NCBI RefSeq assembly: GCF_001676875.1
Contig: NZ_JYKA01000026.1
Coordinates: 1-49,706, forward strand
Length of the DNA stretch: 49,706 bases
Direction: 5' to 3'
From: Chromobacterium subtsugae
GTDB taxonomy: Bacteria > Pseudomonadota > Gammaproteobacteria > Burkholderiales > Chromobacteriaceae
Below the pieces are notes generated by a model. That model had not been told where the DNA came from, did no database searches, and saw nothing but the letters and a program-made list of their open reading frames with translations. Below are positions 1 to 49,706 of this stretch, in pieces; positions within the stretch are counted from its first letter, which is position 1, and the number at the start of each line of letters is the position of its first letter. A program made the position numbers and the translations under genes.

Positions 1-2
1 CC

Positions 3-27
3 TTCGGCCAAACGGCCGAGCTTTTTT
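3..27 (+). terminator. Intrinsic terminator at the left edge
   Basis: TCGGCC and GGCCGA (4-9 and 14-19) pair around an AAAC loop and are followed by a run of six T (22-27). It reads as a terminator for a plus-strand gene lying left of the window. It also sits just beyond the stop of the minus-strand fimbrial adhesin gene and may stop that operon too, but the bases needed to judge that are outside the window. Confidence 0.7.
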
Positions 28-52
28 GCGTTCCGGGCGCGGCGGCGCCAGG

Positions 53-1021
53 TCATTGGTACAACATGTCTATCGTAATCGCGGTTTGCAGGCTGCCCGG
101 CACAATGGCGGCCGTTCGCATGTACTCGACGAACAGCCCCAGCTGCGCCGACTTCGACTGCACATTGACTACCCGGGTATTGTTGGTCTTGTTGGCGCCG
201 ATATTCGCGCCATCGTCCGAACTCCCCAGATTGATCGCCACGCCGCGCGCCGAGCCGCTATTGGCGAACAACACCGCGTTGTTCTTGTCCTGCGCGCCGG
301 AAAAACGGAAGGTGGCCGTCTTCACGCCATCCGAACAATCGGTGGCCCTGATGGTGAAGCCGGTGCGGGCCGCCGCGCTGCCCACCGCCGCGAACTGGCC
401 GCTGCCGACAGTCGGCAGATTGACCGTGTACTGGCCGTTCGCGCTCAGATTGCAAGTGCCGCCGGGGGTAAAGGTGACCGTGCCGTTGATCAGCTGGTTG
501 AAGTTGATATTGGGCGTGGCGTTGATCCCGCCGATGCCGTCCAATTGGAACACCGAGTACTGGCTGACCGTGGCGGTGCCGCTGGAAGGCGCGCCGGAGG
601 TCTTCAGCAACACGATGGAGTACTGCAGCGTGGTATTGATCCAGCCGTTCCACGGCACATAGATGCCGGTATCGATGGCGCCGCTGCTCTGGGTATAGGT
701 CCGGCCCTTGAACAGGATGCCGATCTGCAAGCCCGGCGCCAGCGCCTGGCTTTGCGGGTTCACCCAGAAATACACGTTTTCGCCTATGCTCTGCGTGCAA
801 TACAGTTTGAGGTTCTGCAGCGGCGACTGCCAGATGATGGTGCCTGCCGGCGCATTGGCGGCGACGTACAGATTGCCGGGCAGGTTGAAGGTCGACGTCA
901 CGCCGCCCGAGCCGTCGTCGCCATTCCAGCAACCCAGCGCATGGCTGGTCAGCGGCATGGCCAAACACAGCGCCAGCAACCATCCGCGCAATCCCTGAGT
1001 GATCCATTTTTTCATTGTCAT
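53..1021 (-). CDS. Fimbrial tip adhesin / minor pilin of chaperone-usher system
   Basis: Last gene of a chaperone-usher fimbrial operon. About 322 residues, roughly twice the length of the pilin in the same operon, as expected for a two-domain FimH-like tip subunit. A signal peptide (MKKWITQ, then a hydrophobic stretch ending TSHA) precedes an N-terminal domain of unknown ligand. The last ~150 residues look like a pilin domain: TCNLSANGQYTVNLPTVG opening, a second Cys in ATDCSDG, and a C-terminal tail ending MLYQ typical of chaperone-bound subunits. Start chosen at the ATG at 1021, behind a GGGA; an in-frame ATG at 1015 is equally possible. An ATG at 1060 overlaps the usher stop as ATGA but would add 13 charged residues before the signal peptide. 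Exported to the periplasm and assembled on the cell surface. Adhesin role is inferred from position and length; the receptor cannot be read from the sequence. Confidence 0.8.
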   Translation of the reverse strand: MTMKKWITQGLRGWLLALCLAMPLTSHALGCWNGDDGSGGVTSTFNLPGNLYVAANAPAGTIIWQSPLQNLKLYCTQSIGENVYFWVNPQSQALAPGLQIGILFKGRTYTQSSGAIDTGIYVPWNGWINTTLQYSIVLLKTSGAPSSGTATVSQYSVFQLDGIGGINATPNINFNQLINGTVTFTPGGTCNLSANGQYTVNLPTVGSGQFAAVGSAAARTGFTIRATDCSDGVKTATFRFSGAQDKNNAVLFANSGSARGVAINLGSSDDGANIGANKTNNTRVVNVQSKSAQLGLFVEYMRTAAIVPGSLQTAITIDMLYQ

Positions 1022-1056
1022 CGTTTCCCGACGGGCGATGCCGCCACGGTTGAATA

Positions 1057-3633
1057 TCATTGCGGCGCGCAGACCGCGTCCATCTGCAGATACGCCGCTC
1101 CGCCTGTCGCTTGCGGGAGCGCGTAACGGAAATGGCAGCGCTGGTCCGGTTCGCCGCCCCAGCGCGCCACCAGCGGCTTGCCCTCCAGCCCGCGCAGGAA
1201 GGCGCGCCCGCCCTGCCCCACCATGGCGCGCGCGTCTTCGCCGCCGTCGGCGGCAATGGTGGCCCCCACCGGCAAATGGCTGCCGTCCGCCCGCCGCAGC
1301 GTCACGATCACCGGCTTGCCCTGCTGGGTGTTGAACTTCAGCATGACGATGGCGCCTGCGCGCGGCGCGTCCTGCACGCTGGTTTCCTGCAGTTCCACAT
1401 CCTGGCTCATGCCCTTGGGGTCCAGCGTGATTTCGTTCTGGCGATACGGCATCAAACTGGACACCACCGCGTAGCCTCGGCTATTGACGCGCACGCCGCT
1501 GGTATTGCTGACCGCCGCGCCCTCAGCGCCCGGCGCCTCCACCACCGCGAAGGATTCGCCCAGCGACTGCGCCGCCGTCACCCCCCCGGGATGGAACACC
1601 AGCGCGCCGCTCAAGCCGACATTGGCTTGCGACGAACCGCCGCCGGAGCTGGCCCCCGCGGTAAGCGTGGCGATCGAGCTGGCGTACTGCACGCTGCCGC
1701 CGCCGCCGCTGCTGTTGCCGCCCGCGCTGTTGCGGCTGGTATTGGCGTACAGGTTGTAGCTGAGATTGCGCAGCTCGCCGGCCGAGCCGCTCAAGCTGAG
1801 CTGCCCGCTGGCGCTGCGGTCGCTGCTGCTGCTCGCGCTGGCGCTCAACAGCGGCGCATAAGGCTCGCGCCCCAGCGGCATCGATACGCTTAGCATGTAC
1901 TGATTGATATTGCGTCCGCTAGCATCGTGAGTCCGGCCCGCGCTCAGGTTGAAGCTCACTGACTGGAAACTGTTGCCGTAGCCCAGTTGATAGGTCAGAT
2001 CTCGCCCTTGCTGATTCCAGTAATCCTGCGACGAGCCGGCCATGAAGATATGTCCCCAGCCCTTGGCCAGGGCCTGGTCGGCGTTGAGCTGGAATTTGTT
2101 CTTGGCGCGGAAGACCGCGCCCTGCTGGTTGATCAGGTTGACGTAGTCGCCCAGTTCGAGAAAACCGGCGGTGGAAAAGCGATACGCTGCCACCGTGAAA
2201 TTGGTGCGGGTGGATTCGATCAGCTTGCTGTAGGTGACCCGGTAGCTTTGGCCCTGCATATCGCTGTCCGCCCCGCCGTAAGGCAAGCCGCTCGCCCACG
2301 ACTGCGTCACATCCAGCGCCAGCGCGCCCAGCGGCGTATTGATGCCGGAGCCGAACAGCGCGGATTGGTAATGGTCTGCCGCGATCAGGCCGCCATACAA
2401 GGTCAGGCCGTTGCTGATGCCGCGCTGGTAGGTTGCCTGCGCGAAGACGGGAAGCTTGCTCAAGGAGGCGCCGCGCCATTGTCCGGCCATCACGGCATAG
2501 CGCGACTGGCCGTCGCGCAGCAGCTGCGGCACCGCCGCGTAAGGCACCACGAATTTGCGCACGCGGCCGTCCGCTTCGGCTACAGTCACTTCCAGATCGC
2601 CGGCGAAACCGGTGTTGTAGAGGTCGTCGATGCTGAACTCGCCCGGCGGCACCGCGTTTTCGTAGATCAGGTTGCCGTTCTGGCGGATCGATACCTTGGC
2701 ATTGGTCTCGGCCACGCCGCGCACCACCGGCGCATAGCCCTGCAGCGACTCCGGCTGCATCCGGTCGTCGGAGCTGAGCTGCACGCCGCGGAAGGCCACG
2801 CTGCCGAACAGGTCGGACGGGGTGAAGTAGTCGCCCACGGTCAACACCGAACGCCAGCCGGTGATGTCGCGCTGAACATAAGTCGAGGCGTGCTGGTAGT
2901 TGCGCTGGCTTTGGCCGTTGCCGCTGTTCTGTTGCGTCAGCGCGCCGTCGTAGCGCAGCCGCCACAAGCCGACGTTGAGGCCGGCGTTGGCGCCGAAATA
3001 GAACTGCGTGGATTTGCCGGAGGCGCCGTTGTCGTAACGGTAGCCATTGGCGTTGTAATTGAGGAAGCCGGCCAGCGGCGCGCCGGCATCCCAGTATTCC
3101 GGCGCGACATAGCCGCGCGCCTGGGCGCGCAGATACTTCTGCGGCAGGCTGACATCCAGGCGCAAATCGGTGCTGTTGAAACTGGAACGCGCGCCCGGCA
3201 CCACCGCGGCGATATCCGCGCAGCGGCCGGGCTCGTCCCGTCCGGGCAGTTCGGCCGTTTCTCCCAAGCGCGCGAAATCCACGCCCAGCTCGTCCAGCAT
3301 CGCGCGGTTGAAGCAGGCCAGCACCTTGCGCTCGGCCATCTCCTTCATCAGCACGTCGCGACGCCCCAGCCAGACATCATTGACGTAGACATCCGCGCGG
3401 TAGTTGCCGGGCAGAGCGCCACCCGTCTGGTTGAAGCGGGATAGATCCACCTTTTGGCCGTTGGAGTTCTGATTGATGAACACCGGATTGAACTGGACGT
3501 CGTCGGCAGGGGCGCTTGCCGCCGCGGGCGCGTCGGCCCAGGCGGCCTGGCCGCCGAACAGGCCGCAGATCAACAGGCTGAGCGGGCTGAGCGCCCAGCG
3601 GCGATCGTGCCGCCGTGTAGTCAAGTGCTTCAT
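1057..3633 (-). CDS. Outer-membrane fimbrial usher (FimD/PapC family)
   Basis: 858 residues, the usual size for an usher. It has a signal peptide (hydrophobic core LSLLICGLFGG, cleavage near AWA), the N-terminal periplasmic domain that captures chaperone-subunit complexes (VQFNPVFINQN, then GNYRADVYVN), and the 24-strand pore region with its plug (GYAPVVRGVAETNAKV, ENAVPPGEFSIDDLY). The C-terminal periplasmic domains follow (DGSHLPVGATIAADGGE), ending with a Cys-containing tail (RCHFRYALP and AVCAPQ). A serine/glycine-rich stretch around residues 600-680 lies in the barrel region. The gene follows the chaperone after 48 bases. The downstream adhesin has a possible start overlapping this stop. 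The protein secretes and polymerises pilus subunits across the outer membrane. Confidence 0.95.
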   Translation of the reverse strand: MKHLTTRRHDRRWALSPLSLLICGLFGGQAAWADAPAAASAPADDVQFNPVFINQNSNGQKVDLSRFNQTGGALPGNYRADVYVNDVWLGRRDVLMKEMAERKVLACFNRAMLDELGVDFARLGETAELPGRDEPGRCADIAAVVPGARSSFNSTDLRLDVSLPQKYLRAQARGYVAPEYWDAGAPLAGFLNYNANGYRYDNGASGKSTQFYFGANAGLNVGLWRLRYDGALTQQNSGNGQSQRNYQHASTYVQRDITGWRSVLTVGDYFTPSDLFGSVAFRGVQLSSDDRMQPESLQGYAPVVRGVAETNAKVSIRQNGNLIYENAVPPGEFSIDDLYNTGFAGDLEVTVAEADGRVRKFVVPYAAVPQLLRDGQSRYAVMAGQWRGASLSKLPVFAQATYQRGISNGLTLYGGLIAADHYQSALFGSGINTPLGALALDVTQSWASGLPYGGADSDMQGQSYRVTYSKLIESTRTNFTVAAYRFSTAGFLELGDYVNLINQQGAVFRAKNKFQLNADQALAKGWGHIFMAGSSQDYWNQQGRDLTYQLGYGNSFQSVSFNLSAGRTHDASGRNINQYMLSVSMPLGREPYAPLLSASASSSSDRSASGQLSLSGSAGELRNLSYNLYANTSRNSAGGNSSGGGGSVQYASSIATLTAGASSGGGSSQANVGLSGALVFHPGGVTAAQSLGESFAVVEAPGAEGAAVSNTSGVRVNSRGYAVVSSLMPYRQNEITLDPKGMSQDVELQETSVQDAPRAGAIVMLKFNTQQGKPVIVTLRRADGSHLPVGATIAADGGEDARAMVGQGGRAFLRGLEGKPLVARWGGEPDQRCHFRYALPQATGGAAYLQMDAVCAPQ

Positions 3634-3681
3634 CGCTAGAGAATCCGGAGCGCGCCGCGCGGGCTGGCGCAGGGAATAGGA

Positions 3682-4437
3682 TCAGGGAGCCAGCGGCGCG
3701 CTATGCATCACCGGAGCGCCGTAGTCATTGATGCTTTCGTAATTGAGCTTGAGGCCGCCTTCCGGCTTGAACTTCGCATCCTTCAGCGCGAAATCCTTGC
3801 TGCCGCCCGGCGGCACCATGCCGCCATCCGTGTCGAACTCATGCTTGCCGGACAAGAGAATCGCCCGATTCAGAGAAACATGGTACGCGGCCGGGTTGGT
3901 GGCCCGCAGCGTATAGCCTTTGCCGCCGGCCTGCGGCAGCAAAGTCCAGGAAAGCTTGTCGGCGGCATCGTCCGGCGTGCCCGCCAGCCCGGCGGGCCGG
4001 TAAAACAGCTTGATGCGCGAACGAAAGGCCACTTGCATGAAATTGCGCTGCTCCGCGGTCAGCTTGGGCAACGGCGGCACATCCAGCACGTTCAGCCAGA
4101 ACACCGACTCCTTGTCCTTGGGCAGATCGGCGCCGGTGAAGGTCAGCCGCAGGGTCTGGCCCTTGGTCGGGTCGACGCGGAAAATCGGCGGCATGATCAG
4201 GAAAGGCGCGTCGGCGGTATCGGGAACCGACTTCTCATTGCCGCTGTCGGCCCATACCTGCACCAGGGAGGGCTCCTTGCCCGGATTGTTGACCTTGACG
4301 GTCACCTCGCGGTCATCCGCCTTGTACACCACGCGGGTGCCGGAAATCACCACGCCCGCCTGGGCCGCGCCGCTCAGTGCCGCGCCCGCCAACATCAGCG
4401 CCAGCGCCGCTCGCCTTACTGCTTGTTTCATTTTCAA
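3682..4437 (-). CDS. Periplasmic pilus assembly chaperone (PapD/FimC family)
   Basis: 251 residues with a signal peptide ending AQA before GVVISGTRVVYKADDREVTV, the standard opening of PapD-like chaperones. The family signature is present around residues 110-135 (NFMQVAFRSRIKLFYRPAGL), including the basic residues that anchor the subunit C-terminus. Two Ig-like domains are expected. It binds pilin subunits in the periplasm by donor-strand complementation and hands them to the usher encoded next. It lies 64 bases after the pilin gene, and a hairpin in that gap may reduce its expression relative to the pilin. Confidence 0.93.
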   Translation of the reverse strand: MKMKQAVRRAALALMLAGAALSGAAQAGVVISGTRVVYKADDREVTVKVNNPGKEPSLVQVWADSGNEKSVPDTADAPFLIMPPIFRVDPTKGQTLRLTFTGADLPKDKESVFWLNVLDVPPLPKLTAEQRNFMQVAFRSRIKLFYRPAGLAGTPDDAADKLSWTLLPQAGGKGYTLRATNPAAYHVSLNRAILLSGKHEFDTDGGMVPPGGSKDFALKDAKFKPEGGLKLNYESINDYGAPVMHSAPLAP

Positions 4438-4454
4438 TCCGCTTCCGAGTCGAG

Positions 4455-4491
4455 AAAACCGTCCGGCGGCCTCGCAAGAAACCGCCGGACG
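4455..4491 (-). terminator. Hairpin between pilin and chaperone genes, likely attenuator
   Basis: CGTCCGGCGG and CCGCCGGACG (4460-4469 and 4482-4491) form a perfect 10-bp stem with a 12-base loop. On the minus strand the stem is followed by GGTTTTCTC. This is a weak intrinsic terminator or a 3'-end stabilising hairpin that would leave more pilin message than chaperone-usher message. Seen directly; the role is inferred from other pilus operons. Confidence 0.6.
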
Positions 4492-4501
4492 ACCGAACCG
4501 A

Positions 4502-5029
4502 TTACTGATAGGTCATCGAGTACTGAACGGAGCTGTTCACCGAACCCGCGGTGGCGGCGCCGGTGGCGTAGTACTGCGCGTAGTAGTTCATCGTGGCCGA
4601 GCCGTTGTTGATCGACACGATCTGGGAATTGGCGTTGTTGTTCAGGTTGATGGCGGTGAAGCTGTTGTTCAGCAGCTGCACTTCCACGTTGGAGGCGTAG
4701 GTCTTGCCGACGGCGTTCAGCAGGTTGCCGGATACCGAGTTGACGTTCGGACCCACTTCAAAGCGGGTTTGGGCGTTGTTGAGGCCGGACGGGCAGCTGC
4801 TCAGACGGATGGTGAACGGCGTGGCGCCGGCGGTTTGGCCTTGGCTGGCCAGCGCGGACGCGCCGACGGTCGGCAGCGTCACAGTCACATTGGCGCTGGC
4901 GCCATTGCCGGAAACCGTGCAAGTCTGGGCAACGACGTTTCCATTGACGGTGATGGTGCCGTCAGCGGCCATGGCGCCCGTGGAATACAAACCCAGTCCG
5001 ATCAGCGCGGCAGTTACGATCTGTTTCAT
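4502..5029 (-). CDS. Major fimbrial subunit (type 1-like pilin)
   Basis: 175 residues. The start at 5029 has a good ribosome site (GGAGA, 8 bases upstream). Signal peptide MKQIVTAALIGLGL to AMA; the mature protein opens ADGTITVNGNVVAQTCTV, a type 1 pilin N-terminal donor strand followed by the first disulfide Cys. The second Cys is in SSCPSG. The protein ends SMTYQ with the penultimate aromatic residue recognised by the chaperone. First gene of the operon and smallest subunit, so it is the probable shaft protein. A longer in-frame opening to 5113 would put 28 unrelated residues before the signal peptide and is rejected. Confidence 0.9.
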   Translation of the reverse strand: MKQIVTAALIGLGLYSTGAMAADGTITVNGNVVAQTCTVSGNGASANVTVTLPTVGASALASQGQTAGATPFTIRLSSCPSGLNNAQTRFEVGPNVNSVSGNLLNAVGKTYASNVEVQLLNNSFTAINLNNNANSQIVSINNGSATMNYYAQYYATGAATAGSVNSSVQYSMTYQ

Positions 5030-5746
5030 TACAAAGTCTCCGTTGAAGTTGCAGGCAGTGGTCTGCCCGATTGCTCGCCCTCGCGAAAGGGCTGAAATTG
5101 ATATGTCGTTCATCGCGCCGGAGCGGCTTCGGCAGTCCTGCGATCTGCCCGCGCCTCGGGCGCTCCAGCGCCGAATTCATCCCACCTTCCGCAACCAATC
5201 AACAAAACCATAATCAGATCAAACAAAGCCCATCAAATAAAAACGAAAGACTTCAAACTGAAGCGTCATATGGTTTAAAAATTGGCCGAAATCCGGCCAG
5301 AGATTCGGTGCGGAAAAGCTGCGCCAGACCGTGATGCCATGGCTGGACGATGCTCAGCGCCAATCGCCTTCCCCCCGGCAAACCAGCCTTCGACAAGGCT
5401 TTTCGCTACCGGTTCAGAAGTGATTGAGCGCAAGGTTAAAGTAAACCGCCCATAGTCTTCAACAGCTGCGCGCCCGCAAAACCGTGGCAAAAACAAACAT
5501 AACATGCTGATAAAAAATGAATTCATTAGTGGAAAATTCATTTTTCGCACATAACTCGCATGTGGCATTATTGCATCACATTGACAACATTTTAAATTAA
5601 AACATTTCAAATAACGCCAAATTCAAAATCAAACCGAACAAAAAAAGCCAAAGGCATAAATCCGCTCATGCCCACCGCTCCAGCCGCTACCCACCCGTTC
5701 CCCGCGCGTTTACACTGGATGCCCGCCCATCAGGAATCCGCCGATC
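5030..5746. other. Long AT-rich intergenic region upstream of the fimbrial operon
   Basis: About 700 bases without a credible gene, separating the minus-strand fimbrial operon from the plus-strand hydrolase. The stretches near 5200-5290 and 5480-5660 are strikingly AT-rich against GC-rich surroundings. Inverted repeats include CTTCA-AAC-TGAAG (5251-5263) and an 11-bp repeat with an 11-base gap (5513-5523 / 5535-5545). It probably carries the fimbrial promoter and regulator sites. Short open frames here (for example on the minus strand 5275-5610) have no recognisable content. Confidence 0.6.
5513..5545. promoter_or_regulatory. AT-rich inverted repeat, possible operator or terminator
   Basis: AAAAATGAATT and AATTCATTTTT form a perfect 11-bp inverted repeat around an 11-base gap. 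A run of five T closes the right arm, so it could be a weak bidirectional terminator. Its place inside an AT-rich region, more than 480 bases from the pilin start, also fits a regulator-binding site. Its function cannot be decided from sequence. Confidence 0.4.
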
Positions 5747-6613
5747 ATGAAGCCCTCCCGCAGCCAATACCTCACGCTCAATCAACGCCGCTGCCATATC
5801 CGCCGCTGGGGGCCGGAACAGGCGCCGCTGCTGGTGCTGCTGCATGGCTGGATGGACAGCTCGGCCACCTTTCAATTCATGGTGGACGCCCTGGCCGGCG
5901 ACTGGCAGGTGGCGGCCCCGGATTGGCGCGGCTTCGGCGACAGCCAATGGAATGACGGCAGCTACTATTTCCCCGATTACCTGGCAGACTTGGACGATCT
6001 GCTGCGGCAACTGTCGCCGCAACAACCGGTGAACCTGCTGGGCCACAGCATGGGAGCGATGATCGCCGGCATCTACGCCGGCGTCTGTCCGCAACGGATC
6101 CATCGACTGGTGCTGGCTGAAGGCTTCGGCCTCGGCGCCACCCGTCCGGCCGAGGCGCCGGGCCGCTACGGCCGCTGGCTGCGCGAGACCAGCCAGGCTA
6201 TGGCTTTCGAGCCGATGGAGCCGGCCCAGGCGGCGGACAAGCTGATGGCGCGCAACCCCTTGCTGACCGGGGAAAGGGCGCGCTGGCTGGCGGCTGAATT
6301 GACGCGCCCGGCTGACGGCGGCGTGATCTACCGCGCCGATCCGCGCCACAAGATGGTCAATCCGGTGCTGTACCGGCTGGAGGAAGCGATGGCCTGCTGG
6401 CGCCGCATCGCCGCGCCGACGCTGTGGCTGCTGGGAGAGCGCTCGTTCGAGCATCCGGCGATCAGCGGCGTGATGGACACCCTGGATCAGCGCCGCTCCT
6501 GCTTCGCCCATCTGGATGAAGTCAAGATCGCCGGCGCCGGCCACATGCTGCAATGGGAAAAACCGGAACAAATGGCGGCGGAAGTCGAACGCTTCCTGCT
6601 GCGCGGCGAATAA
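5747..6613 (+). CDS. Alpha/beta hydrolase
   Basis: 288 residues with an alpha/beta-hydrolase fold. HGW (33-35) supplies the oxyanion-hole loop, GHSMG (99-103) holds the nucleophile Ser101, and GAGHM near the end holds the catalytic His266. The PDWRGFGDS strand-loop (58-66) is typical of hydrolases of the MhpC/epoxide-hydrolase-like group. No signal peptide, so cytoplasmic. The acid residue of the triad is not clear: the usual GxxD position reads LLGERSFE. Substrate unknown. Monocistronic, convergent with the carboxypeptidase gene, with a GC-rich hairpin between them. Confidence 0.85.
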   Translation: MKPSRSQYLTLNQRRCHIRRWGPEQAPLLVLLHGWMDSSATFQFMVDALAGDWQVAAPDWRGFGDSQWNDGSYYFPDYLADLDDLLRQLSPQQPVNLLGHSMGAMIAGIYAGVCPQRIHRLVLAEGFGLGATRPAEAPGRYGRWLRETSQAMAFEPMEPAQAADKLMARNPLLTGERARWLAAELTRPADGGVIYRADPRHKMVNPVLYRLEEAMACWRRIAAPTLWLLGERSFEHPAISGVMDTLDQRRSCFAHLDEVKIAGAGHMLQWEKPEQMAAEVERFLLRGE

Positions 6614-6615
6614 GC

Positions 6616-6644
6616 GCCGGCCGGACCGCCACGGCCCGGCCGGC
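6616..6644. terminator. GC-rich hairpin between convergent genes
   Basis: GCCGGCCGG (6616-6624) and CCGGCCGGC (6636-6644) form a 9-bp stem with an 11-base loop, in the 40-base gap between two convergent genes. No T-run follows on either strand, so termination would be inefficient or factor-assisted. Confidence 0.4.
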
Positions 6645-6653
6645 CATACCGCC

Positions 6654-8141
6654 TCAACCCAGGTAACGCGCTTCCAGATGCGCGCGGTAGTGCGCCGGGT
6701 TCAGCGCCTCGCCGGTGGCCCGGGCCACCAGCTCGTCAGTGCTCCAGCGGCTGCCCTGGCTCCAGATATTGGCGTTCAGCCAATCGAACACCGGCGCGAG
6801 ATCGCCCTTCGCGATGCGGCTGTCCAGATCCGGCGTCTGCTTGCGCAATACCGAGAAATACTGCGCCGCGTACATCGCCCCCAGGGTATAGCTGGGGAAA
6901 TAGCCGAAGGTATCGGTCCAGTGGATGTCCTGCAGGCAGCCGTCGCGGTAGTTGCCGCGGGTATCCACGCCCAGATACGCCATCATTTTCTCGTCCCACA
7001 GCGCCGGCACGTCCTCGGCCTCGATCTCGCCGTCGATCAGCGCCCGCTCGATCTCGAAGCGCAGGATCACGTGCGCCGGGTAGCACAGCTCGTCGGCGTC
7101 GACGCGGATGTAGCCGGGCTGCACCCGGGTGTACAGGCGCGCCAGGTTGTCGGCGTCGAAAGCCGGCTGGTCGCCGAAATGCTTGCGGATCAGCGGCGCG
7201 ATCAATTGCAGGAAGCCGCGGCTGCGGCCCAGCTGCATCTCGAACGACAAGCTCTGGCTTTCATGGATGCCCATCGAGCGGGCGCGGCCGACCGGCTGCG
7301 GCAGCCAGTCGCGCGGCAGGCCCTGCTCGTAGCGGGCGTGCCCGGTTTCGTGGACGATGCCCATCAGGCTTTGCACGAAATCGTCGTCGCGATAGCGGGT
7401 CGTGATGCGCACATCTTCCGGCACGCCGCCGCAGAAAGGATGGCTGCTGACATCCAGCCTGCCGCCATCGAAATCGAAACCCAGCAGCCCCATCGCCTCC
7501 AGGCCCAGCTGGCGCTGCTTCTCCACCGGGAAAGGGCCTTGCGGCTGGATCACGCGCTCGCCGGACTGCTTGTCCCGCACCTGGGCGATCAAGCCCGGCA
7601 GCCAGGTTTTGACGTCGCCGAAAATGCGCTCCAGATTGGCGCTGGTCATCCCCGGCTCGTACTTGTCCAGCAACGCGTCGTAGCGGCTGACGCCTGTCGC
7701 CTCCGCCAGCAGCGTCGCCTCTTCTCGCGCCAGGCGCAGCACCTCGCGGAAATTAGGCAGAAACCCCTGCCAGTCGTTGTTCTTGCGCTGGCTGCGCCAG
7801 GCGTGCTCGCAGCGGGCCGCCGCCAGCGCCTTGGCTTCCACCAACGCGGCCGGCAGCAAATTCGCCTGCCGCCATTCGCGGCCGATTTCGCGCAGATTGG
7901 CGCGTTGCGCCGCGTCCAGTTCTTCTTGTGCGGCGGCGTCCAGCTGCGTTTTCAATTCCGGAGCGGTGATCAGCTGGTGCATCAGCACCTGCAATTCGGC
8001 CTGGGCGGCGGCGCGCGCCTCGTTGCCTTTGGCCGGCATCATCGCCGCCTGGTCCCAACTGGCGATCGCGGACAGGTGGCCGAAACGATGCAAACGCTGG
8101 AAAGTTTGGGTCAGGCTCTGATAGGCCGTCTGATTCCCCAT
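6654..8141 (-). CDS. Carboxypeptidase Taq, M32 metallopeptidase
   Basis: 495 residues, the normal length for M32 carboxypeptidases. The zinc motif HETGH is at 264-268, and HESQS (293-297) gives the third ligand Glu294. The other family signatures are present: IRVDADE, GCLQDIHW and FGYFPSYTLGA. It removes C-terminal amino acids from peptides in the cytoplasm. Start at 8141 (MGNQTAYQSL) behind a GGGAGAA ribosome site. A 14-bp palindrome lies 30 bases upstream of the start. Confidence 0.95.
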   Translation of the reverse strand: MGNQTAYQSLTQTFQRLHRFGHLSAIASWDQAAMMPAKGNEARAAAQAELQVLMHQLITAPELKTQLDAAAQEELDAAQRANLREIGREWRQANLLPAALVEAKALAAARCEHAWRSQRKNNDWQGFLPNFREVLRLAREEATLLAEATGVSRYDALLDKYEPGMTSANLERIFGDVKTWLPGLIAQVRDKQSGERVIQPQGPFPVEKQRQLGLEAMGLLGFDFDGGRLDVSSHPFCGGVPEDVRITTRYRDDDFVQSLMGIVHETGHARYEQGLPRDWLPQPVGRARSMGIHESQSLSFEMQLGRSRGFLQLIAPLIRKHFGDQPAFDADNLARLYTRVQPGYIRVDADELCYPAHVILRFEIERALIDGEIEAEDVPALWDEKMMAYLGVDTRGNYRDGCLQDIHWTDTFGYFPSYTLGAMYAAQYFSVLRKQTPDLDSRIAKGDLAPVFDWLNANIWSQGSRWSTDELVARATGEALNPAHYRAHLEARYLG

Positions 8142-8170
8142 GGCATTCTCCCTTGTAATGGAGAAAACAT

Positions 8171-8184
8171 ATTCTCATGAGAAT
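8171..8184. promoter_or_regulatory. Perfect 14-bp palindrome upstream of the M32 carboxypeptidase gene
   Basis: ATTCTCATGAGAAT is a perfect palindrome 30 bases before the carboxypeptidase start, in AT-rich DNA. Its half-sites (GAGAAT/ATTCTC) resemble those of Fur-type metal regulators, but the usual 7-1-7 arrangement is not clearly met. A dimeric regulator site is likely; the regulator is unknown. Confidence 0.35.
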
Positions 8185-8273
8185 AAATAATCGGCAAGAC
8201 AAGGAAGATCGACAATAAGCGCATGGAAATAAAGGGGAAAACGACATGAAAACTTATATCAAATGATATTTTA

Positions 8274-8954
8274 TCATGCCTTATCCTGGGCGGCGCCGGG
8301 CTCGCCGCCGGCCTCCCGCTCCGCCTGCGCCCGCTGCCGGGCGAAGGGAAAAGCTTGCCAGTACGGAAAGTATTCGCGCACCGCCGGCAACAGCAGCTGG
8401 CGCTCGGCGCGATCCTGCAAGTGCAGCAACAAGGCGTCCACCGCCATCCGGTAGCTGGTGGAATGAAAGGGATGGGGGGACAGCAGGAACAACAGCGCCT
8501 TCAGCAGAATGTCGCGCTGGCGTATGCCCTCCTCGGGATGGCCGTCCTCGAACAGCTTGCCCAGATACAGGCCCAGCGAAGGGGGGAAATGGCGGAAGCG
8601 CTTTTGCCGCATCTGCGCGACCAGATGATCGAACGTGCCGACATTCAGCATTTGCGGATTGTGCAGCGAAAAACCGTTGCGGGCGGTGATCTCCACCACC
8701 TTTTTCATGTCGTCCAGCCAGAAGCAGTAGAATTCGCGGCCGCAGGTCATCGCCAGCACCCGCTCGCGCGGCGGGCAATCGGCGACGAAAAGCTCTACCG
8801 CGGCATGATAGGCTTCGGCATTGCGCGCCTGGCTCTCCAGCCGCTTCAGCAGGCGCAGCAACAACGCCCGCCGCTGTTCGACCACCTCGGCCTTCGCGCC
8901 CAAACGGTCAATCAGGTGCAGATACGCGCCCAGCGCCGATGCCACATCCGCCAT
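8274..8954 (-). CDS. Conserved-looking protein of unknown function
   Basis: 226 residues starting MADVASALGAYLHLIDRLG. The start at 8954 was chosen for its strong GGAGGG ribosome site; the frame remains open to 9062 but that part looks non-coding. I do not recognise the family. The protein is helical and rich in Leu, Arg and aromatic residues, with no signal peptide or membrane segment. A charged alanine-rich tail (QRAQAEREAGGEPGAAQ) follows the folded part. It lies 118 bases after ribD on the same strand and may be co-transcribed. An AT-rich palindrome (ATATCA-AA-TGATAT, 8256-8269) lies just past its stop. Confidence 0.65.
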   Translation of the reverse strand: MADVASALGAYLHLIDRLGAKAEVVEQRRALLLRLLKRLESQARNAEAYHAAVELFVADCPPRERVLAMTCGREFYCFWLDDMKKVVEITARNGFSLHNPQMLNVGTFDHLVAQMRQKRFRHFPPSLGLYLGKLFEDGHPEEGIRQRDILLKALLFLLSPHPFHSTSYRMAVDALLLHLQDRAERQLLLPAVREYFPYWQAFPFARQRAQAEREAGGEPGAAQDKA

Positions 8955-9072
8955 GCCACCCTCCAGCCAACCGCATCCCGCCCCGGCGGACACGCTCTCA
9001 GGCCATCCCGCATGGCCTGCTTCCAGCATACATGACGCCGCGCCCGAACGGGCGGCGGCCATGCGCGGTGGA

Positions 9073-10176
9073 TCAGGCCGCCGGCCGCAGGATCAGGCGC
9101 AAATCATCGCCGACCTTGCCGAAGTCGACGATGTCCAGCCTCACTTTGTCGGCCAGGTCGGTCAACGCCGGCCAGGCGAACAGGCCGCGCGCCGCATCGC
9201 CCGCCAGCGACGGCGCCAGGTACAGCACGATCTCGTCCACCAGCCCGGCTCGCAGCAAGGCGCCATTCAAGCCGGCGCCGGCCTCCACCATCAGTTGGTT
9301 GACGCCGCGCGCCGCCAGTTGCCGCAACAGATCGCCAAGATCCGCTTCGCCGGCGCAGCCTGCCAGCGCCAGCGTCTCCACGCCGCGCTCGCGGTAGGCG
9401 GCCAGCCGCCCGGCATCGCTTACGCAGCTGGCCAGCAGTGTCCGTCCGCCCTGGTAAATGCGGCTGGCGGGATCGGTTTTCAGCGCGCCGTCCAGCACCA
9501 CCCGCCACGGCTGCGCCGCCACCGGAACCTCGCGCACCGTCAGTTGCGGGTCATCGGCCAACACGGTGCCGCTGCCGGTAAGGATGGCGCAGTTCTCGGC
9601 GCGCAGGCGCTGCACATCCAGCCGCGCCTGCGCGCCGGTGATCCATTTGCTGCAGCCGTTGAGCAACGCGGTCTTGCCATCCAGCGTGGCCGCGGCCTTC
9701 AGCGTCACCCACGGCCGGCCGCGTTCGACACGCGACAGGAAGCCCCGGTGCGTGCGCCGCGCCTCCGTCTCCATCAGCCCGGCCGATGCCTCGATGCCGG
9801 CCGCGCGCAGCATGGCGATGCCGCGCCCGGCCACTTCATGATAGGGGTCGACCATCGCCGCCGCCACGCGCGCCACGCCCTCCGCAACCAGGCGCTCCGC
9901 GCACGGCGGCGTGCGTCCGTGGTGGCTGCAGGGCTCCAGCGTCACGTAGGCGGTGGCGCCGCGGGGGGTATCGCCGCGGGCGAGGCAATCCTTGATCGCC
10001 TGGATTTCGGCGTGGTCCGACCCTACCGCCAGCGTGGCGCCCTCGCCTATCACCCTGCCATCGCGCACCAGCACGCAGCCGACGCCGGGATTGGGCGCGG
10101 CGCGGCGGGTGGCGGCTTCAGCCAGGCGCAGCGCGCGCTGCATGTGCAGGTGATCGTCGGCGCTATAGTCCGTCAT
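9073..10176 (-). CDS. ribD: Riboflavin biosynthesis deaminase/reductase RibD
   Basis: 367 residues, two domains. The N-terminal deaminase has the zinc site HAE (His55) and PCSHHGRTPPC (Cys83, Cys92). The C-terminal reductase starts near residue 147 (RPWVTLKAAATLDGK) and contains ITGAQARLDVQRLRA and LMVEAGAGLNGALL. It carries out the second and third steps from GTP to riboflavin: deamination of the diaminopyrimidine, then NADPH reduction of the ribosyl side chain. Start chosen at 10176 because it overlaps the upstream acetyltransferase stop as ATGA, indicating translational coupling; an ATG at 10191 is less likely. Part of the nrdR - GNAT - ribD gene order. Confidence 0.95.
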   Translation of the reverse strand: MTDYSADDHLHMQRALRLAEAATRRAAPNPGVGCVLVRDGRVIGEGATLAVGSDHAEIQAIKDCLARGDTPRGATAYVTLEPCSHHGRTPPCAERLVAEGVARVAAAMVDPYHEVAGRGIAMLRAAGIEASAGLMETEARRTHRGFLSRVERGRPWVTLKAAATLDGKTALLNGCSKWITGAQARLDVQRLRAENCAILTGSGTVLADDPQLTVREVPVAAQPWRVVLDGALKTDPASRIYQGGRTLLASCVSDAGRLAAYRERGVETLALAGCAGEADLGDLLRQLAARGVNQLMVEAGAGLNGALLRAGLVDEIVLYLAPSLAGDAARGLFAWPALTDLADKVRLDIVDFGKVGDDLRLILRPAA

Positions 10177-10706
10177 GTTCGATTCTTCCACTCATCGGCC
10201 AACAGGCCGTAACAACGCATGTTCCAGAAACGGCCATTGAGAAATTGCGCGTCGCGCAGCTCTCCCTCCAGCTTGAAACCCAGGCGTTCGGCGACACGGC
10301 AGCTGCGCAGGTTCTCCGGCGCGCAGCCCAGTTCCAGCCGGTGCAGGCCCAGTTCGTCGAACGCGTACGCCAGCAACAGCCGCAACGCGAGGCCCATCGT
10401 CCCTTTGCCGACGTGATGATCCGCCAGCCAGTAGCCCAGGCGCGCGTAGCCATGCGCCAGATTGATGCCATGCAGCGAGCAGACGCCGGCCACCTCGCTG
10501 TCCACCTCAATCAGCCTGTGGGCGGCGCGCCCTTCCTGGTTGCTGCGCGCCTGCGCCAGCAGCAAGGCGGCCATATCCGCCGCCGATTGGGGCCTGACCG
10601 TGCTGGACAGCCATTGCGCCAACGTCGGACGGCTGCTTGCCATCAAGGCGAACAAGGCCGGTGCGTCGCGCGCCGGATCGGCCTCGCGAATGCCCACTCG
10701 GCTCAT
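10173..10706 (-). CDS. GNAT N-acetyltransferase, RimJ/RimL-like
   Basis: 177 residues. Opens VGIREADPARDAPALFALM, typical of RimJ/RimL-type acetyltransferases. It contains the acetyl-CoA region around ARLGYWLADHHVGKGTMGLALRLLLAYAF and the LGLHRLELGCAPENLRSCRVAERLGF segment of the GNAT fold (residues ~115-150). The family acetylates protein N-termini or small amines; the substrate here is not evident. Its stop overlaps the ribD start, so the two are translationally coupled, and it lies 83 bases downstream of nrdR. Confidence 0.85.
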   Translation of the reverse strand: MSRVGIREADPARDAPALFALMASSRPTLAQWLSSTVRPQSAADMAALLLAQARSNQEGRAAHRLIEVDSEVAGVCSLHGINLAHGYARLGYWLADHHVGKGTMGLALRLLLAYAFDELGLHRLELGCAPENLRSCRVAERLGFKLEGELRDAQFLNGRFWNMRCYGLLADEWKNRT

Positions 10707-10789
10707 GCGCGCCCCCCGCGGGCGACATCAGGCCGCGGCGCGGCGCTCCTCGGGACGGCCGTGCTCATGCTCGGCCTGCGCCGGCTGCG

Positions 10790-11248
10790 TCAATGCGCAG
10801 ACTTCTGGATTTCCTTGATCGCATCGGTGAATTCGGAAATATCCTGGAAACTGCGGTAAACCGACGCGAAGCGGACATAGGCCACCTTGTCCAGCCGCGC
10901 CAGCTCGTTCATCACCATCTCGCCGATCTGCCGGCTGCTCACCTCGCGCTCGCCAAGCTGCAGCAGCTTGTGGCAGATGCGGTCTATCGCTTCGTCCACC
11001 AGCGTGGTGGACACCGGCCGCTTGTGCAGCGCGCGCAGGAAGCTGGTGCGCACTTTCTCGATATCGAACTCGGAGCGATGGCCGGCGGTCTTCACCACCT
11101 GCGGCATGCGCACATCGGCCGTTTCGAAGGTAGTGAAGCGTTTATCGCATACCGGACAGCGGCGCCGCCGCCGGATGCTGGCCCCATCCTCGCTGACGCG
11201 GGAGTCGATCACCTGGGTATCGGCGTTGCCGCAAAACGCGCATTTCAT
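10790..11248 (-). CDS. nrdR: Transcriptional repressor NrdR
   Basis: 152 residues, the standard NrdR length. The zinc ribbon uses Cys3, Cys6, Cys31 and Cys34 ([21 protein letters not shown]). The ATP-cone domain follows from about residue 46 ([28 protein letters not shown]). NrdR senses ATP/dATP and represses ribonucleotide reductase operons by binding paired NrdR boxes; none of those target genes is in this window. It is followed by the GNAT gene and ribD, a common setting for nrdR. Confidence 0.97.
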
Positions 11249-11354
11249 GCCAATAGTCCTGAAGGTTGTAATAGTTGAATGTTATCAGCAAAGTCCGCTT
11301 CTGGCATCGGAGCCTTCCCGCACATGCCGCAAGCGTATTTTTCACAGGCTCTTT

Positions 11355-11390
11355 ATAAAATGAAATTTTATGATTAGTACTTTATTAATC
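11355..11390. promoter_or_regulatory. AT-rich inverted repeats upstream of the outer-membrane protein gene
   Basis: ATAAAAT-GAA-ATTTTAT (11355-11371) is a perfect 7-3-7 inverted repeat, and GATTA-N9-TAATC (11372-11390) follows directly. A TATAAA at 11354-11359 overlaps the first arm. The region lies between the divergent nrdR and omp-like genes, within 65 bases of the omp start. Likely promoter with operator; the regulator is unknown. Confidence 0.4.
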
Positions 11391-11417
11391 ATTACAAGAA
11401 CAGCTGGAAAGATTTTC

Positions 11418-12104
11418 ATGCAAGTGTTTCAACGCGCCGTCGCGCTCGCCCTCCTCGCCCTCCCCGCAGCCGCCTTCGCCCAGAGCGACGATGCCCAGTT
11501 CGCAGTGGGCGCCGGTCTCGGCACCACCGGCTACGATCTGATGGCCAGCTACAAAGTGCTGGACAATCTCAACGTCCGCGGCACCCTCTCTGGCCTGAAC
11601 TACAGCCGCGACGGCGACTACAACACCGACACCCACTACAACGGCAAGTTCAAGCTGTTCCAGACCGGCGTATTGGCCGACTACTTCCCGTTCGGCAACA
11701 GCTTCCGCATGAGCGGCGGCCTGGCGCTGAACCAGACCAAGCTGGGCCTGCAAGCCAGCGCCGGCAGCAGCACCACCTACCGCCTCAACGGCAACACCTA
11801 CTATTCCAACCAGGTCGGCGACCTGGACGGCGAAGCCAAATGGAACAAGCCGGCGCTGTACCTGGGCCTGGGCTTCGGCAACAGCGTGAAGAACAAGGGC
11901 CTGAGCCTGAGCGGCGACTTCGGCGTGCTGCTGACCGGCAAGCCGGATACCACCCTGACCGCCAGCTGCACCAGCGCGCTGAGCGCGGCGCAATGCCAGC
12001 AATTGCAAAACGATGTCGGCGTCGAACAGAACAAGCTGCGCGACGACACCAACAAGCTGAACTTCTGGCCGGTGGCCCGCCTGACTCTTAACTACGCGTT
12101 CTGA
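11418..12104 (+). CDS. Outer-membrane beta-barrel protein
   Basis: 228 residues with a signal peptide (MQVFQRAVALALLALPAAAFA, cleaved before QSDD). The mature part is rich in alternating aromatic and polar residues and ends LTLNYAF, with the C-terminal Phe used for BAM-mediated insertion. The pattern (VGAGLGTTGYDLMASYKVLDNLNVRG; LFQTGVLADYFPFG; MSGGLALNQTK) is that of an 8- to 10-strand barrel. An unusual helical insert near residues 180-212 carries two Cys (184, 193), perhaps a disulfide, just before the last strand. Start chosen at 11418 to begin at the signal peptide. I do not recognise a specific family. It separates nrdR from glyA. Confidence 0.75.
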   Translation: MQVFQRAVALALLALPAAAFAQSDDAQFAVGAGLGTTGYDLMASYKVLDNLNVRGTLSGLNYSRDGDYNTDTHYNGKFKLFQTGVLADYFPFGNSFRMSGGLALNQTKLGLQASAGSSTTYRLNGNTYYSNQVGDLDGEAKWNKPALYLGLGFGNSVKNKGLSLSGDFGVLLTGKPDTTLTASCTSALSAAQCQQLQNDVGVEQNKLRDDTNKLNFWPVARLTLNYAF

Positions 12105-12122
12105 CACCGCCGCCGCACAAAG

Positions 12123-12152
12123 AAAAAGCCGCTCCAAGGAGCGGCTTTTTTT
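12123..12152. terminator. Bidirectional intrinsic terminator
   Basis: AAAAAGCCGCTCC and GGAGCGGCTTTTT (12123-12135, 12138-12150) are a perfect 13-bp inverted repeat with T-runs on both strands, placed between the convergent outer-membrane protein gene and glyA. Confidence 0.9.
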
Positions 12153-12167
12153 GCGGCGCGGCCGGTT

Positions 12168-13415
12168 TTACTTGGCGTACACCGGGAAGCGGTGGCACAG
12201 CGCGGTGGCCTTCTCGGCGACACGGGCGATCAGCGCGTCGTCGTTCGGGTTGTCCAGCACGTCGGCGACCAGGTTGGCCACTTCGATGGCCTCGGCTTCC
12301 TTGAAGCCGCGGGTGGTGATGGCCGGGGAGCCGATGCGGATGCCGGAAGTGACGAACGGCGTTTCCGGATCGTTCGGGATGGCGTTCTTGTTGACGGTGA
12401 TGTGGGCGCGGCCCAGCAGCGCGTCGGCTTGCTTGCCGGTCAGGCCCTTGGCGCGCAGGTCGACCAGGAACACGTGGCTCTCGGTGCGGCCGGACACGAT
12501 GCGCAGGCCGCGCTCGGCCAGGGTCTTGGCCATGATGGCGGCGTTCTTCAGCACCTGCTGCTGGTATTCCTTGAATTCCGGCTGCAGCGCTTCCTTGAAG
12601 GCGACGGCCTTGGCGGCGATCACATGCTCCAGCGGGCCGCCTTGCAGCGTCGGGAACACATTGCTGTTGATGCTCTTCTCGAACTCGGCCTTGGCCAGAA
12701 TGATGCCGCCGCGCGGGCCGCGCAGGGTCTTGTGGGTGGTCGAGGTGACGAAATCGGCGTGCGGCACCGGGTTCGGGTACAGGCCCGCGGCCACCAGGCC
12801 CGCGTAGTGAGCCATGTCCACCATGAAGTAAGCGCCGACCTTCTTGGCGATCTGGCCCATGCGCTCGAAGTCGAAGCGCAAGGCGTAAGCCGACGCGCCG
12901 CCGATGATCAGCTTCGGCTTGGTTTCCATCGCCACGCGCTCCATGTCGTCGTAGTCGATTTCTTCCTTGTCGTTCAGGCCGTAGGCGACGATGTTGAACA
13001 TCTTGCCGGACAGGTTGGCCGGGGAGCCGTGGGTCAGGTGGCCGCCGTGGCCCAGGTTCATGCCCATCACGGTGTCGCCCGGCTTCAGGATGGAGAAGTA
13101 CACCGCCTGGTTGGCCTGCGAGCCGGAGTGCGGCTGCACGTTGGCGTATTCGGCGCCGAACAGTTGCTTGACGCGGTCGATGGCCAGTTGCTCGACGATG
13201 TCGACATGCTCGCAGCCGCCATAGAAGCGCTTGCCCGGGTAGCCTTCGGCGTACTTGTTGGTCAGCTGGGAGCCCTGGGCTTCCATCACCGCCGGGCTGG
13301 TGTAGTTTTCCGAGGCGATCAGTTCAATATGATCTTCCTGGCGCTGGCACTCGGCGGCAATCGCGGCGGCGAGTTCGGGGTCGAATTTGGCAATCGTCTG
13401 GTCGGCAGCAAACAT
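12168..13415 (-). CDS. glyA: Serine hydroxymethyltransferase
   Basis: 415 residues, matching bacterial GlyA. The PLP lysine is Lys229 in [15 protein letters not shown]. Other signatures include the N-terminal [35 protein letters not shown] and [14 protein letters not shown]. It converts serine and tetrahydrofolate into glycine and 5,10-methylene-THF, the main source of one-carbon units, in the cytoplasm. Monocistronic with its own promoter region (13416-13539) and a terminator shared with the convergent omp-like gene. Confidence 0.98.
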
Positions 13416-13539
13416 CGTCTGGCTCTTCCATCAATAGGTTAACGATCAGGCCATTCTACACGAAATGCCTGCGGCGGAACCTTGACGTGAAGGCAACTCT
13501 GGCGCGCCGCCCGGCGCAGGCCAGAGCGGCGGCGAACGC

Positions 13540-14241
13540 TTACTCGCGGGTGTCCACCAGGATCAGTTCGGCGTCGCGGCTGGCCGACACCTCGATCAAC
13601 GCTTCGCCGGCGATGGCCGCGCCGTCGCCGGCCTGCAGGGCGACGCCGTTCACCTGCGCCTCGCCGCTGGACAACACCAGGTAACCGCGCCGCGCCGCGC
13701 CGAAGCGGTAGCCCGCGCTCTCGCCGGCCTTCAGGGTGGCACCCAGCACCCGGGCGTCGGCCCGTATCGGCAAGGCGTCGGCGTCGCCGTCCATGCCGCT
13801 GGCCAGCGCGACGAAAGCGCCGGAGCGATCGGCCTTGGGAAACGGCTTGTTGCCCCAGGCCGGCTCGCCGCCGTGGCGGTCCGGGTAGATCCAGATCTGG
13901 AAGATGCGGGTGGCGACGGCTTCCCGGTTGTACTCGGAGTGGGTGATGCCGCTGCCGGCGCTCATCACCTGCACGTCGCCGGCCTCGGTGCGGCCGCGGT
14001 TGCCCAGGCTGTCTTCGTGACTGATCGCGCCTTCGCGGACATAGGTGATGATTTCCATGTCGGCGTGCGGATGCGGATCGAAGCCGGTGCCGGCGGCAAT
14101 GGTGTCGTCGTTCCACACCCGCAGCCGCCCCCAGCGGGTGCGCTCGGCATCGCGGTATTCGGCGAAGGAAAAGTGGTGCTTGGCATCCAGCCAGCCGTGC
14201 TGGGCTGCGCCCAGGCTGGCGTAGGGACGGCGTTCGATCAT
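13540..14241 (-). CDS. Pirin family protein (YhhW-like quercetinase)
   Basis: 233 residues, a bicupin of the pirin family. The N-terminal cupin has the metal ligands His57, His59 (PHPHADMEIITYV), His101 and Glu103 (SGITHSEYN), so the site looks intact. Close relatives such as E. coli YhhW oxidise quercetin in vitro; the physiological role is generally unclear. It is transcribed away from a LysR-type regulator, the usual arrangement for a regulated target, with 168 bases between the starts. Confidence 0.9.
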   Translation of the reverse strand: MIERRPYASLGAAQHGWLDAKHHFSFAEYRDAERTRWGRLRVWNDDTIAAGTGFDPHPHADMEIITYVREGAISHEDSLGNRGRTEAGDVQVMSAGSGITHSEYNREAVATRIFQIWIYPDRHGGEPAWGNKPFPKADRSGAFVALASGMDGDADALPIRADARVLGATLKAGESAGYRFGAARRGYLVLSSGEAQVNGVALQAGDGAAIAGEALIEVSASRDAELILVDTRE

Positions 14242-14304
14242 GGCGCGCTCCTGCTGCTGTCGATAGTGATGCCGCCACTATAAGCTGCCGCCAGCATCGC
14301 GTTA

Positions 14305-14334
14305 ATGGAATATATCGAATACCATGATTTCCAT
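14305..14334. promoter_or_regulatory. Candidate LysR-type operator between divergent pirin and LysR genes
   Basis: ATGGAA (14305-14310) and TTCCAT (14329-14334) form an inverted repeat across an AT-rich 18-base gap, in the middle of the divergent promoter region. LysR regulators bind such dyads. Assignment rests on position and symmetry only. Confidence 0.4.
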
Positions 14335-14409
14335 TTTTTAGATAATCCAGGCCAAACCGGCTAGCCGGAATGCTAGTATCGGCAGTTTCTCCTCTTCTCC
14401 GGAGCCATC

Positions 14410-15339
14410 ATGAAACGACTTCCCGACCTGGAAGCCTGGGCCATCTTCGCCAAGGTGGCCGAATGCGGCGCCTTCGCCCGCGCCGCGGAAGAGCTGGGCT
14501 TGTCGCAGGCCACGGTGTCCAAGGCGGTATCGCGGCTGGAAGACCGGATGAAAACCGTGCTGCTGCATCGCACCTCGCGCCAGTTGTCGCTGACGACGGC
14601 CGGCGACGCCGCGCTGGAGCGCGCCGCGCGCATCCTGGCGGAGGGCGAGGCGGTGGAAGCGGACATCGCCGAGCAATCCCGCGCGCTGCGCGGCCCAGTG
14701 CGCATGGCCGCGCCGATGTCCTTCGGCCTGTCGCATCTGGCGCCGCTGCTGCCGGACTTCATGGCGCGGCATCCGGAGGTGGAACTGGACCTGCGCTTCA
14801 GCGACGAGCAGGCGGACCTGGTGGCGGAACGGATGGACCTGGCGCTGCGCATCGCCTCGCCGGCCGACTCCAGCCTGCTGGCGCGCCGGCTGTGCGCGGT
14901 GCGCATCCTGCTGGTGGGCGCGCCGTCCTACTTCGCGCGCCACGGCAAACCGGAGCACCCTGCGCAATTGGCCCGGCACCGCGCCTTGCAATACAGCAAC
15001 GCGCCTGGCGGCCGCCACTGGCGCTTCCGCCACGCCGATGAAGGAGAGTTTTCGCTGGAAATGCACGCGCCGCTGCGCGTCAACAACGCCGACGCGCTGG
15101 CGCCGGCGCTGCACTCGGGCCTAGGGCTGGCGCTGCAGCCGGAATTCCTGGTCTGGCGGGATTTGCAGGACGGCCGGCTGGAAACCGCGATGCCCGATTG
15201 GCAGGTCGACCCCATCGCGCTCTACATCCTGACGCCGCCGGGCCGCGGCCGCCCGGCGCGGGTGCAGGCGCTGATCGACTACCTGGCCCGCCGCCTGGCA
15301 GACTCGCCCTGGGCGCGCACGCCAGCCGCCGCCGACTGA
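14410..15339 (+). CDS. LysR-type transcriptional regulator
   Basis: 309 residues. The winged helix-turn-helix occupies roughly residues 6-65 ([26 protein letters not shown]... [14 protein letters not shown]), and the substrate-binding-protein-like effector domain begins at about 92 ([23 protein letters not shown]). This is the CrgA/AaeR-like branch by its GPVRMAAP and LRVNNADAL motifs. Start supported by GGAG upstream. It probably controls the divergent pirin gene and itself; the effector is unknown. Confidence 0.92.
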
Positions 15340-15342
15340 ACA

Positions 15343-15372
15343 CCAAAAACAAGCCCCGCTCGCGGCGGGGCT
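15343..15372 (-). terminator. Intrinsic terminator of the DUF2863-like gene
   Basis: AGCCCCGC (15352-15359) and GCGGGGCT (15365-15372) pair around a five-base loop. Read on the minus strand the stem is followed by TGTTTTTGG. It ends the minus-strand gene and may also slow plus-strand transcription from the LysR gene. Confidence 0.75.
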
Positions 15373-15397
15373 GTCTGGCCGGCGAACGCGCGCTGGC

Positions 15398-16480
15398 TTA
15401 TAAATCGTCGGCGGTGAAGAACAGCGGAATGCCATCGCGGCTTTCCGGCTGCAGTTCGGCCATCACATGCACCTCGCGCACGTGGCACTCGGCCATCAGC
15501 TCGCGGAAGTTCTCTTCTATCAGCTTGACGTTGTCCAGCGACGCCAGCGGCCAGACGAAAGCCTCCCAATTGCGCTCGTCGCCCTTGGCCGACAAGGTGA
15601 AGTGCAATTCGCCGTTTTCATGGGCGGAGACAATCGCCACCGGCTCCTTGTCCAATTCGCGCAGGCGGCGGATCTGGCTGCTGGCGAACACCTGCAGCGC
15701 CACCTCGAAGCGGGCGAAGTTGCCCGCCACCAGCGCCTGCATCGCCGGCAGCGGCGGCCGGGCGATGGGGAACAGCGTCACGCCTTCGGTCTTGAGCTGC
15801 TCGCCCAGGAACTTCATCAGCGGCATGCCCCAGGCGCCGACCGAGCCGCCCTGGCGCAGCGGCGAGGCCTCGCCGTCGCGCTGCGCCGCCACGCCCATCA
15901 GATAGCGCAGGAACACGCCTTCTTCCTTCACCGTGATCGGCGCCGCCTGGCTCGGCAAGCCGGCGCGGGCCGACGCGCCATCCTGGCGGGCCAATTGATG
16001 CAGCCGGATCGCGTCCAAGCCCACCAGGCTGTCTGGATGCAGCAGCGCGCCGGATATGGCGACATCGCCGTCGGCGGCGAAAACGCCATGCTGGCGCAGC
16101 AGCGCGTTCAGGCCCGCGACATCGGCGATCTCGCCCGGCAGCGTCGCTTCGTTGCGGCTGCCGGCCACCAGCACCAGCGGCATCGCGAACACCTGCGCGC
16201 GCGCGCCGCCGGTTTCCTCCACCGCCTGGCGCAGCGCGTCCCACACCAACTGATAGCAAGCCTGGGTCGGCACCATGGCCAGCGCCACCGAAATCGACAA
16301 TAGCTCGCCGCGCTGCAGCATTTCATCCATGGCTCCCACCAGGGCCTGGCGCCACATGTCGCGCTCGCCGGCGTCGGCGGCGTCCAGCGCCGACTGGGCA
16401 TGGTGGATCAGGCGGTTGGTCAGGGAAACCTGCGGGTGGTACTGGCGCGGATCGGGAAGAATATGGCGGACGGCGTCCAT
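15398..16480 (-). CDS. Conserved betaproteobacterial protein, probably DUF2863 family
   Basis: 360 residues starting MDAVRHILPDPRQYHPQVSL, with AGGA upstream; the open frame extends further 5' but without a ribosome site. It resembles DUF2863, a cytoplasmic family of unknown function in betaproteobacteria; this assignment is from memory and needs a profile search. The N-terminal part is helical (LIHHAQSALDAADAGERDMWR), and the C-terminal third is strand-rich (EPVAIVSAHENGELHFTLSAKG). No signal peptide or membrane segment. Monocistronic. Confidence 0.7.
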   Translation of the reverse strand: MDAVRHILPDPRQYHPQVSLTNRLIHHAQSALDAADAGERDMWRQALVGAMDEMLQRGELLSISVALAMVPTQACYQLVWDALRQAVEETGGARAQVFAMPLVLVAGSRNEATLPGEIADVAGLNALLRQHGVFAADGDVAISGALLHPDSLVGLDAIRLHQLARQDGASARAGLPSQAAPITVKEEGVFLRYLMGVAAQRDGEASPLRQGGSVGAWGMPLMKFLGEQLKTEGVTLFPIARPPLPAMQALVAGNFARFEVALQVFASSQIRRLRELDKEPVAIVSAHENGELHFTLSAKGDERNWEAFVWPLASLDNVKLIEENFRELMAECHVREVHVMAELQPESRDGIPLFFTADDL

Positions 16481-16660
16481 GTGCTGACATCCTGCTGCAA
16501 ACGGAAAAAACGTATTGTGGCACAGCTGCCACGTTATGGGGCGGCGGCGCGCCGGGCATGACGACATGCTGAAGGTCTGCCGTTTCAGCCTTTTTCCCGC
16601 CCCTATGTATCGAAGCGCGACAAAAACTTACATTTCTCGACATTTTCGGAAACGCACATG

Positions 16661-16689
16661 TTGACACTCGCTACCGCAATCCGGATAAT
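16661..16689 (+). promoter_or_regulatory. Near-consensus sigma70 promoter of a candidate small RNA
   Basis: TTGACA (16661-16666), a 17-base spacer, then GATAAT (16684-16689). This is a perfect -35 with an 11-of-12 overall match and ideal spacing. Transcription would start near 16696. No coding sequence follows before the terminator at 16757-16788. Confidence 0.75.
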
Positions 16690-16695
16690 CCGTTC

Positions 16696-16788
16696 TCGTT
16701 GAGATGCAGCAATTGCTTCTTGATAGTTTCTCCTCTATTTCTCCTTTGTAGACTTGGCGCGGGCCGAAAGGCACCGCGCATTTTTTTT
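16696..16788 (+). ncRNA. Candidate trans-acting small RNA, about 93 nt
   Basis: The interval from the predicted start near 16696 to the end of an intrinsic terminator contains no open frame with a ribosome site. The 3' end is a classic Hfq-type terminator: GCGCGG-GCC, GAAA tetraloop, GGC-A-CCGCGC, then eight T. The middle is single-stranded and pyrimidine-rich, with TTTCTCCT twice (16727-16734 and 16738-16745). Both copies are complementary to Shine-Dalgarno sequences. The 5' part holds AGCAATTGCT, able to form a small hairpin or a dimer contact. The architecture matches Hfq-dependent repressors of translation, such as the neisserial sRNAs with anti-SD loops. I cannot name a family; start site accuracy is a few bases. 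Confidence 0.6.
16757..16788 (+). terminator. Strong intrinsic terminator with no upstream gene
   Basis: A nine-pair stem (GCGCGGGCC with GGC-CCGCGC, one bulged A at 16773) capped by GAAA and followed by eight T (16781-16788). Plus strand only. The nearest plus-strand gene upstream ends at 15339 and is separated by a minus-strand gene, so this terminator must serve a non-coding transcript. Confidence 0.85.
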
Positions 16789-17293
16789 GCCTTCCCGCCA
16801 TGTTCATTCGGACAAAAATCTTACGAATCATTGCGATAGACACAGTCTCTTCACAATTCATCTCAGCTTCACAAACGCGATTCCCACGCCAAAACCTGCC
16901 GAGGCCAGCCGCTGCAATCACCCAGCCGCAAGCCTGCACGGCATCCCAAAAGGGAGGTTACATAGAATTCATAATTCTATTGTCATTTAGCAAATATTTC
17001 ACTTGCGAAACAAAACGAATATTGAACAGAAGGAATGATTCGGTTTTTCACCAAACGAACCGAATATAGGAGACCGGCGCAGAGACGCGCGGCAAGGCAT
17101 GGAAACGAAGCCGCTCACCCGGCTTCCCGACTGTCGGACAGGAACGATGATCATGTTAGCACCGCCGCCTGACTTGATTATGACAAACATCAAGACCTAA
17201 TCAATTGACCGGCTCCGCCGCCCACCGCGGCCAGGAACCGCCGGCGCGCGCGCCAGTCTCAAACCATTCCGCCTTCCCACTCTCCGATCCGCC
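16789..17293. other. Intergenic region with several AT-rich inverted repeats
   Basis: No credible gene. It holds ATAGAATT-CAT-AATTCTAT (16962-16980), ATTCGGTT-N12-AACCGAAT (17038-17065), a GAAGCCG/CGGCTTC hairpin (17107-17126) and TTGATTA-N17-TAATCAA (17174-17204). The last lies 90 bases before the ATPase gene and may be its operator. The region is clearly more AT-rich than its surroundings between 16790 and 17080. Confidence 0.5.
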
Positions 17294-18382
17294 ATGCCCA
17301 TACACAGCCTCAGCCTGTCCGGCTTCCGCTCCATCCGCAAACTCACGCTGGAGCTGGATGCGCTCAATGTGGTGGTCGGCGCCAACGGCTGCGGCAAATC
17401 CAATCTCTACAAGGCGATCAAGCTGCTGCACGACGCCGCCGAAGGCCGCCTGTCGCCGGCGCTGGCGCAAGAAGGCGGCGCGCAAAAAGCGATGTGGGCC
17501 GGCGGCCCGCGCCGCGGCGACCGCGCCGGCGCCCCCAGGCGGATGGCGCTGTCGGCCAAGCTGAGCGATTTCGACTACGAGCTGCAGCTGGGCTACCCGG
17601 AACCCAGCCTCAGCCTGTTCGCGCTGGACCCGCTGGTCAAGGAGGAAAGCCTGTGGCTAGCCGGCCAGGGCCGCCGCCCATCCACCCTGCTGCTGGAAAG
17701 ACGCAACCAAGCCGCCTTCCTGACCGGCATCGAGGGAGAGCGCAACGCCTATCCCGCCGCCCTGCGCGCCGAGGAGTCCATCTTCGGCCAACTGGCCGAG
17801 CCTCACCGCTACCCAGAACTGTCGCAAGTGCGCGAGACTTTGCGCAACTGGCGCTTTTACCACGAATTCGCCGTCTGGCCGGGCTCGCCGCTGCGCGCGC
17901 TCCAGGTCGGCATCCGCTCGCCGGTGCTGTCGCACGACGGCGCCAACCTGGCCGCCGCCTACCAGACCATCGTCGAGATCGGCGATGGCGAGCTGCTGGG
18001 CAGCATCCTGTCCGAAGCCTTCCCCGACAGCCGCTTCCAGGCCGATGCCCAGCACGGACGCTTCCAGCTGCTGATGCGGCGCGACGGCTTGCTGCGTCCG
18101 CTGGAAGCCGCCGAATTGTCCGATGGCACCTTGCGCTTCCTCTGCCTGGCGGTGGCGCTGCTCAGCCCGCGCCCGCCCGCCTTCATGGCCTTGAACGAGC
18201 CGGAAAACAGCCTGCACCCGGCGCTGCTGCCGGCGCTGGCAAGGTTAATCGCCGAAGCCAGCCGTTACAGCCAGCTCTGGGTGACCAGCCATTCGCCGCA
18301 ACTGGCCGAACTGATCGAGCGGCGACGCCCGATCAAACAGTTCGCGCTGGCCTTGCAGGATGGCGAAACCGTGCTGCAGTGA
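17294..18382 (+). CDS. Stand-alone AAA/ABC-type ATPase (COG4637-like)
   Basis: 362 residues of the RecF/SMC-like ATPase group. Walker A is GANGCGKSN (residues ~29-37), after the usual opening SLSLSGFRSIRKLTLEL. The signature-like motif SDGTLRFL precedes Walker B in FMALNEPENSLHP, and the switch His is in WVTSHSPQ. The Walker B Asp is Asn here (LNEPE), which I recall as normal for this COG. No nuclease or TOPRIM domain is fused or adjacent, so it is not an OLD or Gabija pair as it stands. Function unknown; DNA-related roles are inferred from fold relatives. Own terminator downstream. Confidence 0.85.
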   Translation: MPIHSLSLSGFRSIRKLTLELDALNVVVGANGCGKSNLYKAIKLLHDAAEGRLSPALAQEGGAQKAMWAGGPRRGDRAGAPRRMALSAKLSDFDYELQLGYPEPSLSLFALDPLVKEESLWLAGQGRRPSTLLLERRNQAAFLTGIEGERNAYPAALRAEESIFGQLAEPHRYPELSQVRETLRNWRFYHEFAVWPGSPLRALQVGIRSPVLSHDGANLAAAYQTIVEIGDGELLGSILSEAFPDSRFQADAQHGRFQLLMRRDGLLRPLEAAELSDGTLRFLCLAVALLSPRPPAFMALNEPENSLHPALLPALARLIAEASRYSQLWVTSHSPQLAELIERRRPIKQFALALQDGETVLQ

Positions 18383-18402
18383 GAATCGTCCGCAAAGTCC
18401 AA

Positions 18403-18424
18403 CACCGCCTCTGGCGGTTTTTTT
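18403..18424 (+). terminator. Intrinsic terminator of the ATPase gene
   Basis: ACCGCC (18404-18409) and GGCGGT (18413-18418) pair around TCT and are followed by a run of seven T, 22 bases after the ATPase stop. Confidence 0.85.
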
Positions 18425-18492
18425 ACGCCTTTTTCACCCATATGCGCCCAATTCCGCCGATATGCCGGTTTTATTTATCGAGACGGCCAGGA

Positions 18493-18514
18493 ACTCGGCC
18501 GATTGGGGCCGAGT
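18493..18514 (+). promoter_or_regulatory. Leader hairpin upstream of mdtJI
   Basis: ACTCGGCC (18493-18500) and GGCCGAGT (18507-18514) form an 8-bp stem with a GATTGG loop, 33 bases before mdtJ. No T-run follows directly. It may be part of the mdtJ leader or a DNA operator. It does not match the guanidine riboswitch classes often found upstream of SMR genes. Confidence 0.35.
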
Positions 18515-18547
18515 CTGACCCTTGTCTTGTTTAATTTATTGGACGCT

Positions 18548-18916
18548 ATGTATAAAAAAATATCCTCCCCATTATTCATCGCCTGGGCGCTGCTGATGGC
18601 CGCCATCGGCTGCGAAATCGTCGGCACTTCGCTGATGGCCATGGCCGCCCGCAGCGGCAGCTACCTGGGCTACATCTGGATGGCCGCCGCGCTGGCCCTG
18701 TCCTATTACCTGCTGTCTCTGGCCTTGCGCGCCATTTCGGTCGGCGTCGCTTACGCAGTGTGGGAAGGCTTGGGCCTGGCAGGGTTGACCGCGGTCAGCG
18801 TCTGGCTGTTCGGCGAAAAGCTGGTGCCGCAGGAATGGCTGGGCCTGGGACTCGCGCTGCTGGGGCTGGCTTGCGTCACGCTGGGCGAAACCCATGACGA
18901 GGAGGCCGCCGCATGA
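18548..18916 (+). CDS. mdtJ: SMR-family spermidine exporter subunit MdtJ
   Basis: 122 residues, four predicted membrane helices. The conserved Glu in helix 1 lies in AIGCEIVGTSLM, and the MdtJ hallmark GVAYAVWEGLG is in helix 3. With MdtI it forms a heterodimeric proton-coupled exporter of spermidine in the inner membrane. Start at 18548 (MYKKISSP); an upstream in-frame ATG at 18503 lies inside the leader hairpin and has a non-membrane extension. The stop overlaps the mdtI start (ATGA), so the two are translated together in about equal amounts. Confidence 0.9.
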   Translation: MYKKISSPLFIAWALLMAAIGCEIVGTSLMAMAARSGSYLGYIWMAAALALSYYLLSLALRAISVGVAYAVWEGLGLAGLTAVSVWLFGEKLVPQEWLGLGLALLGLACVTLGETHDEEAAA

Positions 18917-19233
18917 AAACCATCTATCTGTTGTTCGTGCTGGCTTCGGCGCTGATAGAAGTGGGGGCCAACCTGATGCTGGAAAAATCGGACGGCTTCC
19001 GCCGCAAGGCCTGGGGCTTCGGCGCCATCACCTTGGTGTGGCTGGCTTTCGCCTTGCTGGGCCAGGCGGTGAAGGGCATGGATCTGGCGATAGCCTACGC
19101 GCTGTGGGGCGCCATCGGCATACTCGGCACCGCGCTGGGCGCGCGCGTGCTCTACAAGCAGAAACTCAAACCGATAGGCTGGGCCGGCATCGCCATCGTC
19201 TCCGCCGCGGTGGTGACGCTCTCCACCGTGTAA
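18913..19233 (+). CDS. mdtI: SMR-family spermidine exporter subunit MdtI
   Basis: 106 residues, four membrane helices. Matches MdtI in LIEVGANLMLEKSDGFRRKAWG and QAVKGMDLAIAYALWGAIG, including the membrane Glu of helix 1. It pairs with MdtJ to export spermidine. It starts within the mdtJ stop (4-base overlap). The operon ends in two hairpins, the second with a T-run. Confidence 0.92.
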   Translation: MKTIYLLFVLASALIEVGANLMLEKSDGFRRKAWGFGAITLVWLAFALLGQAVKGMDLAIAYALWGAIGILGTALGARVLYKQKLKPIGWAGIAIVSAAVVTLSTV

Positions 19234-19250
19234 TAACAGCCAGGCCCGAA

Positions 19251-19272
19251 AATTTCACCGCACGGTGAAATT
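19251..19272. repeat. Perfect 10-bp inverted repeat after mdtI
   Basis: AATTTCACCG-CA-CGGTGAAATT, 17 bases past the mdtI stop. No T-run. Either a 3' stabilising hairpin of the mdtJI message or a protein-binding dyad. Confidence 0.5.
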
Positions 19273-19293
19273 CTCAGGCCCGGCTGCCCCAGG

Positions 19294-19321
19294 CAGGCCG
19301 CCCGCGCGGGCGGCCTGTTTT
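19294..19321 (+). terminator. Intrinsic terminator of mdtJI
   Basis: CAGGCCGCCCG and CGGGCGGCCTG (19294-19304, 19307-19317) pair almost without a loop and are followed by TTTT. A very GC-rich stem. Confidence 0.75.
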
Positions 19322-19467
19322 GGACTGCAGAACGGACATCCGTGCCGGCCTATACCGACCCATGCGTCGCGGCGAATTGCGCGCGGACACCCTCTCAATC
19401 AAATGGCATCATAATCAAACAGATAGCCGGATGTATGAACAGTCGTTGAATACATGTTAAGGAAAAT

Positions 19468-19497
19468 AAAAAAAGCAGCCGCAAGCGGCTGCTTTTT
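19468..19497 (-). terminator. Intrinsic terminator of ilvD
   Basis: AAAAGCAGCCGC and GCGGCTGCTTTT around AA form a long inverted repeat; read on the minus strand it ends in seven T. It lies 18 bases past the ilvD stop. The plus-strand T-run suggests it can also act from the other side. Confidence 0.88.
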
Positions 19498-19514
19498 CAT
19501 GCCATCCCGATAGG

Positions 19515-21368
19515 TCATTTCTCGACCTGGGACACATCCCGCACCGCGCCGGTGTCGGCGCTGGTGGTCATCGCCGCGTAGGCGCGCAAGGCCGGGCTGA
19601 CCACGCGATTTCGGCCCACCGGCTTCCAGGCGTCGCGGCCTTTGGCCTCCATCGCCGCGCGGCGGCGCGCCAATTCTTCGTCCGGCACCGCCAGATGGAT
19701 GCGGCGGTTGGGGATGTCGATCTCCACGGTGTCGCCCTCTTGCGCCAGGCCGATGGCGCCGCCCTCGGCCGCTTCCGGCGAAGCGTGGCCGATCGACAGG
19801 CCGGAGGTGCCGCCGGAAAAGCGGCCGTCGGTCAGCAAGGCGCAGGCCTTGCCCAGGCCCTTGGACTTCAGATAGGAGGTCGGGTACAGCATCTCCTGCA
19901 TGCCCGGCCCGCCCTTGGGCCCTTCGTAGCGGATGATGACGATGTCGCCGGCGACGATCTGGTCGGCGAGGATGCCTTCCACCGCCGCGTCCTGGCTTTC
20001 GAAGATGCGGGCGCGCCCGGTGAATTTCAGGATGGAATCATCGACGCCCGCCGTCTTCACGATGCAGCCGCGCTCGGCGATATTGCCGTACAGCACCGCC
20101 AGGCCGCCATCCTGCGAATAGGCGTGCGCCTTGTCGCGGATGCAGCCGTCGGCGCGGTCGTCGTCCAGCGTCGGGTAGCGCATGCTCTGGCTGAAGGCGA
20201 TGGTGGTGGCCACGCCGCCGGGCGCGGCGCGGAACAAACGGTGCGGCTCGCTGCCTTCGCCATGGCGCATCACATCCCACTGCTCCAGCGCCGAGCCCAG
20301 CGTCGGGCTGTGAACGGTAGGCACGTCGCGGTGAATCAGGCCGGCGCGGTCCAGCTCGGCCAGGATGCCGATCACGCCGCCAGCGCGATGCACGTCCTCC
20401 ATATGATATTTCTGCGTCGCCGGCGCCACCTTCGACAAACACGGCACGCCGCGGCTGATGCGGTCGATGTCGGCCATCTTGAAGTCGACCCCGGCTTCGC
20501 TGGCGGCGGCCAGCAGGTGCAGCACGGTATTGGTGGAGCCGCCCATCGCCACGTCCAGGCTCATCGCGTTCTCGAAGGCCGCCTTGGTGGCGATGCCGCG
20601 CGGCAGAATGGAATAGTCCTCGCCCTCGTAATGGCGCTTGGCCAGCTCGACGATCAGGCGGCCAGCCTTGAGGAACAGTTCCTTGCGGTCAGCGTGGGTG
20701 GCCACCAGGCTGCCGTTGCCGGGCAGCGACAAGCCCAGCGCCTCGGTCAGACAGTTCATCGAGTTGGCGGTGAACATGCCGGAGCAGGAGCCGCAGGTGG
20801 GACAGGCGGAACGCTCGACGCGATCGACGTCTTCGTCGGACACCGCGCTGTTGGCGGCCTCCACCATCGCGTCCACCAAATCCAGCTTGCGCACCTCGTT
20901 GCCCCACTGCACCTTGCCGGCCTCCATCGGCCCGCCGGAGACGAACACCACCGGGATGTTCAGTCGCATCGCCGCCATCAGCATGCCGGGCGTGATCTTG
21001 TCGCAGTTGGAGATGCACACCAGCGCGTCGGCGCAGTGGGCGTTGACCATGTATTCCACGCTATCGGCGATCAGATCGCGGGAAGGCAGACTGTACAGCA
21101 TGCCGCCGTGGCCCATGGCGATGCCGTCGTCGATGGCGATGGTGTTGAACTCCTTGGCCACGCCGCCGGCTTTTTCTATCTCGCGCGCCACCAGCTGGCC
21201 CATGTTCTGCAGGTGCACGTGGCCGGGCACGAACTGGGTGAAGGAGTTGGCGATGGCGATGATGGGCTTGCCGAAGTCGGCGTCGGTCATCCCGGTGGCG
21301 CGCCACAGCGCGCGGGCACCCGCCATGTTGCGGCCGGCAGTGGAGGTGCGGGAGCGGTATTGAGGCAT
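19515..21368 (-). CDS. ilvD: Dihydroxy-acid dehydratase
   Basis: 617 residues, the expected length. Cluster ligands are visible: Cys122 in [12 protein letters not shown] and the [17 protein letters not shown] signature near residues 190-206. Also present are [20 protein letters not shown] at the N-terminus and [19 protein letters not shown] near the C-terminus. It dehydrates 2,3-dihydroxy-isovalerate and its methylvalerate homologue in valine and isoleucine synthesis; Fe-S cluster enzyme of the cytoplasm. AAGGA precedes the start. Stands alone, away from other ilv genes, divergent from lgt. Confidence 0.98.
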
Positions 21369-21563
21369 GAGGCTTCCTTTATCTGTTCAAAGCCGGTCGT
21401 CGTTCCGTCACGCCAGCAGGGTAAGCTGGCGGCGTTTGGCCCATGGGTGCCGGGTGGCCCAAACCAGAAGCCGAGTCGCCGCGGGTGAGCGGCGCGACGG
21501 CGGGGAACGCTTTCCGTATAATCTCGTCACATTTCTTTTACCGCAAACGCACATCCCTGACAA

Positions 21564-22415
21564 ATGCTGATTCATCCTCAGTTCGACCCGGTCGCCGTCC
21601 ATCTCGGCCCGCTGGCGGTCCACTGGTACGGTTTGATGTACCTGCTGGGCTTCACCCTGTTCCTCGTCATGGGGAAATACCGCCTGAAAAAAGGCAATGA
21701 CGTGCTGACCGTCGCCCAGCTGGACGACATGCTGATGTACGGCGCCGTCGGCGTGGTGCTGGGCGGACGCCTGGGCGAGGTGCTGTTCTACCAGCCCGGC
21801 TTCTACTTCAGCCATCCGCTGGAAATCTTCATGGTGTGGAAGGGCGGCATGTCCTTCCACGGCGGCTTCATCGGCGTGCTGGTCGCGGTGGCGCTGTACG
21901 GCCGCAAGGTGAACCGCTCCTTCTGGCAACTAACCGACTTCGTCGCGCCGCTGGTGCCGCTGGGCCTGGCGGCCGGCCGCGTCGGCAACTTCATCAACGG
22001 CGAGCTGTGGGGCCGGGTGGCCAGCCCGGACCTGCCGTGGGCGATGCTGTTTCCGCAGGCGCGGCTCGACGACGTCGCCGAGGCGCAGCAATCGGCCGAC
22101 CTGATGAACATGCTGATGCAGTACGGCGGCCTCGCCCGCCATCCGTCGCAGCTGTACGAATTCGCGCTGGAAGGCATCGCGCTGTTTTCCGCGCTGTGGA
22201 TCTACAGCGCCAAACCGCGCGCCACCGGCAAGGTGTCGGCGCTGTTCCTGATCGGCTATGGCTTAGCGCGTTTCTGCAGCGAATTCTTCCGCAATCCAGA
22301 CGCCGGCATCTTCGGCAAGTCCGATGTGATCAGCATGGGCCAGTGGCTGAGCCTGCCGATGATCATCATCGGCGTCGCCTTGTTCGTATTCTTCGGCAAG
22401 CGCAAGGCCGCTTGA
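21564..22415 (+). CDS. lgt: Prolipoprotein diacylglyceryl transferase
   Basis: 283 residues, about seven membrane helices. The Lgt signature [14 protein letters not shown] is at 138-151, with the essential Arg and Asn in place, and the conserved SFHGG motif is at 97-101. It transfers diacylglycerol from phosphatidylglycerol to the lipobox Cys of prolipoproteins at the inner membrane. Start [11 protein letters not shown] is the conserved family start, although no clear ribosome site precedes it. Followed by an intrinsic terminator. Confidence 0.97.
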
Positions 22416-22439
22416 CCGCAGCGGCGCGACGCAACCGAC

Positions 22440-22463
22440 AGGCCGGGGCAACCCGGCCTTTTT
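22440..22463 (+). terminator. Intrinsic terminator of lgt
   Basis: AGGCCGGG (22440-22447) and CCCGGCCT (22452-22459) around a GCAA tetraloop, followed by five T. Confidence 0.88.
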
Positions 22464-22525
22464 CACGTCCATCAGGCCGGATGCGCCTCATGAAAACTAA
22501 AAAATGGAATATATAACTAATTTTT

Positions 22526-22531
22526 TATAAT
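22526..22531 (+). promoter_or_regulatory. Putative -10 box of the amino-acid ABC operon
   Basis: TATAAT in a very AT-rich segment 76 bases before the binding-protein start. No good -35 is present at the normal distance, so the promoter may need an activator. Confidence 0.4.
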
Positions 22532-22607
22532 TTATGGGCATTAACAAAGCCGGGTAAGATGACTGCCATCCGCTGCACATCGGCAAATCATCAGACTAAG
22601 GCTCGCC

Positions 22608-23411
22608 ATGAAAAAGACACTCGCCCTCGCACTCGCCGTCGCCCTGACCTCCACCGCCGCCCTGGCCGACCGCCTGGACGACATCAAGAAAGCCGGCGTG
22701 CTGCGCGTCGCCGCCTTCGACAGCAACCCGCCGTTCGGCTTCCTCGATGCCAAAACCCGCCAGATTTCCGGCCTGGATGTCGACGTGGCCCAGCACATCG
22801 CCAAGAAGCTGGGCGTGAAGCTGCAACTGGTCGCCACCAACCCGGCCAACCGCGTGCCGCTCTTGGTATCCGGCAAAGCCGACATCGTCGCCGCCAACTT
22901 CACCGTCACCGACGAGCGCAAGAAGCAAGTGGACTTCAGCCTGCCCTACTTCGCCTCCGGCCAGCAGTTCATCGTCCGCAAGGGCACGCTGCAAAAGCCG
23001 GAACAGCTGGCCGGCCTGCGCGTAGGCGTGGACAAGGGCACCACCCAGGAAGTGTACCTGCGCGAAAAATACCCGAAGACCACCGTGGTGGCGTATGACG
23101 ACACCCCGCTGGCCTTCACCGCGCTGCGCAACGGCAACGTCCAGGCCATCACCCAGGACGGCTCCAAGCTGGCCGCGCTGTTGGCCAACGCGCCGGATAA
23201 GGCCAAGTACGAGCTGGCGCCGTTCACGCTGACCCGCGAATACCAGGCCATCGGCCTGCCCAAGGGCGAGGCGCGCCTGGCCAAGGTAGTGAACGACACG
23301 CTGCAGCAGCTGGAAAAGAGCGGCGACGCCGCCAAGATCTACGACCGCTGGTTCGGTCCCAAGACCAAGGCCCCGCTGCCGCGCGACTTCAAGATCGGCG
23401 ACGCGGTCTGA
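22608..23411 (+). CDS. Amino-acid ABC transporter, periplasmic binding protein (family 3)
   Basis: 267 residues with a signal peptide (MKKTLALALAVALTSTAALA). The mature protein is a family 3 solute-binding protein: KKAGVLRVAAFDSNPPFGFLD opening, GLDVDVAQHIAKKLGV, ADIVAANFTVTDERKKQVDFS, and the hinge region RVGVDKGTTQEVYL. The conserved Arg/Asp positions that bind the amino acid's carboxylate and amine are present; side-chain specificity cannot be read. It feeds the two permeases encoded next. The cluster carries no ATPase gene. Confidence 0.92.
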   Translation: MKKTLALALAVALTSTAALADRLDDIKKAGVLRVAAFDSNPPFGFLDAKTRQISGLDVDVAQHIAKKLGVKLQLVATNPANRVPLLVSGKADIVAANFTVTDERKKQVDFSLPYFASGQQFIVRKGTLQKPEQLAGLRVGVDKGTTQEVYLREKYPKTTVVAYDDTPLAFTALRNGNVQAITQDGSKLAALLANAPDKAKYELAPFTLTREYQAIGLPKGEARLAKVVNDTLQQLEKSGDAAKIYDRWFGPKTKAPLPRDFKIGDAV

Positions 23412-23487
23412 CCCCAGCCCGTTCCGCTTCGCAACCGCCGGCGTCCCCGGCGGTTTTGCCGTTTCACCGCTGTAGAAAGACATCCGC

Positions 23488-24228
23488 ATGACCCCACCCG
23501 CCTGGCTCGGCCACAACTGGCTGGAGCCGCATTACCTGATCTGGCTGGGCAAGGGCGCGCTGCTGACCGGCTGGCTGTCCCTGCTGGTCATCGCCGCCGC
23601 CAGCCTGCTCGGCGTCGCCTTCACCGCGCTGCTGGACGGCGCGCCGCGGCCGCTGCGGCTAGCGACGCGGCTATTCGTCGGCCTGCACCGCAATACGCCG
23701 CTGATGGTGCAATTGCTGCTGTGGTATTTCGGCGTGTCCGGCCTGCTGCCGGACGAGGCGAAGATCTGGCTGAACACGCCGCGCGCGCTTGAGCTGCCCC
23801 TTGGCCTGGCGTTGCCGTGGCCGTCGTTCGAATTCCTGGCCGCCTTCACCGCGCTGACGCTGTACAGCGCCGCCTTCATCAGCGGCGAGCTGCAGGCCGG
23901 ACTGAACGCGGTGTCCAAGGGGCAGCGGCTGGCGGCCAAGGCGCTGGGCATGAGCGGCTGGCAGGCGCTGCGCCTGGTGGTGCTGCCGCAGGCCTGGCAG
24001 TTGGTGAAGCGGCCGCTGGTCGGCCAGTACACCGCCATCGTCAAAAACACTTCGCTGACGATGGCCATCGGCCTGGCCGAGCTGTCCTACGCCTCGCGCC
24101 AGGTGGAAACCGAAACGCTGCTGGCCTTCCAGTCATTCGCCGCCGCCACCGCGCTGTATCTGATCCTGGTGCTGATCACCCAACTGCTGGCCCAAAGGCC
24201 GGAGCCTGAATGGAGGACATTGCGATGA
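23488..24228 (+). CDS. Amino-acid ABC transporter permease (HisM/GltJ-like)
   Basis: 246 residues with about five membrane helices. N-terminal motif YLIWLGKGALLTGWLSLL, then the EAA loop in the FISGELQAGLNAVSKGQRLAAKALGMSGWQ region (residues ~130-165) that docks the ATPase, and FVGLHRNTPLMVQLLLWYFG, typical of polar-amino-acid permeases. Inner membrane. Starts 76 bases after the binding-protein gene; its stop overlaps the second permease. Confidence 0.9.
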   Translation: MTPPAWLGHNWLEPHYLIWLGKGALLTGWLSLLVIAAASLLGVAFTALLDGAPRPLRLATRLFVGLHRNTPLMVQLLLWYFGVSGLLPDEAKIWLNTPRALELPLGLALPWPSFEFLAAFTALTLYSAAFISGELQAGLNAVSKGQRLAAKALGMSGWQALRLVVLPQAWQLVKRPLVGQYTAIVKNTSLTMAIGLAELSYASRQVETETLLAFQSFAAATALYLILVLITQLLAQRPEPEWRTLR

Positions 24229-24917
24229 TTCCGCCGGTGATACAGGACAATCTCGACTACCTGCTGTGGGGCAATCTGTCCGGCGGCGAGCCGGGCGGCC
24301 TGCTCTTGACCGCGCTGCTGAGCCTGGCCGCGGCGCTGCTGGCCAGCCTGCTGGGGCTGGCGCTGGGCGTCGCCCAATTGCTGGGCGCCTCCTGGCTTAG
24401 GCGCGGCCTGATGGCCGCCACCGCGGTGCTGCGCGCCATCCCGGTGCTGATGCTGATCTTCTGGTGCTATTTCCTGCTGCCGCTGCTGTTCGGCATAGAC
24501 ATTCCCGGCCTAGCGACAGTGATCCTGGCGCTGGCGCTGATCCACTCGGCCTATCTGGGCCAGGCGGTGCTGGCCGGCCTGACGGCGGTGGGCCGCGGCC
24601 AATGGCACGCCGGGCTGGCGCTGGGCTTTACCCGTTGGCAGACGCTGCGCTGGCTGATCCTGCCGCAGGCGCTGCGCATCATGCTGCCCTCCTTCGTCAA
24701 CCAATGGGTGTCGCTGCTGAAGGACAGCTCGCTGGCCTATATCGTCGGCGTCGCCGAGTTCACCTTCGTCGCGACTCAGGTCAACAACCGCGAGCAGGTG
24801 TATCCGCTGGAGATCTTCAGCGCCATCGCCGTCGGCTACCTGCTGTTGTGCGGCCTGCTGCAGTTGCTGGGGCATTGGGGCGCGCGGCGCTGGCGGCAGC
24901 CGCTGTCGCAGCCGTAG
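24225..24917 (+). CDS. Amino-acid ABC transporter permease (GltK-like)
   Basis: 230 residues, five predicted membrane helices. LRAIPVLMLIFWCYFLLP corresponds to the LRxxPxLxQ segment of the family, and the EAA-type loop reads AVLAGLTAVGRGQWHAGLALGFT. Start chosen at 24225: GGAGG lies 8 bases upstream and the ATG overlaps the previous stop (ATGA). The ATG at 24210 sits before that ribosome site. It forms a heterodimeric channel with the preceding permease. The expected downstream ATPase is missing; a chromate transporter gene follows instead. Confidence 0.9.
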   Translation: MIPPVIQDNLDYLLWGNLSGGEPGGLLLTALLSLAAALLASLLGLALGVAQLLGASWLRRGLMAATAVLRAIPVLMLIFWCYFLLPLLFGIDIPGLATVILALALIHSAYLGQAVLAGLTAVGRGQWHAGLALGFTRWQTLRWLILPQALRIMLPSFVNQWVSLLKDSSLAYIVGVAEFTFVATQVNNREQVYPLEIFSAIAVGYLLLCGLLQLLGHWGARRWRQPLSQP

Positions 24918-24977
24918 CGCTTCAAGCCGGGCGGGTTTTCCGCTAAGGTGGCGCTGTTTCCCCACCCCTTTCATGCC

Positions 24978-26171
24978 ATGCATCCAACCCATGCGGCGAA
25001 CGACCGCGGCTTCTGGCGCATCCTGCTGGTTTTCCTGAAGTTGGGCCTCACCTCCTTCGGCGGCCCGGTCGCCCACCTCGGCTATTTCCGCGCCGAATTC
25101 GTCGAGCGCCGGCGCTGGCTGCCGGAACGCGACTACGCCGACCTGGTGGCGCTATGCCAATTTTTGCCCGGTCCCGCCAGCAGCCAGGTCGGGATGGCGC
25201 TGGGCATGGGCCGGGGCGGACTCGCCGGCGCGCTGGCGGCCTGGCTGGGCTTTACCTTGCCGTCGGCGCTGCTGATGCTGTCGCTGGCGCTGGGCTTGTC
25301 GCATCACGCCCAGGCCGTGCCGCCCGGCGCCTTGCATGGACTGAAGCTGGCCGCGGTGGCGGTGGTGGCGCAGGCGGTGTGGAGCATGGCGCGCCAGCTG
25401 TGCCCAGACCGGCCGCGGTTGACGCTGATGGGCGCAAGCTGTTGCCTGGCCTTGTTGATGCCCGCGCCCTGGCTGTCCTTGGCCGTCATCGCGCTGGCTG
25501 GCGCGGCCGGTCGCCAGTGGCTGACGCCCCCGCCCCAAAGCGCGCCTGGGCTCGACGACGCCACCGCGCCCAGCCGCCGCCGCGGCGCGCTGTGGCTGGC
25601 GCTGTTCTTCGCATTGCTGGCAGGCCTGCCGCTGCTGGCCGCGGCCGGCCCAAGCTACCGGCTGGCCTTGTTCGACGCCTTCTACCGCAGCGGCGCGCTG
25701 GTGTTCGGCGGCGGCCACGTGGTGCTGCCGCTGCTGGAAACCGCGTCCGTCGCCAGCGGCTGGGTGCCCAGGGACGCCTTCCTGGCCGGCTATGGCGCGG
25801 CGCAAGCCTTGCCCGGACCGCTATTCGCCTTCGCGGCCTTTCTCGGCGCCGCCGGCGACGGCAGCTGGCAAAGCGGCGCGCTGGCGCTGGTCGCCATCTT
25901 TCTGCCCGGCTTCCTGTTGCTGGCCGGGGCGCTGCCGTTCTGGCGCCGGCTGCGCGCCGCGCCCGGCGCTCAATCGGCGCTGGCCGGCATCAATGCCGCC
26001 GTGGTCGGCCTGCTGCTCGCCGCGCTGTACCACCCGGCCTGGACCAGCGCGGTGCGCGCGCCGGCCGATTTCGCCGCCGTCCTGCTGGCCTTGCTGGCGC
26101 TGGCCGCATGGAAACTGCCGCCCTGGCTGGTGGTGGGCTTGTGCGCGGCGGCCGGCTGGCTGGCGCTGTAA
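24978..26171 (+). CDS. chrA: Chromate transporter ChrA (long form)
   Basis: 397 residues with two CHR domains in tandem, the long ChrA form. Domain 1 starts at LKLGLTSFGGPVAHLGYFRAEFV and contains ALCQFLPGPASSQVGMALG; domain 2 starts near residue 218 (YRSGALVFGGGHVVLPLLE) and contains GYGAAQALPGPLFAFAAFLG. It is an inner-membrane transporter of the family that exports chromate. Start uncertain: the ATG at 24978 is used; a GTG at 24948 would add 10 residues. Neither has a good ribosome site. It starts 60 bases after the permease gene and could share its transcript. Confidence 0.88.
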   Translation: MHPTHAANDRGFWRILLVFLKLGLTSFGGPVAHLGYFRAEFVERRRWLPERDYADLVALCQFLPGPASSQVGMALGMGRGGLAGALAAWLGFTLPSALLMLSLALGLSHHAQAVPPGALHGLKLAAVAVVAQAVWSMARQLCPDRPRLTLMGASCCLALLMPAPWLSLAVIALAGAAGRQWLTPPPQSAPGLDDATAPSRRRGALWLALFFALLAGLPLLAAAGPSYRLALFDAFYRSGALVFGGGHVVLPLLETASVASGWVPRDAFLAGYGAAQALPGPLFAFAAFLGAAGDGSWQSGALALVAIFLPGFLLLAGALPFWRRLRAAPGAQSALAGINAAVVGLLLAALYHPAWTSAVRAPADFAAVLLALLALAAWKLPPWLVVGLCAAAGWLAL

Positions 26172-26174
26172 ACG

Positions 26175-26198
26175 AAAAAGCCCGCCATGCGGCGGGCT
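26175..26198 (-). terminator. Intrinsic terminator of the S9 peptidase gene
   Basis: AGCCCGCC (26179-26186) and GGCGGGCT (26191-26198) around ATGC; on the minus strand the stem is followed by five T. Lies between convergent chrA and the peptidase gene. Confidence 0.8.
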
Positions 26199-26221
26199 GT
26201 GTAAACGTCTGGCTGGTGGAA

Positions 26222-28087
26222 TCAGTCCAGGTACTTCTTGAAGAATTGCTCCATCGCGCCATAGGCGGCGAAGCGGTTTTCCTCGTTGTGGAAGCCGTGG
26301 CCCTCGTTGTCCTTGACGATGTACTCGACCTCCACGCCGCGCTTCTTCAGCGCGTCGACGATCTGGTTGGACTCGTTGATGTTGACGCGCGGGTCCTTGG
26401 CGCCCTGCAGCACCAGCAGCGGCGACTGGATGCGGTCGACATGGAACACCGGCGAGCGTTCGCGCAGCAGATCCTTATCCTTTTCCGGATTGCCCACCAT
26501 CTCGTACATCGAATCCAGGAACGGCTTCCAGTACGGCGGAATGGTCTTCATGAAGGTGAACAGGTTGGACACGCCGACGTAATCCACCGCGCAACGGTAC
26601 AGCTCCGGCGTTTTGGTGATGCCGGACAAGGTGGCGTAGCCGCCGTAGCTGCCGCCGTAGATGCACACCTTCTTCGGATCGGCCACGCCTTGCTTGACCA
26701 GCCAGTCGACGCCGTCGCTGACGTCATCCTGCATCTTGCCGCCCCACTCCTTGAACGAGGCCTCCCAAAACTGGCGGCCATAGCCGGTGGAGCCGCGGAA
26801 GTTCATCTGCAGCACCGCCCAGCCGCGGCTGGCGAAAAACTGCACTTCCGGGTTGAAATGCCAGCTGTCTCGATACCACGGCCCGCCGTGCGGATTGATG
26901 ATCACCGGCAGGCCCTTGGCGTCTTCCTTGCCCTGCGGCAGTGTCAGGTAGCCGTTGATGGTCAGGCCATCGCGGCTCTGGTACTGGATCGGCTTCATGA
27001 CGGCCATCTTGTCTTCCGGCAGCCACGGCGCCAGCTCGGCCAGCAGTTCCAGCTTGCCGCTGCTCTTGTCATACAGATAGCTCTTGCCGCGGGTGCGGTC
27101 GTTCCAGGCGGTCACGATGAAGCGGGTTTCATCGCGGTTGCTGGAGGTGATGTCCACTTGGTAACCCGGCAGCTTGGCCTCCAGGCCGGATAGCAAGGCT
27201 TCGCTTTGCGCGTCGAAGCACTGGCGGCCCGGCTTGTCGGTTTCAAAGTCGGCGCAGGTGATCACCTTGCGCTTGTGCGAGAAGCCCAGGCCGGCGACGT
27301 CGACATCCTGGCGGGCGTAGACTTCTCTCACTTCCTTGCCGGTTTTCGGGTCGTATTCGACGATGGCGGCCTTGTCGCGGCCCAGGCTGCTGGCCGCGTA
27401 GAAGCGCTGATTGTCGAAGGTGAAGAACAGCGGCGTGAAGTTCTCGCGGAAATTGGTGGTGAAAAGCTTGCGGAAGGGGCCGCCCGGCTCGTCGCGGTAC
27501 AGCACCGTGTTGTTGACGCCGTCGCTTTCGATCGCCAAACGGATATTGCCGTCGTGATCAGTGAGCCAGCCGGCCACCTTGCCCGGATTTTCCGCTTCCA
27601 GCTTCAACTCGCCGGTTTTCAGATTGACGCGGTAAACGTCGAACAGCTCCGGGTTGCGCTTGTTCATCTGCACCAGGAGTTCGTCGTCGCGGTCGACCAG
27701 GCCGTCCACGATGTCGACGCGCACGCCGGGGAACGGCGTCAGGTCCTTGCTCTCGCCGCTGGCGAGATCCACGCTGTACAGGTGGAAGTTTTCATCGCCG
27801 GCGTTGTCCTTCACATACACCAGCCGGTCGTTGCCTTTCCAGAAATAGCCGGACAGGTCGCGGTCCTTGATCGCGGTGACGCGCTGGTCGGGCTTGCCCT
27901 GGCGGCGCACCACGATGTTCTTGCGGCTCTCCCACGGCGACAGGAAAGCCACGCTTTGGCCATCCGGCGACAGGCTGAAGCCGCTTTGCTCGGCGTTGCG
28001 GAAAAAGTCGCGCAGCGGAATATCCGCGGCCAGCGCCGAACCGGCCAACAGCGACGCCGCCAGCGCGGTCAGAATTTGCTTCTGCAT
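26222..28087 (-). CDS. S9 family prolyl-oligopeptidase-like peptidase, secreted
   Basis: 621 residues with a signal peptide ([20 protein letters not shown]). The N-terminal part is a beta-propeller ([18 protein letters not shown] onward), and the C-terminal ~230 residues are an alpha/beta-hydrolase domain. Catalytic triad: Ser480 in GGSYGG, Asp565 in GAKDPRV and His597 in EGHGF. Resembles the alanyl-dipeptidyl-peptidase and acylaminoacyl-peptidase-like members of S9C. Periplasmic or secreted peptide degradation is inferred. Monocistronic. Confidence 0.93.
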
Positions 28088-28269
28088 TGTTCGTTCCCCT
28101 TATCTCTTTGTAGCCGCCCGAGCCAAGCCGGCTTTGCAGGCGGAAGCCACGATGATAATCCCGGCCGCCCTCGCCCACAATATGCCCACATCATCTACAG
28201 AAAATGGCGGGCGACCCGCAAATAACGCCTTGATCTACAATGAAATCAACACCGCCAAGGGAGCACTGC

Positions 28270-29037
28270 ATGCATATCCGAATCCTGGGCGCCTCCGCCT
28301 GCGTCGGCCATCCTGGCCAGACCACCTGCTTTCAGGTGGGCCAGGACACGCTGATAGACTGCGGCACCGGCTGCGGCAGCCTCGATACCGAAGAGATGCT
28401 CGCCATCCGGCGCGTGCTGCTCACCAACAGCCACATCGACCACTGCGCGCTGCTGCCGCTGCTCGCCGACGTCCACGCCGGCTACCGCGGCAGCGGCCTG
28501 GAAGTCTATGGACTGGCGGAAACGCTGAACATTCTGCGCCAGCACCTCTTCAACGGCGCCATCTGGCCGGACTACACCCGCCTGCCCTCGCCGGAATGCC
28601 CATGGCTGCGCATGATGCCGGTGCAGGTCGGCGACACCGTTCCCCTCGTCGACGGCCTGGCCACCGCCCTGCCAGCCCAGCGCCACGTGCCGGCGATGGG
28701 CTGGCTGATAGAAGGCCCGTGGCGGGCGCTGGCCTTCAGCGGCGACTCCGCGCCCTGCCCTGCCTTCTGGCACTGGGTATGCGGCGTGCCGTCGCTGACC
28801 GATGTGATCTGCGAAGTCACCTACAGCAACGACCGCCAGCACGAGGCCGACGAGCAGAGCCATATGGCGCCCGCCACGCTGGCGCCGTTGCTGGCCAATC
28901 TGCCCGCCAATGTTCACCTGTGGATATCGCACGCCTATCCCTGCTGCCGCGACATGCTGCTGCAGGAGATGCAGGGCGGCGCGCCGGCAGGCCTGCGCGT
29001 ATGCCCGTTGAAGGAAGGCACGTTGATCGAGCTGTGA
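28270..29037 (+). CDS. Metallo-beta-lactamase-fold hydrolase, class II cyclic-nucleotide phosphodiesterase-like
   Basis: 255 residues. The metal site follows the pattern SHIDH (LLTNSHIDHCALLPLL, around residue 55), as in class II cAMP phosphodiesterases (CpdP/PDE1), where the usual HxHxDH begins with another residue: here Asn replaces the first His. Later ligands are likely in AFSGDSAPCPAFW and the C-terminal WISHAYP. GGGAG precedes the chosen start at 28270. No signal peptide. Cyclic-nucleotide hydrolysis is a family-level suggestion only. It lies 26 bases before the DUF190 gene, probably co-transcribed. Confidence 0.75.
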   Translation: MHIRILGASACVGHPGQTTCFQVGQDTLIDCGTGCGSLDTEEMLAIRRVLLTNSHIDHCALLPLLADVHAGYRGSGLEVYGLAETLNILRQHLFNGAIWPDYTRLPSPECPWLRMMPVQVGDTVPLVDGLATALPAQRHVPAMGWLIEGPWRALAFSGDSAPCPAFWHWVCGVPSLTDVICEVTYSNDRQHEADEQSHMAPATLAPLLANLPANVHLWISHAYPCCRDMLLQEMQGGAPAGLRVCPLKEGTLIEL

Positions 29038-29063
29038 GCCGCATCCGCCGGAAGGAGCCCGCC

Positions 29064-29381
29064 ATGCAAGGTTATCAGCTGTCGTTTTTCACCCAGCAGG
29101 GACACCGTCATCACGGCGTGCCGCTGGCCGAATGGATACTACAGGAAGCCCACCGCCTGGGCATAGGCGGCGCCACCCTGTTCGCCGCCAGCGAGGGCTT
29201 CGGCAACGACCGCCGCATCCACGCCGCCCGCTTTTTCGAGCTGGCCGACCAGCCCGAGGAAGTGACGATGGCGCTGAGCGCGCACGAGGCCGAGCGCCTG
29301 CTGGAGCGGCTGCGCGAAGAAGGCGTCAAAGTGTTCTACGTGAAAACGCCGGTGGAGTACGGCACGCTGGGCGCGGACTAA
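29064..29381 (+). CDS. DUF190 family PII-like protein
   Basis: 105 residues starting MQGYQLSFFTQQGHRHHG, with a strong GGAAGGAG ribosome site. Matches DUF190: LAEWILQEAHRLGIGGATLF, ASEGFGNDRRIHAARFFELADQPEEVTM and VKVFYVKTPVEYG. The family has a ferredoxin-like, PII-type fold and is often linked to fluoride channel genes (crcB); none is seen here. Small cytoplasmic trimeric sensor by analogy. The last bases overlap the convergent Ntn-hydrolase gene by four bases. Confidence 0.85.
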   Translation: MQGYQLSFFTQQGHRHHGVPLAEWILQEAHRLGIGGATLFAASEGFGNDRRIHAARFFELADQPEEVTMALSAHEAERLLERLREEGVKVFYVKTPVEYGTLGAD

Positions 29382-30397
29382 GCGCGCATGAAGGCGATGT
29401 CGTCCAGCCCCGGCAGCGGGATTTCGCCGCTTTTCACCGCGGCGAAATCGATATCGGCCAGCCTCAGGCCGCAATAACGCATGCCGCCATAGGCGCGCAG
29501 CGCGATTTCGCCGCTGGCCAGCCCCGTCAGCACCGTCCACTGGGTGTGCTCGCGCGCGGCGCCGTCGCGGATGGCGCCGCGCGGCGTCTCCACCGCGCCC
29601 AGCAGCTGGGCGGCCAGCGCATAGGCTGCGCCCAGATCCGCCGCCGGATCGGCGAACTGCTTGAGATAGGCGGCGCGGACAAAGCGCGCCGGCGAGGAAT
29701 AGCCGCCGGGCAGATTGGCCAGGCCGCCACCGCCGCTGGCTTGCAGCTGCAGATTGCCGAACTCCCGCGGCGGCGGATCGTCGGGCGTCAGGCCGAGGTA
29801 ATGGCCCAGATTGTCCAGATGCCAGGGAAACCACGGCGCATTGGCGCAGACGCCCGCCGGATTGCTGTAGATCTTCTGCTGGCCGTCCTGGAACTCCACC
29901 ACGATGGAACGGCCGTCCTTGTCCACGATGGCGGCATGCAACGGCAGCGACTTGGCCAGCCAGGCCGGCAGCCAGAACTGCCGGCTGGGCAGCATCTCCC
30001 AGACGTCGGCCACGCTGGCGCAATGCGCCAGCACCCAGTCGGCGAACAAGGGCGCCAGCACCGTGGTGCCCAGGCTGGAAAATTCCTGGTAGCGGGCATT
30101 CGGCAGCCACAGCAAGCTGACGCTCAGCCCCGCCTCGTTCAGGCCGTCGGTGACGATGCGCTGGGAAATGCCGGGCAGCGGCAAGTGGGAAGAGCAAACG
30201 CCGACATAGCCATGGCGGACCCGCCAGGCCTCGGCGTCGGCCATCTTGCGGAACTCCGCGCCGGCCCACACCGGCTGCGAAAAGCGCTCGCCGCGGCGTT
30301 GCACGTAGAATGCCGGCGTCAGCGGCCGGGAGAAATCCATCGAACGCCCCACCACGACCTGCTTGTCCTGCGACTGCAGCAGAAAATGCGTGCACAT
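29378..30397 (-). CDS. Ntn-hydrolase of the choloylglycine hydrolase / penicillin V acylase family
   Basis: 339 residues starting MCTHFLLQ. After Met removal Cys2 becomes the N-terminal nucleophile, and the family residues near the start (Arg in VVGRSMDF, Asp in the same motif) and the later Asn/Arg positions are recognisable (DGLNEAGLSVSLLWLP; SNPAGVCANAPWFPWHL). The start at 30397 is fixed by the need for Cys2. No signal peptide. The family hydrolyses linear amides such as penicillin V, bile salts or N-acyl-homoserine lactones. The physiological substrate here is unknown. Confidence 0.88.
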   Translation of the reverse strand: MCTHFLLQSQDKQVVVGRSMDFSRPLTPAFYVQRRGERFSQPVWAGAEFRKMADAEAWRVRHGYVGVCSSHLPLPGISQRIVTDGLNEAGLSVSLLWLPNARYQEFSSLGTTVLAPLFADWVLAHCASVADVWEMLPSRQFWLPAWLAKSLPLHAAIVDKDGRSIVVEFQDGQQKIYSNPAGVCANAPWFPWHLDNLGHYLGLTPDDPPPREFGNLQLQASGGGGLANLPGGYSSPARFVRAAYLKQFADPAADLGAAYALAAQLLGAVETPRGAIRDGAAREHTQWTVLTGLASGEIALRAYGGMRYCGLRLADIDFAAVKSGEIPLPGLDDIAFMRA

Positions 30398-30521
30398 GTC
30401 CGTCCCCCCGGCATGCCCGCGCAAACCGCGGCCGCGGCGCCGTCGACGCGACGGACTGCGGGGCAAGACGCTTAGCAAAACGCGTCTCGCCCCGCGGGAA
30501 AACTGGCCTAAATCCCAGGCC

Positions 30522-30731
30522 TCAGAAGCTGACGTCGAAACCGGCGTCGGCCACCGCCGCCGCCAGCTCCTGCGGCGACACCACCGCCGCGTCGTAATCC
30601 ACCGTCGCCCGCTTCTCTTCCAGGCTGACCTGCACTTCGGCGACGCCGGCCATGGTTCCCAGGATGCCGCTCACGCTTTTGACGCAGCCGCCGCAGGTCA
30701 TGCCGTCAATGTTCAAAACCAGTTCAGTCAT
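30522..30731 (-). CDS. copZ: Copper chaperone CopZ-like heavy-metal-binding protein
   Basis: 69 residues, a single HMA domain with the metal motif MTCGGC (Cys13, Cys16) in DGMTCGGCVKSVSGIL. AAGGAG ribosome site. It carries Cu(I) in the cytoplasm and passes it to the ATPase encoded 35 bases upstream. Same strand and close spacing indicate one operon, copA-copZ. A weak AGACGC/GCGTCT hairpin (30466-30487) follows the gene. Confidence 0.9.
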   Translation of the reverse strand: MTELVLNIDGMTCGGCVKSVSGILGTMAGVAEVQVSLEEKRATVDYDAAVVSPQELAAAVADAGFDVSF

Positions 30732-30766
30732 GCTTCTCTCCTTGAAAATCGTCAACCCCGCCGCGC

Positions 30767-33106
<2,340 letters not shown>

Positions 33107-33123
33107 CGTGTCCTCCTGCCCTG

Positions 33124-33154
33124 ATTATATACCCCCAAGGGGTATAAAGCGCAA
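33124..33154 (-). promoter_or_regulatory. copA promoter with CsoR-like palindromic operator
   Basis: TATACCCC-CAA-GGGGTATA (33128-33146) is a perfect 8-3-8 palindrome. On the minus strand a TATAAT -10 box (33129 to 33124) overlaps its end, and TTGCGC (33154 to 33149) is a possible -35 with a long 19-bp spacer. The ACCCC/GGGGT dyad resembles CsoR/FrmR-type operators. The long spacer is also typical of MerR-type activation, but the half-sites do not look like CueR sites. No regulator gene is adjacent. Confidence 0.7.
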
Positions 33155-33235
33155 GCCAGACGCGCCTCGGGCTCTTTACCCGTCGCCGTTGGCGTGTTAA
33201 CAAGACAACTGAACCTGCAACAACAAGGTAGCCTC

Positions 33236-33868
33236 ATGCCCCTGAAACGTTATGGTGCCGACTGCGCATTGATCGTGGTGGATGTGCAGAACAGCTTCTG
33301 TCCCGGCGGCGCGCTGGCCGTCCCCGGCGGCGACGAAGTGGTGCCCTTGATCAACCACCTGGCGCTGCTGTTCGAAAACGTGGTGCTGACCCAGGACTGG
33401 CACCCGGCCGGCCACGTATCGTTCGCCGGCAGCCACCCGGGCAGCAAGCCTTTTCAGACGATAGACCTGCCCTACGGCCCGCAGACGCTGTGGCCGGCGC
33501 ATTGCGTGCAAGGCAGCGTCGGCGCCGACTTCCACCCGGAACTGGAAACCCAGCACGCGCGGCTGATCGTGCGCAAGGGCGGCAACCCGCAGGTGGACAG
33601 CTACTCCGCCTTCGTCGAGGCCGACCGCGCCACCCGCACCGGCCTGGCCGGCTATCTGGACGCGCTGGGGGTGAAAAAGGTCTGGCTGGCCGGCCTCGCC
33701 ACCGATTTTTGCGTGGCCTGGAGCGCCATCGACGCCCGCGCCGCCGGCTTCGAGACTTTCGTGGTCGAAGACGCCTGCCGCGCGATAGACATAGACGGCT
33801 CGCTGGCCGACGCCTGGATGAAGATGCGCCAGGCCGGCGTCAAACGGCTGCGATCGGACGAGGTGTAA
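33236..33868 (+). CDS. pncA: Nicotinamidase
   Basis: 210 residues. Catalytic Asp16 in ALIVVDVQNSFCPGG and the nucleophile Cys in GLATDFCVAWSA. The metal site is in TQDWHPAGHVSF; the catalytic Lys is probably in LIVRKGGNP. It hydrolyses nicotinamide to nicotinate for NAD salvage, in the cytoplasm. Start at 33236 behind AAGG. Divergent from copA. Confidence 0.95.
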   Translation: MPLKRYGADCALIVVDVQNSFCPGGALAVPGGDEVVPLINHLALLFENVVLTQDWHPAGHVSFAGSHPGSKPFQTIDLPYGPQTLWPAHCVQGSVGADFHPELETQHARLIVRKGGNPQVDSYSAFVEADRATRTGLAGYLDALGVKKVWLAGLATDFCVAWSAIDARAAGFETFVVEDACRAIDIDGSLADAWMKMRQAGVKRLRSDEV

Positions 33869-33874
33869 AATGAA

Positions 33875-33899
33875 ATCAGCCGGCACAATGCCGGCTGAT
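33875..33899 (-). terminator. Hairpin between pncA and hicA
   Basis: ATCAGCCGGCA and TGCCGGCTGAT around CAA make an 11-bp stem. Read on the minus strand it is followed by TTCATTTT, so it likely ends the hicBA transcript. Its first bases lie 7 past the pncA stop. Confidence 0.65.
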
Positions 33900-33914
33900 G
33901 TGCATGGATCTCGC

Positions 33915-34109
33915 TCAGAAATGGTGGGGGATTCCGGCCTGTTTCATGATCTCGTTGGCGGTATGCCTGGATCTGATGCTGCCATCCACCGGAAATTTCG
34001 TTTGAGTGATAGGGCTGTACCAGATTTCATGATCACCTTTCCCTTGGCGATCAAAACTGCAGCCATACTCCTTCAGCTTTTTCTTTACCGCAGCGGTAAA
34101 GTCAGTCAC
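33915..34109 (-). CDS. hicA: HicA-type mRNA interferase toxin
   Basis: 64 residues with the compact double-stranded-RNA-binding fold of HicA. The catalytic His is in GKGDHEIWYSP (family pattern GSHxxx), followed by KFPVDGSIRSRHTANEIMKQAGI, the typical basic second half. Starts with GTG at 34109, overlapping the antitoxin gene by 8 bases, with GAGG upstream. A 9-1-9 inverted repeat (34083-34101) lies right after the start codon and may shape translation. Codon use is less GC-rich than in the neighbours, suggesting acquisition. Confidence 0.9.
   Translation of the reverse strand: MTDFTAAVKKKLKEYGCSFDRQGKGDHEIWYSPITQTKFPVDGSIRSRHTANEIMKQAGIPHHF
34083..34101 (-). repeat. Inverted repeat inside the first codons of hicA
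   Basis: CTTTACCGC-A-GCGGTAAAG, a nearly perfect 19-base palindrome directly after the hicA start codon. In the mRNA it can fold into a stable hairpin that could limit ribosome access to the toxin start. Confidence 0.5.
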
Positions 34110-34335
34110 AAATGACCTCGGTCGAGACTTGTTCTGATTTCAGACGAAAACGAATCTCTCCCTCTGGCAATGGTTGATCATTCAACTCCAGCAGCTCTGG
34201 AATGCGTGCCTTGAGCATGGCGACCAATTCCTCCCGAGTCGACGCTTCTGCAACCAGCCCACGCACATCCTTACTGCTCGCGACCCAGACCCCGGCTTCG
34301 CCATCCCAGATCGCATGAACCGAAAACGGCTTCAT
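34102..34335 (-). CDS. HicB-like antitoxin, DUF1902 type
   Basis: 77 residues. Opens MKPFSVHAIWDGEAGVWVASSKDVRGLVAEASTREEL, the partial RNase H-like HicB fold seen in DUF1902 antitoxins. There is no C-terminal ribbon-helix-helix or HTH domain, so it probably neutralises HicA but binds DNA weakly or not at all. AGGAG ribosome site. Antitoxin first, toxin second with an 8-base overlap, the reverse of the commoner hicA-hicB order. Confidence 0.82.
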   Translation of the reverse strand: MKPFSVHAIWDGEAGVWVASSKDVRGLVAEASTREELVAMLKARIPELLELNDQPLPEGEIRFRLKSEQVSTEVICD

Positions 34336-34413
34336 GTCGCTCTCCTGCCATTCTCATTTGAATCAATAGCCTACCAAGGCGTAGCTTCATCATGGCACCG
34401 CGAAGATGGAGCG

Positions 34414-35478
34414 TCAAATCCACCGCCGCTTCCAGAACCACCAGCTCATGCAGGCGGAAATCCCGCCCATCGCCAGCAGCACGATGAAGTAGCCGTAGTG
34501 CCACTTCAACTCCGGCATGTACTCGAAGTTCATGCCGTAGATGCCGGCGATCAGCGTCAGCGGCATGAAGATCATCGTGATCACCGTCAGCACCCGCATC
34601 TGCAGATTGAGCCGGTGCGACTGGGTGGACAGATAGAGGTCCATCATGTCGCCGACCATTTCGCGGTTCATCTCCAGCGATTCCAGCACATGGACCACGT
34701 GGTCGTAGGCGTCGCGCAGGTAGACGCGGGTATCCTCGCCGAAGCGCTCCTCGTCGCCGCGGTTCAGCGACAGCAGCACCTCGCGCAGCGGCAGCAGCGC
34801 GCGCCTCAGCTTCAGGCAATCGCGCTTCAGCCGCTGGATCTGGCGCAGCACGCCGTTGTCGCGGCCGGCCAGCAGCTGGCCGTCGGTGCGCTCCACCTTG
34901 TCGTTGAACTGGCCGAGCACGCCGAAGTAGTCGTCAATGATGGCGTCCAGCAATGAATAAGCCAGGTAGTCGGCGCCGCGCCGCCGCAGCGCGCCGCGGC
35001 CCTTGCGCAGCCGCTCTCGCACCTGCTCGAACACCCCGGTCGGCTTTTCCTGGAACGACAGCACGAAACCGTCGCCCAGCACCAGGTACATCTGGTCGGA
35101 CTGCAGCCGCCCGCCCTGCTGGTAGTCGAACACCCGGCAGGCCAGGAACAGGTAATCGTCGTAGTCTTCCAGCTTGGGCCGCTGGCGCGCATTGAGGATG
35201 TCCTCCTGCACCAGCGGGTGCAGGCCGAAGCGCTCGCCTATCGCCTGGATGGCGGCGGCGTCGCTGAGGCCGTAGACGTTGAGCCACAGCACCTCGCCGC
35301 GGCGGCGGTAGCTCGCCAGATTGGCCAGCGGCAGCTCGGCCAGCTCGATCGCCTCATCGGCGCAAAAATCGAACAAGGACAGTTTGGTGCCGGCATGCTT
35401 GGCCTCGCCCACCGACAGCAGCGTCCCCGCCTGTTCGCCCAGCGTGGGCAGCCGCTCCTTCAATTCCGGGTGCCGCAT
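34414..35478 (-). CDS. corA: CorA-family magnesium/divalent cation transporter
   Basis: 354 residues. A long cytoplasmic domain, then two membrane helices at the C-terminus separated by the GMN selectivity motif (YGMNFEYMPEL), ending in a basic tail (WKRRWI). Forms pentameric Mg2+ channels in the inner membrane. Close to the CorA subgroup with FMPLTLIAGIYGMNFEYMPEL. Start at 35478 (MRHPELKERL), 7 bases after the ppx stop, so it is in the same operon as ppx. Confidence 0.93.
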   Translation of the reverse strand: MRHPELKERLPTLGEQAGTLLSVGEAKHAGTKLSLFDFCADEAIELAELPLANLASYRRRGEVLWLNVYGLSDAAAIQAIGERFGLHPLVQEDILNARQRPKLEDYDDYLFLACRVFDYQQGGRLQSDQMYLVLGDGFVLSFQEKPTGVFEQVRERLRKGRGALRRRGADYLAYSLLDAIIDDYFGVLGQFNDKVERTDGQLLAGRDNGVLRQIQRLKRDCLKLRRALLPLREVLLSLNRGDEERFGEDTRVYLRDAYDHVVHVLESLEMNREMVGDMMDLYLSTQSHRLNLQMRVLTVITMIFMPLTLIAGIYGMNFEYMPELKWHYGYFIVLLAMGGISACMSWWFWKRRWI

Positions 35479-35485
35479 CCGCCGC

Positions 35486-36985
35486 CTATTCCTGCACAAT
35501 GTCCAGCTGGAAGCCGACGTTTTTCCACTGCCCCACTTCCTGGCGGAAGCTGCTGGCCGACAGCGGATTGTCGCTGAGCCAGCTCTTGCTCAGCGACAGC
35601 GTGAAGCCGCGCGCGTGCTGGCGCAGGTCCAGCCTGCCCGGCAGCTCGACATTGATGCGGCTGCGGTAGAACAGCACTGCCAGGCGCAGCGCCACCACCG
35701 CCTGCCACAGCGCCGGCTGGCCGATGTACTGCGCCATCTTGCCCATGTCGCCGCGGTGGCCCAGCACGATGGTCGCCAGCGTCGCCTGCTCGCGCTTGGA
35801 AAAGCCCGGCATGTCGGCGTTCTGCAGGATGTAGGCGGAATGCTTGTGATAGGCGGTGTGGGCGATGGTCAGGCCGATCTCGTGCAACTTGGCCGCCCAA
35901 GAGAGGCGCTTGAGCATGTCCTGGTCGACATCCTCTCCGGCCACCATCCGGTAAAGCCGTTCCGACAGCAGGTTGACGCGCTCGGCCTGCTGGGTGTCGG
36001 CGTGGTAGCGGCGCTTGAACAGCGCCACCGTGCTGTCGCGCATGTCCTTCTCGCGCTGGCGGCCCAGCAGGTCGTACAGCACGCCGTCGCGCAGCGCGCC
36101 TTCGGTGACGATCATCTTCTCGACCTGCAGCTCCTCGAACACCGCGATCATGATGGCTAGGCCGCCGGCCAGCACCGGCGCGCGGTCGGCCTTCAGGCCG
36201 TTGACCTTTATCGCGTCCATGCTGCCCTGCTCGATCAGAACCGCCCGCAGCCGCTCCATGCCGGCCAGCGTGATGTCGGCGCGGCTCCAGTCGTTGATCT
36301 CCAGCACGTCGCGCAGCGAGCGCGCGGTGCCGGAAGTGCCCACCGCGAGCTGCCACTCGCTGGGACGGTATTCGTGGCGGATGCGCTGGATCTCGTTGCG
36401 CGCCGCCAGCACCGCGTCGCGGAAGTTGTTGCGCGTCAGCTTGCCGTCCGGGAAGAAGCGCAGCGTGTAGCTGACGCAGCCCAGCGGCAGGCTTTCGGTG
36501 ACCAGCGCCTTGTAATGGCTGCCGATGATGAACTCGGTGGAGCCGCCGCCGATGTCCACCACCATTCGCCGCTCCTTGGTGTCCGGCAGCGAGTGGGCGG
36601 CGCCCAGATAGATCAGCCGGGCCTCTTCGCGGCCGGCGATCACTTCTATCGGGAAGCCCAGCCGCTCTTCGGCTTCGGCGATGAAGCCGGCGGCGTTCTT
36701 CGCCACCCGCAGGGTATTGGTGCCGACCACCCGCACCTGGCCGGCCACGAAGCCGCGCAGGCGCTCGCCGAAGCGCGCGAGGCAAGCCAGCGCCCGCTCG
36801 CGGGTGTCGTCGTTCAGGTATTTGTCGGCGGTGAGGCCGGCGCCCAGGCGCACGGTCTCTTTCATCACGTCCAGCGTGTACAGCTGGTCGTCCACCACGC
36901 GGGAAACCTGCAGCCGGAAGCTGTTGGAGCCCAGGTCGATGGTGGCCAGTACGGTGTGGGGGGGCGTGGCGTGTGTCAAGGACAC
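35486..36985 (-). CDS. ppx: Exopolyphosphatase Ppx/GppA family
   Basis: About 499 residues. ASKHA fold with DLGSNSFRLQVSRV at the N-terminus, the second phosphate motif VVDIGGGSTEFIIG, and Glu in GREEARLIYLGA. The C-terminal HD-like domain contains LHEIGLTIAHTAYHKHS. It removes phosphate from polyphosphate ends and may hydrolyse pppGpp. Start uncertain: a GTG at 36985 (or TTG at 36979 with AAGGGG upstream) is used, because the open frame up to an ATG at 37087 runs through a strong hairpin and has no family similarity. Lies between phoU and corA. Confidence 0.93.
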   Translation of the reverse strand: MSLTHATPPHTVLATIDLGSNSFRLQVSRVVDDQLYTLDVMKETVRLGAGLTADKYLNDDTRERALACLARFGERLRGFVAGQVRVVGTNTLRVAKNAAGFIAEAEERLGFPIEVIAGREEARLIYLGAAHSLPDTKERRMVVDIGGGSTEFIIGSHYKALVTESLPLGCVSYTLRFFPDGKLTRNNFRDAVLAARNEIQRIRHEYRPSEWQLAVGTSGTARSLRDVLEINDWSRADITLAGMERLRAVLIEQGSMDAIKVNGLKADRAPVLAGGLAIMIAVFEELQVEKMIVTEGALRDGVLYDLLGRQREKDMRDSTVALFKRRYHADTQQAERVNLLSERLYRMVAGEDVDQDMLKRLSWAAKLHEIGLTIAHTAYHKHSAYILQNADMPGFSKREQATLATIVLGHRGDMGKMAQYIGQPALWQAVVALRLAVLFYRSRINVELPGRLDLRQHARGFTLSLSKSWLSDNPLSASSFRQEVGQWKNVGFQLDIVQE

Positions 36986-37052
36986 CCCTTTTCTTGTTCG
37001 GTTGCGCCTGCCGGGCAGCCTGGGGACAAACGCGCACCGGCGCGCGCGGCAA

Positions 37053-37092
37053 GCAAAATGGCGGTAACCGCGAAATGTTACCGCCATTTTGC
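37053..37092 (-). repeat. Perfect 16-bp stem hairpin between phoU and ppx
   Basis: GCAAAATGGCGGTAAC (37053-37068) and GTTACCGCCATTTTGC (37077-37092) pair perfectly around an 8-base loop, 25 bases past the phoU stop. In RNA it would be very stable. The T residues of the right arm are inside the stem, so it is an atypical terminator or an RNA stabiliser, or a palindromic repeat element. Confidence 0.7.
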
Positions 37093-37117
37093 ATCCAGCG
37101 TCATGTCCGAAGCTCGA

Positions 37118-37822
37118 TCAGCGTCCCAGCGTCTCGCGCTTCTTGTCTTCCAGCGTGGTGTGGCGGATGTCCTTGCCCTTCACCAGGTAGACCACGTATT
37201 CGGAGATGTTCTTCGAATGGTCGCCGATGCGCTCGATCGCCTTGGAGATGAACAGCGTGTCGATAGACATGCTGATGGTGCGCGGGTCTTCCATCATGAA
37301 AGTGATCAGCTGGCGCAGCTCGGCGGCGAAATTCTCGTCCAGCCGCTCGTCCTCTTCCGCCAATTCCAACGCGGCGCTGGTGTCCAGCCGGGCGAAGGCG
37401 TCCAGCGCGCGGCGCAGCATCGCCAGCGCCACGGCGGCCATCTTCTCGATCTCGCGGAAGCGCGGCATCTGGTAGCGTTCCGCCTGATGGATGGTCTTGC
37501 CCATGCGCGCGATCTTCGCCGCTTCGTCGCCGATGCGCTCCAGGTCGGTGATGATCTTGATCACGGTGAAGACGATGCGCAGGTCGCTGGCCGCCGGCTG
37601 GCGGCGCGCGATGATGTGCAGACAGTCGTCGTCTATGCCCACTTCCATCGCATTGACCAGCGCGTCCTCGGCCATCACCTTGTCCAGGCGGGCGATGTCG
37701 CCGGACATCATCGCTTCGATGGCGGACAGAATCTGCTGCTCCACCAGCCCGCCCATTTGCAATACGCGGGTCCGGATGGTTTCCAGTTCCAGATCGAACT
37801 GTTTGGAAATGTGATCTGCCAT
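37118..37822 (-). CDS. phoU: Phosphate signalling protein PhoU
   Basis: 234 residues, two three-helix PhoU repeats. Metal-binding signatures are ERIGDEAAKIARMG in the first and ERIGDHSKNISEYVVYL in the second repeat. It links the Pst transporter to PhoR and keeps the Pho regulon off when phosphate is plentiful. No pst or pho genes are adjacent. A good PhoB box and -10 lie just upstream, so it is itself probably phosphate-controlled. Confidence 0.96.
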   Translation of the reverse strand: MADHISKQFDLELETIRTRVLQMGGLVEQQILSAIEAMMSGDIARLDKVMAEDALVNAMEVGIDDDCLHIIARRQPAASDLRIVFTVIKIITDLERIGDEAAKIARMGKTIHQAERYQMPRFREIEKMAAVALAMLRRALDAFARLDTSAALELAEEDERLDENFAAELRQLITFMMEDPRTISMSIDTLFISKAIERIGDHSKNISEYVVYLVKGKDIRHTTLEDKKRETLGR

Positions 37823-37862
37823 GTTCGCCTCTGAGTGTTGCGAGTAATCGGGATAAACAGCA

Positions 37863-37896
37863 ATAGTAAGCCGGCTAGATGACAGTGCCGTGACAT
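37863..37896 (-). promoter_or_regulatory. Predicted PhoB box and promoter of phoU
   Basis: On the minus strand ATGTCAC-GGCA-CTGTCAT (37896 to 37879) has the 7-4-7 layout of a Pho box; the second half is a perfect CTGTCAT. A TACTAT -10-like element (37868 to 37863) lies 10 bases further, the spacing used by PhoB-activated promoters lacking a -35. The box lies within the loop and stem of a 12-bp inverted repeat (37870-37881 / 37899-37910). Confidence 0.7.
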
Positions 37897-37910
37897 GACA
37901 TCTAGCCGGC
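37870..37910. repeat. Inverted repeat enclosing the PhoB box
   Basis: GCCGGCTAGATG and CATCTAGCCGGC pair perfectly across 17 bases. On the minus strand it lies 13 bases past the rpiA stop and could act as the rpiA 3' hairpin, while its loop carries the phoU control site. Confidence 0.6.
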
Positions 37911-37923
37911 CGCGGAGACAGGC

Positions 37924-38583
37924 TTAGCGCAGCACTTCCACGCCGCCTTGCTTGCCCAGCACCAGCACGTCGGCGCGGCGGCGGGCGAACAAGCCGCAGG
38001 TGACGACGCCGGCGATGTGGTTGATGGTTTCCTCCAGCTCCACCGGCTTCATGATCTGCAGGCCGTGCACGTCGATGATCACGTTGCCGTTGTCGGTGGT
38101 CACGCCCTGGCGCAGCTCCGGGTGCCCGCCCAGTCGCACCAGCTCGCGCGCGACATAGCTGCGCGCCATCGGAATCACCTCGATGGGCAGCGGAAAGGCG
38201 CCCAGCATGGCCACGTACTTGTTCTCGTCGGCGATGCAGATGAATTCGTCGGCGACGCCGGCGACGATCTTCTCGCGCGTCAGCGCCGCGCCGCCGCCCT
38301 TGATCATGTGCAGGTGGTGGTTGATCTCGTCGGCGCCGTCGATGTACACCGTCAGCTTTTCCACTTCGTTCAGGTCGAACACCGGAATGTGATGGGCTTT
38401 CAGGCGGGCGGTGGACGCCTCGGAGCTCGACACCGCGCCCTTGATGCGGCCCTTGATGCCGGCCAGTTCCTCGATGAACAGGTTGACGGTGCTGCCGGTG
38501 CCCACGCCGATTATGGCGTCGTCCGGCACGAATTCCAGCGCCTTCTTGGCGACGGCGAGCTTCAGTTGATCCTGGGTCAGCAT
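37924..38583 (-). CDS. rpiA: Ribose-5-phosphate isomerase A
   Basis: 219 residues, the same as E. coli RpiA. Motifs: [57 protein letters not shown] (catalytic Asp, Glu and Lys region). Start at 38583 with GGAGG eight bases upstream. Interconverts ribose-5-phosphate and ribulose-5-phosphate in the pentose phosphate pathway, in the cytoplasm. Confidence 0.97.
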
Positions 38584-38651
38584 GGTAAGGCCTCCTGTCA
38601 AGTGTGAGGGCTCATGGCGGGCATGAGCAATGATAGGCGATTATCCCATAA

Positions 38652-38677
38652 CGGGCCGGCCATGGCATGCCGGCCCG
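38652..38677. repeat. GC-rich hairpin between ispF and rpiA
   Basis: CGGGCCGGC and GCCGGCCCG arms (38652-38660 / 38669-38677) can pair around eight bases. It lies 8 bases past the ispF stop with no T-run, so it is at most an inefficient terminator of the ispF operon. Confidence 0.4.
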
Positions 38678-38684
38678 GCGCGGC

Positions 38685-39161
38685 TCAAGCCGGCATCAGC
38701 AAGCAGATGGCCTGGGCCTCTATCGCCTCGCAGCGCCCCAGATAGCCCAGCTTCTCGTTGGTTTTGCCCTTGACGTTGACCGCGCCGATCTCCAGCCCCA
38801 GATCCTCGGCGATATTGGCGCGCATCGCGTCGATGTGGGGCGCGAGCTTCGGTTTTTGCGCGATCAGCGTGCTGTCGACGTTGACCGGCCGCCAGCCGGC
38901 GGCGCGCACCCGGGCGGCGGCCTCGCGCAGCAGCGCGCGGCTGTCCGCGCCCTTGAACTCGGCGGCGGTATCCGGGAAATGGCGGCCGATGTCGCCCAGC
39001 GCGGCCGCGCCCAGCAGCGCGTCGGTAATCGCATGCAGCAGCGCGTCGGCGTCGGAGTGGCCGAGCAGGCCCTTCTCATGCGGAACCCGCACTCCGCCCA
39101 GGATCAGCGGCCGGCCTTCCACCAGTTGATGCACGTCGTAGCCTTGTCCGATACGGAACAT
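38685..39161 (-). CDS. ispF: 2-C-methyl-D-erythritol 2,4-cyclodiphosphate synthase
   Basis: 158 residues. Opens [23 protein letters not shown] with the zinc ligands of GYDVH, then the [25 protein letters not shown] signature and [15 protein letters not shown] segment ([17 protein letters not shown]). It cyclises CDP-methylerythritol phosphate in the MEP isoprenoid pathway. It follows ispD after 22 bases on the same strand, the common arrangement. Confidence 0.97.
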
Positions 39162-39183
39162 CTTCTTCCTTTGATTTTGCAGT

Positions 39184-39870
39184 TCACTGGCCGTCGCGGG
39201 CCGCCAGGATGGCGCGCGCCAGCGCCAGGTCGCGCGGGTAGGTCACTTTGAAATTCTGCGCGTCGCCTTCCACCAGCAGCGGCTTCAGGCCGGCGCGCTC
39301 GACCGCCGACGCCTCGTCGGTGATGTCGTCGGCCGGCTGCTCGCGCAAGGCCTTTTCCAACACCCCGGCGCGGAACATCTGCGGCGTCTGCGCCAGCCAC
39401 AGGCCGTTGCGCGGCACCGTGGCGCCGACATGGCCTTCGCTGTCCGCGCGCTTGACGGTGTCCGGCACCGGCAGCGCCAGCAGGCCGCCCACCTGGTGGC
39501 CGGACAGAGTGGCGATCAGGCGCTCCACCGCCGCCACCGACAGGCAGCAGCGCGCGGCGTCGTGCACCAGCACCCAGTCGTCGGCATCGCATCCCAGCGC
39601 CGCTAGGCCGTTGCCCACGCTTTCGGCGCGCGAAGCCCCCCCCACGCGGCAAACCCGCAGCTTGGGCAGATCCCAGGCGAAGTCGTCGAACCATTCGTCC
39701 TGCGGCGAAATCACCACCGCCACTTCGTCTATCGCCGACACCGCCGCCAACGTGGCCAGCGTGTGCCACATCAGCGGCTTGCCGTTGAGCTGCAAGTATT
39801 GCTTGGGACTGGCCGCGCCGAAACGGCTGCCGGAGCCGGCCGCCGGCACCAGGGCGATATACCTGGCCAT
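39184..39870 (-). CDS. ispD: 2-C-methyl-D-erythritol 4-phosphate cytidylyltransferase
   Basis: 228 residues. CTP-binding N-terminus [21 protein letters not shown], then [10 protein letters not shown] and the C-terminal [13 protein letters not shown]. It makes CDP-methylerythritol in the MEP pathway. Its ATG lies two bases after the dnaQ stop, so it is read from the same transcript as dnaQ. The frame remains open upstream into dnaQ but the family start is here. Confidence 0.97.
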
Positions 39871-39872
39871 GC

Positions 39873-40592
39873 TCAGCCCTCCGCCTGCGCCGGCTGCTCC
39901 AGGCTGCGCCACAGGCACTGTCCCTTCACCGCCTTGTCCAGCGCGTCGAGGTAGGCCTGGTGTTCGGCCTGCTCCGCTTCGCTGGCGGCCAGCACCGTCA
40001 ACGGTTTGCGCTCGAACTGGATGGCGCCGCCGGCGTCGCCGGGCAGCTCCACGTCGATGTCCATCGCCAGGCTTTCCTGGCCGCGCGTCATCCACAGGTA
40101 CACCTCGGACAGCAGCTCGCAGTCCACCAGCGCGCCGTGCAAGGTACGGTTGGAGCGGTCGATCTCGAAGCGGTCGCACAAGGCGTCCAGGCTGTTGCGC
40201 TTGCCCGGGAACATGTCGCGCGCTTCGCGCAGCGTGTCGATCACGCTGGCGCACAGCTTGTCGATCGGCTCCAGGCCCAGCTTGGCGAATTCGGCGTTGA
40301 GGAAGCCCACATCGAACGGCGCGTTGTGGATGATCAGTTCGGCGCCGCGCAGGAAATCTGCGATTTCCTGCGCCACCTGGCGGTATACCGGCTTGCCGGC
40401 GAGAAACTCCAGCGAGATGCCGTGCACCCGCTGCGCGTCCGGATCGATGTCGCGCTCGGGATGGATGTAAAGATGCAGGTGCTTGCCGGTCAGCTTGCGG
40501 CCGACCATTTCCAGGCCGGCGAATTCGATGATGCGATGGCCCTGGTTAGGATCGAGACCGGTGGTTTCGGTATCGAGGATAATCTGTCTCAT
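39873..40592 (-). CDS. dnaQ: DNA polymerase III epsilon subunit, 3'-5' exonuclease
   Basis: 239 residues. Exo I motif ILDTETTGLDP near the start, Exo II in IIHNAPFDVGFLNAEF, Exo III HGALVDCELL with the catalytic His and Asp. The C-terminal tail binds the alpha subunit. It proofreads DNA replication. Start at 40592 (MRQIILDTETTG) behind GGGAAG. Linked to rnhA 49 bases upstream and ispD downstream. Confidence 0.97.
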   Translation of the reverse strand: MRQIILDTETTGLDPNQGHRIIEFAGLEMVGRKLTGKHLHLYIHPERDIDPDAQRVHGISLEFLAGKPVYRQVAQEIADFLRGAELIIHNAPFDVGFLNAEFAKLGLEPIDKLCASVIDTLREARDMFPGKRNSLDALCDRFEIDRSNRTLHGALVDCELLSEVYLWMTRGQESLAMDIDVELPGDAGGAIQFERKPLTVLAASEAEQAEHQAYLDALDKAVKGQCLWRSLEQPAQAEG

Positions 40593-40641
40593 GCTGCTTC
40601 CCGCGGGCCGCTCCATGGCGGGCGGCCGCAACTTGTCTTGC

Positions 40642-41085
40642 TCAGACCGTCTCCACGCCCTTGTTGGCGAGTTGGTCGGCTCTTTCGTTGAATTCGTGGC
40701 CGGCGTGGCCCTTCACCCAGCGCCACTCCACCGCCAGATGGCGGTTGCGCTCGGCGTCCAGCTGCTGCCACAGGTCGGCGTTCTTCACCGGCTCCTTGGC
40801 CGCGGTCTTCCAGCCGCGCGCCTTCCAGCCGTGTATCCACTCGGAGATGCCCTTCTGCACATACTGCGAGTCGGTATAGACCACCACCTGGCACGGCCGG
40901 TTCAACGAGGCCAGCGCGCGGATCACCGCCATGATCTCCATCCGGTTGTTGGTGGTGCCGGGTTCGCCGCCGAATATCTCCTTCTCCCGCCCCTTGTAGC
41001 GCAGCAGCGCGCCCCAGCCGCCGGGCCCGGGATTGCCCTTGCAGGCGCCGTCGGTGTAAATCTCGACCTTGTCTTCCGTTGTCAT
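40642..41085 (-). CDS. rnhA: Ribonuclease HI
   Basis: 147 residues. Active-site acids Asp12 ([11 protein letters not shown]), Glu50 (NNRMEIMAV), Asp72 (VYTDSQYV) and Asp137 (NERADQLA), with the basic handle region [17 protein letters not shown]. It cuts RNA in RNA-DNA hybrids. Start at 41085, 11 bases after the methyltransferase stop. Same neighbourhood as E. coli (rnhA next to dnaQ). Confidence 0.97.
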
Positions 41086-41096
41086 GCTGTCTCTAG

Positions 41097-41864
41097 TCAA
41101 TGGCAGGACGGCGCGCCGTCCCGCTCGGTTGCGTCGGGGCGCTTGTGGGTGTGCTGGCGCTCGTTGCCAGCCACCACTCCCAGCGCGCCCTTGTTCTTGG
41201 CCTGCTTCTGCTTCCAGTTTGGGGTGATCAGCCGCATGCCGCGCTGGCGCTTCACCGCCTCGATGCCGTATACCCCGGCGGCCAGCGGCCACCAGCGCTC
41301 GCCGGCGTCTTCCATGAAGTCGCAGCGGCACAGCCAGTCGCCGCGCGCGAACGGCGGCGCATAGGCCATGAAGGCCGCCTCTTCCAGCTCGAGATCCAGC
41401 AGCGTCAGCCAGTCCTTCACCCGCAGTTGGGTCAGGAAGCTGCCGTTCCACGGCACCGACTCGCGCCCCTGGATCAAGCGGCGCACGCCCCACAGCGACA
41501 GCGGATTGAAGCCCGTGAGGATCAACCGCCCCTCAGGCATCAGCACCCGGTCGGCTTCACGCAATACCTGGTGCGGCAGAGTGGTAAAATCCAGCACATG
41601 GGGCATCACCAGCAGATCGAGGCTGCGGTTCTCGAAAGGCAGGAAGGCCGGATCGCAGCGGACATCCACCTCTCCGGCCTCCGCCACCCGGCATTGCCAG
41701 GGGATGCGGTTGCCGCGCAGGCAGTCCATCTCCGGCACGCCCACCTGCACCGCGTGGTAGCCGAACACGTCAGCCACCGCCCGTTCGAAGTAATCTTGCT
41801 CGCGCGCCAGCAGATAACGGCCCAGTTCGGTGCCGGTCAGCCAGCCGCCAAACGAATTTTTCAT
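41097..41864 (-). CDS. Class I SAM-dependent methyltransferase (YafS-like)
   Basis: 255 residues, resembling E. coli YafS by content and by position between gloB and rnhA. N-terminus [29 protein letters not shown]. The core methyltransferase motifs are weakly conserved: [19 protein letters not shown] and [20 protein letters not shown]. The usual glycine-rich SAM loop is not evident as GxGxG; the SAM-site strand reads [11 protein letters not shown]. The C-terminal tail is basic and ends GAPSCH. Substrate unknown. Its start is only 13 bases from the divergent gloB start. Confidence 0.85.
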
Positions 41865-41877
41865 TGAGGAAGGCCTT

Positions 41878-42645
41878 ATGCCAGCCAAGTTCAGCGTCAC
41901 CCCGGTCGGGGCGTTCTCAGACAATTATATCTGGGTTTTGCGGCTCGACGATCGCGCCGTTGCCGTCGACCCCGGCGACGCGGCGCCGTTGCTAGCGTTC
42001 CTGCGCCGGGAAAAGCTGCGGCTCGAGGCCATCCTGATCACCCACCACCACGCCGACCACTGCGGCGGCCTGGCCGAACTCTCCCGCGACTGGCCGGATG
42101 CGCCGGTATACGGCCCGCCGGGCATCTCCGGCGTGACGGCGGCGGTCAAGGAAGGCGATGAAGTGCCGCTCGCGTTCGGACCGGCCGAGGTGCTGGCGGT
42201 GCCTGGCCACACGCTGGACCACCTGGCATACCGGATCGGCGACCACCTGTTTTGCGGCGACACGATGTTCGCCGCAGGCTGCGGCAGGGTTTTCGAGGGC
42301 ACGCCCGCGCAACTGCTCGCTTCGCTGAAAAAACTGGCGCAACTGCCGCCCCGGACCAAAGTTTACCCCGCCCACGAGTACACGCTGTCGAATCTGCGCT
42401 TCGCCCTAGCCGCCGACCCCCTCAACCCAGTGCTGGCGATGCGGCAAAGCCGCGACCAGGCGCTGCGCGAGCAGGGCTTGCCCACGCTGCCCAGCACCAT
42501 CGCCGTCGAACTGGCCAGCAACCCCTTCCTGCGCTGCCAGGAGCCGGCCATCCGCGCATCCCTGCTGGCGCAAGGCGGCCGCGCCGACGACGCAGAGGCC
42601 GACAGCTTCGCTCGCCTGCGCGCCTGGAAGAACGATTTCCGCTAA
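41878..42645 (+). CDS. gloB: Hydroxyacylglutathione hydrolase (glyoxalase II)
   Basis: 255 residues. Zinc motif THHHADH (55-61: His56, His58, Asp60, His61), later ligands in VPGHTLDHLAY and LFCGDTMFAAGCGR. The glutathione-binding C-terminal part contains KVYPAHEYTLSNLRFA. It hydrolyses S-lactoylglutathione in methylglyoxal detoxification. GAGGAAGG ribosome site lies in the 13-base gap to the divergent methyltransferase start. Confidence 0.96.
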   Translation: MPAKFSVTPVGAFSDNYIWVLRLDDRAVAVDPGDAAPLLAFLRREKLRLEAILITHHHADHCGGLAELSRDWPDAPVYGPPGISGVTAAVKEGDEVPLAFGPAEVLAVPGHTLDHLAYRIGDHLFCGDTMFAAGCGRVFEGTPAQLLASLKKLAQLPPRTKVYPAHEYTLSNLRFALAADPLNPVLAMRQSRDQALREQGLPTLPSTIAVELASNPFLRCQEPAIRASLLAQGGRADDAEADSFARLRAWKNDFR

Positions 42646-42756
42646 AAACCCCATGCAGGATAAGTAAATTCCCTAGGCCGGACGCCAATCGACTTCACAC
42701 GCCTGGCAAATAGGCTATTAACAATGAAAGCGCATGAAAATATGTGGTTTTTTCAA

Positions 42757-42785
42757 TTGACACCCCATATGCGCATGTTTAGGAT
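42757..42785 (+). promoter_or_regulatory. Predicted sigma70 promoter of mltD
   Basis: TTGACA (42757-42762), a 17-base spacer, TAGGAT (42780-42785); predicted transcription start near 42792. It lies 32 bases before the chosen mltD start and supports it over an upstream in-frame ATG. Confidence 0.6.
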
Positions 42786-42816
42786 CAGCCGGAATCTGAA
42801 TTATGGGCCCGTCTGC

Positions 42817-44625
42817 ATGAAACGCCTCACCCCGTTGGCACTAACCGTGTCTCTAGCATTGCTATCCGCATCGCCGGCCATCGCCGGCGCCGACCCCGTC
42901 GTTCGCGCTCCCGGCGTAGATGAAGGGATGGCCGCCGGCCTGGATATGATGCTGCAGAACTCCAGCCTGTTGCGCAATGGCGACGACGTCTGGAAACGGG
43001 CCAGGGAAGGTTTCCGGCTGGACGAGGTCAACGCCGACACCGTGCGCCGGCAGGAGCGTTTCTACGCCAGCCGGCCGGAATACTTCAAGCGCACGCTGGA
43101 CCGCAGCCGCAAATACCTGTTCCATATCATGAACGAGGTGGAGCGCCGCGGCATGCCGACCGAAATCGCGCTGCTGCCGATGGTGGAAAGCGCCTTCGTT
43201 CCCACCGCGCTGTCGCGCGTGCCCGCTTATATCTCCCCCACCGGCGCGTCCGGGCTGTGGCAGATCATGCCGGCCACCGGCCGTCAATACGGCCTGGAGC
43301 AAACCTGGTGGTACGACGGCCGCCGCGACGTGATGGAGTCGACCCGCGCCGCGCTGGACTACCTGCAAAACCTGTACGCCCAGTTCGGCGACTGGAACCT
43401 GGCGCTGGCCGCCTACAACTGGGGCGAAGGCAATGTCGCGCGCGCGCTTGCCAAAGCGCAGGCCGCAGGCCAGCCGGCCACCTACGAAAGCATCCGCCTG
43501 CCCAACGAAACCCGCAACTACGTGCCCAAGCTGCTGGCGGTGCGCAACATCCTGCTGAATCCGGAAAAATTCGGCGTGCGGCTGGACAAGTTTCCCAACA
43601 AGCCCTACTTCGTCGCGGTTTCCGCCAGCAAGCACATGAACATCGACATCGCCGCCCGGCTGGCCGGCATATCGGTGGCGGAGTTCAAAGAGCTGAACCC
43701 GGCCTTCAACCTGCCGGTGTTCGCCTACAAGGCCGGCCGGCAGATGCTGCTGCCCGCCGCCAAGGCCGACAAGTTCCAGGCCAATCTGGACAAATGGAAC
43801 CAGCCGCTGCTGACCTGGGAAGTCTACATCCCCAAAACCGATGAAAGCGCCAACAGCATCGCCAGCAGCCACGGCATGAGCGCCGGCCAGCTGCAAGCGG
43901 CCAATCGCCTGAACAGCCCGACGCTGAAGGCCGGCCAACCGGTTCTGGTGGCGATGAACAAAACCCTGAACGATGGCCAGCCGCTGGAGTCCACCGATGC
44001 GCAGATCGGCGACGCGCCGGCCGGCGCCACCCTGCTGGCCAAGGCCGACACCGCCGCCGCGCCGCAGCCGGCGCCCGCAGTTGCTCAGGCAACTCCCGCC
44101 CCCGTCATCATGACCGCTACCGCCGCCCCCGCGGCGCCCCAGGCGCAGGATGCCGCCCCGCGTCAAACCGTGGTGATCGCCAGCGCCGGAGTTCAGGACG
44201 GCGCCGCCAAGTCGCTGGCCACCCGCGATATCGGCAGCTATACCGTCGCCAGCGGCGACACCCTGTACAGCATCGCCCGCCGCAACAATCTGGCCGTGGA
44301 AGAACTCAAGTCGCTGAACAGGCTGGACGGCAATATGGTACAAGTCGGCCAGCAACTGCAGCTGCAATCCGTCGAACAAGGCGAGACTCAGCTGGCCAGC
44401 GCCGGCCCGTCCGACCGCGACGCCGACCCGGCCCTGATCCAGGTCAGCGACAGCCGGCCCGCGCCGGCCCGCCACTCCACCGAATACACGGTGAAACGCG
44501 GCGACACCCTGTTCAGCATCGCCCGCCGCTTCGGCGTCAAGCACGACGACATCCAGCGCCTCAATGGCAGCCGCCAGGCCAGTCGCCTGCAGCCGGGGCA
44601 AAAGGTGAAGATCGTCGGCCTGTGA
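42817..44625 (+). CDS. mltD: Membrane-bound lytic murein transglycosylase D with LysM repeats
   Basis: 602 residues. Signal peptide MKRLTPLALTVSLALLSASPAIA; the SLT domain covers about residues 105-220 with catalytic Glu124 in LPMVESAFVPTALS and the GASGLWQIMPATGRQYGL and AAYNWGEGNV motifs. Two clear LysM domains occur near the C-terminus (YTVASGDTLYSIARRNN and YTVKRGDTLFSIARRFG) with a degenerate one before them. An alanine/proline-rich linker (~420-490) separates them. It cleaves peptidoglycan glycan strands with anhydro-muramyl ends. No lipobox Cys, unlike E. coli MltD. Start supported by a promoter directly upstream. Confidence 0.95.
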   Translation: MKRLTPLALTVSLALLSASPAIAGADPVVRAPGVDEGMAAGLDMMLQNSSLLRNGDDVWKRAREGFRLDEVNADTVRRQERFYASRPEYFKRTLDRSRKYLFHIMNEVERRGMPTEIALLPMVESAFVPTALSRVPAYISPTGASGLWQIMPATGRQYGLEQTWWYDGRRDVMESTRAALDYLQNLYAQFGDWNLALAAYNWGEGNVARALAKAQAAGQPATYESIRLPNETRNYVPKLLAVRNILLNPEKFGVRLDKFPNKPYFVAVSASKHMNIDIAARLAGISVAEFKELNPAFNLPVFAYKAGRQMLLPAAKADKFQANLDKWNQPLLTWEVYIPKTDESANSIASSHGMSAGQLQAANRLNSPTLKAGQPVLVAMNKTLNDGQPLESTDAQIGDAPAGATLLAKADTAAAPQPAPAVAQATPAPVIMTATAAPAAPQAQDAAPRQTVVIASAGVQDGAAKSLATRDIGSYTVASGDTLYSIARRNNLAVEELKSLNRLDGNMVQVGQQLQLQSVEQGETQLASAGPSDRDADPALIQVSDSRPAPARHSTEYTVKRGDTLFSIARRFGVKHDDIQRLNGSRQASRLQPGQKVKIVGL

Positions 44626-44653
44626 GCGCCGCCGCCACCTAGCTGAACGATGA

Positions 44654-44681
44654 ACGGCGCGGAACATTCCGGGCCGTTTTC
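44654..44681 (+). terminator. Intrinsic terminator of mltD
   Basis: ACGGCGCGGAA and TTCCGGGCCGT pair with one G-G mismatch and are followed by TTTTC, 29 bases after the mltD stop. Confidence 0.7.
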
Positions 44682-44706
44682 ATATCCGATGGCGCGCGTC
44701 CTTGGG

Positions 44707-45762
44707 CTATTTCATCCCCCGCCCCAAACCCAGCATGCGCCGCACCAGGCTGCGCGCCGGCGGCGGCACCGCGATCAGCTGCGGCAGCGTCTGGCGCAGG
44801 TTTTGCCGCAACTCCTCCACCGTCAGCGTCAACTCCGCCACCAGCCAATGGCAATGCGACGGCCACTGCATCCGCGACGGATTGTCAGCCGCCGGCAAGG
44901 GCTGCTCCAGCAGCTGCGGCTGGTTGAAACGCAACGCATGCGCCGCGCGCAGCAAGGTGCGCACGATGGCGCGCCGCGGCGAACGCTCCTCCGCCAAGGC
45001 CGGCGTCGCCGCCGCCACTTCCGCCATCCGGTCCAGCAGCGTCCACATGCCGCGCTGGCAACGCTGCACCTGCTCCAGCCGGCCGTGCGCCAGCGACGAC
45101 TCCTGCGTCACCGCCGGCAGCAAGCCCCGCATCAGGATCAACCGAGCGTTGAACTCCGCCAGCGCGGCATCGCCCTCCACCGGCAGGCGCCGCGCGATGC
45201 GGTTGTACAGCAGCGCCGCCTCGCGCAGATTGTCCGCCAGCAGAAAGCGCCAGCTGTCTATCGCCCGCAACGGCAGCGTGGCCGCCGCCGCCATGCCGAT
45301 CAGCGAGCCGATCAACACATTGCAGCTGCGCCACAGCGCTTCGGCGATGGGTTCGTCGCCCAGGCCGCCGACAATCACCAGCGTGATGCCGGTCAGCAAG
45401 GCCAGGTAACCGCCGCGGCCCTGGGCGTGCCAGGTGCTCAGACCCACCACCGCCGCCATCCATGCATAACAGGCATACGGCGACCAGCCATGCAGCACGA
45501 TGGCGGCCAGGCCGGCCAGCGCCCCCAGCAGCGAACCGCCCATACGCTCCAAGGCCTTGCGCTGAACGCCGCCCCAGTGCGGCGCGCCGCCCAACACGAT
45601 CAAAATCGTCACCAGCATCCAGCCGCCATGCGGCATGCCGGACCAGAGCGTCAGCAGCAAGCCGAACAAAAACGCCAGCGCCACCCGCAACACATGCACC
45701 TGGCGCGCGTAGCGGTTCAGGTAATACGGCACCACCAGCACCCGCCACGGCAGCTTGTTCAT
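44707..45762 (-). CDS. FUSC-family inner-membrane protein
   Basis: 351 residues. About six hydrophobic segments fill the N-terminal half ([64 protein letters not shown]), followed by a long helical cytoplasmic part. Resembles fusaric-acid-resistance-type (FUSC/YccS) proteins. A periplasmic fusion partner is not encoded nearby. Substrate unknown. It starts 4 bases after the dtd stop, one operon. Confidence 0.82.
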
Positions 45763-45766
45763 CGCC

Positions 45767-46219
45767 TCACTCCGGATTGCGGCTATCCAGCCAGATGGTC
45801 ACCGGACCATCATTGACCAGGCTCACCAGCATGTCGGCGCCGAACACCCCGGTAGGCACCGGCTTGCCCAGCGCCGCCGCCAGTTCGGCGACGAAGCGGT
45901 CGAACAAGGGCTGCGAAATCTCGCCGCGCGCCGCGCGCGAATACGATGGCCGATTGCCTTTTTTCACGCTGGCGTGCAAGGTGAACTGGCTGACCGCCAG
46001 CGCCTGCCCGCCGCTCTCCAGCAGCGAACGGTTCATCACCCCGTTCTCGTCGCCGAAAATGCGCAGCTGGCTGATTTTGCGCACCAGCCAGCCGATATCG
46101 TCGCCGCCATCCGCCTCTTCCACGCCCACCAGCAGCAGCAAGCCTTCGCCTATACGCCCCTTTACCTCGCCGGCAACCGTCACCTCCGCCTGGCTGACTC
46201 TCTGCACCAACACCCGCAT
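45767..46219 (-). CDS. dtd: D-aminoacyl-tRNA deacylase
   Basis: 150 residues. [24 protein letters not shown] opening, SQFTLHA (active-site SQFTL motif) and the C-terminal [11 protein letters not shown]ly-cis-Pro region (NxGPVT). It hydrolyses D-amino acids from tRNA, preventing their use in translation. The start at 46219 has GGAGGAG upstream. First gene of a two-gene unit with the FUSC gene. Confidence 0.95.
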
Positions 46220-46333
46220 CCGGCTCCTCCTCGTCATCACACACGGTTCATTCTATCCAATCCCGCCGCCGCGCGCCGCCCGCGGCGGCAAGCTTGCTAC
46301 AATAGCCGGCTATTCATCAAAAGGATTTGCCGC

Positions 46334-47107
46334 ATGTTGATGGTCATCTCGCCGGCCAAGACGCTGGACTACCAGACGCCCCCCGCCTCCGCGCAATTCA
46401 GCCAGCCCAGCCTGCTGGAGCACAGCGCCGAACTGATAAGCGAGCTGCGACGCAAAAGCCCGCTGGAAATCAGCCAGTTGATGAGCATCAGCGACGCGCT
46501 GGCCAACCTCAACGTCGGCCGCTACGCCGACTGGCAGCCGCCATTTGCCCCGAACAACGCCAAACAGGCGCTGTACGCCTTCAAGGGAGATGTCTACGAA
46601 GGCCTCGACGCCGGTAGCCTGAGTCCCGACGCCACCGGCTACCTGCAGCAGCGCCTGCGCATCCTGTCCGGCCTGTACGGCGTGCTGCGTCCGCTGGACC
46701 TGATGCAGGCCTACCGCCTGGAAATGGGCACCCGGCTGGCCAACCCGCGCGGCAAGAACCTGTACGAGTTCTGGGGACGGATCGTCACCGACGCGCTGAA
46801 CGCGCAACTGGAACAGCTGGGACAAAGCGTCCTGGTCAACCTGGCATCGGAAGAGTATTTCAAGTCGGTCAAAGCGAAGCAGCTGAACGCCGCCATCGTG
46901 ACGCCGGTATTCCAGGACCGCAAGAATGGCCAGTACAAGATCATCAGCTTCTACGCCAAGCGCGCGCGCGGCCTGATGGCGCGCTGGGCCGCCGAGCATC
47001 GCGTGCTGCAGCCGGAAGCTTTGCGCGACTTCGACAGCGAAGGCTACGCTTTCGACGCCTCAGCCTCCAGCGAGCTGACCTGGGTGTTCCGCCGCGATCT
47101 GGAATAA
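46334..47107 (+). CDS. yaaA: Peroxide stress protein YaaA
   Basis: 257 residues, matching the UPF0246/YaaA family. Family motifs: [63 protein letters not shown] and the C-terminal [13 protein letters not shown]. YaaA binds DNA with a helix-hairpin-helix and lowers free iron during peroxide stress. Start at 46334, far inside a longer open frame that begins in the dtd antisense region. Confidence 0.95.
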
Positions 47108-47161
47108 CCTCCGCTCCATCCGAGCCATGGCCGGCAACACCCGGCCCGACAGGATAAAGAC

Positions 47162-47689
47162 ATGATCACTACCCGACTGGCCACACCGGCCGATTGCGAT
47201 GTGCTGGCCGAGCTGTTTTACCTGATAGACCGGCATTATTTCGGCGCCGACCGCGCCAATCTGGACGCCTCGGCACGCTATGTCGCCGCCAATCTGTTCC
47301 AGCCGCACTGCGGCGTGCAGACCATGCTGGCCCAGCGCGATGGCCAAACGCTCGGCCTGGCGACATTCTCCCTGCTCTACCCCGCGCCGGAGTACAGCGG
47401 CCAGCTGTTCATGAAGGATCTGTTCACCCGCAAGGAAGCCCGCGGCAGCGGCGCCGGCCAGGCCCTACTGCGAGCCTTAGCCAGCTTGGCGCTGGAGCGC
47501 GGCTGCCAACGGCTGGACTGGACCGCCGAGCGCGGCAACCAGGCAGCCCTCGCCTTCTATGACCGAATAGGCGCCGGCGTGGTGGAGGACAAGGTGTATT
47601 ACCGCATCAGCGGCGCAGCATTGGCGGCCTTCGCCCGCCATCCGGCTGACCAGCAGCCGGCAGCGCATAGCTGGCCAGCGCCGCGCTGA
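47162..47689 (+). CDS. GNAT family N-acetyltransferase
   Basis: 175 residues. Opens ITTRLATPADCDVLAELFYLIDRHYFG; acetyl-CoA-binding loop in LFTRKEARGSGAGQALLRALASLAL (R/QxxGxG/A-like), then DWTAERGNQAALAFYDRIGA. AGGA upstream of the start. Substrate unknown. The last 83 bases overlap the 3' end of the convergent lipoprotein gene. Confidence 0.85.
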   Translation: MITTRLATPADCDVLAELFYLIDRHYFGADRANLDASARYVAANLFQPHCGVQTMLAQRDGQTLGLATFSLLYPAPEYSGQLFMKDLFTRKEARGSGAGQALLRALASLALERGCQRLDWTAERGNQAALAFYDRIGAGVVEDKVYYRISGAALAAFARHPADQQPAAHSWPAPR

Positions 47690-48923
47690 CATCGCGCGAC
47701 ACTTCATCCGCATGCAGAATGCCGGCATGAGATTGCTGGTAACCCTTGATGCGGGAAGCCTGGCTCTGCGCCTCGTCGCGCAGTTGGCTGCTCAGCGCTA
47801 CCCGGCCATCCCCTGGTTCCCGCGACATCCATCTGCCGCGCTGAAAGCCGAACAGCAACACATGCCGGGTCGCCGCCGGCAGTGTCTTGGGCGAGCCGTC
47901 CGCGCGCACGAATAATTGCCGCAAAAAAACGCTGTCCGGCGCCAGATTGCGCCAGCTGTCCACTACCCATGGCGCCGGCGTGCGCCTCACCCCCACGCCT
48001 GCGCCGCCATCCCCGGCCCATGGCGTCGCCAGTGTCAACAGCAGCGGCACCGTGACCGCCGACCGATCCACAGCCATGTCCAGCAACAGCTGGCGCGCCA
48101 CCAGCCCGCCCATGCTGTGCGCAACCACCACCAAACTCGGAAAATGAAAGCGCCGCTGCAATTGCAGCAAAACCACGTGCAGCATTTGCGCCGAAACCGT
48201 CAAATCGCTCCCGCTGGGGTAAAACGCCAGCCATGGCTGAAAACGGCTGACGTCCAAACTCTGGACCAACGTGTCGAAGTTGCGCGGCGTCCCGCCCATG
48301 CCATGAATGAACAGCACCGGGATCTTGCCCTCCTGGTACGGATGCAGGAAATAAATGCCGGGATGCGCCTGGCGCATAAACAGGTCCGGATGCCAGATGC
48401 CCTGCTGCCCATACTCCGGCGTCCACAGCGGATCATCCATCCTGCCGACCTCCCCCACGCTCAACGCGCGGCCCTGCGGCAGAGCAAGCGGCCCAGGCCG
48501 TGACTCCTGCAGCATCTTGCGCACCTCGCCGCCTGGCTGCCGCGATCCCAGATCGATATCCAATCCGCGCAGCGGCCTGCCTCCCGCGCAGACCAGCGGC
48601 TCGCCGCCGCCGGCCTCGCCCCAAGACTCGCCGCCGCTCCATTGCTGGTCGCCCGCCTCGTCCTGGAACGCCAACGCCAGATAGCGCCCCGGCGCGGCCG
48701 CCAGCCGCCACTCCCCACCCTGCGGCAACACTTGCTGCGCGGCCAGCTCTGGCAGGCCCTCTCCCAAAGCGTACAGATTGACGATCACCGCCCCCGGCCT
48801 TGCCGACTGCGCCGCGCCGGAGAAGCTGCACAGCTCGCCCCCCCGCGGCGACATCGCGCACCCGGCCAACGCGGCGCACAGCGCCAGAGCATGGCAGAAA
48901 CGGCTCACCCGCGAATTCGTCAC
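47607..48923 (-). CDS. Lipoprotein alpha/beta hydrolase (lipase/esterase-like)
   Basis: 438 residues. Lipobox ALAGC with the lipidated Cys at 22. The N-terminal ~200 residues contain the beta-rich region EEWRLAAAPGRYLALAFQDE-like strands and precede the hydrolase core FIHGMGGTPRNFDTL. Nucleophile Ser in AHSMGGLVARQLLL. A later GWVVDSWRNL-like segment (PAPWVVDSWRNLAPDS) and TPWAGDGG are typical of lipases. Lipoprotein on the envelope, substrate unknown. Convergent overlap with the GNAT gene. Confidence 0.85.
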   Translation of the reverse strand: MTNSRVSRFCHALALCAALAGCAMSPRGGELCSFSGAAQSARPGAVIVNLYALGEGLPELAAQQVLPQGGEWRLAAAPGRYLALAFQDEAGDQQWSGGESWGEAGGGEPLVCAGGRPLRGLDIDLGSRQPGGEVRKMLQESRPGPLALPQGRALSVGEVGRMDDPLWTPEYGQQGIWHPDLFMRQAHPGIYFLHPYQEGKIPVLFIHGMGGTPRNFDTLVQSLDVSRFQPWLAFYPSGSDLTVSAQMLHVVLLQLQRRFHFPSLVVVAHSMGGLVARQLLLDMAVDRSAVTVPLLLTLATPWAGDGGAGVGVRRTPAPWVVDSWRNLAPDSVFLRQLFVRADGSPKTLPAATRHVLLFGFQRGRWMSREPGDGRVALSSQLRDEAQSQASRIKGYQQSHAGILHADEVSRDVSAALASYALPAAGQPDGGRRPPMLRR

Positions 48924-49208
48924 TCCGCCTCCTCCCGATCGCGCCAGAAAATGACAACGTCAACACAAACCATACCACTAGCGCTGCGACGACACTACCG
49001 CACGGCGAGACATCCCGGCGCCTCTCCAGCCGCCAAGAAAAAAACCCGGCGGAAGCTGCCGGGGCGGTTGCCTGAATTCGGCGGCCCGGATTATGAAACC
49101 GGCAAATCCGAATCGATACTATATTTGTATACCGCATCACGGAGTCAATCTAGATGCAAAGCCCTCTTCTCCCCAGCAACGAGCAGGAGCGCATTCAGGC
49201 CTTGTGAC
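48924..49208. other. Intergenic region between the lipoprotein gene and the insertion sequence
   Basis: No credible gene. It holds a minus-strand intrinsic terminator (49038-49063) that does not belong to the lipoprotein gene, whose promoter must lie below it. The ~145 bases between that terminator and the insertion sequence may be the tail of a minus-strand gene cut by the insertion, but I see no recognisable peptide. A GATAC-N7-GTATA repeat is visible at 49114-49130. Confidence 0.45.
49038..49063 (-). terminator. Orphan minus-strand intrinsic terminator
   Basis: CCCGGC (49045-49050) and GCCGGG (49058-49063) pair around seven bases; on the minus strand seven T follow. No minus-strand gene is recognised upstream of it up to the insertion sequence. 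Confidence 0.65.
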
Positions 49209-49288
49209 TGACCTCCTCCCGCAAAAACGTAGCGGCGAAAAGTAGAGATTTCTGGCAAATTTAAGCCCATCCGGGCAGGAGGTTTGTC

Positions 49289-49555
49289 ATGAAAAAATCG
49301 AAGTTCACCGAAGAACAGATTGCCTTCGCGTTGCGCCAGGCGGAGTCCGGCACCACCGTCGCCGAGGTCTGCCGCAAGATGGGCGTCTCCGAAGCCACCT
49401 TCTACAACTGGAAGAAGAAATACGGCGGCCTGGGCGTCAGCGAGTTGCGCCGCCTGAAACAACTGGAAGAAGAGAACGCCCGTCTCAAGCGCATGGTCGC
49501 CGACCTGAGCTTGGACAAGCAGATGCTGCAGGAAGTCATCCAAAAAAAGCTGTGA
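49289..49555 (+). CDS. IS3-family transposase OrfA
   Basis: 88 residues, the standard length for the IS407 group. Helix-turn-helix in EEQIAFALRQAESGTTVAEVCRKMGVSEATFYNWKKKYGG-type sequence (residues 8-47), followed by a leucine-zipper-like coiled coil (LRRLKQLEEENARLKRMVAD). GGAGG precedes the ATG. It ends in a run of seven A followed by G (49542-49549), the slippery site A-AAA-AAG used for -1 frameshifting into orfB. The reading frame is intact. Confidence 0.95.
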   Translation: MKKSKFTEEQIAFALRQAESGTTVAEVCRKMGVSEATFYNWKKKYGGLGVSELRRLKQLEEENARLKRMVADLSLDKQMLQEVIQKKL

Positions 49556-49706
49556 GGCCGGGCCGCAAACGCGAGTTGGCCAACTTCCTGATCGACGCGT
49601 ACCGCGTCAGCATCCGTCGCGCCACCGCAGTCATTCAGCTGCGGCAAGCTACCTATTTTTACCGCCCTCACCCTCGAGACGATCGTGCGGAGCGGCAGCG
49701 AATCCT
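49552..49706 (+). CDS. IS3-family transposase OrfB, 5' part only
   Basis: Reads in the -1 frame relative to orfA and continues without stop to the window edge: RPGRKRELANFLIDAYRVSI, then RRATAVIQLRQATYFYRPHP. This is the N-terminal part preceding the DDE integrase core, which lies outside the window. It is translated as an OrfAB fusion by frameshifting at 49543-49549; the codon at 49552 is GTG but separate initiation is not required. Confidence 0.9.
   Translation, partial: MRPGRKRELANFLIDAYRVSIRRATAVIQLRQATYFYRPHPRDDRAERQRI

Follow-up and report, generated by a model that had tools for sequence, protein, structure and literature searches.

Does the short intergenic stretch at positions 16661 to 16788 (plus strand) of a 49,706-nucleotide contig of Chromobacterium subtsugae, analysed at its full length and called here the window, encode an orphan small RNA, or does it belong to a family that already has a name? 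The earlier note on this DNA described a near-perfect sigma70 promoter, a repeated anti-Shine-Dalgarno (aSD) motif and a strong GNRA-capped terminator with eight T, and all three were found as described. The sigma70-type promoter TTGACA-17-GATAAT (16661..16689, +) carries 11 of the 12 consensus bases, with the -35 element TTGACA at 16661-16666, a 17-base spacer and the -10 element GATAAT at 16684-16689. In a promoter scan it tops the five promoter-like sites found in 6 kb, where shuffles gave 0.9 on average (sd 1.2). The motif TTTCTCCT occurs at 16727..16734 and again at 16738..16745, both on the plus strand; the window holds three exact matches on its two strands, against 0.48 expected, and one of 100 shuffles reached three. 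The intrinsic terminator (16757..16788, +) is formed by a stem at 16757-16779 with a GAAA loop, then an A and eight T at 16781-16788. By its letters and fold the stem has one bulged A, which is probably why a simple terminator scan left this terminator out of its list; the fold and the Rfam alignment both include it. The predicted transcript would run from a putative start near 16696 to 16788 (+).

The identity of this RNA was obtained by scanning the whole window against Rfam. The single match at the gathering threshold was RF02877 (NmsRb), at 16696-16785 on the plus strand, scoring 98.3 bits where the gathering score is 52 and covering model positions 1-91 of 91. Rfam names the family 'Neisseria metabolic switch regulator b (RcoF1/NgncR163)'. 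In the RF02877 alignment the window is identical over AGUUUCUCCUCUAUUUCUCCUUUGUAGACUUGGCGCG, and it shares the traits of the family: three stem-loops, an aSD motif between stems 1 and 2 and a second one in loop 2. Judged by sequence, the locus is a clear full-length match to RF02877, to which NmsRA/NmsRB and NgncR_162/163 belong. The suggestion that this might be an undescribed orphan has to be abandoned in view of that match, and the presumed orphan acquires a named family. What is already known is the RNA family, described in Neisseria; what is new here is the position of the locus, its single copy, its breadth, the predicted prpC pairing in Chromobacterium and the RF02278-like RNA that accompanies it. 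A literature search, most subscription journals lying outside its reach, found no report of an NmsR-type RNA in Chromobacterium, and the name Chromobacterium does not occur in the NmsR and NgncR papers.

The predicted fold of the 93-nt RNA, at -29.1 kcal/mol (z -2.79, matched by 2 of 200 shuffles), consists of stem-loop 1 (16698..16724, +), a 5-bp stem-loop 2 (16734..16752, +) and the terminator stem 3, and the three stem-loops appear alike in the folds of all 29 aligned sequences. The two aSD motifs, which correspond to alpha-SD1 and alpha-SD2 of NmsRA as set out in the available part of PMC5362039, had been placed in an unstructured middle part. This is right for motif 1, which lies mostly unpaired in the fold, while motif 2 occupies the loop of the weak stem-loop 2.

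Besides the window, the alignment contained 28 of the 53 other covariance-search loci, hand-picked to thin near-identical rows, and it left out sub-gathering matches and second Neisseria copies. Its most conserved part is a 28-nt core (16725..16752, +), invariant in 29/29 sequences; since the second Neisseria copies are absent from the alignment, this invariance describes the NmsRb side, and the gonococcal tandem sibling deviates from the core. Along the structure of the window RNA, 94.1% of the cells are paired, against 83.2% in shuffles and 30.1-47.8% in slid controls. Cells changed on both sides number 68 against 25.4 in shuffles, and the covariation score is 0.395 against 0.207, while the number of pairs with a both-side change does not exceed that of the shuffles (10 against 9.5; 269 of 500). 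The covarying changes are located in stem 1 (95.9% of cells paired, 4 of 10 pairs changed on both sides) and stem 3 (88.8% paired, 6 of 9 pairs). Stem 2 gives no covariation evidence because its pairs never vary. Paired changes in the terminator stem, which the earlier note proposed to look for, are present, and promoter and both repeats are kept outside this strain. In 87 of 110 distinct homologous stretches a promoter keeping 10 or more of the 12 consensus bases was found. This survey was condensed from 140 occurrences, some genomes standing in two collections; loci L055-L134 have the core by construction, and for several Neisseria rows the scan landed in the wrong register.

Two other identities were weighed. 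The site could be no functional sRNA gene at all, but coding sequence or the remains of something decayed, as mechanical ORFs do run across it (16628-16939 on the minus strand, and 16754-16990 on the plus strand at its 3' end). However, core, promoter and paired stems are kept over many genera, and we give this reading practically no weight. The steps in homologue length are not multiples of three and, together with the paired changes, they behave as in an RNA gene; a coding gene is disfavoured solely by these length changes and paired changes, which make a conserved ORF over the site unlikely. The locus could also fall outside NmsR and in RF02278, the Betaproteobacteria 'toxic sRNA' family that includes bdhR1 and S17. 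It does match that model over its full length, if below threshold, at 34.2 bits; it shares the style of two CU-rich unpaired stretches, and the likeness between the NmsR and RF02278 groups has been noted in print (PMC5688073, in the part available). Yet its 34.2 bits fall short of the gathering score of RF02278 (50), its match to RF02877 stands 46 bits above the threshold of that family, and the same genome holds a separate and better RF02278-like gene with 43.9 bits, so that we regard membership of RF02278 as very improbable. The suhB/mmgR family was also rejected (26.1 bits, threshold 41).

If the locus is an NmsR gene, how widely is it shared, and in how many copies? The C. subtsugae genome has one RF02877 match. 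Within the genus, 19/19 genomes have a match over threshold, with a second weak match in one, and a match was found in 60 of the 61 genomes of the family, the exception being listed as 61% complete. Among 399 genomes drawn from the order, searched with stricter filters, 56 had a match at E <= 0.001 and 30 one over threshold. The exact core AGTTTCTCCTCTATTTCTCCTTTGTAGA occurs in 82 stretches of the genome_contigs collection, 80 of them listed. The titles among those listed name Neisseria, Snodgrassella, Eikenella, Stenoxybacter, Chromobacterium, Aquitalea, Vogesella, Paludibacterium, Pseudogulbenkiania, Gulbenkiania, Crenobacter, Craterilacuibacter, Laribacter and Aquaspirillum, as well as Neisseriaceae bins, 'Beta proteobacterium L13' and 'Xenophilus sp. 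AP218F'. The genera named in these titles presumably belong to Neisseriales. A single RF02877 match was seen in 2 of 9 genomes of the genus Neisseria. Two or three NmsR matches were also observed in some genomes outside Neisseria (G035, on contigs C52 and C44; G289; G318; L071), so that copy number has apparently changed repeatedly.

The surroundings of the locus differ from those in Neisseria. The meningococcal NmsR genes are a tandem between dsbB and lrp, according to the accessible text of PMC5362039; such a pair was not found in the C. subtsugae genome, where a single copy with other neighbours stands beside a 360-codon gene, with glyA and ilvD nearby. The 360-codon gene (15398-16484, -) is divergent from the sRNA and adjoins it, has no Pfam match at E <= 0.001, and has a homologue at the equivalent place in 45 of 81 loci, the window included, none of those loci being titled Neisseria. 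On the other side of the sRNA come an AAA ATPase, two small multidrug resistance transporters and then ilvD (19515-21368, -); glyA (12168-13415, -) lies on the near side of the sRNA, opposite to ilvD, both genes being identified with NCBIfam. One or the other is found near the sRNA in many Chromobacteriaceae loci, and neither was found beside the Neisseria loci.

NmsRA/NmsRB of N. meningitidis (RF02877, also called RcoF1/RcoF2) and the Chromobacterium RNA are alike in having three stem-loops, an own promoter and an intrinsic terminator. The TCC triplets mutated in NmsRA are 11 nt apart, and the Chromobacterium RNA keeps the equal 11-nt spacing. In the portion of PMC5362039 available, reporters of six metabolic genes, including prpC, are repressed in meningococcus, and mutating either aSD abolished repression of all of them but gltA, for which the second aSD alone mattered; the same portion reports control by RelA and the stringent response, NmsR levels rising upon relA deletion. 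The gonococcal counterparts NgncR_162/NgncR_163 are represented by locus L133, which has the exact 28-base core with the tandem sibling adjoining, while their stem 1 and terminator sequences differ from those of the Chromobacterium RNA. Their regulon is described, in the parts at hand of PMC9973317 and PMC13104608, as amino-acid uptake and glycine cleavage. Hfq binding is reported for the Neisseria sRNAs in the former, and the C. subtsugae genome has an hfq gene (95.8 bits).

We consider it very likely that the locus represents the NmsR / NgncR_162-163 / RcoF group in a single-copy, Chromobacterium-type form, acting by Hfq-aided blocking of Shine-Dalgarno (SD) sequences in metabolic messages, with prpC as the best-supported target. 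The RNA would be transcribed from its own sigma70 promoter to the intrinsic terminator. By homology to Neisseria, its two CU-rich motifs would pair with SD regions, presumably with the help of Hfq, and such pairing would block translation of metabolic messages. The idea that this is a trans-acting, probably Hfq-dependent sRNA covering ribosome binding sites, as in neisserial sRNAs, gains support from the same homology. Its likely role would be to restrain methylcitrate and TCA-linked enzymes under nutrient-rich conditions, a role that has been reported in meningococcus. A regulator known by experiment in two pathogenic Neisseria is now placed in free-living relatives, whose single copy opens its older role to study without a redundant sibling.

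The message of prpC (2-methylcitrate synthase), a target in meningococcus and a predicted one in Chromobacterium, offers a sharp test of sRNA function in its leader. Pairing was scored as duplex energy ignoring mRNA folding, against a background of 351 genes with our own heuristic starts in 388,003 bases of the C. subtsugae genome plus the window, a sample of the genome. When 35 nt of the sRNA are used, the prpC leader ranks 1/351 (-29.2 kcal/mol; background mean -14.0, sd 4.4); a 30-nt segment puts it at 2/351. In the predicted duplex the SD region contributes AAGGAGAA, and the stretch before it UGUCUACA. As the duplex extends upstream of the SD, UGUAGAC of the sRNA, which comes after the second aSD motif, would take part besides the aSD in this computed pairing. 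Throughout the genus, 17 of 18 prpC leaders are equalled by 12 or fewer of the 351 background genes, and 15 of 18 by two or fewer; the pairing is retained although the leaders vary among themselves. When the sRNA flanks around the aSD core were shuffled, at most 1 of 500 shuffles was as good for 15 of the 18 leaders. The weakest leader of the genus (76/351) belongs to G014, whose sRNA likewise scores lowest among those of the genus. Summed over all 38 prpC leaders, the observed total was reached by 0/500 flank shuffles. Outside the genus (other Chromobacteriaceae, Neisseria and other families of the order), 6 of 20 leaders beat 95% of the flank shuffles, three of them among the five Neisseria-genus leaders (L262, L264, L265), and 7 of the 20 fall below the shuffle mean (L246, L249, L251, L252, L256, L257, L263). 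These prpC leader counts include L258, whose chosen start looks wrong. The identities of prpC and gltA are borne out by NCBIfam. With predicted pairing that is strong in Chromobacterium and patchy elsewhere, prpC is a good candidate as a target common to both groups.

The other neisserial targets behaved differently. In C. subtsugae the leader of gltA ranks 60/351, that of glyA 190/351 and that of prpB 223/351, while sucC at its proper start gives -13.5 kcal/mol, equalled by 119/351; prpB, sucC and glyA are not predicted as targets for the Chromobacterium RNA. Apart from prpC, the neisserial regulon finds no support in the pairing test. The glyA and ilvD proteins change in a meningococcal nmsR mutant, according to the available text of PMC5362039. 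As neighbouring targets in the window they find no support, with ilvD ranking 262 and glyA 190 of 351. Two peptidase genes in the window, for an M32 carboxypeptidase (6654-8141, -) and an S9-family peptidase (26222-28087, -), have leaders ranking 3/351 and 10/351 in pairing with the sRNA. An NmsR-family sRNA could accordingly have targets largely unlike those of Neisseria, these peptidase genes for example, the prpC pairing being of little cellular consequence. The shorter sRNA segment does place the M32 carboxypeptidase above prpC, and the unremarkable scores of gltA, glyA, prpB and sucC would fit. But the longer segment puts prpC at the top, and prpC pairing persists in the genus although the leaders differ; we think a set of largely different targets improbable, though less so than either of the other identities considered above, and prefer a metabolic regulator with prpC as its best-supported target.

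The RF02278-like gene mentioned above is a candidate second anti-SD sRNA of the C. subtsugae genome, outside the window at L227:7879-7980 and unlinked to NmsR. Its match to RF02278 (G000:C56:152914-152979, equal to L227:7915-7980) has 43.9 bits, below the threshold of 50, and against RF02877 it scores 26.6 bits over L227:7879-7978. The known RF02278 RNAs (bdhR1, Bordetella S17) resemble NmsR in two CU-rich unpaired stretches aimed at the ribosome binding site, a short hairpin and a terminator, while their core differs from the NmsR core. For S17, the part at hand of a preprint (PMC11722255) describes a likeness to RF02278 and the conservation of 27 nt across many Betaproteobacteria. In the family, 59 of 61 genomes (not G027 or G058) have an RF02278 match besides the NmsR locus; a match over the RF02278 threshold occurs in 7 of 61. 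In 9/9 Neisseria-genus genomes every RF02278 match coincides with an NmsR locus, and the other 10 genomes of the same search have a separate match in 7 cases.

It is tempting to propose, with slightly less than even confidence, that an ancestor of Neisseriales had two unlinked anti-SD sRNAs: NmsR, for which prpC would be an old target, and one like S17/RF02278, placed upstream of rplM in at least part of Chromobacteriaceae. Chromobacteriaceae would keep both, while Neisseria would have lost the second and doubled NmsR in most species; NmsR and RF02278 would then be branches of one betaproteobacterial superfamily dividing metabolic messages. With two anti-SD RNAs present in the same genomes, one may ask how they divide their targets. 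In C. subtsugae the RF02278-like RNA is located upstream of rplM and rpsI (NCBIfam), and its 102 nt fold at -42 kcal/mol (z -3.95). Among 25 members, TTGTCTCCTCCATCCTCCTT is common to 24 and GGTGGAA to all 25, and by a crude pattern an L13-like start lies downstream in 13.
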